A stretch of DNA of 64,000 nt, taken from assembly GCA_937944855.1 (NCBI GenBank), contig CALFAY010000010.1:124001-188000 (forward strand). Direction: 5' to 3'. Below the pieces are notes generated by a model, which was not told where the DNA came from, ran no database searches, and saw only the letters and a list, made by a program, of their open reading frames with translations. The DNA comes from an uncultured Planctomycetota bacterium (GTDB lineage: Bacteria; Planctomycetota; Planctomycetia; Gemmatales; HRBIN36). Positions 1 to 64,000 of this stretch are shown here, one piece after another (position 1 is the first letter of the stretch; every line of letters starts with the position of its first letter). A program made the position numbers and the translations under genes.

Positions 1-1
1 A

Positions 2-490
2 GTCCTGTTCATCGTGGCCACCGATCTGCTGACCGGAGTGGTGATCGGCATCATCCTGGCCGTGATCAAACTGGCCTGGACCTTCTCGACCCTGGAAATC
101 GCCGTCACGCGGGACTCGGTGAATCACCGAACCATCATGCACCTGCGGGGCGCAGCGACGTTCATGCAGTTGCCCAAGCTGGCCGCAGCGCTGGAACAGG
201 TCCCGCCCAACACCCATCTTCACGTCCATTTCGAAGACTTGACCTACATCGACCACGCCTGCCTCGATCTGCTCATCAACTGGGAGAAGCAGCACGAAGC
301 CACTGGCGGCACGCTCGACATCGACTGGGAAGGTTTGGAAGCCCGTTTCCGTCGGCCGGTCTTCGCCAACGGCAATCGGGGCACGCGGGAGAAGAAACAT
401 CCCCCGGAAAGCGTGACGGCTGCGCCGCCCGCCGGCAACGAGCAACCCGCAACCGCGGATTCCAGCCCGGGGCAACACCCCCAGGCGTGA
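2..490 (+). CDS. SulP-family anion transporter, C-terminal end with STAS domain (5' truncated by window edge)
   Basis: Frame open to window start (VLFIVATDLLTGVVIGIILAV TM segment) followed by STAS-like region (MHLRGAATFMQLPKLAAALEQVPPNTHLHVHFEDLTYIDHACLDLL). Confidence 0.8.
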   Translation, partial: VLFIVATDLLTGVVIGIILAVIKLAWTFSTLEIAVTRDSVNHRTIMHLRGAATFMQLPKLAAALEQVPPNTHLHVHFEDLTYIDHACLDLLINWEKQHEATGGTLDIDWEGLEARFRRPVFANGNRGTREKKHPPESVTAAPPAGNEQPATADSSPGQHPQA

Positions 491-493
491 TGC

Positions 494-537
494 AAAAAAC
501 GAAGCGGCCCTGAGACGGAGTCGGATCTCAGGGCCGC
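494..537 (-). terminator. Intrinsic terminator, perfect 12-bp stem GCGGCCCTGAGA/TCTCAGGGCCGC with T-run on minus strand
   Basis: Stem arms 504-515 and 526-537; A6 at 494-499 reads as T-run on minus strand; lies between convergent genes. Confidence 0.75.
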
Positions 538-582
538 ACGCTGCCGGGACTCGGAACGGGAGCGGTTCGGCGGAAACTCCGC

Positions 583-879
583 TCAGAACTGGTCCAGGAA
601 GAAGTGGAAACCGCGGTGATACCGCCGGTTTTCCAGGATCTCGTAGCGGTACCAGTTGTCCCGCTGGAGCGGATACGCCATGTAGGGCGGCGGCGGCTGG
701 AACGACAGCCGCGGATCGGGCCAGCGATACAGGTTCGGCCAGTAGGTCGGCGGCGTGTAGCGGAACGGCCAGTGATACAGCCGCATCGGATCCTCCGCGG
801 ACGCGGCAGAAGACCCCGCCAGCCAGGCGGTAAGGGCCATCAGCCCGGACAACAGAATCGGCCAACTGCGTCGCAACAT
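583..879 (-). CDS. Small secreted Tyr/Pro/Trp-rich hypothetical protein
   Basis: MLRRSWPILLSGLMALTAWLAGSSAASAED signal peptide, then YHWPFRYTPPTYWPNLYRWPDPRLSFQPPPPY. Confidence 0.65.
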   Translation of the reverse strand: MLRRSWPILLSGLMALTAWLAGSSAASAEDPMRLYHWPFRYTPPTYWPNLYRWPDPRLSFQPPPPYMAYPLQRDNWYRYEILENRRYHRGFHFFLDQF

Positions 880-1091
880 CGCGGTTCCTCCTGACGGTGG
901 TCTTCCCGTGGTCATTCCATCTCGTCCTTGTGTATCGCCTGACCAAGCCGACGATCCGCAACCGAATTGGTGGCCTCAGCACTATTTGCCGAACGGACCT
1001 GGCGCTGGTGTCGAAACCGCGCGAGGCGCCGAGACTGTGGCTTGCTCGGAAGATGCCGATCGCTCGGCCAGAGCAAGTTTTTGGTGTCGAA

Positions 1092-2084
1092 TCATTGGCC
1101 GTACTCCTGACGCAGAAGCGTCTGGACTTCCTCCCACAACTCAGCCGCCTGAGCGAAATCCACCTGCATCGCCTTGACACGGGACGGCGGTTCGATGGGA
1201 AGATCGGCCTGGACGTTCGGATTGAGCGGAATCTGAGCACTGCGGCCTTCGGCGAGGCGTTTTTCCACGGTCGGGCTGAGGAGGTAATCGAGCAGCTTGC
1301 GGGCCGGTCCGGGATTCGGGCAGCCCTGGATGATGGCCACGGTGTTCGGCAGAAACAGAGTCCCGATGGTCTGCTGATCGGGATAGACGATGCGGACAGG
1401 CCGGCCGTTGCGGACTTCAATGATGGCGTCGTCGGTATCCGTCAGACCGACGTCGAAGCGGCCCTCGGCGACGGCCATGGCCACGTCCTTGTTGCCCGGA
1501 AGCAGAGTCACGTTGGGCCGCAGTTGCGTGTAGAACTGCTTTGCTTTTTCCTTGCCGAGGACTTGGAAGAGGCAGGCCGCCTGGGTCGCCGTGGTGCCGT
1601 ACTGCGGCTTGGCCATCGCCACCCGACCTTTCCATTTCGGGTCGGTCAGGTCGAGGATGCCTTGGGGCGTCTCCTCTTCCGGCAGCCGCTTGTTGACGAT
1701 GAGAATGCGGGCACGGGCGGCGAAGGCGTACCAGCTGTTATTCGGCCCTTTGGCCCAGGCGGGAAAAGGCTCGGCGGCGGGGGTCGGCGTCGGCTGCAAA
1801 AGCCCCTGCTTCTCCAGCCGCACCATGTTGAGCGGTTCGTTGTCCCAGAACACGTCGCAGCGGGGATGCTGCCTTTCGCTGACGATGGCCAGGTAGAGAC
1901 TAACGGACTTATTGGCTTCGGTGTCGGCCCGCACATCCACTTTGAGGCCGGTCTCGCGTTCGAAGTCGGCGAGGATCTCCGTGGCGTACTCGAGGTCCTG
2001 AGCGCAGTAAAGCACGACCCGCGGACTGCTCCTGCCGCAGCCGACTACCATGATGGCCAACACGATCAGCAGATACCTGTTCAT
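1092..2084 (-). CDS. Extracellular solute-binding lipoprotein, probable Fe(III) ABC transporter substrate-binding protein
   Basis: Lipobox-like MNRYLLIVLAIMVVGCG; VVLYCAQDLEYATEILADFERETGLKVDVRADTEANKS. Confidence 0.85.
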   Translation of the reverse strand: MNRYLLIVLAIMVVGCGRSSPRVVLYCAQDLEYATEILADFERETGLKVDVRADTEANKSVSLYLAIVSERQHPRCDVFWDNEPLNMVRLEKQGLLQPTPTPAAEPFPAWAKGPNNSWYAFAARARILIVNKRLPEEETPQGILDLTDPKWKGRVAMAKPQYGTTATQAACLFQVLGKEKAKQFYTQLRPNVTLLPGNKDVAMAVAEGRFDVGLTDTDDAIIEVRNGRPVRIVYPDQQTIGTLFLPNTVAIIQGCPNPGPARKLLDYLLSPTVEKRLAEGRSAQIPLNPNVQADLPIEPPSRVKAMQVDFAQAAELWEEVQTLLRQEYGQ

Positions 2085-2285
2085 AGATCCAATCCTACTG
2101 TCCCCCCGAAGAGTTCGGTCGCCGCCGCGATGATGCAGCGCGTTTTTCGCATATCTCCTTAACCGTGAAGCAAAGCATATGGTTCACCGCATCCGGGCTG
2201 GCTCCCGTGCGTCATCTGCGTCTTGGAAACGTTTTGCAATACGGTATGATGGGCCGACCGCCTGCTTCCTTGCGAGAAACCTGCC

Positions 2286-3899
2286 ATGCCGGAATTCGAC
2301 CCCTATCCGCTCGTGCTTCTGGTCCTGGGTATCGCCACCATCTTCACGCTCATCATCTACCTGCGGATCAACGCCTTCCTGGCCCTGATCACCGCCGCCC
2401 TGCTCGTCGGGTTGCTCTCGCCGCGCGTGGTGATCCAGACGGCGGAAATGGATGCGTTTGAGAAGTTGGCCAAGCCGATCAACGACGGCCTGAACGCCCG
2501 GAATCTCAGCGACGCCTCGGCCAAAGTGGAGAAACTGGCAAGTGAAGCTGCGGCCGTCTCCCGGGGAGAACGCGCCTCGGAAGCGCCGCGGCTGGCCTTG
2601 CTCAACGCCCCGAAGATGGTTGCTTACGCCTTTGGCGACCTCATGGGCAAGATCGGTCTGGTCATCGCCTTCGCCAGCATCGTCGGCAAGGCGTTGATGG
2701 AAAGCGGAGCGGCGGACCGCATCGTCCGCTTCTTCGTGCGGCTGTTCGGGCCGAAGGCCGGCGGCCTGGCCCTGCTGACCAGCGGCTTCGTGCTTTCGAT
2801 TCCAGTGTTTTTCGACACCGTGTTTCTGCTCCTGGTACCGCTGGCCAAGGCGTTGCGGCTGCGGACGGGCAAGGATTATCTGCTCTACGTCACGGCCATC
2901 GGGGCAGGAGGAGCGATCACGCATTCGCTCGTTCCGCCGACGCCGGGGCCGATCGGGATGGCGGAAATCCTCAAGGTGGACCTTGGCCTGGTCATTGTCG
3001 TCGGCATCCTCTTCGGAGCGCCGCTGAGCCTGATCGGCTACGCCTATGCGGCCTGGGCCAATCGTCGCTGGCCGACGCCGCTGCGGCAGGTCGGCAGCGT
3101 ACCGTTGGAGGAGCTGGAACGGACGGCCAATCGCCCCGATCACGAATTGCCCTCGTTGGCGGCGTCGCTGACCCCGATTCTGCTTCCGGTCGTACTCATC
3201 ACCGCGGCCACGGTCAACGCGGCCCTGGCCAAGACCCTGCCGAACGGTGAGCCGACGACGAAACTGCTCGGCGTGCGCATCGGCTTTGGCAGCGTGCTGG
3301 AGTTCCTGGGCAATCCCAATGTGGCTGTGTTGCTGTCGGCGGTGACGGCGATGCTACTGGTGGCTCGGCACAAGCGAATGAACCGGTATCAACTGGCCGT
3401 CTTCACCGCAGCGGCCCTGGAAGAGGCGGGCATGATCCTGCTCATTACCAGTGCGGGAGGGTCGTTCGGCTTTATGCTGCGGGCGGTCGGCATGGGAGAA
3501 AGCCTGCAAGCGTTGACACCCAGCGAAGGCGGCGGCGTGGTCGTGCTTGCCCTGGCCTGGGGCATCGCCGTCTTGTTCAAAATTGCTCAAGGTTCTGGCA
3601 CCGTCTCCATGATTACCACGGCGGGGATCATCATGCCGATCGTTGCCGCAGGCATGGAGCGAACCGGCTCCAGCATGGCACAATACCTCGGCTACCATCC
3701 GGTCTATCTCGTCATGGCCATTGGCTGCGGCTCGAAGGTCGGTTCCTGGATGAACGACAGCGGCTTTTGGGTGGTCTGCAAGATGGGCGGGTTGACCGAG
3801 GAAGAAACGCTTAAGTCGTGGACCATGACCCTGGTAGTGATGGGCGTCTCCGGCATTGTCCTTCTGCTTGTTCTCGTCCACCTGCTGCCCTTGGCCTGA
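2286..3899 (+). CDS. GntP-family permease (gluconate/H+ symporter-like)
   Basis: Multi-TM protein; HSLVPPTPGPIGMAEILKVDLG and GSGTVSMITTAGIIMP motifs. Confidence 0.85.
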   Translation: MPEFDPYPLVLLVLGIATIFTLIIYLRINAFLALITAALLVGLLSPRVVIQTAEMDAFEKLAKPINDGLNARNLSDASAKVEKLASEAAAVSRGERASEAPRLALLNAPKMVAYAFGDLMGKIGLVIAFASIVGKALMESGAADRIVRFFVRLFGPKAGGLALLTSGFVLSIPVFFDTVFLLLVPLAKALRLRTGKDYLLYVTAIGAGGAITHSLVPPTPGPIGMAEILKVDLGLVIVVGILFGAPLSLIGYAYAAWANRRWPTPLRQVGSVPLEELERTANRPDHELPSLAASLTPILLPVVLITAATVNAALAKTLPNGEPTTKLLGVRIGFGSVLEFLGNPNVAVLLSAVTAMLLVARHKRMNRYQLAVFTAAALEEAGMILLITSAGGSFGFMLRAVGMGESLQALTPSEGGGVVVLALAWGIAVLFKIAQGSGTVSMITTAGIIMPIVAAGMERTGSSMAQYLGYHPVYLVMAIGCGSKVGSWMNDSGFWVVCKMGGLTEEETLKSWTMTLVVMGVSGIVLLLVLVHLLPLA

Positions 3900-4099
3900 A
3901 CCTGGGCAACTCTGTGATCCTGTCTCCCCATCCATCTTTCGCCAGGCGTGGCTTGGAGGGAAGCTGCGAAGACCTTGCGGGCGGTAGCACGGTCGAAGCT
4001 CCGAATCGTCGGGGCAAGCATTGCATTCGGCGGTCGGGTCCTGCCGATGTTAACGCAGGAAGGGACCGCTCCGAACATGCCGTGGAAAGGAGTCCTGGA

Positions 4100-6004
4100 A
4101 TGGCGAAGTCGCATGGGACCAGGGGGCTGCTCGCTGGTCTGGTGGTGGTTGCGTGGGGAGTTCCGGTCCTGGCAGCGCCGCCCAGCGTGGACGATATGCT
4201 GGCCTTCCGACCGTATCAGCGGGGCGTCGTGATCAGTACGCCGACGGCCGCCGAGAAAGCGGCGTGCAAGGTCGAATTGATGCAGGGCACGGCCAAGGGG
4301 ACGAGCGGCTGGGTGCTCCGCGACGGCAATGGCCGGCTGCTCCGCAAGTTCTTCGACAACAACGGCGACCGCGTGCCCGATCAATGGTCCTATTACAAGG
4401 ACGGCGTCGAAGTCTATCGGGAACTGGACACCAACTTCAACGGCAGCCGCGATACTTACATGTGGCTCAATTCCGCCGGCATGAAGGTCGGCATCGACCG
4501 CGACGAGAAGGACGGCATCATCGACACCTGGCAGGCCATCTCGGTAGAGGAAGTGAGTCAGGAAGTCGTCAAGGCCCTGGCGACCCGGGATTTCAAGACG
4601 CTCCAGGCGTTGCTGGTCACGGAAGACGATCTGAAGGCCCTCGGTCTGCCCGCGGCTGAAATCCAGCGCATCACGACCTTGCAGAAGCAGACGCCGACCA
4701 AATTCCAGGCGATCTGCGGCAAGCTGTCCCACTTCAACGAGAACACTCGCTGGCTGCATCTGGAAACGTCGGCCCCGAGCCGCTTGCCTGCCGACGCCAC
4801 GGGAGCCAAGCGGGACGTTCTCATGCACTATCGGGCCTTGGTGCTCGTGGAGACGGGCAACAAGGCCGACATGATCCAGCTCGGAGAGATGATCCTCGTC
4901 GGCGAAGCCTGGAAGCTGATCGACGCGCCGGTCCTCGGCGATCAAGAACCCGTTCCGATGGACGCCGTTGCCGGCGGTTCCAGCCCGATGCCCAGCGACC
5001 CGGTGGTGCAGGAGATGCTCAAGCGGGTAGCGGAACTGGACAAGTCGGCCCCGTCCTACGCGGGCATGGGCGTCAATCCTGTTGTCGCCAACTATCACCT
5101 TCAGCGGGCGGACCTCCTGGAGCAGATCATCGCCCGGCTGCCGGAGGCCGAGGCCGTCCAGTGGATCAAGCAACTTGCCGACAGCCTCAGCACTGCCGTG
5201 CAAGCCAGCCCGTCCAGCGATGCGCGGGCTTACGACCGTCTGCTGAAGCTGGCCGAGAAGACGGCCAAGGACCGGCCCGGTTCCGAGGCGGCCGCCTACG
5301 TCGCCTTCCGCGAGCTGACCAGCGATTACTCCCGGGCCGTCGCCGAGGCCAAAAGTGCCAAGGCGATGCTGGACACGCAAACTCGCTACGTCGAGCGGCT
5401 GGCGCGGTTCGTCGCCGCCTATCCCAAGGCCGACGATGGTGCCGATGCCTTGTTGCAGCTTGGCATGATCTCGGAGTTCCAGGGCAGGGAGCAGGATGCC
5501 CAGAAGTGGTATGAGCAACTGGTGCGGACCCACGGCTCTTCGCCGCAGGCGGTCAAAGCCAGCGGAGCCTTGCGGCGTATGAACCTGGAAGGCAAGCCCT
5601 GGGAGCTGGGCGGACAGGTCACGAGTCTCAACGGTCTGCCGTTCTCGATGGACAAGCTCCGCGGCAAGGTGGTCGTCGTGTACTACTGGGCCGACTGGTG
5701 CCAATCGGCTCCGGCTGACTTCGCCAAGTTGAAACAACTCGCTCAGACCTACCGCAGCCAGGGTCTGGAGATCGTGGGTATCAGCGTGGACGATGAGCCG
5801 AGCCGCGCTGAAGCCTTCCTCCGGCAGCACAATCCCGTCGGCTACCAGCTCTACGCCCCCGGCGGTCTGGACAGTCCGGTCGCCCAGCACTACGGCCTGA
5901 TCATCTTCCCCAACATCTTCCTGGTGGGCCGTGACGGCAAGGTCATCAATCGCAACGTCGAACCGGCCAACCTGGAGGAAGAGATCAAAAAGATCATGAA
6001 GTGA
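4100..6004 (+). CDS. Secreted TlpA/AhpC-like thioredoxin-fold protein with long N-terminal region
   Basis: C-terminus LRGKVVVVYYWADWCQSAPADFAKLKQLAQTYRSQGLEIVGISVDDE; signal peptide from M at 4100. Confidence 0.8.
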   Translation: MAKSHGTRGLLAGLVVVAWGVPVLAAPPSVDDMLAFRPYQRGVVISTPTAAEKAACKVELMQGTAKGTSGWVLRDGNGRLLRKFFDNNGDRVPDQWSYYKDGVEVYRELDTNFNGSRDTYMWLNSAGMKVGIDRDEKDGIIDTWQAISVEEVSQEVVKALATRDFKTLQALLVTEDDLKALGLPAAEIQRITTLQKQTPTKFQAICGKLSHFNENTRWLHLETSAPSRLPADATGAKRDVLMHYRALVLVETGNKADMIQLGEMILVGEAWKLIDAPVLGDQEPVPMDAVAGGSSPMPSDPVVQEMLKRVAELDKSAPSYAGMGVNPVVANYHLQRADLLEQIIARLPEAEAVQWIKQLADSLSTAVQASPSSDARAYDRLLKLAEKTAKDRPGSEAAAYVAFRELTSDYSRAVAEAKSAKAMLDTQTRYVERLARFVAAYPKADDGADALLQLGMISEFQGREQDAQKWYEQLVRTHGSSPQAVKASGALRRMNLEGKPWELGGQVTSLNGLPFSMDKLRGKVVVVYYWADWCQSAPADFAKLKQLAQTYRSQGLEIVGISVDDEPSRAEAFLRQHNPVGYQLYAPGGLDSPVAQHYGLIIFPNIFLVGRDGKVINRNVEPANLEEEIKKIMK

Positions 6005-6031
6005 CCCTCGTTGAAGCGATGCCCAAACGAC

Positions 6032-6072
6032 GACGGGACGAGGCCGAACACGCTTCGTCCCGTCTGTTTTTC
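6032..6072 (+). terminator. Intrinsic terminator between convergent genes
   Basis: GACGGGACGA (6032-6041) / TCGTCCCGTC (6055-6064) followed by TGTTTTT. Confidence 0.7.
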
Positions 6073-6089
6073 TGCCGGTGAGCCAGGAC

Positions 6090-8276
6090 TTACACGTCCC
6101 ACATGATCTGCTCGAACTCCGGCGTCGGCCGTTGCAGGCCGATGGTGGCATCGCGCGGAGCGCGGTCGCGGCTCTGATTGCCTTCCATAAGCTCGACGAA
6201 GAAATGGACCGGCTCGTTGACTTTGACGCCCAGGCAATCGAACGGGACGCTGAGGGCGACGATCTGATCCACCCCGAATTCGATGTGCGGACAGGACATC
6301 GACTTGCCCTGGTAGAGCAACTCCGCGCTCTGCGTCGTCTTTCCCGGATCGTGAACGACGACTTCGTATCCCGCCGGTTCGGCGAAACCGATCACCAGTT
6401 TGTCGAAGGGGGCCAGGGCCCTGCGGGCGGGTTCGTCGAAGTCGATGCGGATCAGCAGCCGATCCGGCGTGAAACCGAAGTAGATTTCCCGGATCGGCCC
6501 CAGCGTCACCATCGCCATCGTGCCGCGTTCGTTCTGAGCGACGTAATGGCCGGCCCCCATCCACTCGATGGGTCGGCGTCGGCCGTCGGGCTTGACGTCG
6601 AGAAACGAGGTCGGCTGTGTGTGGATGGCCCGGGCAGCGGTGCGCTTGTTGATCGGACGACCCAGTTGCGGCGGAGGCAGTTCGCCCAGGAGAACATAGA
6701 CGTTTTGCAAGTGCTTGCGGAACAGGTAGTCGAACAGGCCGTCCTGCGGACTGGAATGCTGCGGGCCGTACCACCAGAACCAGTCGCTGCCCTCCGCGAC
6801 GTAGATTTCCCGCCAAGCCAACGCGGCCCGCTCCGGCGATACCAGTCCTTGATTCTGCCGCTGGACCAAGTGCTCCCGCGTCTGGTGCAGCAGGTCCCAG
6901 GCCAGGTTGTCTTCTTCGTGACCGATCCAGATGTCGAAGTTGTGATTGATCCAGCTCCCGGCGAACAGATGGGTCAGCCGGGTCCGCGGCGGATATTTTT
7001 CCAGATACTCGGACACCTTCACCGGCTTGATGCCGCGGGTGTGCGTGGCCAGGTGGTACAGTTCGCGGAGGAACTCGACGCCGCCGCCGGGGTAGTGTTC
7101 CCAACAGTTCTCGCCGTCGAGAATCACGCTGACCAGCGCCGGGTGGCTGCCGCTGACGGCTCGTCCGATGGCCGACACCTTGCCGATGAAATCCTCGGCC
7201 GCTGCCTTGCCGTCGCTCCGCTGATAGTGGAAGCCGATCAGATCGCTCAGGGCGTGATCGCGGAAGACGACGCTCAACTGATGCCCGGCCTCTTCGACCC
7301 GGTACGGGCAGTACATCTGCTCCGGATTGCGGACGTGGCCCCGGCTGTCCCGGCCGACGAAGCCGTGCGTGGACCGGCTCAGGATTTCCTCGTCGGTGGC
7401 GATCCACTGGAAACCGTGGCGGGCTACCAGTGGAATCATGGCGTGACAGACGGACCCTTCCGCCGGCCACATGCCGACCGGAGCTTGACCGAAGACGGCC
7501 TTGTGCTGAGCCACCGCCTCGGCGACGTGGAACTCCGCGTCCTCGGGATAGCCCAACTGGTAGCGGGGCAGCCGCACCTCCGGCATCGCTTCCCGCGCCA
7601 CGCGTTTGTCCAGAATCAGGGGCAGAATCGGATGGTAGTACGGCGTCGTGGTCAGTTCGACCTGGCCGCGCTCCATCAATTCTCGATGCAGGGGGATCAC
7701 TTCACGCAGCAGTTCCAGGTGCTTTTCCAACACCAGCCGCTTGTCTTCCTCGCTGAAGAACCTTCCCTTGGCGACGAGTTCCCGCAGCGCGGGGTCGCGC
7801 TGGACGGCGAGCGGATGGATCCAGGTGAGATTGAACCAGACCTGCAAATCCCGGAGGTCGCGCTCCTGGAAGCGTCGCAGAGCTTCGGGAGCGGAGCTGC
7901 GGCCGAGGTTGCGGCGCACGTACAACTCGGCATAGCGTGGATAGGGCCGGATCATGCGCTCGGGATTGGCCATGAAGAAGTTGTCGAGGATGAACATGGC
8001 CTGTTCCCGCGTCAGGCTGTTGGCGGGAATGCGGGACAGATTCAGAAAATGATCGCTGGCATTGCGTTCCGTGTAGTCCTGGAGCTGATGCACGAGGCTG
8101 GGTACGAGATTGATGGTGCAGTGCATTTGCGGCACTTCGCGGAGGTGCATCGCCATGCCCCAGTAGTCCTTGACGCCGTGCAGGCGCACCCAGGGCATCG
8201 GGTTTTCCCGAGCGATGTCGTCCGGGTAGTACGGCTGATGCTGGTGCCAGACGAACGCCAGGGCCGCTTCGCCCAT
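6090..8276 (-). CDS. Glycoside hydrolase family 57 protein
   Basis: LAFVWHQHQPYY N-terminus and GMWPAEGSVCHAMIPLVARHGFQWIATDE typical of GH57. Confidence 0.88.
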   Translation of the reverse strand: MGEAALAFVWHQHQPYYPDDIARENPMPWVRLHGVKDYWGMAMHLREVPQMHCTINLVPSLVHQLQDYTERNASDHFLNLSRIPANSLTREQAMFILDNFFMANPERMIRPYPRYAELYVRRNLGRSSAPEALRRFQERDLRDLQVWFNLTWIHPLAVQRDPALRELVAKGRFFSEEDKRLVLEKHLELLREVIPLHRELMERGQVELTTTPYYHPILPLILDKRVAREAMPEVRLPRYQLGYPEDAEFHVAEAVAQHKAVFGQAPVGMWPAEGSVCHAMIPLVARHGFQWIATDEEILSRSTHGFVGRDSRGHVRNPEQMYCPYRVEEAGHQLSVVFRDHALSDLIGFHYQRSDGKAAAEDFIGKVSAIGRAVSGSHPALVSVILDGENCWEHYPGGGVEFLRELYHLATHTRGIKPVKVSEYLEKYPPRTRLTHLFAGSWINHNFDIWIGHEEDNLAWDLLHQTREHLVQRQNQGLVSPERAALAWREIYVAEGSDWFWWYGPQHSSPQDGLFDYLFRKHLQNVYVLLGELPPPQLGRPINKRTAARAIHTQPTSFLDVKPDGRRRPIEWMGAGHYVAQNERGTMAMVTLGPIREIYFGFTPDRLLIRIDFDEPARRALAPFDKLVIGFAEPAGYEVVVHDPGKTTQSAELLYQGKSMSCPHIEFGVDQIVALSVPFDCLGVKVNEPVHFFVELMEGNQSRDRAPRDATIGLQRPTPEFEQIMWDV

Positions 8277-8279
8277 GAC

Positions 8280-9857
8280 CTACCTCCGCAACCGCAGATA
8301 CCGTTGCTCGTATTCAATCGCGCGCCGCTGCCATGACCAGTCTTGCAACATGCCGGTGCGCTGCACCTTCCTCCAGGTCGGCTCGTCGTGATAAGTCTGC
8401 ACGGCCCGCCGCACCGCCTGCACCAGGGCCGAGGCTGTGTAATCCTTGAACACGAAGCCGGTCGCAGTGCCGGCGGCCAGCGTCTGCGGGGTCACATCAG
8501 TGACCGTGTCGTTCAGTCCGCCCGTCTTGCGGACGATGGGCACCGTGCCATATTTGAGACTGTACAATTGGTTCAACCCAGCCGGTTCAAAGCGGCTGGG
8601 CATGAGGAACATGTCGGCCCCTCCTTCGATCTGGTGGGCGAGGGCTTCGTCAAACCGGAGGACGGCGGCGACGCGGTTGGGCCAGCGATGCACCAGCCGC
8701 TTCAACATCTCATGATAGACGGCCTCGCCCGTGCCGAGGACGACCAGTTGCACGGCCTCCTCGAGCATCTGCGGAGCGGCCATCGCCAGCAGGTCCAGGC
8801 CCTTCTGCTCGACCAACCGGGTGACCATGCCGATGAGCGGCACTTGAGAGCGGACCGGCAGATTGAGCCGGACCTGCAAGGTCGTCTTGCACTTCGTCTT
8901 GCCCGCCGCCACCGTCTCGACCGAGTACCGCGCTGGAAGAAACGGATCGGTCTCCGGGTTCCACGATTCGTAATCGACGCCGTTGATGATGCCGACCAGC
9001 TTGTCCCGGTGGTGCCGCAACACATCGTCGAGTCCGCAGCCGTGTTCCGGGGTCTGGATCTCCTGGGCGTAAGTCCGGCTCACCGTGCTGACCAGATCGG
9101 CGAAAACGATGCCGCCTTTGAGCAGATTCAGTTTGCCGTAGAACTCCAACTGCCGCCAGTTGAACAGCTTCCAGTCCAGCCCCGTAAGCATCATGTCCCA
9201 GTGCCAGAACACGCCCTGGTAGGCCAGATTGTGGATGGTGAAGACAGTGCGAATGGCTGAGTAGCGGGCATCGCGCGGACCGTACATTTCCCGGACATAA
9301 ACGGGAATCAATCCCGTCTGCCAGTCATTGCAGTGCAGAACGTCAGGCCACAAGTCGAGTCGAGGAAGGGCTTCCAGCACCGCCCGGCTGAAGAAGAGGA
9401 AGCGGGCGAAGTTGTCCTCATAATCCCGCATCTTGCCGCCGGGCAGCCGGTACTGATACAGTCCCCGCCCTTCAGCCGGATCGTCCCGGGAAAAGAAACG
9501 CTCCTGCTCCACCAGATAGACGGTCACTTCCGAGCGGGGCAGATGGCTCCGCCACAACTGCCCGACGTGAGTTTCTTTTCCGACGGGAACGCTGACATAC
9601 TGGCCTGTCGGTTCGATGAGCGGACCAGCCTGACGGGCACAATTGTAGAGCGGAAGGAAGACGACGCACTGATGCCCCCGCTCAGCCAGCGCGCGGGGCA
9701 AGGCCCCGACCACGTCGCCCAGGCCGCCGGTCTTGGCGAAGGGCGAGGCTTCGGAACTGGCGAAGACGATCCGCAGCGGTGCGGACAAGCGTTCCGAACC
9801 GAAAACAGCAGTTTCGGCAGGCGATCCCAAGGCGGCTTTCCAAGCGTCAGGTTCCAT
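8280..9857 (-). CDS. glgA: Glycogen/starch synthase (GT5)
   Basis: IVFASSEASPFAKTGGLGDVVGALPRAL; MPSRFEPAGLNQLYSLKYGTVPIVRKTGGLNDTV. Confidence 0.93.
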   Translation of the reverse strand: MEPDAWKAALGSPAETAVFGSERLSAPLRIVFASSEASPFAKTGGLGDVVGALPRALAERGHQCVVFLPLYNCARQAGPLIEPTGQYVSVPVGKETHVGQLWRSHLPRSEVTVYLVEQERFFSRDDPAEGRGLYQYRLPGGKMRDYEDNFARFLFFSRAVLEALPRLDLWPDVLHCNDWQTGLIPVYVREMYGPRDARYSAIRTVFTIHNLAYQGVFWHWDMMLTGLDWKLFNWRQLEFYGKLNLLKGGIVFADLVSTVSRTYAQEIQTPEHGCGLDDVLRHHRDKLVGIINGVDYESWNPETDPFLPARYSVETVAAGKTKCKTTLQVRLNLPVRSQVPLIGMVTRLVEQKGLDLLAMAAPQMLEEAVQLVVLGTGEAVYHEMLKRLVHRWPNRVAAVLRFDEALAHQIEGGADMFLMPSRFEPAGLNQLYSLKYGTVPIVRKTGGLNDTVTDVTPQTLAAGTATGFVFKDYTASALVQAVRRAVQTYHDEPTWRKVQRTGMLQDWSWQRRAIEYEQRYLRLRR

Positions 9858-9939
9858 GGTGTCAGGCCATTGTCAGACTTTAGCCGAGGCGACGAGCCTT
9901 CGCAACGGCAGCCGAGGACCGTTCGCTTTCGGGAGGCGG

Positions 9940-11232
9940 TCAAGGAGCAGGTCTTTTGATCCGCAGCAGGGTGAAGGGAGCCAAGGAAAGCACGTTCACA
10001 TGGCCGCTGGTATCTTCGCAGACGCCCAGCAGGACGTATTTGGTCGTCACTGTGCCGTCGGCCAGGCGGGCGATGCCGTGATGCCAGGGCAGCTCCTTGC
10101 CGGAAGCGTCCTTGAACTCGGTGTAGCCCGGATTGCGGATGGCGAGGGGACCGAGATCGCGTGGAGCCGAATCGCCTGGCCGGTAATGCACCAAATGGCC
10201 CAGATCAATGCCGTGCTTCCGCTCCGTGACCGCGGCCCAGACATCGCCCCTGGGACCGACGCACAACGCCCGGCAATCCGTGCTCCTGGCCCCGGGAATG
10301 AGGGGACCGAGGCTCTTGCCTCGCAGCACGTCGCCGTCGCCCGTCAGATCGTAGGCGTAAAGCAGGTTGGTACTCATGGGCACGCAGTAAAGCGTCTTGC
10401 CATCGGGAGACACGTCCCAGTTGAGCGGATGGCTGTTCGGATCGGCCAGGCGCGAGTCGGCGGACGGCGGTTGGCCATCGATCGTTTGCCGAAGCCGTTC
10501 CAGTCGTTTCTTGTCGGGGTTGTAGCGGGCGATCTCGCCGCCGAGGATCGGATGGTAGGCCCGTCCGCGGTGATCGAGCACGATGAAGGCGTACATGTGC
10601 CGGGTGTCGAGCAGATCGGTGTACTTCCCCGTCGCCAAGTCAAGGACGAGGAAATGGCTGCTCTCGATGGGCCGTTCGTCGCTGCACGTCGAGACGTAAC
10701 CCAAATTGCGGGTCTCGTCGGCGACGAAGCTGATGATGCCCTGATGCGGAATCGGGATGGGATAGACCTTCGTGGTCCCGGCGGCGGGGTCGTACACCAT
10801 CGGATAACCGCCCGGATATTCGGTCCGATTCTCATCCTTTTCCGGATAGCCTTGCTTCGTGCCGAAGTAGATCTTGCCGCTGGGTCCGACGAAATTGCGG
10901 GTGTGGATCTTGGATTGGGCGGCGAACCCCGTGGCCGTCGTGCCGATCTCCTTGTGGGCGTCCACGACGATTCTCATTCGCTCCGTCGTCGGATCGAATT
11001 CGACGAGATAAGCGTTCACGCCGTACTTCGCGGTGCCGATGTAGAGCCGACCGTTCTTGCCGCAGACGATACTGAAGTAGCCGCTGCCCTGATTGGTCGT
11101 CTCCTTCGGAATCGCGTAAGCGGTCGCTTGCAGCCAGTGCTTGGGCAGGGGGTCGTCGGCCCCGTCGGCCGCCACGGTCAACGCCGCCAGGCACCACCCC
11201 GCCAGGCCCACGCATCCGATTCCTTTCCTCAT
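9940..11232 (-). CDS. Secreted beta-propeller-like hypothetical protein
   Basis: Signal peptide MRKGIGCVGLAGWCLAALTVAADGA; repeated YIGTAKYGVNAYLVEFDPTTERM, DVSPDGKTLYCVPMSTNLLYAYDL-type blades. Confidence 0.65.
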   Translation of the reverse strand: MRKGIGCVGLAGWCLAALTVAADGADDPLPKHWLQATAYAIPKETTNQGSGYFSIVCGKNGRLYIGTAKYGVNAYLVEFDPTTERMRIVVDAHKEIGTTATGFAAQSKIHTRNFVGPSGKIYFGTKQGYPEKDENRTEYPGGYPMVYDPAAGTTKVYPIPIPHQGIISFVADETRNLGYVSTCSDERPIESSHFLVLDLATGKYTDLLDTRHMYAFIVLDHRGRAYHPILGGEIARYNPDKKRLERLRQTIDGQPPSADSRLADPNSHPLNWDVSPDGKTLYCVPMSTNLLYAYDLTGDGDVLRGKSLGPLIPGARSTDCRALCVGPRGDVWAAVTERKHGIDLGHLVHYRPGDSAPRDLGPLAIRNPGYTEFKDASGKELPWHHGIARLADGTVTTKYVLLGVCEDTSGHVNVLSLAPFTLLRIKRPAP

Positions 11233-11345
11233 CGTCAGGTCTCCACCGGCTTTCAGCGCATCGCCGGACGCTCTCTTGCCCTTGCAAGGCATCGGCGGTT
11301 AAGCTGAGATCCCCAGATAGAAACTCGTACCGGGGGGCCAGGCTG

Positions 11346-14300
11346 ATGTCAATGCGCTGTCTGACCGCATCGGCTTTTTTGCTGGTCTGCTTCGGGCTGA
11401 ACGCGGCCGTCGGAGAGGATGTTGCTCCCGAAGCCCGCGGCTTCGACGTGGACCCATACTACGTCCATCGCAGCTATCCGAAGCTGACCACGCCGATGTG
11501 GGTGGGCGAAGAAGGGGTCGAGGCGGTGGTCATCCTCGGCATCGACGACATGCGCGGCCATCAGACCTGGGAGGCGTATCTTCGGCCGATCCTCGAACGG
11601 CTCAAGCGGATCGACGGCCGAGCGCCGGTCAGCATCATGACCTGCGGGATCGATCCGCACGAACCGCACCTGCAAAAGTGGCTCCAGGAGGGGGTCAGCC
11701 TCGAGTGTCATACCTATGACCATCCCTGCCCGATCCTGCGGGATGGCGATTTCGCCAAAGCCAAGGGGACCTACGATCGCTGCGTGGACCTGATGTTCTC
11801 CATTCCCAACAACTCGCCAGTGGCCTTCCGCACCCCCTGCTGCGATTCGCTCAACACCAACTCGCCTCGGATGTATGCCGAGATTTTCAACAAGACCACG
11901 GAGAATGGCCGCTTCCTGCACATCGACACCAGCGTATTCCATCTCTTCACGGCCAACGATCCCGACCTGCCCCGGGAACTGGTGCTCGACGCCGACGGAA
12001 GCGAACGCTTCCGGAAATACCTGCCCCGCGACCGTTCCTTCGTCAACCTCATCGAGGACTACCCGTATCCCTACGTCATCGGCCGGGTCTGCTGGGAGTT
12101 TCCGTGCATGGTGCCGAGCGACTGGCAGGCCCAGCACTTGCACAAGCCGAACAACCCGATCACCGTCCGCGACTGGCAGGCCGCCGTGGATTGCACGGTC
12201 ATCAAGCAGGGCGTGTTCTGTCTCGTTTTCCATCCGCACGGCTGGATCAGAAACGAGCAGATCATCGACCTGATTGACTACTGTGTGTCAAAGTATGGAC
12301 GCAAGGTCAAGTTCCTCACCTTCCGGGAAGCCCTGGAGCGGCTCAACCGCAATTTCCTGAAAGGGGCGTCCCTGCGCAAGCCTGACGGCAGCGACGCTGG
12401 CATCCGCCTCGTGGACCGCGACGGCGACGGCCGACTCGAACCGATCCGCGTGCCGGTGCCAGAGCCGTTTCCCGCCCCTCCCTTTCCCCTGCCCCAGGGC
12501 GTGTCCTTCCGGGACGAACAGGGCCTGGATACCGGAGCGCGGCTGATCGACCTGGATGACGACGGCCATCTCGACCTGATACTGTCCAACGAACATCGCT
12601 ACGGCATCTGGCTCTTCGAGCCGGCAAAAAAAGCGTGGAAGGAAATCGTCAACAGTCCGAGAAAACCCGAAGAGCCGGGGATCCCGCCTATCGCTCTGAA
12701 CGGCACCAACAACGGGTTCTTCGTCCGCCAGCGGACTTTGTGGTGGCAAAATGAGCGGACGACGCTGCTCCGCGACCACATGGACCGCCGCAGCTTCGAT
12801 CAACTGCTCGGCGACATCCAGCCGGGACCGAAGCCGCCTCAGCAGTCGCTTCGCTGTATTCAGCCGAAGCCCGGCTTCGTTGCCGAACTGGTCGCCGCCG
12901 AGCCGCTGGTCCGCGACCCGATCGCGTTCGCCTGGGGACCGGACGGGCGGCTCTGGGTCGTCGAGATGACCGATTATCCGGTCGGCGGCGTGAAAGGCAG
13001 CGTCAAGGTACTCGAAGACAGCGACGGCGACGGAAAGTATGACAGGGCTGTGTCATTCTTGACCGATCTGGACTTTCCCACCGGCGTATTGCCGTGGCGG
13101 AACGGCGTGCTGGTTGCTTGTGCTCCGGACATTTTTCACGCCGAGGACACTGACGGCGATGGCAAGGCGGACAGGCGGGAAGTGTTGTTCACAGGCTTCG
13201 GCCAGGGCAATCAGCAGCATCGGGTCAACGGCCTGATGTGGGGCCTGGACGGCTGGGTGTACGGGGCCAATGGCGACAGCGGCGGCGTCATCCGCAGCCT
13301 GCGCAAGCCGGATCAGAAGCCGGTCAACGTCTCCGGACGCGACTTCCGCTTCAAACCGGACACCGGAGATTTCGAGGCTGTCACCGGCATGACCCAGTTC
13401 GGTCGCTGCGCCGACGACTGGGGCAACTGGTTCGGCGGCAACAATGCCAATCCGCTGTGGCACTTCGTCCTCGACGATGGCCGCCTCCGCCGCAATTCGC
13501 ATATCGCTCCGCCCATTCCTCGCGTTGACGTACCTGTGTCGCCCGGCCAATCGCCGGTCTTTCCGATCAGCCGCCTGCTGCCCCGCTTCAACGACTTCCA
13601 CACCGCCAACCGCTTTACCTCGGCGTGCAGTCCGATTGTGTACCGGGATGACCTCTTCGGTCCGCACTTCGCCGGAAACGTATTTATCAGCGAGCCGGTG
13701 CATAATCTGGTGAGCCGACTGATACTTTCGCCGCGCGGCGTCACTTTCGTCGGCCGGCGTGCTCCCGACGAAGAACGCTCCGAGTTTCTGGCTTCCACGG
13801 ACAATTGGTTCCGCCCGACGATGCTCCGGGTCGGGCCGGACGGTGCGCTGTGGATCGCCGACATGTACCGCCATGTCATCGAGCATCCCGAATGGATTCC
13901 GAAGGACTGGCAGGAACGGCTCGACCTCCGGGCCGGGCACGACATGGGCCGCATCTATCGGGTTTATCCCTTGCACGAAAAGCCGCGTCCGATTCCGCGG
14001 CTCGACCGGCTTGACACGGCCGAACTGGTCGCGGCTCTGGACAGCCCCAGCGGGTGGCAGCGGGACATGGTGCAGATGCTGCTGCTGTGGCGGCAGGATC
14101 CGGCAGCCGTCGGACCGCTGCGAAACTTGGTCAGGAACTGTCCCCGAGCGGAGGCCCGAGCCGCCGCCCTCTGCTCTCTGGACCTGCTTAACGATCTGGA
14201 TCGTGACACCCTCTTGTCACGGCTGGAAGACCCGCATCCCGGCGTCCGCCGTCAAGCCGTGCGGCTGAGCCGACGCCGACAGGGACTTGACGAGGCGTTC

Positions 14301-16085
14301 CTGGATCGTCTGCTGGCTCGGCAGATAGATCGCGATGCGATGGTCCGCATGGAACTGGCCTACGTTCTCGGCGACTGGGACGATCCGCGGGTGGGTCCGA
14401 CGCTCGGCACTCTGTTGGTCCGCGCGGACGACGATGCCTACCTCCGCGCTGCGGTGCTGAGTTCGGTCAATGTCCGAAATATCGAAGGCGTGCTGGTCGA
14501 GGCCTTGCGGCATCGGCCAGAAGAACTCGAAAGCCTGCTCCGATTGGCGTCCGCCCTGGGCAACCGCAACGCCGCGGCCCGGATGCTCGAAGCCGTCGCT
14601 CAGGCAGAGGGACATCGCTACGCCGCCTGGCGGTTCGCCGCCCTGGCCGGCTTCCTGGATCAGATGGACCAGAAGCGTTCCGGCGTCATGAATCTGGCCA
14701 AGGACGACGAAGCCATTTACCGCAATGCTCTGGCCCGGCTGAGGCCAGTGTTTGACACTGCCCGGAAAGCGGCTGTCGATGCTGAGCGGGAGGAGGCGGA
14801 GCGTCGGGCCGCCATCCGGCTGTTGGGGCGTGGTCCCGATCGGCATGCCGAGGACCGGGAACTTCTCGCCTCCCTGCTGACGCCGCAGACGCCTCCCACC
14901 CTGCAAACCGCGGCTGCCGCCACGCTGGGCCGACTCAGCGGCGACGACGTGCCCCGCCTGTTGCTCCGCGGCTGGAAAGCTTACAGTCCGACGTTGCGTT
15001 CGCAGGTCCTCGATCTGCTCCTGGCGAGAGCCGAATGGCTCGATCCGTTGCTGGCCGGAATCGAGAACAAGCAGATCGTGCCGTTCGACCTCGACGCCGC
15101 CCGTCGCCAACGGCTGCTGGACCACCCCAATGAAATCATCCGGAATCGTGCGGTCCAGGTGTTTCAGGGAACGTTCAGCGCCGACCGCCGGAAACTGATC
15201 GAAGAGTATCGCCCCGCCCTGAAGAACTCCGGCGATTCGGCTCGGGGACAGACGGTGTTCAGCAAGCACTGCTCGGCGTGCCACAAGGTCGGCAATGTCG
15301 GTCACGACGTGGGACCGAACCTCGGCGCGTTGCACGACAAGTCGCCGGAGTATCTCTTGACGGCGATCCTCGATCCGAACCGGGCTGTGGAAGCCCGCTA
15401 TGTCAATTACGTCGCCCTGACCCGCGACGGCCGAACGCTGACGGGCCTGTTGGCCAGTGAAACGGCCACCAGCATCACGCTCATCGGAACGGAGGGGAAA
15501 CCGGAGACGCTGCTGCGGACCGACCTCGAAGACTTGCAGAGCACCGGCAAATCGGTCATGCCCGAGGGGCTGGAGAAAGACATTTCGCCGAGCGACATGG
15601 CCGATCTGCTGGCCTTCCTGACGGCATCGTTGCCGCCGCGGCAGCCGAAGAGCTTCGCCGGGAACAAACCGGAGCCGGTGCGTCCCGGCGAAGACGGCAG
15701 CCTCCGCCTGACGGCGCGGAACTGTTTCATCTACGGCCCGTCGCTGGTTTTCGAGGAGCAGTTCGGCAACCTCGGCTACTGGACCAGCGAGGGCGACATG
15801 GCCGAGTGGGTCCTGCACGGCGTCAAGCCGGGCCGCTACGAAGTGACATTGGAGTACGCCTGCCACGACGGCTCCGCGGGAGATCGGCTGGTGGTTCAGG
15901 TCGGCGATCAGCGGATCGAGTTCAAGGTGCCCGGGACCGGCGAATGGGAGAATTACCGCAAGGTGCCGATCGGCACGTTGCAACTGGAAAGCGGCGAGCA
16001 GCGTGTCATCGTCCGCTCGGCCGGGCCGATCCGCAGTGCATTGATCGACCTGAGAGAACTTCGCCTGCTACCCAAGCGGCGTTGA
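11346..16085 (+). CDS. Giant PVC-type membrane-bound dehydrogenase/haem-binding CxxCH protein with N-terminal polysaccharide-deacetylase-like domain, FG-GAP-like segments, HEAT repeats, cytochrome c and C-terminal CBM-like region
   Basis: ECHTYDHPCPI (deacetylase-like); DRDGDGRLEPI/DLDDDGHLDLILSN; VDVPVSP..; GQTVFSKHCSACHKVGNVGHDVGPNLGALHDKSPEYLLTAILDPNRAVE. Confidence 0.85.
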   Translation: MSMRCLTASAFLLVCFGLNAAVGEDVAPEARGFDVDPYYVHRSYPKLTTPMWVGEEGVEAVVILGIDDMRGHQTWEAYLRPILERLKRIDGRAPVSIMTCGIDPHEPHLQKWLQEGVSLECHTYDHPCPILRDGDFAKAKGTYDRCVDLMFSIPNNSPVAFRTPCCDSLNTNSPRMYAEIFNKTTENGRFLHIDTSVFHLFTANDPDLPRELVLDADGSERFRKYLPRDRSFVNLIEDYPYPYVIGRVCWEFPCMVPSDWQAQHLHKPNNPITVRDWQAAVDCTVIKQGVFCLVFHPHGWIRNEQIIDLIDYCVSKYGRKVKFLTFREALERLNRNFLKGASLRKPDGSDAGIRLVDRDGDGRLEPIRVPVPEPFPAPPFPLPQGVSFRDEQGLDTGARLIDLDDDGHLDLILSNEHRYGIWLFEPAKKAWKEIVNSPRKPEEPGIPPIALNGTNNGFFVRQRTLWWQNERTTLLRDHMDRRSFDQLLGDIQPGPKPPQQSLRCIQPKPGFVAELVAAEPLVRDPIAFAWGPDGRLWVVEMTDYPVGGVKGSVKVLEDSDGDGKYDRAVSFLTDLDFPTGVLPWRNGVLVACAPDIFHAEDTDGDGKADRREVLFTGFGQGNQQHRVNGLMWGLDGWVYGANGDSGGVIRSLRKPDQKPVNVSGRDFRFKPDTGDFEAVTGMTQFGRCADDWGNWFGGNNANPLWHFVLDDGRLRRNSHIAPPIPRVDVPVSPGQSPVFPISRLLPRFNDFHTANRFTSACSPIVYRDDLFGPHFAGNVFISEPVHNLVSRLILSPRGVTFVGRRAPDEERSEFLASTDNWFRPTMLRVGPDGALWIADMYRHVIEHPEWIPKDWQERLDLRAGHDMGRIYRVYPLHEKPRPIPRLDRLDTAELVAALDSPSGWQRDMVQMLLLWRQDPAAVGPLRNLVRNCPRAEARAAALCSLDLLNDLDRDTLLSRLEDPHPGVRRQAVRLSRRRQGLDEAFLDRLLARQIDRDAMVRMELAYVLGDWDDPRVGPTLGTLLVRADDDAYLRAAVLSSVNVRNIEGVLVEALRHRPEELESLLRLASALGNRNAAARMLEAVAQAEGHRYAAWRFAALAGFLDQMDQKRSGVMNLAKDDEAIYRNALARLRPVFDTARKAAVDAEREEAERRAAIRLLGRGPDRHAEDRELLASLLTPQTPPTLQTAAAATLGRLSGDDVPRLLLRGWKAYSPTLRSQVLDLLLARAEWLDPLLAGIENKQIVPFDLDAARRQRLLDHPNEIIRNRAVQVFQGTFSADRRKLIEEYRPALKNSGDSARGQTVFSKHCSACHKVGNVGHDVGPNLGALHDKSPEYLLTAILDPNRAVEARYVNYVALTRDGRTLTGLLASETATSITLIGTEGKPETLLRTDLEDLQSTGKSVMPEGLEKDISPSDMADLLAFLTASLPPRQPKSFAGNKPEPVRPGEDGSLRLTARNCFIYGPSLVFEEQFGNLGYWTSEGDMAEWVLHGVKPGRYEVTLEYACHDGSAGDRLVVQVGDQRIEFKVPGTGEWENYRKVPIGTLQLESGEQRVIVRSAGPIRSALIDLRELRLLPKRR

Positions 16086-16331
16086 CCGATTCGCCCAAAG
16101 CAGTACCCTGGGGACCGCGAACAGGGTAGCGGGGCGACGGGGAAATCCGCACATTCCAGAGGACCGGACGCCGTCTGCGAAGATTTGGTGATCAAGGCGA
16201 CACCGGGGCCAGGCAGCGGCGTAGAATCGGAACGGGAACCAGCGGAACGTCACGAGTCGGCCTGCGGGCCGGACTCCGCCGACGCTGCGTCATCCGCCCT
16301 GACTCAGCCAACCGAAGTTCGGAGGTCCGGC

Positions 16332-17594
16332 ATGACCTTTCACACCGACCCGGAACATTTCATCCCGATCCGCAAGTGCGATCTGGTAAATCATCTGTGC
16401 GGCGATCTCGGGTCCGACACGGCCGAGGCGGAAGACCTGCGGAAAATTGCCCGGATCCTCGAAGCGATCATCCATTACGAATACCACATCCGTCTGGAGG
16501 ACCTGAAGACCGCGTACGCGCCGTTCGATCCGGACACGGAGACGCATCCACTGGTGCCGCTGAATAAAGCGGAGAAACTGCAACACCTGGAAGACCTGAT
16601 TGGCCGGTTTATCTGGCTTCTGGAACGGGCCAATTTCAAGCGGCTGAGCCAAGCCGACATCGAGAAAGCGATCCGGGAAGGGACGCAATGGGGTCTGCGT
16701 TTCGACGTGGACTTTTCCATGTTCGACAAGCTCGAGATCTTTGCCCGGGGAGCCGCCACCCTGAAACGCAAACGCCAACGGGGCTTCTGGCCGTGGACGC
16801 GGTTGGAAGAGTACGAAGTGCCCGTGTACCGCCGCCTGGTCATCATCTTGCGGATGAAAAAGCATCCGCAAGTGCCGCCTTACATCGATACCGACAACGT
16901 GTACATCAAGATTTTCAAGGACATCGCCCGGATGGACCTGGAGATGCTGCTTCCGGGTTCCCGGGTGCGGATGAGGCCGTTGGATCAGGGCAAAGTGGCC
17001 GTGCCGGTGGCGACCGGCATCACCGTCACCGGATACAAGGTGTTCAGCCTGGGGGCCGCCGGGCTGAAGATGCTCACCGCCTTGTCCAATCTCTCGAGCA
17101 TGATCCTCCTGGCGACGCTGGCGGCCGGGGCGTTCGGCTACGGCTGGCGGACCTTTTCGGGCTACCAGAACACCCGACGCCGTTACCAGCTGGTCCTGAC
17201 GGAAAACCTCTATTTCCACACGCTGGACAACAACTGTGGAGCGCTGTTCCATCTCCTCGACCAAGCCGAGGAGCAGGAGTTTCGTGAGGCGTTACTGGCG
17301 TATTACCTGCTGTGGAGACAGGCTCCGGAGGAAGGCTGGGACCTGGAGACGCTTGATCGCCGCGTCGAGGAGTTCCTGGAACGGACGGCCAACATCAAGG
17401 TCGATTTCGAGATCCATGACGCCCTGGAGAAGGCCTTGCGGCTGGGCATGATCGAGCAGTGTCCCGCCGGCCGGTTGCGAGCCACTCATCCCCACGAAGT
17501 GCTGCGACGGCTCGACCACCTCTGGGACAACTATTTCACTTACAACACGCCTCCGCTGTGTGCGGCCTCTGAGAAGAATGCCTTCGCGAGTTAG
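16332..17594 (+). CDS. DUF3754-like membrane protein
   Basis: MTFHTDPEHFIPIRKCDLVNHL; VYIKIFKDIARMDLEMLLPGSRVRMRPLDQ; YFHTLDNNCGALFHLLDQAEEQEFREALLAYYLL. Confidence 0.7.
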   Translation: MTFHTDPEHFIPIRKCDLVNHLCGDLGSDTAEAEDLRKIARILEAIIHYEYHIRLEDLKTAYAPFDPDTETHPLVPLNKAEKLQHLEDLIGRFIWLLERANFKRLSQADIEKAIREGTQWGLRFDVDFSMFDKLEIFARGAATLKRKRQRGFWPWTRLEEYEVPVYRRLVIILRMKKHPQVPPYIDTDNVYIKIFKDIARMDLEMLLPGSRVRMRPLDQGKVAVPVATGITVTGYKVFSLGAAGLKMLTALSNLSSMILLATLAAGAFGYGWRTFSGYQNTRRRYQLVLTENLYFHTLDNNCGALFHLLDQAEEQEFREALLAYYLLWRQAPEEGWDLETLDRRVEEFLERTANIKVDFEIHDALEKALRLGMIEQCPAGRLRATHPHEVLRRLDHLWDNYFTYNTPPLCAASEKNAFAS

Positions 17595-17634
17595 GCAGGT
17601 GCAGGCCCGCCGCAGGAGCGGTTTTCCATCGCCA

Positions 17635-18768
17635 TCACGGTCCCGGCAGCAGGCCGAGTTGATGGAGCATCACGGCCACAAAGACCAGATAAACCGCCGC
17701 AGCCAGCAGCACCGTCCAGAGCTTCGGCGAACCGGATCGGGCACGCGGATTGACGCGCTTCGGCGGCATCTCCGCCGTGACGTAGCCGGGGTCCCACAGT
17801 TCGCCGTCCTCTCGATACCAGCGCACCTGGGTCTGTCGGAACAGGATGAGCAAGGTCGCCGCCGCCAGGACAGCCAATGCCAGGACCCCCAGCGGCATAC
17901 CCCCGTCGTGCTCCCAGCGATTCATCACCTCGGACAATTGCGGCACGGTTTCCTTGAGGGCCGCCGGGGAGAATGCGATGGCATTGTTCAAGGCATGCAG
18001 CAGCATCGGAGCCAACAGCGATTTGGAACTGAGATAAATGACATGAAGGACGACCCCGATGAACGCCGCATAACAGATCTGCACAGGCTCGATGTGGATC
18101 AGACCGAAGAGGACGGAGGTAAACAGGATGCCCAGCACAGGTCCCCAGCGAGCCACAAGTCCTCGACCCAAAAACCCCCGACAAAGGATTTCCTCGCTGA
18201 CCCCGGGCATGACCACGCCCCCGATGAGCACCAGGGCATACGGCGCGTTCTTGACGGTCTCTTCGAGCTTCTCCAGGATGCCGATCTCCGGCAGAATCGC
18301 CATCGCCCAGACCGCGACTTGGAGCACTAACAGGTACAGCGGAGGAGCGAGCAGACAGACGAGGAGCAGATGGGTCAACGTCGGCAGCCGCAGAGCCAAG
18401 GCCCGGCGGAAGCGGGTTCGCAGGGCCAGCCCCGTGATCGTCAGGATGCTCACCAGCACGGCAAACGTGCCTAGACTCAACACGATACCCGGTTGCCGGA
18501 CGGCCTGCTGCCCGGCGGTGACGCCCGCCCGGCCCTGCACCACGACGTAGCCGATCATCACGGCCATGGCAATGGCGATCACCACCGCGAACTGGATGGC
18601 GAAGTAAAGCACGATCCAGACGAAGGCCATCGGCAAGCCCGGCCCTGGCTTTTGAGGCGTCAGTTCGGGAATCACCGGGGCGACAGCCTCGGGTGCCGTC
18701 TCCACGGTCAAACCCGGCGGATTACTAGTGAATTCGGTCGAGGGCTGTTCCGAGGGCAGTTCGTGCAT
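17635..18768 (-). CDS. CPBP-family intramembrane glutamic endopeptidase
   Basis: EEILCRGFLGRGLVARWGPVLGILFTSVLFGLIHIEP (EExxxR, FxxxH motifs). Confidence 0.85.
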   Translation of the reverse strand: MHELPSEQPSTEFTSNPPGLTVETAPEAVAPVIPELTPQKPGPGLPMAFVWIVLYFAIQFAVVIAIAMAVMIGYVVVQGRAGVTAGQQAVRQPGIVLSLGTFAVLVSILTITGLALRTRFRRALALRLPTLTHLLLVCLLAPPLYLLVLQVAVWAMAILPEIGILEKLEETVKNAPYALVLIGGVVMPGVSEEILCRGFLGRGLVARWGPVLGILFTSVLFGLIHIEPVQICYAAFIGVVLHVIYLSSKSLLAPMLLHALNNAIAFSPAALKETVPQLSEVMNRWEHDGGMPLGVLALAVLAAATLLILFRQTQVRWYREDGELWDPGYVTAEMPPKRVNPRARSGSPKLWTVLLAAAVYLVFVAVMLHQLGLLPGP

Positions 18769-18799
18769 GTCCTCTCCAATTCCGAGGCGAAATGGGTAC

Positions 18800-19942
18800 T
18801 CAGGCCAGTATTTGTTTCAGCGCGCCGAGCAGACGTTCGATGTCCGCAGCCGTGTTGAACGGCCCCGGGCTGACGCGGACGGTGCCGTCAGGAAACGTGC
18901 CCTGGGCCTTGTGGATGTACGGGGCACAGTGCAGACCGGGCCGCACGGCGATCTGAAACTCCGCATCCAGGATCGCTGCCAGGTCGCCGGCCGCCATCGT
19001 CTCGGTCCGGAAGCTGAGCGTGCCGACCCGGCGGGCCGCATCCCGACAGCCGAAGACCCGGCAGCCCAACTCTCCCAGGCCTTCCGCCAACTGATCGGTC
19101 AGGGCGACCTCGTGTCGCCGGAGTTCATCCGGCCCGCGCTCCATGACGAAGCGGATGCCCGCGTTGAGTCCCGCCACGCCGAGGACGTTCGGCGTTCCGC
19201 CTTCGAGAAAGTAAGGCAACTCCGCCGGTTGCGTCGGGCTGGACGAGTCGCCCCCGGTTCCGCCTTCCCGCCACGGTCGCAGGCGGGCCCTCGGACCAAC
19301 GTACAACGCCCCAGTCCCGGTCGGTCCGAACAGGCCCTTGTGCCCGGGAAACGCCAGCAAGTCGATGAACATGGCCTGCACGTCGATCGGCACGGCACCG
19401 GCGGTCTGAGCGGCATCGACAAGGAAGAGCAGGTCATGTTGCCGCGCGATCTTGCCGATTTCCGCCACCGGCTGGATCGTGCCCAGGACGTTGCTGGCGT
19501 GGGTCATGGCGACCAGTCGGGTTTTTCCGGTGATTGCTTCGGCCACGGCGTCGGGATCGATGAGTCCGTCCCGGTCGGAAGCCACCCGGGTGACCGTGAT
19601 GAACCCCGACAGCTCCATCGCCCGCAGCGGTCGGCTGACGCTGTTGTGTTCCAGGTCGGTGGTGATGACGTGGTCGCCTTCGCGCAGGACGCCCTTGAGG
19701 GCCATGTTCAAGGAGTCGGTGCAGTTGAGTGTGAAAACGAAGCGCTCCGGCCCCTGACCGTGAAAAAGCTGGTTGAGCAGATGACGGCCGGTATCGAGTT
19801 CCTGTTCCGCTTGCAGAGCCATCTTGTGCCCTGCCCGGCCCGGATTGGCCAGCGCGGTGCGGGCGAACCGGTCGAGGGCCTGGTACACGCTTTCCGGCTT
19901 GGGAAAGCTGGTGGCCGCGTTGTCGAGATAGACAAGGCTCAT
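18800..19942 (-). CDS. Cysteine desulfurase-like class V aminotransferase
   Basis: MSLVYLDNAATSFPKPESVYQAL; THASNVLGTIQPVAEIGKIARQHDLLFLVDAAQTAGAVPID; FPGHKGLFGPTGTGALYVG. Confidence 0.9.
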   Translation of the reverse strand: MSLVYLDNAATSFPKPESVYQALDRFARTALANPGRAGHKMALQAEQELDTGRHLLNQLFHGQGPERFVFTLNCTDSLNMALKGVLREGDHVITTDLEHNSVSRPLRAMELSGFITVTRVASDRDGLIDPDAVAEAITGKTRLVAMTHASNVLGTIQPVAEIGKIARQHDLLFLVDAAQTAGAVPIDVQAMFIDLLAFPGHKGLFGPTGTGALYVGPRARLRPWREGGTGGDSSSPTQPAELPYFLEGGTPNVLGVAGLNAGIRFVMERGPDELRRHEVALTDQLAEGLGELGCRVFGCRDAARRVGTLSFRTETMAAGDLAAILDAEFQIAVRPGLHCAPYIHKAQGTFPDGTVRVSPGPFNTAADIERLLGALKQILA

Positions 19943-20068
19943 GGATAGTTTCATCGCCACGGAAACGGAGCCGCCTCGGCACGTTGCCTTCTGAATCGTT
20001 ACTACAGATCATACGCCCGGCCGACAGCAGGTGCCATCGGCACAGCGGAGTCGGGAAGGGGACGCGGG

Positions 20069-20359
20069 CTATTCTTCCGGCTCCTTGAACGCCTTGAGGA
20101 TTGGATTGCCCTGGTCGTCCTCACCGGCCAGAATCAGGATCCGCTCCCGGGCCTTGGACAGCAGTTCGTTGCAATGGTTGAACAAGGCGACGCCGTTTTC
20201 GTAACACCGCAGAGCCTCTTCCAACGGGATTTGGCCGTCTTCGAGGCGTTGCACGCACATTTCCAGCTCCGCTAAGGCTTCTTCAAACGACTTGTTTTCG
20301 GACGGTGTGCGTTTACTCATGGGGCACCTTGCGAATCGGAAAGACGCTTCGAAGATCAC
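20069..20359 (-). CDS. xseB: Exodeoxyribonuclease VII small subunit
   Basis: SFEEALAELEMCVQRLEDGQIPLEEALRCYENGVAL; overlaps start region of xseA partner. Confidence 0.92.
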   Translation of the reverse strand: MIFEASFRFARCPMSKRTPSENKSFEEALAELEMCVQRLEDGQIPLEEALRCYENGVALFNHCNELLSKARERILILAGEDDQGNPILKAFKEPEE

Positions 20360-21627
20360 CGCGGCGATTCCGACGACTCGACGCGACTGAACACCCGGCC
20401 CTCGGCCAGACGAGTGATGAGCCGGTCTCCGACGCGAACTTCGTCAGCCGAGCGAAGCAGACCAGCTTCTCCCTCCCGCTGGGTGATACTGTAACCGCGA
20501 CTGAGCACCTTGAGCGGACTGAGGCCCTCCAGGCGAGCCGCCAGACCCAGCAGCCGTTGCTCCGTGTTATTCAGTGTCTGAAGCGCCGCTCGATTCAGCC
20601 GGTCGCTCAGTTCATCGAGTCGTTGAGCGCGGTCATGGACGAGGTCCAGCGGCGAGCGAAAGACCCGGCGATGGGCCAGACGTTTCAGGATCTCCATGGC
20701 GTGGCGGATCCGCTCGGTCACGCGGACGGTCATGCGGCGAAGCACCTTCCGCAGCGCGTTGAGTATTTCTTCGCGGTCGGGCACGACCATCTCGGCGGCC
20801 TCGCTGGGCGTGGCGGCCCGGCGGTCAGCGACGAAGTCGGCGATGGTGAAGTCGGTTTCGTGGCCGACGGCGCTGATGATCGGAATCTCCGAGCGGAAAA
20901 TCGCCTCGGCCAGCTTTTCGTCGTTGAAAACCCACAAATCCTCGGTGCTTCCTCCGCCGCGGCCGACGATCATGACATCGGCGCACCGCAGGCGATTGAC
21001 GCGCTCAATGGCGTGAATGATTTCCGGAACGGCGCGATCGCCCTGCACCGAGACGGCGCACAGAATGATCTGAGCCGGCGGCCAGCGTCGGCGGATGATC
21101 CGCACCATGTCGCGGACCACGGCTCCGGTCGGACTCGTCACCAGAGCGATGCGGCTGGGATAGCTTGGCAGCGGCTTCTTCCGGTTCGGATCGAGCCAGC
21201 CCCGCTTCTCCAGCTTTTCCTTCAACTGTTTAAACGCTAGCTCCAACGCTCCCTGGCCCCGAGGGAGAATCTCCTCCACGAGCAGTTGGTATTTGCCGTG
21301 CGGAGGATAAACGTCGATCTTGCCCCGGCAAATGACTTCCAGCCCGTCTTGCAACTCAAACCGCAACCGCGTCAACCGGCTGGCCCACAGGACGGATGGC
21401 AGGGGACACTCCTTGTCTCGAAGTGTGAAATACAAATGGCCGTTCTGGTGCTTCTTGAAGTTGGCGATCTCGCCCACGACCCACACTTCGGAGAATGCGC
21501 CGCTCAAAACATCGCGGATGTTCTCCGTCAACTCGCTGACAGTCAACGGCTCGTCACGGCTGCCGAAGCGTGGCGGCTCCGGTTCCGATGCGGGAGGAGC
21601 TTGGATGTTTAATCTTGCCTTGGCCAT
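20356..21627 (-). CDS. xseA: Exodeoxyribonuclease VII large subunit
   Basis: LTVSELTENIRDVLSGAFSEVWVVGEIANFKKHQNGHLYFTLRD; VGRGGGSTEDLWVFNDEKLA. Confidence 0.95.
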   Translation of the reverse strand: MAKARLNIQAPPASEPEPPRFGSRDEPLTVSELTENIRDVLSGAFSEVWVVGEIANFKKHQNGHLYFTLRDKECPLPSVLWASRLTRLRFELQDGLEVICRGKIDVYPPHGKYQLLVEEILPRGQGALELAFKQLKEKLEKRGWLDPNRKKPLPSYPSRIALVTSPTGAVVRDMVRIIRRRWPPAQIILCAVSVQGDRAVPEIIHAIERVNRLRCADVMIVGRGGGSTEDLWVFNDEKLAEAIFRSEIPIISAVGHETDFTIADFVADRRAATPSEAAEMVVPDREEILNALRKVLRRMTVRVTERIRHAMEILKRLAHRRVFRSPLDLVHDRAQRLDELSDRLNRAALQTLNNTEQRLLGLAARLEGLSPLKVLSRGYSITQREGEAGLLRSADEVRVGDRLITRLAEGRVFSRVESSESPR

Positions 21628-21768
21628 GAGGAATTAATCCTGAGTCTTGAGACAACCCGAAGCCGGATACTGGCCTCTTGTATATTACCACCCTATAAGC
21701 CCGCGTACTAGCTTTTGCGTGCAGAGTATCCGACAAATGGCAGAGGTGTTGGGGGAAGTCGCAACAGC

Positions 21769-22767
21769 ATGAAGGCGAAGGCGGCGGAGCGACTGGCAGG
21801 CATCGTTCGAGGTTTCCTCGACCGGGAGGGCCTCGGCGGGCAGCCGATCCTCGTCGCCATCTCTGGCGGGCCGGACAGCACCGCCTTGCTCGACTGTCTG
21901 CGGAATTTCACCCCGATTTCCGCCGCTCACCTCAACCATCAGTTGCGGGCACAGGAAAGCGACGCCGACGAGGAGTTTGTGACGCAATTGTGTCAACGAC
22001 TCGACGTGCCGCTTCACGTCGCCAGGCAGAACGTCGCCGAGGACGCAGCCCGACTGCATCGCAATCTCGAAGCCCATGCCCGCAGCGTCCGCTATGAGTG
22101 GCTGAGCGAGACGGCCCGACGGCACGGTTTCCCGCTGGTGGCAACCGGACACACCCTGAACGACCAGGCCGAGACTGTGCTCTTCCACGTTCTCCGTGGC
22201 ACAGGGCTGAGAGGGCTTCGGGGCATCGCGCCGCGGCGGGGACTGGCGGAGGGCGTCGAACTGATCCGGCCCCTGCTGAGCGCTCGTCGGCAGGACGTGC
22301 TGGAGTATCTGCGGGAGCGCGCTTTGCCATATCGTGAGGACAGTAGCAATCGCGATCCCCGTTTCACCCGCACCTGGCTGCGGCACGAACTGCTGCCGTT
22401 GGTGGAGCGCGGCTTCCCCGGCGATCCCGTCGCCGCTCTGGGGCGACTCGCCGATGAGGCTCGACAACTCCTCCGCGATCAGCAGGCGCGGGTCGAAGCG
22501 TGCCTGCAAAGAGCGGAGAGGCCCCGCGCGGCAGATATGATCGTTCTCGACGTCAGCGAATTGAAGCAACTCGCACCGACTGATCTTGGCGAATTGTTCT
22601 GTCGGATCTGGGAGCGGGAAGGCTGGCCGCGGGGAAGACTGACTTGGCGACATGTGCAGGCGCTGGTTCGGCTGGTTGACCAACCCGGCGGAGCGATCCA
22701 TTTGCCGGAGGGAGTGGCCGCTCGGCGACGGGGAGCCGTTCTGCAACTGTTCCGCCAGGCGGTATAA
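21769..22767 (+). CDS. tilS: tRNA(Ile)-lysidine synthase
   Basis: ILVAISGGPDSTALLDCL PP-loop; ATGHTLNDQAETVLFHVLRGTGLRGLRGI. Confidence 0.93.
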   Translation: MKAKAAERLAGIVRGFLDREGLGGQPILVAISGGPDSTALLDCLRNFTPISAAHLNHQLRAQESDADEEFVTQLCQRLDVPLHVARQNVAEDAARLHRNLEAHARSVRYEWLSETARRHGFPLVATGHTLNDQAETVLFHVLRGTGLRGLRGIAPRRGLAEGVELIRPLLSARRQDVLEYLRERALPYREDSSNRDPRFTRTWLRHELLPLVERGFPGDPVAALGRLADEARQLLRDQQARVEACLQRAERPRAADMIVLDVSELKQLAPTDLGELFCRIWEREGWPRGRLTWRHVQALVRLVDQPGGAIHLPEGVAARRRGAVLQLFRQAV

Positions 22768-23594
22768 TGCTCGCCATGCTGACCCTGACCTACCGAAGCG
22801 ACACGACCATCCCTATCGAAGCCGAGATTATCCGCCCCGATCTCCTGGCGGGAAAGTCCGCGGGAGAGATTGCGCAGCTTTTGGTGCATCACGGCAATCG
22901 ACAGGTGCCGCTGGGAGAATTCTTCGACGTGCAAGGCGATGTCTCTGACGAGCAGATCCGCCTCGTCGGCGATTGTCGGCGGGTGAAGCTGATCGGGGCG
23001 GGGATGCAGCGGGGCAGCATCGTCGTCGAAGGTTCGGTCGGCATGCACCTCGGCGCGGAAATGAGGGGCGGAAACATCGAGGTTCACGGCGACGCCGGGG
23101 ACTGGGTCGGGGCCGAGATGCGCGGCGGGACGATCCGGGTCCGGGGCAACGCTGGACATCTCGTCGGAGCGGCCTATCGCGGCAGTCGGCGGGGCATGAG
23201 GGAAGGAGTGATTCTGATTCACGGCAACGCCGGGAATGAGGTCGGCAGCACGATGCGTCGCGGCCTCATCGCCATCGGGGGAACGGCAGCCGACTTCGCC
23301 GGCGTGGACATGATCGCAGGCACGATCTGCATTCTGGGGTCCGTGGGCATCCGCACCGGCGCGGGCATGAAACGCGGCAGCATTGTTCTGGGTTCCGCCG
23401 AGACTCCCGCCTTGCTACCGACATTCCGCCGGGCCTGTGTGTACCGCCCGCAGTTTCTCGACATCTATCTGCGGACGTTGAGCAGATGGGGCTTCCCCAT
23501 CGAAGATCGGCACTTCACGGGGAAGTACGTCCGCTGGTGCGGCGACCTGGTCGCCCTGGGCAAGGGCGAGATTTTGCAGTGGACAGCCGAGTGA
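22767..23594 (+). CDS. fhcC: Formylmethanofuran dehydrogenase/formyltransferase complex subunit C
   Basis: GxxxGxxMxxGxIxVxG repeats: GMQRGSIVVEGSVGMHLGAEMRGGNIEVHGDAGDWVGAEMRGGTIRVRGNAG; 1-nt overlap with tilS stop. Confidence 0.85.
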   Translation: MLAMLTLTYRSDTTIPIEAEIIRPDLLAGKSAGEIAQLLVHHGNRQVPLGEFFDVQGDVSDEQIRLVGDCRRVKLIGAGMQRGSIVVEGSVGMHLGAEMRGGNIEVHGDAGDWVGAEMRGGTIRVRGNAGHLVGAAYRGSRRGMREGVILIHGNAGNEVGSTMRRGLIAIGGTAADFAGVDMIAGTICILGSVGIRTGAGMKRGSIVLGSAETPALLPTFRRACVYRPQFLDIYLRTLSRWGFPIEDRHFTGKYVRWCGDLVALGKGEILQWTAE

Positions 23595-23597
23595 CCG

Positions 23598-24731
23598 TTA
23601 TCCGCCGAGCATCCCGCCGTTTTCCAGTTCCAGCTTCAGATCAAGAAAGCGCAACAGGTCCTTCAAGGACACGATGCCGACCAGCTGTCCCTGTTGATCG
23701 ACGACGAGCAGGCGACTGCATCCGTTGCGTTGCATACGGCTGAGGGCCTGAAGGGCATCGGCGGTTGGCGGAATGCTGCACACGTCCAGGTCTTGCCGCA
23801 TGACTTCGCCGACCTTGCGAATATCCCACTCTTCCCGAGGGATGCGGGCCAGTTCCTGGGTACTGATGACGCCTTGCAATCGGCCGTTGGATGTGACCGG
23901 AAACATCTTCCGGTGATACCGGTACATGTAATCCTCGACCAACCGACGCAGGTCGATGTCGGGGGGAACCACGATCGGTTCCCGGGTCATGAAGCGAGCC
24001 ACCGGTTCGCCGCCCAAAATCTGTCGGATATAGACGCTCTGATAGCTCGCCTGGGCCGCGTTGTTGAGGAACATGCCGATCAGTCCCAGCCAGATGCCCT
24101 GGAGGAAGTTCCCGGAGAACAATTGAAGCACGCCGACGAAAATGAACAGCCAGGCGAACCCCTGACCAAGCAGCGCGGCGATGTAGGTCGCCCGTCGGAC
24201 GTTGTCCATGACCGCCCACAGGATCGACCGCAGCACCCGCCCGCCGTCCAGCGGAAACGCCGGGATCATGTTGAAGATCAGTACCGCCAGGTTGATCCAG
24301 GCGAGGTACATCAAAGGAAATCGCAGTTCGACCGGCATCTGGAGCATGGAGGCGATAAGGAAGATCACGAACAGCACGGCACTGACCGCCGGGCCGGCTA
24401 TGGCCATGATGAATTCCCCGATGGCCGAGCGCGGCTCCTCTTCCAGTTCTGCCACGCCGCCGAACATGAACAGCGTGATGCCGCGGATCGGAATGCCCAT
24501 CGCCTTGGCCGCCACCGAGTGCCCCAATTCGTGCAACACAATGCAGCCGAAAAACGCCAGGGCCGACACCAACGCCATCACCCAGTAGGTCCACTCCGGC
24601 AGGTCTTCCACGACTTGCCGGAACAAGCTACTGAGCGTCCAGGTCAGAAGCGCCAGGATGACAAGCCAGCTTGCGTCGATGTTGATCGGGATTCCCAGCA
24701 GGCGAAACAGCGTCCAACGCGCTCCGAACAT
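23598..24731 (-). CDS. Site-2 protease (M50) with C-terminal CBS domains
   Basis: IVLHELGHSVAAKAMG (HExxH); NMIPAFPLDGGRVLRSILW; CBS pair at C-terminus. Confidence 0.9.
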   Translation of the reverse strand: MFGARWTLFRLLGIPINIDASWLVILALLTWTLSSLFRQVVEDLPEWTYWVMALVSALAFFGCIVLHELGHSVAAKAMGIPIRGITLFMFGGVAELEEEPRSAIGEFIMAIAGPAVSAVLFVIFLIASMLQMPVELRFPLMYLAWINLAVLIFNMIPAFPLDGGRVLRSILWAVMDNVRRATYIAALLGQGFAWLFIFVGVLQLFSGNFLQGIWLGLIGMFLNNAAQASYQSVYIRQILGGEPVARFMTREPIVVPPDIDLRRLVEDYMYRYHRKMFPVTSNGRLQGVISTQELARIPREEWDIRKVGEVMRQDLDVCSIPPTADALQALSRMQRNGCSRLLVVDQQGQLVGIVSLKDLLRFLDLKLELENGGMLGG

Positions 24732-24951
24732 AAGCCAACTCCGTAGCTTCCAAGGGTGGCCGATCCCAGTTGCAGCAGATGTCAGCATGATATCCGGGAA
24801 AGGTGACCAAGCAAATCGGCCCTCTGCACATGGTATTGCTTTTGCTAGGCTTATCTCCGGGTGACGCAGTAACCGAATCCTTCTTGCGTCGGACGCCGGA
24901 CTCCGAGGCCAAGACCCAGGCGGGTTAGCCCCGCAAAGGAAGGGCCAGACC

Positions 24952-25578
24952 ATGAAGAACATCCGCAAGCCCTTGTCCCAATGCACCGCCGGGGACCTCA
25001 TGAGCACCGACCTGGTGCTTCTCAGGGAAACCCAGACGGTGCGGGAAGCCGCACACGCGCTGCTGCGAAACCAGATCAGCGGCGCGCCCGTGGTGGATGC
25101 GGAGGGACGGTGCGTCGGCGTCCTGTCTGCTGCCGACTTCGTCCGTCTCGTCGAAAAGCAGGAGGAAGCCCGGGCCTCCCCGGCGATGCAGCCGATGACT
25201 TGCGGCTTCCAGGAAAAGCATGCCACTGCCGAGGGCCGGGAAGAAACGCTCTGCACTCTGCCTCCGGGCACTTGTGCGGTTCAACTGCAAGGCACCGGAC
25301 CTGGAGGAGAGCGCATCGTCGTTTGCTCCGAACCGCACACCGTGTTGACCGACTGGCAGATCGTTCAAGTCGAGAAGCTCCCGACCGAACTGGTCAGCCA
25401 GTACAGGACGCGGGAAGCTGTCACGGTTTCGCCGGAGGTGGACATCCGCACTCTCGCCCGACTCATGCTCGACGCCCATATCCATCGAGTCGTCGTGGTT
25501 GATGCAGACCGCAAGCCGATCGGGGTCGTGACGACTACGGACCTGCTGGCCGCACTCGCGTTCGCCGAGTCGGGCTGA
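24952..25578 (+). CDS. CBS-domain protein
   Basis: TAGDLMSTDLVLLRETQTVREAAHALLRNQISGAPVVDAEGRCVGVLSAADFVRL; second CBS RTLARLMLDAHIHRVVVVDADRKPIGVVTTTDLL. Confidence 0.88.
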   Translation: MKNIRKPLSQCTAGDLMSTDLVLLRETQTVREAAHALLRNQISGAPVVDAEGRCVGVLSAADFVRLVEKQEEARASPAMQPMTCGFQEKHATAEGREETLCTLPPGTCAVQLQGTGPGGERIVVCSEPHTVLTDWQIVQVEKLPTELVSQYRTREAVTVSPEVDIRTLARLMLDAHIHRVVVVDADRKPIGVVTTTDLLAALAFAESG

Positions 25579-25629
25579 CCGAGCAGACGCTTTGTCCCGG
25601 CCAGCCAGATTCGCTCGGGGGAAGCCGAC

Positions 25630-27216
25630 GTGGAGCTGGATCGTCTAATTACTGAGTTGGCACAACCGACGGCTTATCCCTATCCCGTAGAAGCGGTCGA
25701 AGTGCGGCAGACTCATGCTTCGGTCGTCTTTTTGGCCGGATCGTTCGCGTACAAGATCAAAAAGCCGGTCAATCTCGGCTTCTTGGATTTCAGTACGCTG
25801 GAGAAACGGCGTCAGGATTGCGAGGCGGAAGTGCGGCTGAACCGGCGACTGGCTCCGTCGGTCTATCTCGGCGTCGTTCCCGTGGCCGAGGTCCACGGTC
25901 TGCTACGCTGGGAAGCTGACGGCGAGCCGGTCGAATGGGCGGTCAAGATGCGCCGCCTTCCCGACAACGCCACCATGCAAAGCCGGTTGCTTCGCGGCGA
26001 GATCGGGCCTTTGGAAATGGAGGGCCTGGCCCGCCGCATCGCCGACTTTCACACCCAGGCAAGTGCCGGTCCGGAGATCGCCCGCTTCGGCCGCTTCGAC
26101 ATCGTTTCCCGCAACGTGCTGGAAAACTTCGAGGCGACAATGGACCACATCGGCTCGACCGTCAGCGCCGCCGTTTTCGATCGGGTCCAAGGTCTGACCG
26201 CGGAGGAACTGCACCACTGCCGCAGCCTGATCGAAAGCCGGGCAAACCGCGGCATCCCTCGGGACACGCACGGCGACCTGCATCTGGATCACGTTTACCT
26301 GTTTCCTGAACAACCTCCGCCGGACGACTTGCTGATCGTCGACTGCATCGAGTTCAACGACCGCTTTCGCTATGCCGATCCGATCGCGGACATGGCCTTT
26401 CTGCACATGGACCTGTTGGCCCACAATCGGCCTGATCTGGCCCGGGTCTTCGCCGATGCCTACTTCCGAACATCCGGCGACGAAGAGGGCCGACAGCTTT
26501 TGCGGTTGTACACCGCCTACCGAGCCGCCGTCCGAGGTAAGGTGGAGGGCATGAAGGCCCTGGAACCGGAAGTGCCGCCCGAGGAACGAGACAAGGCCCG
26601 GCTCAAGGCACAACGGCATTGGTTGCTCGCCCTGGGAGTCCTGGAAGCCCCGGCACGGCGGCCGTGTTTGATGCTCATCGGCGGGCTTCCGGGAAGCGGA
26701 AAATCGACACTGGCGCAACGGCTCGCCCAGGATGCGAATTGCGTACTGATCCGTACTGATGTCGTTCGCAAGGAATTGGCCGGGCTGGCCCCCACCGAGT
26801 CGGGCCGCACCGGCTTTGGCGAAGGCATCTACGCTCCCGAGTGGAGCGAACGGACTTATGCCGAGTGTTTGGAGAGGGCCAGACGCCTCCTCTTTGAAGG
26901 CAAACGGGTCATCGTGGACGCCGTCTTTCTCGGCGAGGGACGACGATACAAGTTTCTCAACGCCGCCAGGCAGTGGGCGGTTCCGGCTGTGTTTCTTGTG
27001 TGCGAGGCGTCGCCGCAAACCGTGTGGAGTCGCCTCGCCCTTCGCAGCGGCGATGCCTCCGATGCCGACTGGCAAGTCTATCAACGCCTGGCTCCGCAGT
27101 GGCAGCCGCCCGGCGAGGCGCTGCGGCCTCTCACTCGGGTCATCTCCACGGAAGGTCCGGTCGAAGACGCGGTACAGCAAGCCCTCGCCTTTTTGCGTAC
27201 AATGGATGTGCAATGA
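25630..27216 (+). CDS. Bifunctional aminoglycoside phosphotransferase-like / AAA kinase protein
   Basis: RDTHGDLHLDHVYLF (kinase-like HGDLHxxH) plus LMLIGGLPGSGKSTLAQRLA P-loop; GTG start. Confidence 0.8.
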   Translation: MELDRLITELAQPTAYPYPVEAVEVRQTHASVVFLAGSFAYKIKKPVNLGFLDFSTLEKRRQDCEAEVRLNRRLAPSVYLGVVPVAEVHGLLRWEADGEPVEWAVKMRRLPDNATMQSRLLRGEIGPLEMEGLARRIADFHTQASAGPEIARFGRFDIVSRNVLENFEATMDHIGSTVSAAVFDRVQGLTAEELHHCRSLIESRANRGIPRDTHGDLHLDHVYLFPEQPPPDDLLIVDCIEFNDRFRYADPIADMAFLHMDLLAHNRPDLARVFADAYFRTSGDEEGRQLLRLYTAYRAAVRGKVEGMKALEPEVPPEERDKARLKAQRHWLLALGVLEAPARRPCLMLIGGLPGSGKSTLAQRLAQDANCVLIRTDVVRKELAGLAPTESGRTGFGEGIYAPEWSERTYAECLERARRLLFEGKRVIVDAVFLGEGRRYKFLNAARQWAVPAVFLVCEASPQTVWSRLALRSGDASDADWQVYQRLAPQWQPPGEALRPLTRVISTEGPVEDAVQQALAFLRTMDVQ

Positions 27217-27351
27217 CTCGCGGCATCTCGGGACGACGGGCGAATCGGGATCGCAGACCGACCAGCACCCGGTTCGGCCTGTCCCCCTTTGCCATTTCCT
27301 TGAATTCTCTGCATGGGCCGGGTCACCGGTCCGGAAAGGTTTCGTACAAAC

Positions 27352-28293
27352 ATGGCTGAAACGCTTCAGCTTAAACATCCGTGGTTTGTGGCCGTCTGGC
27401 CGGGCATGGGTCAGGTTGCCATCAACGCCGGCGTCTATCTGCTCGCCAAGCTCGGCATGACGCTGTTCGCCGAACTGGAAGCCAGTGGACTTTTCGACCT
27501 GGATCAGGTCGAGGTCAAAGGCGGCATCATTCAACCGGGCCGCCGTCCCCGCAACCGGATGTTCCTCTGGAAGGATCCGCAGCAGCGGCATGACCTAGTG
27601 GTCTTCGTCGGTGAAGCTCAACCGCCCATCGGCAAGTACGCCTTCTGCCGCCAACTCATTGCTCACGCCCGGGAACTGGGGGTCGAGCGGGTGTTCACGT
27701 TCGCCGCTATGGCCACGCAAATGCACCCGGAACAGCGTTCCCGCGTCTTCGGGGCCGCCACCGATCAGGCCGGGCTGGACGAACTCAAACGCTTGGAACT
27801 GCAAATCCTGGAAGACGGACAAATCGGCGGTCTCAACGGCGTTCTGCTGGGGGTCGCGGCGGAGATGAGTATGCGCGGGTCGTGTCTGCTCGGGGAGATG
27901 CCGCACATCTTCGCCCAGCTTCCCTTCCCCAAGGCTTCTCTGGCCATTCTCGAAGTCTTTTCCACCATCATCGGCATGGAACTCGATCTGACCGACCTGG
28001 CCGAACAGGCTAAAACCTCCGAGGAGCAGCTGGGTCAGCTCCTCGCTCAGGTTGAACGGGCGTACCAACAGCAGTTTGGCGGCTCGGAATCCGAAGAGGA
28101 AGAATTCAAGCTGGAACCTGTGGTCGAAAACGATCAAATCCGACCGGAAGACCGACAACGGATCGAAAGCCTGTTTGAAGAGGCGGCCCGCGACCGCAGC
28201 AAAGCCTTCGATCTCAAACGGGAACTCGACCGGCTGGGACTGTTCAAGGAATACGAGGACCGCTTCCTCGACCTGTTCAAAAAGCCGCAATAG
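27352..28293 (+). CDS. PAC2-family protein
   Basis: HPWFVAVWPGMGQVAINAGVYLLAKLGMTLFAELEAS; LLGEMPHIFAQLPFPKASLAILEVFSTIIGMELDLTDL. Confidence 0.75.
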   Translation: MAETLQLKHPWFVAVWPGMGQVAINAGVYLLAKLGMTLFAELEASGLFDLDQVEVKGGIIQPGRRPRNRMFLWKDPQQRHDLVVFVGEAQPPIGKYAFCRQLIAHARELGVERVFTFAAMATQMHPEQRSRVFGAATDQAGLDELKRLELQILEDGQIGGLNGVLLGVAAEMSMRGSCLLGEMPHIFAQLPFPKASLAILEVFSTIIGMELDLTDLAEQAKTSEEQLGQLLAQVERAYQQQFGGSESEEEEFKLEPVVENDQIRPEDRQRIESLFEEAARDRSKAFDLKRELDRLGLFKEYEDRFLDLFKKPQ

Positions 28294-28442
28294 ATCGAGA
28301 GGCCCTGGCAAGACTTTGTCCAAAACGGCCAAGCCCTGTCCGTTCCCCTGTCAGTTTGGCATTTCAAGACCCTCTCAGCATAGCCCTTCGAGTGACAAGT
28401 GTGGCGGCTTGTCGGCCCGAGAAACGGCAGGTCGCAGGGATC

Positions 28443-28466
28443 GCACGGGGTGTGCAGATACGCACA
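28443..28466. promoter_or_regulatory. Palindromic enhancer-like site, copy 1 (GCACGGGGTGTGCAGATACGCACA)
   Basis: TGTGC-N6-GCACA palindrome, 19/24 identical to 35084-35107; ~110 bp upstream of a sigma-54-type promoter. Confidence 0.6.
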
Positions 28467-28575
28467 CAAGCTCTTTGCTGAAAAGCACCACTGGCATGGG
28501 AGCCGTCGGCAGTTTTGCTCTAAAAATTCAGGCATTTTTGCTAGTTTGCAGTTTTTGTCGGCAATCCGTGACAAC

Positions 28576-28591
28576 CGGCACGAGGCTTGCA
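28576..28591 (+). promoter_or_regulatory. Sigma-54 (RpoN) -24/-12 promoter, CGGCACGAGGCTTGCA
   Basis: GG-N10-GC; near-perfect to YTGGCACG-N4-TTGCW, upstream of uspA-like gene. Confidence 0.7.
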
Positions 28592-28734
28592 AACTTCCTT
28601 AGACAGACTGCCAAGTCGGTCAGCCGACGGGGCCAAGAGCCAGATGCGACTCGCACTGCGGCTGGTGTGTTCTGACTCGCCGGCGTCTTCACCGCAAACA
28701 GGGCAACTGGGATTCGCAAGTCGGGAGGAATGCC

Positions 28735-29190
28735 ATGTTCAGCGTGGAGCGGATCCTGTTTGCGACCGATTTTTCGGCGTCCTCCGACGACGCTTTCCAG
28801 GTAGCCCGAGCCTTGGCGCGGGATTACAAGGCACGCCTGGTGGTGTTGCACGTCGCCCCGCCGATGATCGTGGTCTTTGGCGAAGGCGTGTTGCCGCCGG
28901 AACCTACCGCGCATCCGGAAAAGCTCAGGGAGCGGTTGCGGCAAGAGTACGCCGTCGAACCGCCCGTGGAAGCCGAGTACCGCCTCGTCGAGGGGGAAGC
29001 CGCCCCTGAGATCCTGCGCATCGCCGACGAGGTCGCGGCCGATCTGATCGTCATGGGCACGCATGGCCGCAGCGGTATGTCTCGGATGTTGATGGGGAGC
29101 GTCGCCGAGGAGGTCGTCCGCAAGGCCAAATGCCCCGTGTTAACGGTAAAGTCGCAGCCTCGCCCTGCGACGATCGCCGAGGGAATCTGA
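28735..29190 (+). CDS. Universal stress protein (UspA family)
   Basis: RILFATDFSASSDDAFQVARALARDYKARLVVLHVAPP; VMGTHGRSGMSRMLMGSVAEEVVRKAKCPVLTVK. Confidence 0.93.
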   Translation: MFSVERILFATDFSASSDDAFQVARALARDYKARLVVLHVAPPMIVVFGEGVLPPEPTAHPEKLRERLRQEYAVEPPVEAEYRLVEGEAAPEILRIADEVAADLIVMGTHGRSGMSRMLMGSVAEEVVRKAKCPVLTVKSQPRPATIAEGI

Positions 29191-29217
29191 CTGTTGTCCT
29201 GACAACGAGGTGCGGTC

Positions 29218-29460
29218 GTGCAAACGGACATGGTGCGAGAGCCGGAAACCGGACGCCGATGCGTGTCCCCCTGCGACCTGGAAACCCATGTGCAAGCTCG
29301 GGTGGGCGGCCAGTTGCTGGATTTCCGCATCGTCGTGCAGGACGACGGTTTGGTCCTCCAGGGGCGGGCGCGGACCTACTACGCTAAGCAACTGGCTCAG
29401 CACGCGGTCATGGAGGCGACCGGAATGCCGATCCGAGCCAACGAAATCGAGGTGTGTTGA
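29218..29460 (+). CDS. Small BON-like domain protein
   Basis: LETHVQARVGGQLLDFRIVVQDDGLVLQGRARTYYAKQLAQHAVMEATGMPIRANEIEV. Confidence 0.55.
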   Translation: MQTDMVREPETGRRCVSPCDLETHVQARVGGQLLDFRIVVQDDGLVLQGRARTYYAKQLAQHAVMEATGMPIRANEIEVC

Positions 29461-29523
29461 AGGCCCGTGGGGCCAAAGGCCATCACGAAGCGCATTGGGA
29501 TTGTGAAGGGAAAGGAGCCTGCA

Positions 29524-29982
29524 ATGACGTCACTGATGCGCTGGGAACCGTTTCGCGAACTGCATCGGGAAATGCGGAGACTGCAACGGGAAATGGACCG
29601 GATCTTCGGCCGCTGGGGCGTCGAGCTTCCCACCGTGGGGGTGCCGTTCGCCGCGGCTTATCCTCCGGTCAATGTCTGGGAGGACGAGGAGTACGTCTAT
29701 GCCGAGGCGGAACTGCCCGGCGTGAGCATGGACAACCTGGAAATCACCGTCACCGGAACCAACCAGTTGACCATCAAAGGGGAACGCAAGCAGACGGCCC
29801 CTGAGAAAGCCGAATGGCATCGCCGGGAGCGGGCCTTCGGGGCGTTCGAGCGGCTGGTGGAACTGCCGGTCACGGTCGATCCCGCCAAGGTCGAGGCCCG
29901 CTTGGACAACGGCGTGCTCACCATCAAGATGGCCAAGACCGCCGAAGCCAAGCCCCGCAAGATCGTGGTCAAAACCGAGTGA
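29524..29982 (+). CDS. Hsp20/alpha-crystallin small heat-shock protein (1 of 3)
   Basis: MTSLMRWEPFRELHREMRRLQREMDRIF; YVYAEAELPGVSMDNLEITVTGTNQLTIKGER. Confidence 0.92.
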   Translation: MTSLMRWEPFRELHREMRRLQREMDRIFGRWGVELPTVGVPFAAAYPPVNVWEDEEYVYAEAELPGVSMDNLEITVTGTNQLTIKGERKQTAPEKAEWHRRERAFGAFERLVELPVTVDPAKVEARLDNGVLTIKMAKTAEAKPRKIVVKTE

Positions 29983-30018
29983 GACTGGTCCAGGTTCGGT
30001 GAAGGAAGGAGGTTTGCC

Positions 30019-30417
30019 GTGATGCCCAGCAATTCTCCGACACGCAAGGAAAGCAACGAGATCACTGCTCCGGAAACCACCCGGGGCGGGACCTATTACA
30101 CCCCGAGAACCGACATCTATGAGACCGAGGATGAGATCGTCCTGTCGTGCGATATGCCGGGCGTCAAGCCCCAGGACCTCGACGTCCGCTTCGAACGCGG
30201 CGAGTTGTCTCTCCACGGCAAAGTGGCTCCGCGAGGACCATCGGGAGCCTTCTTGCAACAGGAATACGGGATTGGCGATTTCTACCGCTCGTTCTCCATT
30301 CAACCGGAGATCGACGTAGAGAAGATCAGCGCTGAGTTCCGCAACGGCGTCCTCACCGTCCGCCTCCCCAAGCAGGAGCGCATCAAGCCGCGGAAGATCG
30401 CGGTCAAGGCGGGATGA
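30019..30417 (+). CDS. Hsp20/alpha-crystallin small heat-shock protein (2 of 3)
   Basis: TDIYETEDEIVLSCDMPGVKPQDLDVRFERGELSLHGK; FRNGVLTVRLPKQE. Confidence 0.92.
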   Translation: MMPSNSPTRKESNEITAPETTRGGTYYTPRTDIYETEDEIVLSCDMPGVKPQDLDVRFERGELSLHGKVAPRGPSGAFLQQEYGIGDFYRSFSIQPEIDVEKISAEFRNGVLTVRLPKQERIKPRKIAVKAG

Positions 30418-30500
30418 TCACTTCGCCGTGGAACTTCGGCAAGAACTGGGATGGCAGTCAAGGTAGATAGCACGGACGAACAACGAAAGGAGGTTCACCC

Positions 30501-31001
30501 ATGGCAAGCCTGATTCCCTGGCCGTGGCGGAAGAAGACGACAGAGCCGGGCGGCAATGGCGGAGCACTGACGACGCCAGCTCGGGACTTCCCCACGCTGA
30601 TGCATCGTCTCCAGCGCGAGTTCGACGACTTGTTCGAGCGGATGGCCCGGGAGTGGCCGGTCTTCGCCGGCGACTTCGAGAGCCGGTGGCGCTGGGGCAT
30701 GGACTTCGAAGACAAGGACGATGCCTATGTCGTGCGGGCCGAGGCCCCGGGTTTCGAGCCGAATGACTTCGACATCAGCGTCAGCGGCGACCGGCTCATC
30801 CTGCGGGCCAGCCACAAGAGCGAGGAAAAGGGCAAGGAACGGGCCTTCCGGGAGCAGGTCGAATGCTATGAATGCGTCACGCTGCCGCCCGGAGTGGACA
30901 AGGACAAGATCGAGGCCAAGTACCACAACGGCATCCTGACCCTGACCCTGCCCAAGACCAAGGAAGGGCGTGGTCGCAAGATCGCGGTCAAGAATGCCTG
31001 A
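30501..31001 (+). CDS. Hsp20/alpha-crystallin small heat-shock protein (3 of 3)
   Basis: DAYVVRAEAPGFEPNDFDISVSGDRLILRASHK; YHNGILTLTLPKTKEGRGRKIAVK. Confidence 0.92.
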   Translation: MASLIPWPWRKKTTEPGGNGGALTTPARDFPTLMHRLQREFDDLFERMAREWPVFAGDFESRWRWGMDFEDKDDAYVVRAEAPGFEPNDFDISVSGDRLILRASHKSEEKGKERAFREQVECYECVTLPPGVDKDKIEAKYHNGILTLTLPKTKEGRGRKIAVKNA

Positions 31002-31189
31002 GAGGTCCCGGGGCTGGAGTCGCCTCTCGACAAGCTGCGGTGCGTGTCCTGCTGTTTTGGTCTCCGCGGAGCAGGTCCCATCGGCGGCTTGTCGGAGGCG
31101 GCTTCGGCCCCTGTTGCTATAAGAGACACCCTTCCCAGGTTCCAGCTCGGCCCCCGGCCGGGCTATCCGCATCCGAAAGGAACGTTCCC

Positions 31190-31615
31190 ATGACCCAGAC
31201 CAGCCTGGCCCCGTTGGAAAGCAGCATCCAGACAACCAACATCTGGCTCAACGAAATCCTGGAGCGCATGGGCTGGCACGACCAGCACCGGGCCTATCAC
31301 GCCATTCGGGCCGTTCTGCACGCCCTGCGCGACCGCCTCACGGTGGACGAGACGGCCGCCCTGTCCGCCCAGCTGCCCCTGCTCATTCGCGGTATCTTTT
31401 ACGAAGGCTGGCATCCTCACGGCAAGCCGCTCAAGGAACGGCACAAGGAACAGTTTTTAGCCCATATCGCCGACGCCTTCCGCAACGATCCCGACGTCGA
31501 TCCGGAAAAAGTCACCCGGGTAGTTTTTCAGGTCATGGCCAAGCACATTACCAAAGGTGAGGTGGAAGGCATCAAACGCTGCCTGCCAGCGGAAATCCGT
31601 TCCCTGTGGGAGTGA
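31190..31615 (+). CDS. DUF2267-like protein
   Basis: TTNIWLNEILERMGWHDQHRAYHAIRAVLHALRDRLTVDETAALSAQLPLLIRGIFYEGW. Confidence 0.85.
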   Translation: MTQTSLAPLESSIQTTNIWLNEILERMGWHDQHRAYHAIRAVLHALRDRLTVDETAALSAQLPLLIRGIFYEGWHPHGKPLKERHKEQFLAHIADAFRNDPDVDPEKVTRVVFQVMAKHITKGEVEGIKRCLPAEIRSLWE

Positions 31616-31648
31616 CACAGCCGTGGCATTTTCGAGGGAGGAAGGACC

Positions 31649-31936
31649 ATGACCGCGGAAGAACGCAAAGATCAGACCGAGTCCCGTTCACCGACCAGCC
31701 CGGACGCCGGCCAAGGCGCTCCCGCCCTGCCTCCTGGTCAGCCTCCCGGCAGCGGTCCCTATGCGGAAGCGGTCGGCCGCGTGGACGTCACGGGCATCGT
31801 TCATGAAGGCGTCCATGTCGATCCGCTCATCACCGAGGGCCACGTCGGCTACGAGGAGAGCGGCGAATCCGAGATCATTCCGGCCCAGCGCCTTGCCGAC
31901 AAGCCGCCCGCGCCCGATAAGGGTAAGAACGGCTGA
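31649..31936 (+). CDS. Small hypothetical protein
   Basis: Co-directional with stress genes; PYAEAVGRVDVTGIVHEGVHVDPLITEGHVGYEESGESEIIPAQRL. Confidence 0.5.
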   Translation: MTAEERKDQTESRSPTSPDAGQGAPALPPGQPPGSGPYAEAVGRVDVTGIVHEGVHVDPLITEGHVGYEESGESEIIPAQRLADKPPAPDKGKNG

Positions 31937-32202
31937 TGCGGTGCCGGAACGCCCCTTGTCTCCGCCCCGGACCGATGGCCGCCGAGGATGAATCCATGAA
32001 GGTTGACGAACTCGCTGCCGTCGTGGACGAGTTGATCGAGGTTCTGCAATACCAGGCTGACATCCTGGAGCGGCTCGTGGCCCACGTCGAACAAGCCACC
32101 ATCCACCTTCCCGAAGACCGGGAAATCTCGGTCGTCCGCTCGTCGTTGAGCGGATTGAAGGTGCGGATGAAGAAACTGAGGGGCGAGTCGGCCACCGGCT
32201 AG
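31936..32202 (+). CDS. Small coiled-coil-like hypothetical protein (start may be 31996)
   Basis: MKVDELAAVVDELIEVLQYQADILERLVAHVEQA; 1-nt overlap with upstream ORF. Confidence 0.5.
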   Translation: MRCRNAPCLRPGPMAAEDESMKVDELAAVVDELIEVLQYQADILERLVAHVEQATIHLPEDREISVVRSSLSGLKVRMKKLRGESATG

Positions 32203-32241
32203 AATGCCGATTCTGAACGCCGTTCGCGGACCCAGCCTCAG

Positions 32242-32295
32242 CCCGCAGCGTGAGCAAGGCTGGCATTGCCAGGCGGACCGTGCTCACGCTGCGGG
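32242..32295. repeat. Perfect 15-bp inverted repeat (CCCGCAGCGTGAGCA / TGCTCACGCTGCGGG) with nested hairpin, REP-like
   Basis: Arms 32242-32256 and 32281-32295; inner CTGGC-ATT-GCCAG; between convergent genes. Confidence 0.85.
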
Positions 32296-32309
32296 TGAGA
32301 ATCTGCTGG

Positions 32310-33704
32310 TCATTTCTGGGAGCCGGAGGACGGTGCCGGCGATGGGGCATCTTCCAAGCCGTACTTGGCGATGAGCCGATACAAAGCCCGCCGACTGATG
32401 CCCAACAAGCGGGCCGCCTGGAGCTTGTTCCCGCGAGCCTGGGCCAGGGCGGCGGCCACGGTGCGCTTCTCCAGGTCGGCGAGGTTGAACGTGCCCATCC
32501 CCGCGGCCGACCGGCTGCCCGGAGAACGCACCGCCTCTGGCAAGTCATTGAGCGTGATGAGGTGATTCTCGGCAAGAATCTGGGCACGTTCCAGAACGTT
32601 GGCCAGTTCTCGCACATTGCCCGGCCAGTCGTAGCGGACCAGGGCCTCCAGGGCATCCGGATGGACGCGGAAGCGTACCGGCCCAATCTGCCGCGTGCTC
32701 AGGAAGTGCTCCACGATCTCGGGTATGTCCTCCCGGCGTTCTCGCAGCGGCGGCATCTCGATGCACACGACGTTGAGCCGATAGAACAGGTCTTCCCGGA
32801 ACCTTCCGGCTTTCTGCTCCTCCTCCAGCGGTTTGTTGGTGGCGACGAGAATGCGGACGTTGGCACGGTATTCCCGGACCCCTCCGACGCGGCGGAAGTG
32901 GCCGTCCTCCAGAACCCGCAGCAGCTTGGCTTGCACGGCGGGAGACATCTCGGCCACTTCGTCGATGAAGAGCGATCCGCCCTCGGCCACCTCGAACAAA
33001 CCGGGCTTGGTCTGCACCGCGCCGGTGAATGCTCCTTTCTCGTGGCCGAACAACTCACTTTCCAGCAGCGTTTCCTGCAAGGCAGCACAGTTGATCGTGA
33101 CCAATGGCTTGTCGCGGCGGGGACTGTTGTAATGGACGGCGCGCGCGGCCAGTTCCTTGCCGGTGCCGCTGGCGCCGCGGATCAGCACGGTGGCGTCGGT
33201 CGGGGCCACCTTCTCGATCAACTGCATGACCCGCTTCATGGCCGGGCTGGAGCCGATCAGCCGATAGCGCGGCGATTCGAACGTCAGCCGTTCGACGTAG
33301 TGCCGCAGCCGCACGTTCTCCGTCCGCAGCCGCCGGGTTTCCAAGGCCCGTTCCAGGATAGGCAGCAGGTTGCGCAGCTCGAACGGCTTGAGGACGTAAT
33401 CGAACGCTCCCAGACGCATCGCCTCGACAGCCGTGGGGATGCTGCCCTGACCCGTCATGATGATGCCGACCAGGCCCGGATCCAGTTCCAGCGCCGCACG
33501 CAGTGTTTGAAGGCCGTCCATGCCCGGCATCATCAAATCGCACAGCAGCAGGTCGAAATGTTCCTTTCCGAGGAGCTTCAACCCCTCGGGTCCGCTGGTG
33601 GCTCCGACGGCCGCGAAGCCCCGTTCGCCGAGCGATTCGCACAAGGCCTGGGTCAGTTCCGCCTCGTCGTCCACGATCAGTAAGCGGCCCCGCGGTTCCG
33701 ACAT
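32310..33704 (-). CDS. Sigma-54-dependent NtrC-family response regulator (REC-AAA+-Fis HTH)
   Basis: LLIVDDEAELTQALCESL; GASGTGKELAARAVHYNSPR; ELFGHEKGAFTGAV (GAFTGA); NKLQAARLLGISRRALYRLIAKYGL. Confidence 0.96.
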   Translation of the reverse strand: MSEPRGRLLIVDDEAELTQALCESLGERGFAAVGATSGPEGLKLLGKEHFDLLLCDLMMPGMDGLQTLRAALELDPGLVGIIMTGQGSIPTAVEAMRLGAFDYVLKPFELRNLLPILERALETRRLRTENVRLRHYVERLTFESPRYRLIGSSPAMKRVMQLIEKVAPTDATVLIRGASGTGKELAARAVHYNSPRRDKPLVTINCAALQETLLESELFGHEKGAFTGAVQTKPGLFEVAEGGSLFIDEVAEMSPAVQAKLLRVLEDGHFRRVGGVREYRANVRILVATNKPLEEEQKAGRFREDLFYRLNVVCIEMPPLRERREDIPEIVEHFLSTRQIGPVRFRVHPDALEALVRYDWPGNVRELANVLERAQILAENHLITLNDLPEAVRSPGSRSAAGMGTFNLADLEKRTVAAALAQARGNKLQAARLLGISRRALYRLIAKYGLEDAPSPAPSSGSQK

Positions 33705-33708
33705 CGCC

Positions 33709-34956
33709 TCAATCTCCCGTCCTCTGTGCTCTCACGCACTCGGCCTCGGCATCGGCCTGACGAAGCGGCAGCACGACCGTAACCGTCGTGCCCCGATCTA
33801 CCATGCTCCGCAACGTGATCTTGCCTCGATGTTCCTCGACGATCCGGCGACAGATCGGTAAACCCAGTCCAGTTCCCTGGCTTTGTCCCTTCGTGGTGAA
33901 GAACGGGTCGAAGACCTGGTCCAGATGCTCGGGAGGAATGCCCACGCCGGAATCGCTCACTTCGATGGCCACCGCCTCACAGTCATCTGGAAGGACCGTC
34001 GGCCGGGTCCGCAACACCAGCCGCCCTCCGTGAGGCATGGCATCGGCGGCGTTGGTCAGCAGGTTGAGGAAGACCTGTTGCAGTTTTTGAAGGTCGCACT
34101 GGATCGGCGGCAGCGCGGCATCCAGTTCCCAGACCACTTCGATACCGCGTTTGTGCAGCAAATGCCGCACGAGTTCGACGATGTGCTCCAACTCCCGGTT
34201 GACGTGGACCGTCACGACCCGATCCCGGCCCCGGCGGCAGAACTGGAGCAGTTCGCTGACCAGCTTGCTCATCCGCCGCGTTTCCTGCTGCACGATCTCC
34301 AGCGGACGCCGATTCGGATCGTTCTCGGACAACCGCTCGAGCACCGTTTCCAGCCGCAGCAGGTTGGTTGCCAGCGGGTTGTTGAGTTCGTGGGCGATGC
34401 TGGCCGCCGTCTCCCCGACGCTCGCCAGTTTCGCCGACTGCCAAAGCTGCTGCGTGAGGATGCGAATCTCCTGGTTCTTCTCCCGCAGCTCGGTCACAAG
34501 CCGCTGAAGCTCCTCGTGGCTGCGACGCAGCTCCGCCTCGGCTTGTTTGCGTTGCGTGATGTCGCGGATGATGCCGACAAACAGCCGCTGCCCGTCCACA
34601 CGGGCTTCCGCCACCGACAGTTCCACCGGAAAGATGCTGCCGTCCCGCCGCTGAGCCACGGTCTCCCGGCCGATCCCGATGATGTGTGGCTCTCCCGTCG
34701 CCAGGTAGCGAGCGATGTAGCTGTCATGCTCCTCACGGTACGGGGACGGCATCAGGATGCCGACGTTGCGACCGATGACCTCCTCAGCCCGATAGCCGAA
34801 CATCCGCTCGGCAGCGGGATTGAAGGTCTGAATCAAGCCCCGTTCGTCGATGCTGACGATGCCGTCTACGGCAGCGGTTAGAAGGGCCTGCCATCGGGCG
34901 GCGCTGGTCTGCTCCTCGGTGTAGCGAGCCGCTGTGCTCTCCGCCTTGCCCGCCAT
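33709..34956 (-). CDS. PAS-domain sensor histidine kinase
   Basis: PAS AAVDGIVSIDERGLIQTFNPAAERMFGYRAEEVIGRNV; ASIAHELNNPLATNLLRLETVL; HATPase DSGVGIPPEHLDQVFDPFFTTKGQSQGTGLGLPICRRIVEEH. Confidence 0.95.
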   Translation of the reverse strand: MAGKAESTAARYTEEQTSAARWQALLTAAVDGIVSIDERGLIQTFNPAAERMFGYRAEEVIGRNVGILMPSPYREEHDSYIARYLATGEPHIIGIGRETVAQRRDGSIFPVELSVAEARVDGQRLFVGIIRDITQRKQAEAELRRSHEELQRLVTELREKNQEIRILTQQLWQSAKLASVGETAASIAHELNNPLATNLLRLETVLERLSENDPNRRPLEIVQQETRRMSKLVSELLQFCRRGRDRVVTVHVNRELEHIVELVRHLLHKRGIEVVWELDAALPPIQCDLQKLQQVFLNLLTNAADAMPHGGRLVLRTRPTVLPDDCEAVAIEVSDSGVGIPPEHLDQVFDPFFTTKGQSQGTGLGLPICRRIVEEHRGKITLRSMVDRGTTVTVVLPLRQADAEAECVRAQRTGD

Positions 34957-35083
34957 CGTCTCCCCTTCCCGCGCTTGGGCCGACCCCTTCATCCCACGGG
35001 ATCAGTCCCCGACCCGCGGAATCCGTTTTACCCCCTCAATCGTGCTTATTGTAACGAGGGAGCGAACAAGCTGCATCCGATCC

Positions 35084-35107
35084 GCACGCCTTGTGCAGTT
35101 CCGCACA
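35084..35107. promoter_or_regulatory. Palindromic enhancer-like site, copy 2 (GCACGCCTTGTGCAGTTCCGCACA)
   Basis: TGTGC-N6-GCACA; 19/24 identical to 28443-28466; in divergent HK / zinc-ribbon intergenic region. Confidence 0.6.
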
Positions 35108-35169
35108 GCCAGGCGGGTTGTTGACCAAAAACTCCCGTCTTTTTCTGCACGGAGCCGCATCTCGCAAGA

Positions 35170-35185
35170 GGGTACGCCTTTTGCT
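35170..35185 (+). promoter_or_regulatory. Sigma-54 -24/-12 promoter, GGGTACGCCTTTTGCT
   Basis: GG-N10-GC with good match to TGGCACG-N4-TTGCW, upstream of zinc-ribbon ORF at 35216. Confidence 0.6.
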
Positions 35186-35215
35186 GGTCCAGCCTTCCGG
35201 AAGGCAATCACGACC

Positions 35216-35431
35216 ATGAAGCGCCTGTGTGCTTGGTGTGGAAGAGAACTGGACCAAGTCCAGCCGCGGGACCAACAGGACCAGACGCACGGATTGTGTC
35301 CGTCCTGTCGGCGGCAATTCTTCTCGCCGGCACCCCCGGAAGACCGCCCGCACCGTGCCGAAGACGTCCACGACGAAGCCTCGGATCCCCCGGATTCCTC
35401 CGGGGATGGAAGGCGCCCCGGCGCTTCTTGA
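35216..35431 (+). CDS. Small zinc-ribbon-like protein (CxxC...CxxC)
   Basis: MKRLCAWCGRELDQVQPRDQQDQTHGLCPSCRRQFF. Confidence 0.6.
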   Translation: MKRLCAWCGRELDQVQPRDQQDQTHGLCPSCRRQFFSPAPPEDRPHRAEDVHDEASDPPDSSGDGRRPGAS

Positions 35432-35460
35432 GCCATTCTCCAGTTCCGGGGGCTGAGGCC

Positions 35461-36234
35461 TCATTCCCACAGGAACCAACGGCGTTTGATCCGTGGTCCG
35501 TAGGACAGGCCAAATTGCTTCATGGCAATGTCGGTGACAGAACGTACCGCTTCCTCGGCAGAATCCGTGACCACGAAATGGTCATAATCCTTCTGGTCGA
35601 TCATGCCGTTGGCCACGAGGCGATCACGAAGAAAGTCCAGAAGCGGCTTCCAGAACTCCGTGCCCATCAAGACCAGGGGAAACTGCTTGATTTTTTCAGT
35701 TTGAATGAGGGTGGCGACCTCGAAGATCTCGTCCAGGGTACCAAATCCTCCCGGCAGAGCGATGAACGCATAGGAGTATTTGACGAGCATCAATTTGCGG
35801 ACGAAGAAGTAGTGGAAGGTGATCCAGTGATCGAGGTAGGGGTTGGGCAACTGTTCCTGGGGAAGCTGGATGTTGCAGCCGACCGACAGGCCGCCGACAT
35901 CCTTCGCTCCGCGATTGGCCGCCTCCATCAGTCCGGGACCGCCGCCGGTCATGACCGTGAACCCGGCCCGAGCCAGCCGCGCCCCGACTTCCCGGCCCAG
36001 GGCGTAATAGGGATTGTTTTCGCCGAAACGGGCTGAGCCGAACACCGTGACGCACGGGCCCAGGAAGTGAAAAGTACGAAATCCGCGCATCAATTCCCAG
36101 AAAATCGCCAGAGCTTTGAACAGTTCATAACGACGAGGCTGAGGGCCCTGGAGGAAGCGGACTTCGTTATTGGCCGGAACCTCAGACTTCGCAACAGCCG
36201 CCGACACCGCATCCGTATTCGCGACTGATTTCAT
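35461..36234 (-). CDS. LOG-family (TIGR00730-like) Rossmann-fold protein
   Basis: VTVFGSARFGENNPYYALGREVGARLARAGFTVMTGGGPGLMEAANRGA; ALPGGFGTLDEIFEVATLIQ. Confidence 0.9.
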   Translation of the reverse strand: MKSVANTDAVSAAVAKSEVPANNEVRFLQGPQPRRYELFKALAIFWELMRGFRTFHFLGPCVTVFGSARFGENNPYYALGREVGARLARAGFTVMTGGGPGLMEAANRGAKDVGGLSVGCNIQLPQEQLPNPYLDHWITFHYFFVRKLMLVKYSYAFIALPGGFGTLDEIFEVATLIQTEKIKQFPLVLMGTEFWKPLLDFLRDRLVANGMIDQKDYDHFVVTDSAEEAVRSVTDIAMKQFGLSYGPRIKRRWFLWE

Positions 36235-36331
36235 GTGTGGACCTTACGTTGACCAGACAAACCGCTCTGTTCCGGAGCGCGAGAGCCTGTGGCCTGAATC
36301 CGCTGGGACTGGAAAGCAATCTAATTTTATG

Positions 36332-36620
36332 GAGGGAAGGGCGGGTAAGCCCGAAGCCCCTGACTGCTGTAGCAGCCGGCACCTGCGATGGACAGTCAGC
36401 GACGCGAAGCGCACTGCCGATCGCGGTTGCGACTTCTAAAGTGGAGGGCTTACTGATCGGGGCTTGTGGCCCTGTCCGGGACCTCAACCCTGGTCTGCCC
36501 CGGTTCGACCGACAGGCACGACGCGGCAGATTGGGAGGCAAGAAGATAGGTACGGAGGAGGCTCCAGGACTGCAAGCAGACAGCTTTCCCTCTAACCCGG
36601 TTCGGATGCCGGGTTTTTTG
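36332..36620 (+). ncRNA. Candidate structured ncRNA of unassigned family, ending in intrinsic terminator
   Basis: Closing helix GAGGGAA (36332-36338)/TTCCCTC (36586-36592); long-range AAGCCC x2 vs GGGCTT x2 pairing; local hairpins; terminator at 3' end; no convincing ORF. Confidence 0.5.
36594..36620 (+). terminator. Intrinsic terminator AACCCGG-TTCGGATG-CCGGGTT TTTTG
   Basis: 7-bp stem followed by T-run on plus strand only. Confidence 0.8.
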
Positions 36621-36630
36621 TTGCGCGCCA

Positions 36631-37098
36631 TCAAGGGGAGCGCGCCGACAGCAGCGCCGCCACAATGAGCACCTGGGCGAGGACCAGCAGGGTCACGAAG
36701 GTCGCCACGCCGTACACCGTCTGCAAGCTCTGGGGCAGTTTCGGCCGACGCAGGATTTTCGTCGTCAGGACCGAGCACACCCAGTTCCAGTGCAGGGCCA
36801 GATGCTCGACGGCCAAGCCTGCCGCCAGGCACAAGGCCACGAATTGCACCAGACTCCACTGGTCGTAATCCAATCCCCATACGGTCCAACCGCCGGCCTG
36901 CGTCGGCGGCGGAAACACGATCCGCAACATGACCGACACCCAGACCACGACCAGCACGGCGACGAAGAGCGTAGCATCGAGCCAGAAATTGATGACCACC
37001 ATCGGCCACGACCGCCGTGGTTGCTTGTGTGGAGTGGCGGGCTCGGCTTCGTGGGTCGGAATCATTCCGGTTTCGTCTTCCCATCTGGCTTCGGTCAT
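36631..37098 (-). CDS. Small membrane protein, DUF4405-like
   Basis: TM helices; VALCLAAGLAVEHLALHWNWVCSVL. Confidence 0.6.
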   Translation of the reverse strand: MTEARWEDETGMIPTHEAEPATPHKQPRRSWPMVVINFWLDATLFVAVLVVVWVSVMLRIVFPPPTQAGGWTVWGLDYDQWSLVQFVALCLAAGLAVEHLALHWNWVCSVLTTKILRRPKLPQSLQTVYGVATFVTLLVLAQVLIVAALLSARSP

Positions 37099-37609
37099 CT
37101 CCGTCTGTCACCTCTCCTGAAATCGTGACTTCGCCTGCAAGTAGGACGAAATAATGCTGATATGGCTGGGTCAGGGCCGTCCAACAGCTATTTTGGCTTT
37201 GAAGTCGCGAAGCGGGAAACCTTTCGTTGCATGTTTCGCGGCATTCTCTGTTGGTTCTCGTCCGTAACTTCGACTCGCGTAACAACTTCAGAGCTTGGTC
37301 AGCTTCGCCGCTTTGAGTTTTTCGAGGCGGCGAACCGGATGGCGTACGGCGTCTGGGATTGCGGAGCTTTCGGGATTCGGTCTTTAAGCGTGTTTTTTCA
37401 GATCGCGGCGCTCCCGAGGACCAAGTAGGGCTTTTCCTTAGTGCCCAACTGCTTACAATAGAAGCATCCAACGGCCCTGGTAGACTGCGATACGATACGT
37501 CTATACAGCTTGCGAGGCTGAGGCGTGGTCGTCTCGGCCGTGGCAGGTTGTTCCCTACGGTCTGGGAGGTCGGGCCATGTAGCAAGGTTTTTCCTGTGAG
37601 GAGTGGGCC

Positions 37610-40312
37610 TTGAGCAAAGACAAGGTTCGGGTGTACGAACTGGCGCGGACGCTCAACATCAAAAGCAAAGACCTCTTGGATCTTTGCCGCCAGGCGGACA
37701 TTCCCGTGCAGAACCAGTTGAGCTGCCTCGATGCGGAGCAGCAGGAGAAGCTCGAAAAACTGTTGCATCGCAAGTCGGCACCGACCGCGTCCTCACTTCG
37801 TGAACCGGCCACGGCAAGTACTGCCGCTCCGGCTGCCAAGGTTGCTGCTGCTGTTCCCCCTGCGCCTGCTACACCGACAACGGCCGCAACCGTTGCTTCG
37901 CCTCCAGTGACCCCTTCCCGACCCATTCCGACGCTACCGACCAGGCCGATCCGGGATCTTAATCAGCTTCGGCGTGAAGCTCCGCCTGCTTCCGGGGGTT
38001 CCTCCGCTCCCGCTGCCGCCGAGACGGAGCAGCGTCGCCGCCAGGAACGGACGCCTCGCTTGATGCGTCCCACCGTAGTGACGCAACCGACCGGTCTCGC
38101 TCCGCCTCCCAAGCCCAAGCCTTCTCTGCCGAGCAAGCAAGAGAAGGGGACCGAAGGTCCGACGCTCAAGCCGGCCGCCAAACTGACGCCGGAACAACTG
38201 GCCCGCATCACGCAGGGCCAACTTAAGCCGACTGAAATCACCCGGGTACTGACCACCAAAGCCCCTCCGCCGCCGTCCAAGGGCGAGGACCTGATCGTTC
38301 CGCCCTTGGCGGACGAAGAGGAAGAAGAAAGACCGGGCGACCGCCGCCGCCGACCCGGAGCCGTCACCGGTCGGGATGAACGACACAAGCGGCGGACGGA
38401 GCAGGCAAAACGACGTCGGGAGCAGGACGAGGAGTTGAATCTGCTCACGGCCCTGGAAGACGACGACAGTCCAGCCGCTCGGCTGCGGCGCCAACGGCAG
38501 AAGCAGGCTCAGCGGCAGATCGGCACTCAGCCACGCAAAGGGAGAATTCCTGTGGAACTGCCGATCACCGTCCGCACTCTCTCCGAAGCGATGGGCATCC
38601 GCGCTCCCGACCTCATTCGCAAGCTCATGGAGCACGGCCGGATGGCCAACATCAATGCCGAGCTTTCCGCGGAGGAAGCCCAGCTTCTGGCCCTCGACTT
38701 CGGCTGCGAACTGGAAGTGAAGAAGCCGCTCGACCCTGAAGAGCAGCTTCTGGAACAGCTTAAGATCGAAGACAAGCCGGAAGACTTGGTGCCTCGCGCT
38801 CCCATTGTGACGGTCATGGGACATGTGGACCACGGCAAGACCAGCCTGCTCGACCGCATCCGCGAAAGCGACGTGGTGTCCACGGAGGCCGGCGGCATCA
38901 CCCAGCACTTGCGGGCGTGGCGCGTCGAGCATTCCGGGCGTCCGATCACGTTCCTGGACACGCCCGGCCACGAGGCATTCACCGAAATGCGGGCCCGCGG
39001 CGCCCAGGTCACGGACATCGTCGTCCTGGTGGTGGCTGCGGATGACGGGGTCATGCCGCAGACCGAAGAGGCCATCAGCCATGCCCGCGCCGCCGACGTG
39101 CCCATCATCGTCGCCATCAACAAAGTCGATCTGCCCAACGCCAATCTGAACAAGACCCGACAGCAGCTTTACTCGCTGGGACTGGTCCCGGACACCATGG
39201 GCGGCGACACGCCCTTCGTCGAGACCGTCGCCACTCCCGGACGGGCCAGGGGCATCCACGAGCTGCTCGACATGATCTCGCTAGTGGCCGAACTGAAGGA
39301 ACTCAAGGCCAATCCCAATCGCCCGGCCGTCGGCACCTGTCTGGAAGCCAAGCTGACGGAAAGCGAAGGCGTGGTCGCCGCGATGCTGGTGCAAAATGGC
39401 ACGTTGCATCGCGGCGACGTGGTGCTGTGCGGTGCTTCCTACGGCCGGGTCCGGGCCATGTACGACGACCACGGCCGCCTGATCGACTCCGCCGGTCCCA
39501 GCGTCCCGGTCCGCATCACCGGACTGGATGAACCGCCCGACGCCGGGGACAAGTTCCAGGTCGTGCCCGACCTGAGCATGGCCCGGGAAGTGGCGGAACG
39601 GCGGCGCGAACGCAAGCGGTTCGTGCAGGATTTCAAACCGGCCACCTTCCGCCTCGAAGACCTGGGCAAGAAGAAGGTCGCGGAACTGAAGATCATTCTC
39701 AAAGCGGACGTACGCGGCTCCATCGAGGCGATCAAGAAGGAGATGGAGAAGCTGACGCATGAGGAAGTACGGGTCAAGCTGTTGCACGCCGGCATCGGGG
39801 CGATCACCGAAGGCGACGTCCAGCTGGCTCTGGCCTCGCCGGAAGACACGCTGATCGTCGGCTTCAACGTGGTGCCCGACGAACGCGCCCGCGCCTTGGC
39901 CGAAGAGAAAGGCATCCAGATCCGCCACTACGACATCATTTACAACCTGACCGACGACCTCAAGGCCGCGCTGCAAGGCAAGCTCAAGCCGCGTGAGGAG
40001 ATCGTGCCGCTGGGTCGCGCCGTGGTCCGCCAGACCTACAAGATCAGCCGGGTCGGCACGGTTGCCGGCTGCCATGTGACCCAGGGCCTCATCGAACGCA
40101 ATGCCCGTATCCGGGTCATCCGCGACGGCGTGGTCGTCTATCCGCCTCCCGACCGCGTCGCCACCCTGGAATCGCTCAAGCGCTTCAAGGACGACGTCCG
40201 CGAAGTCCGCGAAGGCTACGACTGCGGCATCAAGATCGCCAATTACGACGACGTCAAGGAAGGAGACGTCATCGAGGCCTACCGGGTCATCGAGATCCAG
40301 CGAACGTTGTGA
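37610..40312 (+). CDS. infB: Translation initiation factor IF-2 (TTG start)
   Basis: [56 protein letters not shown]. Confidence 0.97.
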
Positions 40313-40406
40313 AGAGGGCCGGCAGGGGTGGAAGTCAGGGCGGCGACGCGAGGCCGCCGGCTTCGGGAACAGGGGAAGCCTAACGGCAAGTTCGGCGAAA
40401 CAGCTT

Positions 40407-40685
40407 ATGCTCATCGGTTCGTTACGGGTGCGTCTGGTGCTTCGGGAAGCACGGACGCTCAAGGACAAACGCCAGGTGGTCAGCAGCATCAAGGACAAGC
40501 TGCGGAACCACTTCAACCTGTCGGTGGCCGAAGTCGATGAGCAGGACAACCGCCAGATCGCGGTGCTGGGGATGGCAATGGTATCCAACGAAACCCAGCA
40601 TTTACGCAAGGCCCTTGCCCAGGTAGTCGAGGCCCTGCGATGCCACCCGGTTGCCGAACTTGTAGATTACGAGATCGAAACCTGA
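40407..40685 (+). CDS. DUF503-family (YlxP-like) protein
   Basis: MLIGSLRVRLVLREARTLKDKRQVVSSIKDKLRNHFNLSVAEV; located between infB and rbfA. Confidence 0.9.
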   Translation: MLIGSLRVRLVLREARTLKDKRQVVSSIKDKLRNHFNLSVAEVDEQDNRQIAVLGMAMVSNETQHLRKALAQVVEALRCHPVAELVDYEIET

Positions 40686-40745
40686 TCCGCAGCCGTCCTT
40701 GGGGTGGTCTTCCGAGGACGCTGCGGAGTCCCGATTGAACTCGCG

Positions 40746-41171
40746 ATGAAACCTTATCGACTGGCTCGCATAGCTGAAGCGATCCGCGAAGTGGCCAGCG
40801 AGACTATCCTGTTTAAACTGAACGATCCGCGGGTCAAGAACGTGACCGTCACGCGAGCGGAAATCTCGCCGGACCTGCAACACGCCAAGGTCTATGTGTC
40901 CATCATGGGCAGCCCGAAAGAGCAGAACCTAGTCTTGCACGGTCTGAAGCAGGCGACCGGCTTCGTCCAGCGGAAGATCGGCGAACGCCTGCAAATCCGT
41001 TACACCCCCACGGTCCAGTTTGTGATTGACAAGGGAGTCAAGAACAGTCTGGAAGTGACACGCCTGCTCAACGAGGCACGAGCCGCCGGTTCGTCTGCGG
41101 AGACTTCGGAAGGGGAGGAGGCCTCGGCGGACATCCCCAGCCCGACGGGGGAGGATGCAGGCGAGGGCTGA
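40746..41171 (+). CDS. rbfA: 30S ribosome-binding factor
   Basis: YRLARIAEAIREVASETILFKLNDPRVKNVTVTRAEISPDLQHAKVYVSIMG. Confidence 0.92.
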   Translation: MKPYRLARIAEAIREVASETILFKLNDPRVKNVTVTRAEISPDLQHAKVYVSIMGSPKEQNLVLHGLKQATGFVQRKIGERLQIRYTPTVQFVIDKGVKNSLEVTRLLNEARAAGSSAETSEGEEASADIPSPTGEDAGEG

Positions 41172-41219
41172 GCGACGGCTCTCGCCGGGATTCATGGCGC
41201 ATACTTAAGGAAGAGTCCT

Positions 41220-41930
41220 ATGGCCAACGGCACGCACAAAACCCGAATCCTGAATCGCCTGCTCACTGCCGTCAAGCACAACGGGCACCCCGACGGAACA
41301 AGCCGCCTCGTGCTCGAACAGGTGATTTTCGGCATCCTGCGCGACGGCACGACCACGGCCCAGGCGGAACGGGCCTTCCATGCCCTGCAGACCAGCTTCT
41401 TCGACTGGAACGAGATCCGTGTCAGCATGGTCCGCGAAGTGGCCGACGTGCTCGCCGATCTGCCCGATCCCGAAGACCGCGCCGCCCGCATCATCAGCTT
41501 TTTGCAGGACGTGTTTGAAACAACGTACTCCTTCGATCTCGAATCGCTGCACAAAAAGGGCCTGAAGATGGCCGAGAAACAATTGCAGCGGTTCCAGGGC
41601 ATCACCCCCTTCGCCCTGGCCTACGCCATGCAGACCAGTCTCGGCGGTCACGCCCTGCCGGTGGACCGGCCGATGGCCCGCGTGTTGCGGCGGCTGGAAC
41701 TGATCAACGGCGAGTACGACGAATCCGCCCGCACCAGTCTGGAACACCTGGTCCCCAAGGCCAAGGGCGTTCAGTTCTGCGTGGCCCTCAGCGCCATCGC
41801 TCACGATTACTGCCACGAAAACGATCCAAGGTGTCCGGCCTGCCCGGTGCGGGAAGCCTGTCCGACCGCCAAGGCCAACAATCTCGCCGCCAAGGCCCGC
41901 AACCCAGCTTCCAAAGCAAAAAGCCGATGA
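41220..41930 (+). CDS. Endonuclease III-like HhH-GPD/4Fe-4S protein (divergent)
   Basis: QRFQGITPFALAYAMQTSLGGHALPVDRPMARVLRRL; C-x6-C-x2-C-x5-C cluster motif CHENDPRCPACPVREAC. Confidence 0.75.
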   Translation: MANGTHKTRILNRLLTAVKHNGHPDGTSRLVLEQVIFGILRDGTTTAQAERAFHALQTSFFDWNEIRVSMVREVADVLADLPDPEDRAARIISFLQDVFETTYSFDLESLHKKGLKMAEKQLQRFQGITPFALAYAMQTSLGGHALPVDRPMARVLRRLELINGEYDESARTSLEHLVPKAKGVQFCVALSAIAHDYCHENDPRCPACPVREACPTAKANNLAAKARNPASKAKSR

Positions 41931-41970
41931 GCCGGCTGCTTCATCCGCCTCATCGGCCTGTTGGTTTTCT
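41923..41970. terminator. Hairpin terminator between convergent genes
   Basis: GCCGATGAG (41923-41931) / CTCATCGGC (41949-41957), then TGTTGGTTTTC. Confidence 0.55.
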
Positions 41971-41991
41971 TGCGGTTCCCTTGATAACCGA

Positions 41992-43773
41992 TCAGGGCTT
42001 CTGAGCGTCGCCGCCTTCCGCCGGTTTCTCGCCGGCCGGAGCAGCGGTCGTGGCTGGAGCACGCTTTTCCCGCGGCAACAGGTCATCCAGGTTGGCGATC
42101 CGCACCGCCATGATGGCCATCACCTGCGCGCCTTGGATCAGATCGCCTTCCCGAGCCTTGTCCAGGGTGTCGCTCTGCGAATGGTGCGTCAGCCGATACT
42201 CGACGGGGTCTTGGCGGAACATGAAGCCGGGAACCCCTGCACTCTCGAACGAGAGATGATCCGAGCCTCCCATCGAACGGGTCGAGATTTCCGTCACGCC
42301 GAGTTCCTTCAGCGAAACCAGTTCCCGCTCCATGATCGGTTTGAGCACTTCCCGGCCCTGGAGGAAGATGGCGGTGACGCGGCCCGTGCCGGTGTCGTGG
42401 TTCAAGGCGGCTGAGGTTTTCGGGAGTTCGTCCTTGTGCAGATTGCAATAGGCCCGGGAGCCGTGCAAGCCCTGTTCCTCGCCGCTGTACAGCACGAAGC
42501 GGATCGTCCGTTTGGGCTTGATGCCGGCTTTCATCAAGATGCGGGCACTCTCCAACACGACACAGGAGCCCGTGCCGTTGTCCGTCGCGCCTTGGCCGAG
42601 GTCCCAGGAGTCGAGATGGGCGCCGACGATCACGAACTCATCCGGTTTCTCGCAGCCCGGAATCTCTCCCACGGTATTATACACCGGAATGGGTCCGGGA
42701 TGGAACTTGTTGTGGACCTCCAGTTCCAGGCGCGTCACGGCCGGTTCCGGGCGGGTCGCTAAACGGTACAGCAGGGCGTAATGCTCGTGAGCGACGAACA
42801 GCGTTGGCAGGGGGTCGGCCGAGGAAGCCCGATCTCGCCCTCCCCAGCTGCCGGTCATGCTCAGCAGTCCGTGAGGTTTGCCCGCATCCTGAAGCAAAGC
42901 AGCCACGCCTTCCTTGCGCAGGAACTCAGCCATTTCCCGACGAAACCGCAGCGCTTCGGCAGCCCCCCGGGTATCGAAAGGCCGTGGTTGCCCGGCGGGC
43001 GGCGGATTGGGATTGGCCCGTTCCGACGGCTGGCCCGGGTCGCGCGGCGGATTGGGATTGGCGGGACGATCCGGCTGGCTACGCTCCTCGGCCTGCCCCG
43101 GCTGAGCCGGTCGCCGGTTCCGCTCCGGAGGTGCGTCCGGGTTTTCCGAACGGTTCGGTGCGGGAGCCGGGCGTTCGCCGGGCACGACAAAGCTCAGGTC
43201 GGTGATCGGTCGGACGTTCGCCGGTGGTCCCCGCAGCACGATGGCGTTCTTGAGCTTGCCCTCGTACTTTTTCAGTTCTTCCGGGTTGCGGGCGTTGACG
43301 ACCACGACATCGCCGACGATCCGGCCATTGGTCCCGGGGGTCCAGCCCATCGCGGCGACGGTGAGCACTCTCCCGTTGTCCGGCTCGACGATGCGGGCAT
43401 AAGCTGTGCCGCGCTCCCAGGCCATCGGCAGCTCCCACGGTTCCAGACGGACGTTGGACAAACCGTAGCTGCGCATCTTCTCCGCCGCCCAGTCGTTAGC
43501 CCGCTTCAGGTTGGCTGAGCCGGTCAGACGCGGACCGATGACGTCGCACAGGTAGGTCAGATTGGCCATGATCTCGGAGCCGTTCCTGGCCTCCTCGATG
43601 ATCTTGCGATCAATGGCCAGGGCAGCGGCTTCCGCCGAGCCTTGCGGATCGGCAGGCAGCGGCGGCACGGCCAGCAGGCACAACGCCGTCGCAACTGCGA
43701 AAGCGTACATCGGCAGACGAATGGAGTCCGAAGCTAACCCTCGGACGTGCGTCGGGTTCTCTCGGCGAGTCAT
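41992..43773 (-). CDS. Secreted M28-family zinc metallopeptidase with PA-like region and Pro-rich insert
   Basis: VIVGAHLDSWDLGQGATDNGTGSCVVLESARIL; VLYSGEEQGLHGSRAY; Pro/Asn-rich linker NPNPPRDPGQPSERANPNPPP. Confidence 0.88.
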   Translation of the reverse strand: MTRRENPTHVRGLASDSIRLPMYAFAVATALCLLAVPPLPADPQGSAEAAALAIDRKIIEEARNGSEIMANLTYLCDVIGPRLTGSANLKRANDWAAEKMRSYGLSNVRLEPWELPMAWERGTAYARIVEPDNGRVLTVAAMGWTPGTNGRIVGDVVVVNARNPEELKKYEGKLKNAIVLRGPPANVRPITDLSFVVPGERPAPAPNRSENPDAPPERNRRPAQPGQAEERSQPDRPANPNPPRDPGQPSERANPNPPPAGQPRPFDTRGAAEALRFRREMAEFLRKEGVAALLQDAGKPHGLLSMTGSWGGRDRASSADPLPTLFVAHEHYALLYRLATRPEPAVTRLELEVHNKFHPGPIPVYNTVGEIPGCEKPDEFVIVGAHLDSWDLGQGATDNGTGSCVVLESARILMKAGIKPKRTIRFVLYSGEEQGLHGSRAYCNLHKDELPKTSAALNHDTGTGRVTAIFLQGREVLKPIMERELVSLKELGVTEISTRSMGGSDHLSFESAGVPGFMFRQDPVEYRLTHHSQSDTLDKAREGDLIQGAQVMAIMAVRIANLDDLLPREKRAPATTAAPAGEKPAEGGDAQKP

Positions 43774-43899
43774 CGTTGGCGTTCCCCCCAGCGACCAGCG
43801 AGATTCCAGAAGATAACATCCGGGCGAAGCTCGTTTCATCATCCCGTCACGATTCCGCCCCATCAAGCAAAATTGGCATCGCTGCGGGGCTTTTTGCTG

Positions 43900-44364
43900 T
43901 CAGAATTTGCGGAGCGGGTAGATTTCCAGGACGCCGTAGCTGGTCGGCTCGAAGCCAAGGGCCAGATAGGTGTTAATCGCTGGCAGATTGTTGACCTCGT
44001 AGTACAACCGCAAGCCGATGACGTCGCCGCGGGATCGTGCCTCTTCTTCGATGTGGCGATACAGCCGCCGAAACACGCCCTGCCGCCGGGCCGACGGCAC
44101 GACGTAAACGCTCTGGATCCACCAGAACCAGCCATTTCGCCAGTCGCTCCATTCGTAGGTGATCATGGTCTGGCCGACGACGCCGTGACCGCTCTCCGCC
44201 AGGTAGTACACCCCCTTGGCCGGGTCTTGCAGGACGGCGGCGACGCCGGTTTCGACGGTGCTGCGATCCAGCCGCTTGCCTTCGGATTCCTCAGCTAACG
44301 CGAGGTTATAGGCGACGATGACGGCACGGTCGTCCGCCGTGGCTCGGCGAATTGCAAGGTGCAT
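43900..44364 (-). CDS. GNAT-family N-acetyltransferase
   Basis: WWIQSVYVVPSARRQGVFRRLYRHIEEEARSRGDVIGLRLYYEVNNLPAINTYLALGFEPTSYGVLE. Confidence 0.88.
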   Translation of the reverse strand: MHLAIRRATADDRAVIVAYNLALAEESEGKRLDRSTVETGVAAVLQDPAKGVYYLAESGHGVVGQTMITYEWSDWRNGWFWWIQSVYVVPSARRQGVFRRLYRHIEEEARSRGDVIGLRLYYEVNNLPAINTYLALGFEPTSYGVLEIYPLRKF

Positions 44365-44445
44365 AGTTGTCGCAAATCTCCCCACGGAATAGTAAGCTCA
44401 TGGGCAGGCTGACCAGCGTACCCCAGGCCCGCCTCGAACCTCCGC

Positions 44446-44973
44446 ATGAGTGTAGCAATGGACTTGGCCAGTTTCATCCGCGACATTCCCGACTTCCCCA
44501 AGCCCGGCATCCTCTTCAAGGACATCACGCCGCTCTTGGCCCATCCGCCAGCGTTCCGCGAAAGCATCCATCGCCTCTGCGACCACTTCCGGGATCGGCC
44601 CGTGGATGCCGTTGCCGCCGCCGAGGCCCGGGGCTTCCTCTTCGCCGCTCCCATGGCTTATTTGCTCGAACGGCCCTTGATCCCGCTGCGCAAACCGGGC
44701 AAGCTGCCCTACCGCACGTTCAACTACGCTTACGAACTGGAGTATGGTCAGGCCGAGTTGCAGGTCCACATCGACAGCATCAAGCCCCACGCCCACATCC
44801 TCCTGGTGGACGACGTGCTGGCAACGGGAGGAACCATGCACGCCGGCTGTCGGCTGGTCGAAAAGGCCGGCGGAAAGGTGCTCGCCTGCGCCTTTCTCCT
44901 GGAACTGGGGTTCCTCCAGGGCCGCGAACGGCTCCGCGATTACGAGGTGTTCAGTCTGATCCGCTACGATTGA
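44446..44973 (+). CDS. apt: Adenine phosphoribosyltransferase
   Basis: IRDIPDFPKPGILFKDITPLLAHPPAF; HILLVDDVLATGGTMHAGCRLVEKAGG. Confidence 0.95.
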   Translation: MSVAMDLASFIRDIPDFPKPGILFKDITPLLAHPPAFRESIHRLCDHFRDRPVDAVAAAEARGFLFAAPMAYLLERPLIPLRKPGKLPYRTFNYAYELEYGQAELQVHIDSIKPHAHILLVDDVLATGGTMHAGCRLVEKAGGKVLACAFLLELGFLQGRERLRDYEVFSLIRYD

Positions 44974-45006
44974 CAATTCCTTGTCAATATCCAGATCCGC
45001 CAACTG

Positions 45007-45960
45007 TCATTTGCCGAAGGACTGCATCAGGATGCCGTGATCGGTCGCTCCGAAGCGGTGGCGTCGGCCCGTTGACAGGTTGAAAAAGCTCACTGCCGCC
45101 GGACTGAACAGGTGCCGATCGATCTTGTAGAAGTCCCGATCGTAACGCTCGAAGATGGCCGCGAAGGGCGCGCCGTAGTCCGGGGACGAACGCGACGGAA
45201 TCTTGGGACCGATTCCCTGCAACAGCTCGTCCGAGGACCGGACCCACAGGACCACATGACCGCCGTAGAGGATGGCGTCGTTGGTCCGGCCGATGGCTTC
45301 GACCTCGTCGGCGGCGACAGGCGGCAGCGGAGCCGTGCCATAGCCGGTCACGACCTGGGACAGGTCGAAGCCCAGATCAGCCAGTTTGTGCAGGGCGGTT
45401 TCCACCGAACGAGCCACCACCTGCACCGTGCCTGCCTGACTGGAGGCCGGAGCTACCGCCAAGGTGATCTGCGAGGGGTCGACACCCAGCTTATCTGCCA
45501 GATAGGAGGAGACTTCTTCGTTCGGGAGCTTGCGCGCTTCCAGCACGCCGACAACGTGGTTGGCATGTTCCCGATAGCCGATGCGGTCGAAGAGTTCCTC
45601 TTTGCCGTAAGCGGCCCGCATCGGTCCCGATCCCATGGCGAAATACTTGCCGACGCTGATCTGCCAACCGGCGTACTGCGAAGCCATGCAGGCGGCCACG
45701 GGCCAATCGGTCTGCACTTGGACGTAGGGCCACTCGATGTCGTCGAGCTTGCCCGGCACCAGTCCGACTTCCGCCAGCCCCGCCGTGCACAGTCTTGCCA
45801 GACCGATGCCCGATTGCAGTCCGCCCTCGCTGGCCACGCCGCAGTCGAGGATTCGCGTCCCGTTGGTCAGGACCTTCACCCCGATCCGCAACGACTCGCT
45901 CAACGCCGCCAGATGGTCCGCGATCCGCTTGGCCTTCTCGTTCAGCCTGATGTCAGCCAT
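45007..45960 (-). CDS. mch: Methenyltetrahydromethanopterin cyclohydrolase
   Basis: LNEKAKRIADHLAALSESLRIGVKVLTNGTRILDCGVASEGGLQSGIGLARLCTAGLAEV; APLPPVAADEVEAIGRTNDAILYGGHVVLWV. Confidence 0.93.
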   Translation of the reverse strand: MADIRLNEKAKRIADHLAALSESLRIGVKVLTNGTRILDCGVASEGGLQSGIGLARLCTAGLAEVGLVPGKLDDIEWPYVQVQTDWPVAACMASQYAGWQISVGKYFAMGSGPMRAAYGKEELFDRIGYREHANHVVGVLEARKLPNEEVSSYLADKLGVDPSQITLAVAPASSQAGTVQVVARSVETALHKLADLGFDLSQVVTGYGTAPLPPVAADEVEAIGRTNDAILYGGHVVLWVRSSDELLQGIGPKIPSRSSPDYGAPFAAIFERYDRDFYKIDRHLFSPAAVSFFNLSTGRRHRFGATDHGILMQSFGK

Positions 45961-45963
45961 ATG

Positions 45964-47151
45964 TCATTCCGTCGGATTGTTGTGGGTCTTCGTGTTGTCC
46001 GGCCGATCCAGCATTTTCCTGCCCGCAAGCAGTTCGTCAAGCATCGCCGCTTTTTGCCGCAGTTTGGAATGGCACTCCGCTTCGCCATCGCCTCTGACAA
46101 ACAGGGTCACGATCGGCTGACCGGCTTCGATGAGCGTCCCCGGCAATGGAATGTCCGCGTACTCCGGCAGTTGGTCCACGGCAGGTGGATTCTCCAGATC
46201 GCTCTGCCACGGCCCGGATTCGGGACACCGCATCACTTTGTCCGCGAACAGAATCGCTTTGCCGATCATCCGGGCGTTGGTGTCTCCTTGGCTCAATCCG
46301 CAGGCGGCATACTCGAGAACCTCTACGGACGCCGTGTAGCGGGGATTGACTTCCGCGACGCGAATTCGGCCGTCGGAACTGCGGACGGCATCCACGCCGA
46401 AATAGCCGACCAGCCCGAAAGCGGCGAGCAATCGCTGGCCGATCTCGGTCAAGGCATCGCTTTCTTCCCGGTTCAAGGCCAGCGGACCGATGCTGCCGCA
46501 GTAGGCGAACGGCCGCGCGTGCAACCAGGCTTCGCCGACCAGTTGCCGCGTCGCTCCGAGCAGCCGACAGCCCTGTCCACCCTCGGCCAGGTACGCCGCG
46601 GAGATGCGTTCTCCCAGTTGAAACCGTTGATAGTACCAACCCCGTCCGGGCCGTGTCCCTGCCGTCACCGGATGGATGCCTCTGCCGCCGCAGCCCCGCA
46701 ACGGTTTAGCCAGCCAGGACCCGTCCCGCGGCACGTCGGCAAGGTTCACCGTCACGGGCAGGGCAAATTCCGCCAGCCCTCCGGCCAGCCGAAGCGGATT
46801 GCGGACGGCTCGGAGGATATCCGGTCCGTTGCCCCACAGCGGCCGAACTCGGCTGAGTTGGGCCACGATTCGTGGATGGTTCTCCAGACCGCCGGTGTAT
46901 TGCAGGACACCCTCGGGGGCCTCCTCTGCGATGATCCGTGGAATCTGCCTTGGATAATCCTTGGGTGGGACGACCCGCACCACACAGCGCAGACGCAGAT
47001 CGGCATCGCCGAACAGGTCCGCGCACCAGGGCCGCCAGCCCCGCCGCAGGGCCGAGAACGCCGCCGCCCGCACACTCGCCCCGACCAGGATGACGCTTTT
47101 ACCCGCTTTTACATCGGACGACACGGCCCTTGCGCTTGACATGCTGGGCAT
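45964..47151 (-). CDS. ATP-grasp-domain protein adjacent to mch
   Basis: WLAKPLRGCGGRGIHPV; GYFGVDAVRSSDGRIRVAEVNPRYTASVEVLEYAAC; 4-bp gap to mch. Confidence 0.8.
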   Translation of the reverse strand: MPSMSSARAVSSDVKAGKSVILVGASVRAAAFSALRRGWRPWCADLFGDADLRLRCVVRVVPPKDYPRQIPRIIAEEAPEGVLQYTGGLENHPRIVAQLSRVRPLWGNGPDILRAVRNPLRLAGGLAEFALPVTVNLADVPRDGSWLAKPLRGCGGRGIHPVTAGTRPGRGWYYQRFQLGERISAAYLAEGGQGCRLLGATRQLVGEAWLHARPFAYCGSIGPLALNREESDALTEIGQRLLAAFGLVGYFGVDAVRSSDGRIRVAEVNPRYTASVEVLEYAACGLSQGDTNARMIGKAILFADKVMRCPESGPWQSDLENPPAVDQLPEYADIPLPGTLIEAGQPIVTLFVRGDGEAECHSKLRQKAAMLDELLAGRKMLDRPDNTKTHNNPTE

Positions 47152-47202
47152 ATCCTGAACCGTTTAGGGGTCAGCTGCTCAGCCGCTGCCCCCAGGCTTC
47201 AG

Positions 47203-47601
47203 CTAACGCGGAAAACCTGTGTCCGATGTAGGAACCTCATAGCCCAGGCGGTCAGCTATGGCTCGGATCAGACAATCCCCCAGGTGCCGCCGTCTGCCAC
47301 TGGGTGGGATACGTTCGGCCAAATGGCGGGCGCGATTCCAATCTTCCTGCGGAATTCTCTGTCCGTCGATGCATCGAAACTCTGCCAGGAAGGCCCGGCC
47401 TGCTTGCATTTCCTCGCGGTTGCTGAATCCTGACAAAAACTCGATGGCAACCGGGGTGACGATGGCGTTGGTCCCGTAAAGGTCAATCAATTCCTTAGCC
47501 CATTGCTTTGGAAGAGGGATTCTGATTCGGGAAGACGCTTGCGCGTGACGCTGACGCCAGTATGCGAGGAGAATGCTGGAGTCCAGAATTCGCCGTCTCA
47601 T
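47203..47601 (-). CDS. PIN-domain (VapC-like) protein
   Basis: RRILDSSILLAYW; VTPVAIEFLSG; GDCLIRAIADRLGYEVPTSDTGF. Confidence 0.75.
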   Translation of the reverse strand: MRRRILDSSILLAYWRQRHAQASSRIRIPLPKQWAKELIDLYGTNAIVTPVAIEFLSGFSNREEMQAGRAFLAEFRCIDGQRIPQEDWNRARHLAERIPPSGRRRHLGDCLIRAIADRLGYEVPTSDTGFPR

Positions 47602-48065
47602 GACTCTTGGCCATCTGGAGTGACAACAGCTTCAAAGGGCCGCAATTGTTTGAGATATCTGGACCAATTGCTGGCAAGGTCCCGCAACACCTCTGCGATG
47701 CTGCGAGCTTGGAAGCGACGCACTGCCGAACAGCTAATGGTCCAACGAACACCTCGGGGACCGTGACTGAAGACTCGTCGCACAGGCCAGGAGTTGAAGT
47801 CGATCCCCGCTTGAAGTTGCTCCGCTAGTTGCAAAAGTTCCTGCCGGACCGCTTCACTCTGCTCCGACAACCATTGGCGGGCTGCTTCAGGATCCTTGGG
47901 CAAACGCTGCCCCTCCGCTCTCACATCCACAAACCATTCCAAAATCGGATCGGAGTCGCCATCGCCCGGGAAAAAACGGTGCAGGGCGGTGTGGTCGTCA
48001 ATGTCCAAGCCAGTACGGATTCCACCGTCTCGGCGTTTTTGCCGATAGAACACCAAGGTGGCCAT
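47598..48065 (-). CDS. Hypothetical protein, translationally overlapped partner of PIN-domain gene
   Basis: ORF from MATLVFYRQKRRDGGIRTGLDIDDH; 4-nt ATGA overlap with PIN gene. Confidence 0.6.
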   Translation of the reverse strand: MATLVFYRQKRRDGGIRTGLDIDDHTALHRFFPGDGDSDPILEWFVDVRAEGQRLPKDPEAARQWLSEQSEAVRQELLQLAEQLQAGIDFNSWPVRRVFSHGPRGVRWTISCSAVRRFQARSIAEVLRDLASNWSRYLKQLRPFEAVVTPDGQES

Positions 48066-48309
48066 TCCACGCCTCCGAGCTTGACCTTGAGAAGGCGGCA
48101 CTCAGGGGCAGTCTTCAGCCCCATGCGACTGCTCCCGGATCGCCGAGGGGGGATTCGGTTATCCCTATTCTAATTCGGCCGGTCTGAGTCCGACAATTCG
48201 CGACCTTCCTTGACTAGCAGCAAACAGCCAGCCTCATCTATTCTTGGGAATTGCGAACGGTCAGCCCTCATGCTACAAGAGGGAAAGTCCGTTCCAGGGG
48301 AGGAATGCT

Positions 48310-49347
48310 ATGCGGTTGCCTCGTCTGCTTCTGGCTTTGGCCTCGTTGGCCGTCGTCGCCTCCATCGCACTGGTCGCACAAGAGGAGCCGTCCGGCCTCA
48401 AGATGGCTCGGGCGGCACGCGGCTTTCTGGAAACGCTTAACGACGAGCAGCGGTCCCGCACCGTCTTCCCCTTTGATCACGCCGAGAGGTATAACTGGCA
48501 CTTCGTTCCGCTCCAGGACCAGAACCGCAAACCGACCCGCAAGGGATTGTCTCTGGAAGCCATGAATGCGAAGCAGCGGAATGCGGCCCTCGAGTTGATC
48601 CGCAGCGGCTTGAGTCTGGACGGGTTCCGTCGGGCGACGACGATCATGAGCCTCGAAGAAATCCTCCGGGAACAGGAAAAAGGCGGCACGCTGGTCCGCG
48701 ATCCGGACTGGTACTTCTTCACGATCTTCGGCGATCCGGGACCGACGGGCCGCTGGGGCTGGCGGGTCGAGGGGCATCACCTCTCGCTCAACTTCACCAT
48801 CGAGAACGGGCAGGTGGTCGCCGCCACGCCGATGTTTCTCGGTGCCAATCCGGCCACGGTCATGGAGGGACCCCGCAAGGGGCTGCGCATTCTGGCCGCT
48901 TCCGAAGACCTGGCCCGCGACCTGTTCCGCTCGCTCAACGAAGAGCAGCGCAAGCTGGCCTTCGTGACCAGGCATTTTCCCGAGGTCAAGGCCCAGAATC
49001 GTCTCCCCGAGGTCGGCCCGGCGGTCGGGCTTCCCGTCTCGCAAATGACCGCCGCCCAGCGGGACACCCTTTCGGAACTGCTCAAGGCCTACCTCAGCAG
49101 CATGCCGCCCGATTTCGCCGCCGAAGAACTCCGCAAAATCCTCGAAAAGGGCCTGGACCAGGTGCATTTCGCCTGGTCGGGAGGCACCGATCCGGGTCAG
49201 GAGCGGACCTATCGCATCCAGGGGCCGACCTTCGTGGTCGAGTTCCTCAACGTCCAGCCGGACAGCGCCCGCAACCCCGCCAACCATATCCACTCGTGCT
49301 GGCGGAGTCTGACCAACGACTTCGGCCTGGCCTCGGCAAAAAACTGA
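48310..49347 (+). CDS. DUF3500-like secreted protein
   Basis: Signal peptide; FLETLNDEQRSRTVFPFDHAERYNWHFVPLQDQNRKPTRKGLSLEAMNAKQRNAALELI. Confidence 0.85.
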   Translation: MRLPRLLLALASLAVVASIALVAQEEPSGLKMARAARGFLETLNDEQRSRTVFPFDHAERYNWHFVPLQDQNRKPTRKGLSLEAMNAKQRNAALELIRSGLSLDGFRRATTIMSLEEILREQEKGGTLVRDPDWYFFTIFGDPGPTGRWGWRVEGHHLSLNFTIENGQVVAATPMFLGANPATVMEGPRKGLRILAASEDLARDLFRSLNEEQRKLAFVTRHFPEVKAQNRLPEVGPAVGLPVSQMTAAQRDTLSELLKAYLSSMPPDFAAEELRKILEKGLDQVHFAWSGGTDPGQERTYRIQGPTFVVEFLNVQPDSARNPANHIHSCWRSLTNDFGLASAKN

Positions 49348-49351
49348 CAGC

Positions 49352-50317
49352 TCACTCCGGAAACAGCGGCGTGCTCAGATACCGTTCGCCGAGGTCGGGC
49401 AGGACCACGATGATCAGCTTGCCGACGTTTTCGGGCCGTTTCGCCACCTGGACCGCGGCATGGGCGGCAGCTCCGCAACTGATACCGCACAACATCCCTT
49501 CTTCGCGGGCCAGCCGCCGGGCCATCTCGAAGGCATCCTCTTCCTTGACCTGGAAGACCTCGTCGATGATTTCGAGATTGAGCACGTCGGGAATGAAACC
49601 GGCTCCGATGCCCTGGATCTTGTGGCGACCCGGTTGCAGCGGCTGTCCCTGCTTCCGCTGTGTGATGACCGGGCTGGCCGCCGGTTCGACCGCGATGCAC
49701 TTGAAGCTCGGCTTCCGCTTCTTGATGACCTCGCCGACGCCGGTGATGGTCCCGCCGGTGCCCACTCCGGCGACGAGGATATCGGCCTTCCCCTGGGTGT
49801 CGTTCCAGATTTCCTCCGCCGTGGTCAGGCGGTGGATCTCCGGGTTGGCCGGGTTCTTGAACTGCTGCGGCATGAAGCTGTTGGGCATGGAGCGATGCAG
49901 TTCCTCGGCCTTGGCCACTGCTCCGGGCATACCCCGATCCCCTGGGGTCAGCACGACCTCGGCCCCGAAGGCTTTGAGCAGCCTTCGTCGCTCGATGCTC
50001 ATCGTCTCCGGCATGGTCACGATCAGTTTGTAGCCCTTGGCGGCACAGGTGAACGCCAGGCCGATTCCGGTGTTGCCGCTGGTCGGCTCGATGATGACCG
50101 TATCCTTGGTGATCTTGCCCTCGCGTTCGGCCGCCTCGATCATGGCGACGCCGATGCGGTCCTTGACCGACCACAGCGGATTGAAGTTCTCCAGCTTGGC
50201 TACCACCGTCGCCTTGGCGTCCCCGACCACGCGGTTAAGCCGGACCAATGGAGTGTGACCGATGCACTGGGTGATGTTGTCATAAATCCGGCCGCGGAAG
50301 GGTTGCGGAGCGAACAT
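49352..50317 (-). CDS. cysK: Cysteine synthase A
   Basis: [58 protein letters not shown]. Confidence 0.95.
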
Positions 50318-50563
50318 CAGAACGGAACCTCCCCTGGGAAATGGGAATGCCCTGCCGATTGTCACAGGTACACCACAATCGGCCCTGATTCTAGGCAATC
50401 CAGAAAAAGCGGTCAAAGCCAGTTGGCAACGGTCGGCAGGCATTCCAGCGTCTTGGCTTGGTTGTGGCGGGTTCGCCATTTGCCCACGCACGGAGGAGCA
50501 AAAGGGGCTATAATGCTGATTCCCTTTTGAGAATCGTAAGCAGGGTTAGACAACGAGGAACGC

Positions 50564-52171
50564 ATGGAGAATACGATGCGGTTCGCCCCCGGGTCCCGCC
50601 TGGGTGACTTCGAGATTCTGGAGCGACTCGGCCTGGGAGCAATGGGTGAGGTGTATCGCGCCCGAGATCTCAAGCTCGGCCGCGAAGTCGCCCTGAAGAC
50701 TGTCCGGTCGCCAGAACGGGCTTCGGATACTGTGCTCGCCCGATTTCGACGTGAAGCTCAAGCCTTGGCGGCGGTCAATCATCCCAACATCGCCGCCATT
50801 TACAGCCTGGAAGAAACGCCGGAGTGCATGTTTCTGGTCATGGAAATGGTTCCCGGCCAGACGTTGACGGACCTGATGCGTTCCGGCCTGTTGCCGCCCC
50901 GCTTGATTGTCAATCTGGCTCTTCAGATTGCCGACGGACTCGCCGCCGCTCACAACAAGGGCATCGTCCACCGCGACCTGAAACCCTCCAACATCAAGAT
51001 CACGCCGGAAGGCCGGATCAAGCTCCTCGACTTCGGCCTTGCCAAGTCGCTTCTGGGTACGCCCTGGGGCGAAGAAACTCGAGCCGATCCCGGCCACCAC
51101 GTCACGCAGGAAGGCGTGATTCTCGGAACCCCGGCGTACATGAGTCCGGAGCAGGCAACCGGAACGCCGGTGGACAAGCGAACTGACATCTGGTCCTTCG
51201 GGATCATTCTCTTCGAGATGACTGCCGGCGTGTTGCCGTTTACAGGCGAAACTACGCTGAGCACGATCGCCCTGGTGCTCGAACGGGAGCCGGACTGGAA
51301 TCGCTTGCCGCGGGCCACGCCGCAGCGGCTCCGCGATCTCATCCAACGATGCCTGCGGAAAGATCCGGCCCGACGACTCCAGGACATCGGCGACGCCCGA
51401 CTGGAATTGGAAGCCCTTCGGGAAGTTCTGGAGCCGGGCGGACCTGCGGACCTGAGCCGCCTCGGAATAAAGGAACCGACCCGAGCGGCACCCCTGGATC
51501 CAACGGAAGTGCTTTCCGTTCCGGCTCAGGCTGCGATCCGTTCCGATAAGCCGGTCGCTTCGCCGCAGCGAGCTTCCGGCGACGCCGAAACTGCGGAGCT
51601 GCGTACACCCGCGCCGCCGACGCAGATCCCGCCTGAGACGCGACCCGAAACCAGAAAGAAGCTGCCTTGGGCGTTGCATGTCGGCTTGTACAGCGTCCTG
51701 GGCATCCTGGTCCTGATGTTGGGCTACGCTGTGTACGATCTGTTCGCTCCCCGGGATCGACTCGCGGTGCTGGCCGTCGCGATTCCGCGAGCTGCTCCGA
51801 AGTCCGTGGAGTTCATCGCTGAAAACCTTCGCAACGACTTGATCACAGCTTTACAGTCGTCTCGGCAACTGACAGCAGGCAGGCGGGAGGTCACGCGAGC
51901 CGGTGTCATTCTGGCAGGTAAGCCTCCATCCGAACTGGGTCGAGAACTGGGAGCCGCTTGGCTTCTCGTAACCGACATCACCATGACCCCCGAAGGCTTC
52001 GATCTGAAAGTCAGCTTGGTGGATCCGAAGCTCTCTCGAACTCTTTGGGGCAAGACGTACAAGTTCGCTTTGCCGCCGGACGACAACGCAGCCGTTGCCG
52101 CCTGGCGCGAGGAAGCCGTGGCAGACATCGTTTCCAATGTCGAAACCGTCCTCAAAAGCAAAGCCCCCTGA
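50564..52171 (+). CDS. Transmembrane Ser/Thr protein kinase with C-terminal TolB/FlgO-like extracytoplasmic region
   Basis: LGAMGEVYRARDLKLGREVALKTV; IVHRDLKPSNIKITPEGRIKLLDFGLAK; TM LYSVLGILVLMLGYAVYDLF; RDRLAVLAVAIPRA.. Confidence 0.93.
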   Translation: MENTMRFAPGSRLGDFEILERLGLGAMGEVYRARDLKLGREVALKTVRSPERASDTVLARFRREAQALAAVNHPNIAAIYSLEETPECMFLVMEMVPGQTLTDLMRSGLLPPRLIVNLALQIADGLAAAHNKGIVHRDLKPSNIKITPEGRIKLLDFGLAKSLLGTPWGEETRADPGHHVTQEGVILGTPAYMSPEQATGTPVDKRTDIWSFGIILFEMTAGVLPFTGETTLSTIALVLEREPDWNRLPRATPQRLRDLIQRCLRKDPARRLQDIGDARLELEALREVLEPGGPADLSRLGIKEPTRAAPLDPTEVLSVPAQAAIRSDKPVASPQRASGDAETAELRTPAPPTQIPPETRPETRKKLPWALHVGLYSVLGILVLMLGYAVYDLFAPRDRLAVLAVAIPRAAPKSVEFIAENLRNDLITALQSSRQLTAGRREVTRAGVILAGKPPSELGRELGAAWLLVTDITMTPEGFDLKVSLVDPKLSRTLWGKTYKFALPPDDNAAVAAWREEAVADIVSNVETVLKSKAP

Positions 52172-52173
52172 GA

Positions 52174-52683
52174 GCGCAACATAAGCCATAACCACAAATC
52201 AGCTAAGGCTTTATAGGTCTTCCTGTTCGCTGTCGACGGACCTTGGCCAAGTTGATTCGGGTCGGTATGGTGAACAAATCGGCACGCCTCCTTGGATCCG
52301 AGGCCGGGGACGATCGAGAAACGCATTTCCCGACCCTGCTTCATGATGGCTTCCTCGATTCGGAATGTTGCGCGTCCGGTGCAGGAATGATGCATGTCTT
52401 GGGTGCAAAGAGCCGGTCAACCTTGGATCGCTTGGCTTTCTGCAACCTGCTGAAATGGCAATGCTTACGTCGCCAAATCGGACTTGTCAAGCTGACCACG
52501 GAGGGATTCGCCGACAGCCCTGGTGTCCTCCTGAGAAAATGTTGCGCAGCAAGCTCCCGAAGCAATGCCTGGGAGAGGTCTGGGTTGCGGCAAGTCGTCT
52601 CCGTGGCTATGGTTCGGCCGGATTGGACGCTTGGCCTTTCGCCCAAAGTCCAAGGCTGGATACCTGATCGGAAAATGTTGCGC
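52174..52683. repeat. Cluster of ATGTTGCGC 9-mers: three direct, one inverted
   Basis: Inverted GCGCAACAT 52174-52182; direct ATGTTGCGC 52365-52373, 52539-52547, 52675-52683. Confidence 0.7.
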
Positions 52684-52722
52684 GTCCCGGCTCGCCGGGG
52701 ATGGCGCAGGGAGGACGAATTC

Positions 52723-53229
52723 ATGAAGGCGATCCGTGGAGTGCTTATGCTGTCCGGGGGCGTGATGATCGGCCTGTTGGTCGGCTACCTGCTCTTCGGG
52801 CAGAGTGTTCCCGTGCTCGTCGCCAATGACCGCTACCAGGACTACATCCTTGCCACGGGGCCGGTAGCCACCGGGCCGGTTTCCCCCGATCTCGACGGCG
52901 TCTGGCTCCTGGATTACCGAGCGGGCAAGCTCCTGGGAACGGTCGTCAACCGGGCCACGGGCCGCATCTCCGGTTTTGTCGAGGCGGACTTGGTCAAGGA
53001 GTTCGGCATCCCGCCCCGGGCCGACTGCCATTTCCTCATGACCACAGGTAGGATCGGTCCCGGGCAGTCGGTTTTGTATGTGGCTGAGGTGAACTCGGGT
53101 CGCCTGGGCGTTTATTCACTGGCGATGAATCTCGAGGCCCAGAATCCCGGAATAGTGCAGATGCGGCGGCATGACATGGTGTTCTTCCGGGCACCTGCCA
53201 CTCCCGCCAAGGCCGAGGCCAAGCCATGA
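52723..53229 (+). CDS. Hypothetical membrane-anchored protein
   Basis: MKAIRGVLMLSGGVMIGLLVGYLLFGQSVPVLVANDRYQDYILATG. Confidence 0.65.
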   Translation: MKAIRGVLMLSGGVMIGLLVGYLLFGQSVPVLVANDRYQDYILATGPVATGPVSPDLDGVWLLDYRAGKLLGTVVNRATGRISGFVEADLVKEFGIPPRADCHFLMTTGRIGPGQSVLYVAEVNSGRLGVYSLAMNLEAQNPGIVQMRRHDMVFFRAPATPAKAEAKP

Positions 53230-53242
53230 CCTCTGGGCAAGG

Positions 53243-55456
53243 TCATAGTCCAGCGCCGTTGCCGTTGTCTGCGGGAAGAGGTTCAGGGGCTGAGGAACGG
53301 CGGATCAACCCTGTCGAGATGCCGATCCACCGCGACGCTGCCATCAGCAGCAACGTCGCCACGCAGCCGATCACGAAGACCGTCAAGCCGATGTTGAGCC
53401 AGCCCTTCAGAGCGCTCCACCGGCCGGACGTGGTCAACTGCACGAACTGCGTCAGCATCTGCGTTCCCGCGGTCATGGTGGTCGCGGTGACAAAGAGCAT
53501 GGGAAACAACGTCACCGGCGCATATCGTCCCCGACCCGTGTTGATGAGCAGCGTCGTGACCAGAGCCAAGGCGACGACGGCAAGAAGTTGATTGGCAATG
53601 CCGAACATCGGCCAGATGGTGTCGATCGAACCCGTGTACACGAGCAGCCCCCAGCCCGCCGTCACCACTGCGGTGGCGAACACGGCTCCCGGGAGCCAAT
53701 CGGTCTGCCCGAGCTTCGGATGCACCAGTCCCATCGCTTCCTGAAGGAGAAACCGGGCGATGCGGGTGCCGGTGTCGATGGTAGTGAGAATGAACAAAGC
53801 CTCGAACATGATCGCAAAGTGATACCAATACTTCATCAAATCCTCGAACGGCAAACCTATCTCATTCAGCGGCTTGGTAAGAATCAACGACATGCCCACC
53901 GCCAGCGTCACCGCCCCGCCCGTTCGGCCTCGAAGCGTCTCGTTCCCCACGCTCCGTTCGATGTCCGCCAGATTCAGATGTTCGAGGTCCCGCTCGCCCA
54001 GTTGAGCATACAAAGCGTCGAGCTTCTCTTGATAGTCCGCCACCCGCGGCTGCTCGATGTTAATGTCGTAGTACAGTTGCGGTGGAAGCGAGGCAGCCGC
54101 GATGAGGGCCACGACGCCCACCAGTCCTTCGATGAGCATCGCCCCGTAACCGATGGGCCGGATGTCGCTTTCCTTGTCCACCATCTTCGGCGTCGTCCCG
54201 GAAGCCACCAGCGAATGGAACCCAGAGATCGCTCCGCACATGATGCAGATGAACACGAACGGAAAGATGCCGCCCCAGGGGAAGGTCGGTCCCCCCGATG
54301 CGAACACCTCGTTGACCGGCGGACAACGCAGCGTCGGATTGGCGATCAGCGTGCCGACGACGAGCAGGGCGATGGTGCCGATCTTGAGGAAGCTCGACAG
54401 ATAATCCCGCGGACACAACAACAGCCAGACCGGCAACACGCTGGCCACGAAGCCGTAGGCACACAACGCGAACACTGTCTGACCCTTGGTGAGAGAGAAG
54501 AAGGTTTCCAACGGCGAACCAGGCACCCAGTTGCCGATCACCGTCGCCGCCAACACGCCGATGGCTCCCAGCAGCGAGGCCTCGGCGACCCTCCCCTTGC
54601 GGATCTTGTACATGTACAGCCCGACGAACAGAGCGATCGGGATGGTGCAGGTGATGGTGAACGTGCCCCACGAACTTCCCGGCACCAGCACGACCGCTCC
54701 CTCGGGCAGAATGACCGGCTGGCTCTCCAGGTCGAGCGGCTTCGCCTCGGGACAGGCGATGCGGAACGACTCCGGCCGGGGCGACCGCAGCTCGTTGGGA
54801 TAGATCAGTTCGCAGCCCTCGGGGACGCGATAGACAAGTCGGCCATCGTCCTTTCCTTCGGCTTGCAGTACGGCTCCCTCGGGAAGGGCGATTCGTGTTC
54901 CAGGAGCCAGCCGGACTTCTTCCCCGCCCAGGGCCTTGACGACCACGAACCCCAGACCGGCCAAGGCGATGACGACGATGAACAGAATCGCCGCGGAGAC
55001 GATGATGCTGGCGAATGGCCCCAGTTCACTGCGAGCGATCTCGGCCAGCGACTTGCCGCCCCGCCGTACTGAGGCCGCCAGCACGAGCATGTCCTGCACA
55101 GCCCCGGCCAGACACACGCCGATGAGCAGCCACAGCAACCCCGGCATGTAGCCGTACTGGATCGCCAGGACGGGGCCAATCAGCGGTCCCGCCCCGGAGA
55201 TGGCCGCAAAATGGTGGCCGAACAGGACCCAGCGGTTGGTCGGATGGTAGTTCTGCCCGTCGTAGAAGCGGTGCGCCGGCGTCGGGATGGCATCATTGAG
55301 GGCGGCCACGCGGGCCGCCAGGAAAGCGCTGTAATAACGGTAGGCCAGGGCCAGAACCAGCAGCACCGCCAACAGCAGCGGCATGGCCTGGAGCATCACC
55401 CGGGAACCGGACTCGGTCCACAGGATCTCCGCGAAAAGCACCAGGGCACACGTCAT
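53243..55456 (-). CDS. cstA: CstA-family carbon starvation/peptide transporter
   Basis: FYDGQNYHPTNRWVLFGHHFAAISGAGPLIGPVLAIQYGYMPGLLWLLIG. Confidence 0.93.
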   Translation of the reverse strand: MTCALVLFAEILWTESGSRVMLQAMPLLLAVLLVLALAYRYYSAFLAARVAALNDAIPTPAHRFYDGQNYHPTNRWVLFGHHFAAISGAGPLIGPVLAIQYGYMPGLLWLLIGVCLAGAVQDMLVLAASVRRGGKSLAEIARSELGPFASIIVSAAILFIVVIALAGLGFVVVKALGGEEVRLAPGTRIALPEGAVLQAEGKDDGRLVYRVPEGCELIYPNELRSPRPESFRIACPEAKPLDLESQPVILPEGAVVLVPGSSWGTFTITCTIPIALFVGLYMYKIRKGRVAEASLLGAIGVLAATVIGNWVPGSPLETFFSLTKGQTVFALCAYGFVASVLPVWLLLCPRDYLSSFLKIGTIALLVVGTLIANPTLRCPPVNEVFASGGPTFPWGGIFPFVFICIMCGAISGFHSLVASGTTPKMVDKESDIRPIGYGAMLIEGLVGVVALIAAASLPPQLYYDINIEQPRVADYQEKLDALYAQLGERDLEHLNLADIERSVGNETLRGRTGGAVTLAVGMSLILTKPLNEIGLPFEDLMKYWYHFAIMFEALFILTTIDTGTRIARFLLQEAMGLVHPKLGQTDWLPGAVFATAVVTAGWGLLVYTGSIDTIWPMFGIANQLLAVVALALVTTLLINTGRGRYAPVTLFPMLFVTATTMTAGTQMLTQFVQLTTSGRWSALKGWLNIGLTVFVIGCVATLLLMAASRWIGISTGLIRRSSAPEPLPADNGNGAGL

Positions 55457-55483
55457 GAGGGCTTCTCGTCAGGCAGGGGGGCG

Positions 55484-58009
<2,526 letters not shown>

Positions 58010-58094
58010 TCAGGTTAGGAACATTAGAATAGGTGATACCCGGAATCAAGTCCACCGCTGCGGTTGCGACCCACCCCGCCTCTACAGGAACGTG

Positions 58095-58724
58095 TCATCC
58101 AGCCGTCGTGACCGCCCAGGTCAGCCACAGCGTCAGGCCGAAGCCGAACCGCATGGCGATCTGCAACGCCCACCGCCACATCATCCGGTTGAAGTCCAGC
58201 GTCGCCTGTGTCAAGGCCTTGCGGAACTCGACCTGCACCATTTGACGCGGATCGACCCGGCCGAATGTCAGGAACTTCACCGCCGGTGCCATCCACGAAC
58301 GCAACCAGTATTCGGCCTGATCGAGATGCTTCTCCAGTGCTTCCCGATCAAACTTCGGATTGGAGAACAACGCCGTCATGTCCAGATAAAGCATGGGAAC
58401 GCCGAAACCAAGAACGAGGATCAGAAACATCCAATGGTCGAGCAGTAGCTTCGGCGTCACCGTCGCTTCGATCCATATGAGGTTCAGAGCAATGCTGTGA
58501 AGTGCCATCAGACCGAACGTAACGGCGATCGGGAGAATCGTCGGCCAGGTCAGAAACATCGTGCGGTGCTGCTGGGCCAGCTTCATCAGCCTGGGCCAAC
58601 GCAGGGGCAAGCCCACGACGATTCCCATCAGTGAGCGATAGTAGGCGTAGCGCCGATACAGCGTCAGCACGAAGCACAGGATGAGATAGATTTCCAGGAG
58701 ATTCAGGAAATTCAGCGTGTCCAT
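58095..58724 (-). CDS. Hypothetical membrane protein
   Basis: MDTLNFLNLLEIYLILCFVLTLYRRYAYYRSLMGIVVGLPLRWPRLMKLAQQH. Confidence 0.65.
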   Translation of the reverse strand: MDTLNFLNLLEIYLILCFVLTLYRRYAYYRSLMGIVVGLPLRWPRLMKLAQQHRTMFLTWPTILPIAVTFGLMALHSIALNLIWIEATVTPKLLLDHWMFLILVLGFGVPMLYLDMTALFSNPKFDREALEKHLDQAEYWLRSWMAPAVKFLTFGRVDPRQMVQVEFRKALTQATLDFNRMMWRWALQIAMRFGFGLTLWLTWAVTTAG

Positions 58725-58732
58725 CTGGCTCG

Positions 58733-59848
58733 TCAGCTGTCCGCACGACGCCGGGCCGTGATCTTCCACACGTCCGCCACGGTCTGCTCCCGCATCACAT
58801 AAAGCCGGTCATACAGATTTACGGTCGGATCGCAATGCGGCACAAGGAAGCGCAGCCGTTCGCCCAGTCGAGGCAAGTCGCCGCCATCGGTCGCGGTCAC
58901 AATGCCGAACTCATCCCCGACCCAGGTCAGCACCAGACCGGGACGATGGACCGCTTCCGGCTTCTGCGGCGTATCCGTGGCGAATGCCTTGATCCCGGCG
59001 TCCACCGTGACCCGATCCGAATGCTCCGCACTGACCACCGTTGTCAGAACCGTGAGGCTGAAGCGGAAACTCTCAAAGCGGTCCGAATTTGCCCCACCGA
59101 TGTGGCGATACCCCAGATCCATGAACAGATACGAACCGCACTGCAATTCCGTGACGCCGGGGATTTCACTGTCGATGTCACAGGTTCCGGTGCTTCCGAC
59201 GGACAGGATCGGCACCGCGAAGCCCCTTTTCATCAGAAGCTCACGAGTTTCAAGGGCTTGGCTTATGGCTTTAAGGGATGCGGTCTTGCGGGTCTGATAG
59301 CCGACCACATGGGACGCATGACCGGCATAGGCTTGCAATCCCTGGAGTCGAAGCGACCGATGCTCCGCGATGCGCTGGGCCAAAGCCACGGCGGGTTGTC
59401 CGGGCAGAGCGCCCGTCCGCCGGTCGCCGACGTCCAGGTCGATCAGCACCGGCACGGGGAGGCCCAGCCGTCCAGCAACATCGGCCAGCATGTCCACTTC
59501 CCACCCATGCCCCACAGCCAGCATCGCGTCGATCCCGCTTCGGACCAATGCAACCATGCTTTCGATCTTGCCGCTTTCGACAATCGGCGAAGTCAGTAGC
59601 AGTCCGGACAGTCCCGCCCGGGCCATCGCTTCCGCCTCGTCCACAGTGGCAACGCTAATACCGATCGCTCCCGATGCGATCTGACGTCGGGCGATCTCCG
59701 GGCACTTGTGCGACTTGGCATGTGGGCGAAAGGCGATGTTCCGCTGCCGACAATGCTGTGCCAGCCCCCTCAGGTTCTCTTCGAAGGCGTCCAGGTCCAA
59801 CAGCAGGGCCGGGGTCGGGATTTCGTCGATGGTGCGTGGTTCGCTCAT
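58733..59848 (-). CDS. D-threonine aldolase / DSD1-like PLP enzyme (alanine racemase N-terminal fold)
   Basis: EIPTPALLLDLDAFEENLRGLAQHCRQRNIAFRPHAKSHKCPEIARRQIASGAIGISVATVDEAEAMARAG. Confidence 0.9.
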   Translation of the reverse strand: MSEPRTIDEIPTPALLLDLDAFEENLRGLAQHCRQRNIAFRPHAKSHKCPEIARRQIASGAIGISVATVDEAEAMARAGLSGLLLTSPIVESGKIESMVALVRSGIDAMLAVGHGWEVDMLADVAGRLGLPVPVLIDLDVGDRRTGALPGQPAVALAQRIAEHRSLRLQGLQAYAGHASHVVGYQTRKTASLKAISQALETRELLMKRGFAVPILSVGSTGTCDIDSEIPGVTELQCGSYLFMDLGYRHIGGANSDRFESFRFSLTVLTTVVSAEHSDRVTVDAGIKAFATDTPQKPEAVHRPGLVLTWVGDEFGIVTATDGGDLPRLGERLRFLVPHCDPTVNLYDRLYVMREQTVADVWKITARRRADS

Positions 59849-60028
59849 GCGATCAATGTACACCACAACTGCCCGACCGGTCGCCCCTGGCCGAAAGATC
59901 AGCCAAGCCCAGATCCGTTGGCGCTTCTAAGTGCGGAGGCCAGACCAGCTGAGGTTGCTGAACGTGATCGGGAACCTATAATGCAGGTTAGCCCCATGAG
60001 GAGACAGGACACCGGTTCATGGGGTGAT

Positions 60029-60100
60029 TCCCCGATAGCTCAACGGTAGAGCAGCCGGCTGTTAACCGGCGGGTTGTAGGTTCGAATCCTACTCGGGGAG
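60029..60100 (+). tRNA. tRNA-Asn (anticodon GTT)
   Basis: TCCCCGA acceptor pairs TCGGGGA; anticodon loop CTGTTAA; T-arm GTAGG-TTCGAAT-CCTAC; CCA not encoded. Confidence 0.97.
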
Positions 60101-60144
60101 CTTTCACTTTTTCAACGAACTTTTCCGCCACACCAGTTACCAGC

Positions 60145-60180
60145 AAACGCCGAGAGCAACCCCTCTCGGCGTTTCGCCTT
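60145..60180. terminator. 12-bp hairpin AAACGCCGAGAG/CTCTCGGCGTTT downstream of tRNA-Asn
   Basis: Arms 60145-60156 and 60163-60174; followed by CGCCTTTT. Confidence 0.65.
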
Positions 60181-60251
60181 TTCCGCCTTTCCCGCAAGCA
60201 CTTTCGCCAAGCCCACCGCTGACGCCGCGCTCTCCAGTTCGACGGAGAGCT

Positions 60252-60374
60252 ATCGGGGTCCGAAAGGAACCTTGAAGGTCCCTCTCGCACCCCGAAATCT
60301 CGGCCCAAAACTCTCTGAATCTCTGGTTACCACCCCTCTCGGAGTTACCGGCCCGGTCCCTCTCGGACCCCGAT
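60252..60374. repeat. Perfect 12-bp inverted repeat ATCGGGGTCCGA / TCGGACCCCGAT bounding 123 bp
   Basis: Arms 60252-60263 and 60363-60374; enclosed sequence has repeated CCCTCTCG words. Confidence 0.7.
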
Positions 60375-60486
60375 GCGTCAATTCGAACTCGAACCGCAAA
60401 GGTTATAGGTAGACGAACGCTTCCTGCCAGACAGCCGGCCCGTCGCCAAGCGAAGGTCGCTGCGGGCGCTTCCCTTGGAGGTTCCC

Positions 60487-60732
60487 ATGCGACCGCACGA
60501 TGATCCCGCCGCCATGACCGCCGACGAGCGGCTCCGCGAAGTGGCCAGCATTCTCGCTGCGGGCATTCTGCGTCTCCGTTCCCGCGCCGCGCTTCCCGAC
60601 GATTGCCTCACCCTTCGCCCTCTCCCCGAGGGAGAGGGAAGGGGTGAGGGCGCCCCAAAAAATCCACCGGAATCCGGCCAGGATTGCCTTGAGGTTCCCG
60701 GCAAAACCGTGCTCAGTATCCACACTGGTTAA
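60487..60732 (+). CDS. Small hypothetical protein upstream of recombinase module
   Basis: MRPHDDPAAMTADERLREVASILAAGILRLRSRAALP; RBS-like GGAGG just upstream; 3' part reads through a palindromic repeat. Confidence 0.5.
   Translation: MRPHDDPAAMTADERLREVASILAAGILRLRSRAALPDDCLTLRPLPEGEGRGEGAPKNPPESGQDCLEVPGKTVLSIHTG
60606..60650. repeat. REP-like palindrome CCTCACCCTTCGCCCTCTCCCCGAGGGAGAGGGAAGGGGTGAGG
   Basis: Near-perfect palindrome; gives the translated signature PSPLPSPSGRGRRVRQ on the minus strand. Confidence 0.8.
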
Positions 60733-60765
60733 CGGTTTCCGAGACCTAGACAAAGGAGCGCAAAC

Positions 60766-61259
60766 ATGCACCTGAACGTCGGAAAAGAGGTCGCCGCGCT
60801 GCAGCGGATGACCGTCAAAGAACTGCGGGAGAGGTACGCCGAGGTCTTCGGCGAAGAGACCCTCGCCCAGACCCGGGCTTGGCTCGTCAAGCGCATCGCC
60901 TGGCGGCTCCAGACCCTGGCCGAGGGCGACCTGTCCGAACGCGCCCGCCAGCGGGCTGCGGAGCTGGCCAACGACGCGGACCTGCGGCTGTCGCCGCCCA
61001 AGGCCAAGCCCGCCAGCGCCGAGCCACAGCACACGAAGACCGCCAGCCTGCGGTTCAAGCTGGACGACCGCCTGCCGCTGCCCGGCACCATCATCACCCG
61101 CGAGTACAAGGGGGAGAAGCTGCAGGTCAAGGTCCTGCCGCACGGCTTCGAGTACGAGGGCGACGTCTACAAGTCGCTGTCCGCCGTGGCGAAGGCGATC
61201 ACCGGAGCGCACTGCAACGGGTATCTCTTCTTCCGGCTGAACCAGAACGGAGGTGCCCG

Positions 61260-61263
<4 letters not shown>
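60766..61263 (+). CDS. DUF2924-like protein
   Basis: EVAALQRMTVKELRERYAEVFGEETLAQTRAWLVKRIAWRLQTLAEGDLSERARQRA; LPLPGTIITREYKGEKLQVKVLPHGFEYEGDVYKSLSAVAKAITGAHCNGYLFF. Confidence 0.88.
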
Positions 61264-62833
<1,570 letters not shown>

Positions 62834-62837
<4 letters not shown>

Positions 62838-63253
62838 CCAAGCCATTGATCTACGAGTGCCACGTCCATTTCCGGCGCTGCGGCCGGGGCAACGGAAAGA
62901 AGATGCGCGCCGGCGAACCACCGGCACCCGTGGCCAGGGAACCAGGCCGCGTGCCGCGCGTCGCCCGGCTAATGGCGCTGGCGATTCGCTTCGAAGAATA
63001 CCTCCGCGCCGGGCAGGTTGCCGACTACAGCGAGCTGGCCGAGCTGGGGCAGGTCACCCGGCCGCGCATCAGCCAGATCATGAATCTGTTGAACCTGGCC
63101 CCGGACATCCAGGAGGAACTGCTGTTCCTGCCCCGGACTGAACACGGCCGCGACCCGATCCACCTGCGCCAGCTGCAGCCGATTGCCGCGACGCTGGACT
63201 GGCGAAAGCAGCGGCAGATGTGGCGAGAGCTGCAAAAAGCCTCGTGTGAATAA
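62834..63253 (+). CDS. Small HTH-like protein associated with recombinase
   Basis: ALAIRFEEYLRAGQVADYSELAELGQVTRPRISQIMNLLNLAPDIQEELLFLP; ATGA overlap with recombinase stop. Confidence 0.8.
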
Positions 63254-63443
63254 GGGGTTGCCGCTATAATTAATGTTGATGACTCGCTATGTGCTCTGCC
63301 TGCCCCAAAACACAGGTGCATAGTATGCCGGTGAGGATAGGGAAGTTCGTACTTGGCAGGAGGTCTGCCGGCTATCCCGCCGCGCGGCGCAATCCGAAGC
63401 CCCCCAATAAGCGCTTCGCCGGAACCAATGGAGAGGCGAATCG

Positions 63444-64000
63444 ATGCCCACCTTCCGACTTAGGCATTTCTCGAATCCAGAGACCCTGAGAGCGATTTCC
63501 CCCCAACGCCTCCTCAATTTTCTCGATCCCTTCCGCGAGTTCTTCGCATCGCGGAATTACGCACTGCCGCCCGTGACCTCGACGGATGGCCTCGACCACC
63601 AGGCCCTCGTCGACATTTTTATGTCACCGGACGGCAGCACACCGAAGGACCTACTCGACGCGCTGTTCCTGGTGGACGAGATGTCAACCCCCGAGGGCAT
63701 GGACACTTTGCTTGACGCCGCGCAGGCAGCGGAGCTTGCCCTCGACCCCGGATCGGATCATTCGCCGTCCGACATCGCAATCCAGGTGTGGCTGCTGGAC
63801 CGCGACATCTTGGAGCGAAAACACGCCGAGCAGTTCCTGTACAGGGCGAAGTCGTTTGAATACTACCAGTCGGAAGCCGAGGAGCCCCCGCTCTTCAACA
63901 TGCCGTCCCTGGCGAAGCACAGAGACCTCGAGCGCGAGCTGGATGATTGGTTTGAACAAAAGAAGCGCGGTCGAGGAACGCGCGTCTTCATCTACCCGAA
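63444..64000 (+). CDS. Uncharacterised cargo protein, 3' truncated by window edge (not in ORF track)
   Basis: Open frame from ATG 63444 to window end: MPTFRLRHFSNPETLRAISPQRLLNFLDPFREFFASRNYALPPVTSTDGLDHQALVDIFMSPDGSTPKDLLDALFLVDEMSTPEG...LDRDILERKHAEQFLYRAKSFEYYQSEAEEPPLFNMPSLAKHRDLERELDDWFEQKKRGRGTRVFIYP. Confidence 0.8.
   Translation, partial: MPTFRLRHFSNPETLRAISPQRLLNFLDPFREFFASRNYALPPVTSTDGLDHQALVDIFMSPDGSTPKDLLDALFLVDEMSTPEGMDTLLDAAQAAELALDPGSDHSPSDIAIQVWLLDRDILERKHAEQFLYRAKSFEYYQSEAEEPPLFNMPSLAKHRDLERELDDWFEQKKRGRGTRVFIYP

Follow-up and report, generated by a model that had tools for sequence, protein, structure and literature searches.

The window, a 64,000-nucleotide stretch of the genome of an uncultured Gemmatales planctomycete, probably encodes an oxygen-responsive, NmpR-like sigma-54 regulon under a two-component system with a FixL-like kinase. 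The kinase and its NtrC-type regulator lie between two sigma-54-type promoters, each preceded by a TGTGC-N6-GCACA dyad, which face a universal stress protein (Usp)/Hsp20 operon and a small zinc-ribbon-like gene.

Genes, dyads and promoters of the locus

The sequence elements described in an earlier note on this DNA are present. The two 24-mers, GCACGGGGTGTGCAGATACGCACA (28443-28466) and GCACGCCTTGTGCAGTTCCGCACA (35084-35107), are identical at 19 of 24 positions and both contain the TGTGC-N6-GCACA palindrome (28451-28466 and 35092-35107). Downstream of each follows a GG-N10-GC element, CGGCACGAGGCTTGCA (28576-28591) after a gap of 109 bp (given earlier as ~110) and GGGTACGCCTTTTGCT (35170-35185) after 62 bp (given as ~63), matching 11 and 10, respectively, of the 12 specified bases of TGGCACG-N4-TTGCW. 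The genome encodes rpoN, completing the sigma-54 setting of -24/-12 promoters downstream of the sites. At both promoters a second, weaker dyad is probably centred ~20 bp (two helical turns) upstream of the main one. The gene content also agrees with that proposed, with Usp, a weakly matching BON-like protein, three Hsp20 proteins and DUF2267 behind the first promoter and the zinc-ribbon-like ORF behind the second. The features are listed below, where G006 denotes a congeneric genome.

28443-28447, + strand: GCACG, putative right half-site of a degenerate dyad that probably lies upstream of the main one, with GTCGC (28431-28435) as its left half-site; kept in G006
28451-28466, + strand: enhancer dyad TGTGC-N6-GCACA, probable regulator binding site; the motif recurs around orthologs
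28576-28591, + strand: sigma-54-type -24/-12 promoter CGGCACGAGGCTTGCA of the usp-hsp20 operon; consensus match, rpoN in genome
28735-29190, + strand: universal stress protein (PF00582), E 2.7e-37
29218-29460, + strand: BON-like small protein; weak match, E 0.003, below the Pfam cut-off
29524-29982, + strand: Hsp20 small heat-shock protein 1; family match
30019-30417, + strand: Hsp20 small heat-shock protein 2; family match
30501-31001, + strand: Hsp20 small heat-shock protein 3; family match
31190-31615, + strand: DUF2267 protein, E 7e-36
31649-31936, + strand: small 95-aa ORF, kept in G006 (75%)
31996-32202, + strand: small 68-aa ORF, kept in G006 (98%)
32310-33704, - strand: NtrC-type response regulator, proposed activator, assigned by domains, orthologs, HTH alignment and tree
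33709-34992, - strand: PAS-HisKA-HATPase kinase with a predicted FixL-type heme PAS (FixL E 2e-35; pocket residues)
35072-35088, + strand: putative second dyad TGCAT-N7-GCACG, degenerate, lying 19.5 bp upstream of the main one
35092-35107, + strand: enhancer dyad TGTGC-N6-GCACA; sequence match, conserved in G006
35170-35185, + strand: sigma-54-type -24/-12 promoter GGGTACGCCTTTTGCT; consensus match, conserved in G006
35216-35431, + strand: 71-aa zinc-ribbon-like protein (CxxC...CxxC), N-terminal half kept in G006

The regulator shows the complete NtrC-family architecture, consisting of a receiver, a sigma-54 AAA+ domain with the GAFTGA motif and a Fis-type HTH. No family above the cut-off was found for the 71-aa ORF. 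Autoregulation of the kinase-regulator operon was rejected, since neither a sigma-54 nor a sigma-70 consensus was found upstream of the kinase gene.

Conservation and recurrence of the sites

Loss of the sites and promoters in relatives, named earlier as an observation that would speak against the regulon, was not seen. G006 keeps the two promoters and the two dyads, one of which carries a single mismatch, and the distances from dyad centre to promoter, 117.5 and 70.5 bp, are the same in both genomes. At each locus, site and promoter together are identical at 35 of 40 positions, compared with ~51% in other aligned intergenic DNA (binomial p ~1e-6 at each locus). The 16-mer CGGCACGAGGCTTGCA is found unchanged in G006 (L037:4492), GGGTACGCCTTTTGCT matches at 14 of 16 positions, and the upstream half-dyad GCACG is kept at both promoters, as is the putative degenerate dyad TGCATCCG-N-TCCGCACG at the second.

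At the E cut-off applied, 54 of the 102 Gemmatales genomes encode an ortholog of the regulator. Across 52 ortholog loci, a de novo motif search of the DNA preceding sigma-54-like promoters returned GTGTGC-N7-GCACAC; searches with the N6 form alone missed most relatives, and the N7 form emerged from this unbiased search. In the ortholog loci, CGCACAC occurs 31 times upstream and twice downstream of sigma-54-like promoters. With at most one mismatch, TGTGC-N6/7-GCACA lies upstream of 35 of 129 promoters in Gemmatales loci and downstream of 2 of 129; in loci retrieved by a separate query with protoglobin kinases, the counts are 10/104 upstream and 0/104 downstream. At the stringency used, a perfect dyad is absent from most ortholog loci. 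Distances from dyad centre to promoter group at ~60, 71, 82, 93, 105 and 115 bp, indicating helical phasing (Rayleigh p ~1e-6 for all sites, 0.014 with one value per genus), and dyads often occur in tandem at spacings of mostly 20-22, 29-34 and 40-44 bp, corresponding to 2-4 helical turns. Composite N7 sites are present in 19 of 54 genomes with the regulator and 2 of 48 without (Fisher p 1.3e-4), and are thus largely restricted to regulator-bearing genomes.

The proposal that the dyads serve the regulator whose gene lies between the two promoters is well supported by comparative genomics, because conservation, recurrence near orthologs, phasing and tandem spacing, and co-occurrence across the 102 genomes all point to this pairing.

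A putative oxygen-sensing kinase and its targets

The PAS domain of the window's kinase has its best match in FixL (E 2e-35). The equivalents of the heme-pocket residues His200, Arg206, His214, Ile215, Arg220 and Leu236 are retained, including the proximal His and distal Arg of FixL-type PAS domains, and Ile238 is replaced by Val. On sequence similarity, the kinase appears to be a FixL-like oxygen sensor, predicted to bind heme and respond to oxygen. The regulator groups with regulators encoded near protoglobin kinases in a single clade (100/97), and protoglobin kinases, whose protoglobin domain is similar to the structurally solved globin-coupled kinase 5ohe, adjoin the regulator in several ortholog loci. 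Genes behind the sites in relatives include those for Usp, CBS proteins, a fused CcoN-CcoO with FixG, cytochrome c', a NapC/NirT (NrfH-like) cytochrome, hybrid cluster protein (Hcp), phosphoketolase, a NuoF-like protein, DksA/TraR and the protoglobin kinases themselves. The operon in the window, with its Hsp20 and DUF2267 genes, contains no respiratory gene. The cbb3 operon of the same genome was rejected as a target, as it has neither a dyad nor a fitting promoter.

The same wiring of regulator, dyads and sigma-54 could instead be triggered, in the manner of ZraSR-type systems, by redox, heat, envelope or metal stress. Chaperones and Usp as targets would suit such a signal, the kinase core is also similar to ZraS, several ortholog loci encode PAS kinases of a generic kind that show no clear connection to oxygen and many have kinases of a non-FixL PAS type, and a survey of sigma-54 regulators places planctomycete members of the same COG under ZraR (PMC12316311). 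The FixL-type pocket, the protoglobin kinases near several orthologs and the respiratory and fermentative targets in relatives, however, favour oxygen, and we consider a non-oxygen signal rather unlikely. As a stimulus, low oxygen is more probable than the general stress suggested by the earlier designation as a stress regulon, given the FixL-like kinase here and the protoglobin kinases and respiratory/fermentative targets in relatives.

In the proposed oxygen-responsive regulon, the FixL-type heme PAS would sense oxygen, and a drop in oxygen would lead the kinase to phosphorylate the adjacent NtrC-type regulator. Regulator dimers would then bind the TGTGC-N6-GCACA dyads and the weaker dyad about two turns upstream and assemble into an AAA+ ring, which would drive the sigma-54 polymerase to form open complexes at the -24/-12 promoters located 62 and 109 bp further downstream. 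As a result, the Usp/Hsp20/DUF2267 protection operon and the small zinc-ribbon protein would be induced.

Other readings of the dyads

TGTGC-N6-GCACA differs from the CRP consensus TGTGA-N6-TCACA by one base per half-site, and CRP/FNR-type proteins frequently control low-oxygen genes, so the dyads might be sites of a CRP/FNR-family dimer modulating the promoters, the neighbouring regulator being incidental. This is improbable, as dyads around orthologs have either N6 or N7 spacing, a variation that a CRP-family dimer is not expected to tolerate, TGTGA-N6-TCACA lies upstream of 0 of 129 promoters, and the tandem phased arrays at sigma-54 promoters and the co-occurrence with the regulator suit an enhancer-binding protein. 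CRP and FNR dyads were rejected as alternative motifs, not being enriched in Gemmatales loci; control dyads (CRP, FNR and one permuted) gave 0-1 matches.

At least ten related activators are encoded in the window's genome, and a different NtrC-type activator could bind the dyads. We regard this as very improbable: TGTGC-N6/7-GCACA with at most one mismatch was found upstream of none of the 14 sigma-54 promoters around paralogous activators, and the dyad tracks the regulator's clade both in synteny (G005 and G001 among others) and across genomes.

One-mismatch dyads are common (three in the window against 2.3 expected, a count reached in 35 of 100 shuffles and thus unremarkable), but conservation, phasing and upstream/downstream asymmetry strongly disfavour chance resemblance without regulatory meaning, whose probability we consider negligible.

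Perfect dyads are rare. Pattern searches, on which all genome-wide statements are based, found six across all 4 Mb of the genome, compared with two for a reversed control, and two of the six are the sites in the window; the widespread occurrence of the 24-mer at unrelated positions that the earlier note had named as counter-evidence is not observed. No sigma-54-like promoter was found near the other four. Composite searches of the genome for the dyad core with a promoter at a fitting distance returned the two window sites and three other places, on C21, C25 and C1, where the sequence looks coding; the reversed control returned none. At the stringency used, no dyad/sigma-54 pair with an intergenic promoter was found in this genome beyond the two in the window. 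The description of the regulon as self-contained stands for the window's genome at the stringency tested, but not for relatives, where the regulon is dispersed.

Relation to known systems

The experimental precedent is the oxygen-limitation system NmpRSTU of Myxococcus xanthus, in which NmpR, an NtrC-like response regulator, ends a heme-linked kinase pathway, binds two-fold, usually tandem sites upstream of sigma-54 promoters, and controls Usp, CBS, cbb3 oxidase and its own signalling genes (PMC11841059, PMC6211767). Gemmatales relatives share with it a protoglobin kinase, a double receiver, a receiver-kinase and the response regulator, and the regulator clade occurs together with protoglobin kinases and NmpT/NmpS-like proteins. 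Site geometry is also alike (GCGC-N7-GCGC for NmpR, GTGC-N7-GCAC in planctomycetes). The planctomycete half-site, however, is one base off, the spacing in the window is N6, and Gemmatales loci show no enrichment of the Myxococcus site GCGCA-N5-TGCGC (one upstream, one downstream). The window locus further differs in lacking NmpU, NmpT and NmpS, with one FixL-like PAS kinase paired directly with the regulator, and in targeting an Hsp20/Usp/DUF2267 operon; the single protoglobin of this genome is a stand-alone protein. Matches of the protoglobin-kinase search were almost only planctomycetes. The NmpR-like assignment, drawn from the clade's gene neighbours, architecture and site geometry rather than from direct comparison of the regulator with NmpR, appears to be the best reading.

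With rhizobial FixL-FixJ, the window's kinase shares the sensor PAS domain and heme-pocket residues, whereas on the output side stands an NtrC-type regulator carrying a sigma-54 activation domain, not one of the FixJ type. The DosR dormancy regulon of Mycobacterium tuberculosis has a similar output guild, comprising Usp, an Hsp20-family chaperone, CBS and, nearby, an APH/AAA protein, but DosR is no sigma-54 activator, and both regulator and site are unrelated to those of the window. ZraSR resembles the window system in its NtrC-type regulator, stress targets and kinase core; ZraS senses in the periplasm, whereas the window's kinase carries a FixL-like PAS domain, and no zinc link was seen for the window system.

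Implications for planctomycetes

Little is described of low-oxygen gene control in planctomycetes in the literature searched, and no description of a planctomycete FixL-NtrC or NmpR-like regulon was found in its open-access part, most subscription journals lying outside the search. The activator-site pairing appears to recur in many planctomycetes ahead of low-oxygen respiration genes. Tentatively, and with some doubt about the claim as a whole, one NtrC-type activator family with a distinct dyad (TGTGC-N6/7-GCACA) may form a main low-oxygen sigma-54 switch of planctomycetes, its input having been swapped over evolution, with FixL-type heme-PAS kinases and protoglobin phosphorelays replacing one another; the copy in the window's genus would apparently derive from the Gemmataceae side, with the regulon reduced there to a small protective island. 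A regulator clade, a binding motif, a promoter architecture and a target list are now at hand for direct testing. Two unrelated types of heme sensor, FixL-like PAS and protoglobin, seem to feed a single lineage of sigma-54 activators, and the logic of Myxococcus NmpR would thereby reach another phylum, with an altered site.

The two sites in the window and in its genus

The features concerned are:
28443-28466, 24-mer holding a TGTGC-N6-GCACA dyad, upstream of the -24/-12 promoter of a Usp/BON-like/three Hsp20/DUF2267 operon
32310..33704 (-), NtrC-type response regulator
33709..34992 (-), PAS kinase
35084-35107, 24-mer holding the same dyad, upstream of the -24/-12 promoter of a gene for a 71-aa zinc-ribbon-like protein

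The earlier note had proposed a self-contained sigma-54 stress regulon here, and its positions for both 24-mers, both dyads and both sigma-54-type promoters were exact on re-checking. In a pattern search of the genome containing the window (G000; 4 Mb, 63 contigs, 94% complete), six perfect TGTGC-N6-GCACA dyads were found vs two matches to the reversed pattern, and only two of the six, the reported sites, have a sigma-54-like promoter nearby. Composite dyad and promoter searches returned these two sites and three coding-looking places. Dyads with one mismatch are not significant by themselves, and the case therefore depends on context and conservation.

Conservation in relatives, which the note had named as a check, is seen in the congeneric genome G006, which retains both promoters and, with a single mismatch in one of them, both dyads, at unchanged dyad-promoter distances. 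The gene order APH/AAA-type gene, Hsp20 operon, regulator and kinase, small zinc-ribbon gene is common to both genomes. Site and promoter are identical at 35 of 40 positions at each locus, and the remaining aligned intergenic DNA at ~51%. Also conserved are TGCATCCGNTCCGCACG at the second promoter and the GCACG opening each 24-mer, which may belong, as its right half, to a second and weaker dyad ~20 bp upstream.

Three genes precede the operon (window 24952-28293): a two-CBS-domain gene, an APH/AAA-type gene and a PAC2-family gene. As a group they are frequent companions of Usp in dormancy regulons; at the stringency used, no dyad/sigma-54 pair serving them was found.

Regulator orthologs and their motif across Gemmatales

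Regulator orthologs (58-74% identity) are spread across Gemmatales, with 54 of 102 genomes passing the E cut-off. Inverted repeats and words were sought upstream of sigma-54-like promoters in 52 ortholog loci with no motif assumed, and the best motif was GTGTGC-N7-GCACAC. Judged by sequence, this is the window motif, usually one base wider; N6 spacing is used by the window, G006 and G005 (a genome of the window's family). CGCACAC occurs upstream of 31 promoters vs downstream of two. Of 129 promoters, 35 have a dyad with at most one mismatch 40-140 bp upstream, and two have one downstream. Paralogous activator loci gave no upstream dyad at 14 promoters. The CRP and FNR dyads and one permuted dyad gave 0 or 1. 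Composite N7 sites occur in 19 of the 54 genomes having the regulator vs 2 of the 48 without it.

Dyad centre-promoter distances gather near 60, 71, 82, 93, 105 and 115 bp, a periodicity of one helical turn (Rayleigh p about 1e-6 for all sites). Kinship among genomes inflates pooled statistics, and the trustworthy tests are those with one value drawn per genus (p 0.014 for this periodicity) and those from a different query, protoglobin kinases, whose loci have the dyad upstream of 10 of 104 promoters vs 0 downstream. Second dyads mostly lie 20-22, 29-34 or 40-44 bp away, about whole helical turns. An oligomerising enhancer-binding protein would require such an arrangement, with dyads arrayed on one face of the helix upstream of -24/-12 promoters.

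In several regions, two divergent promoters share the same dyads. At L146:11774-11978 and L134:556-763 (loci in two genera), one dyad stands between two divergent sigma-54 promoters, about 71 bp from one and 102-105 bp from the other. The divergent intergenic region of L148/L160 (G056:C5:753159-753360) holds two close dyads, with one side leading to a PQQ-repeat-like secreted protein. At L144:10650/L168 (G059), a dyad-bearing promoter opposite the regulator gene is directed at a hydrophobic 54-aa ORF, immediately followed by an SRP54-like gene.

Genes behind the sites in relatives

The target list of the relatives is mainly of the low-oxygen type. It includes Usp, CBS, DksA/TraR-type, CsrA and DUF2007 genes, cytochrome c', a NapC/NirT cytochrome, a NuoF-like protein, hybrid cluster protein and phosphoketolase, the kinases themselves and, in G005, a fused CcoN-CcoO with FixG. 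At L064:3398-4842 (G008), dyad and promoter precede a cytochrome c'-like gene; similar radical-SAM-type genes lie close by at L064 and at L174 (G018).

Sensor kinases and comparison with NmpRSTU

When oxygen is limiting, the NmpRSTU system of Myxococcus xanthus reportedly works through sigma-54 promoters, with Usp, CBS and cbb3 genes under its control, and homologs of NmpSTU have previously been noted in planctomycetes (PMC11841059, PMC6211767). In G005 and G001, both of the window's family, the regulator ortholog adjoins a protoglobin kinase. Domain searches at L134 identified a complete set of protoglobin kinase, double receiver, receiver-kinase and NtrC-type regulator, the architecture of NmpU, NmpT, NmpS and NmpR, and similarity indicates the same gene order in several other Gemmatales loci. 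The NmpR site is GCGC-N7-GCGC; the site here is GTGC-N6/7-GCAC. Since the window lacks both the NmpUTS proteins and the site sequence known from NmpRSTU, its system is classed as putatively NmpR-like in its working and is not assigned to the NmpR family.

At L039:7345 (G005), the protoglobin kinase gene contains in its 3' end a weaker dyad and a sigma-54-like promoter. Both are directed towards the regulator gene and a receiver gene that stands alone, and may form an internal autoregulated promoter. G000 also encodes a stand-alone protoglobin adjoining a MarR-like gene (L268; G000:C38:164685-165203), which is kept in G006 and has neither kinase domain nor dyad.

The window kinase contains no NmpU-like globin. 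The top PDB match of its PAS domain is FixL (E 2e-35, about 49% identical). Seven heme-pocket residues were compared; six are unchanged and one shows a conservative Ile-to-Val change. FixL-like PAS domains at similar identity occur in eight other ortholog loci, not all with the full set of pocket residues. The tree places the regulators in a single clade (support 100/97) separate from other NtrC-type proteins; within this clade, protoglobin-linked regulators are deep and widespread. Because most FixL-linked regulators, the window's among them, group with Gemmataceae members, the window's copy apparently has its origin on the Gemmataceae side, via transfer or differential loss.

The observations comprise gene architecture, conservation and comparative statistics. 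On the most probable reading of their function, the window kinase would sense low oxygen (or a heme ligand) and pass phosphate to the adjacent NtrC-type regulator, which would activate sigma-54 transcription of the Usp/Hsp20 operon and the zinc-ribbon gene.
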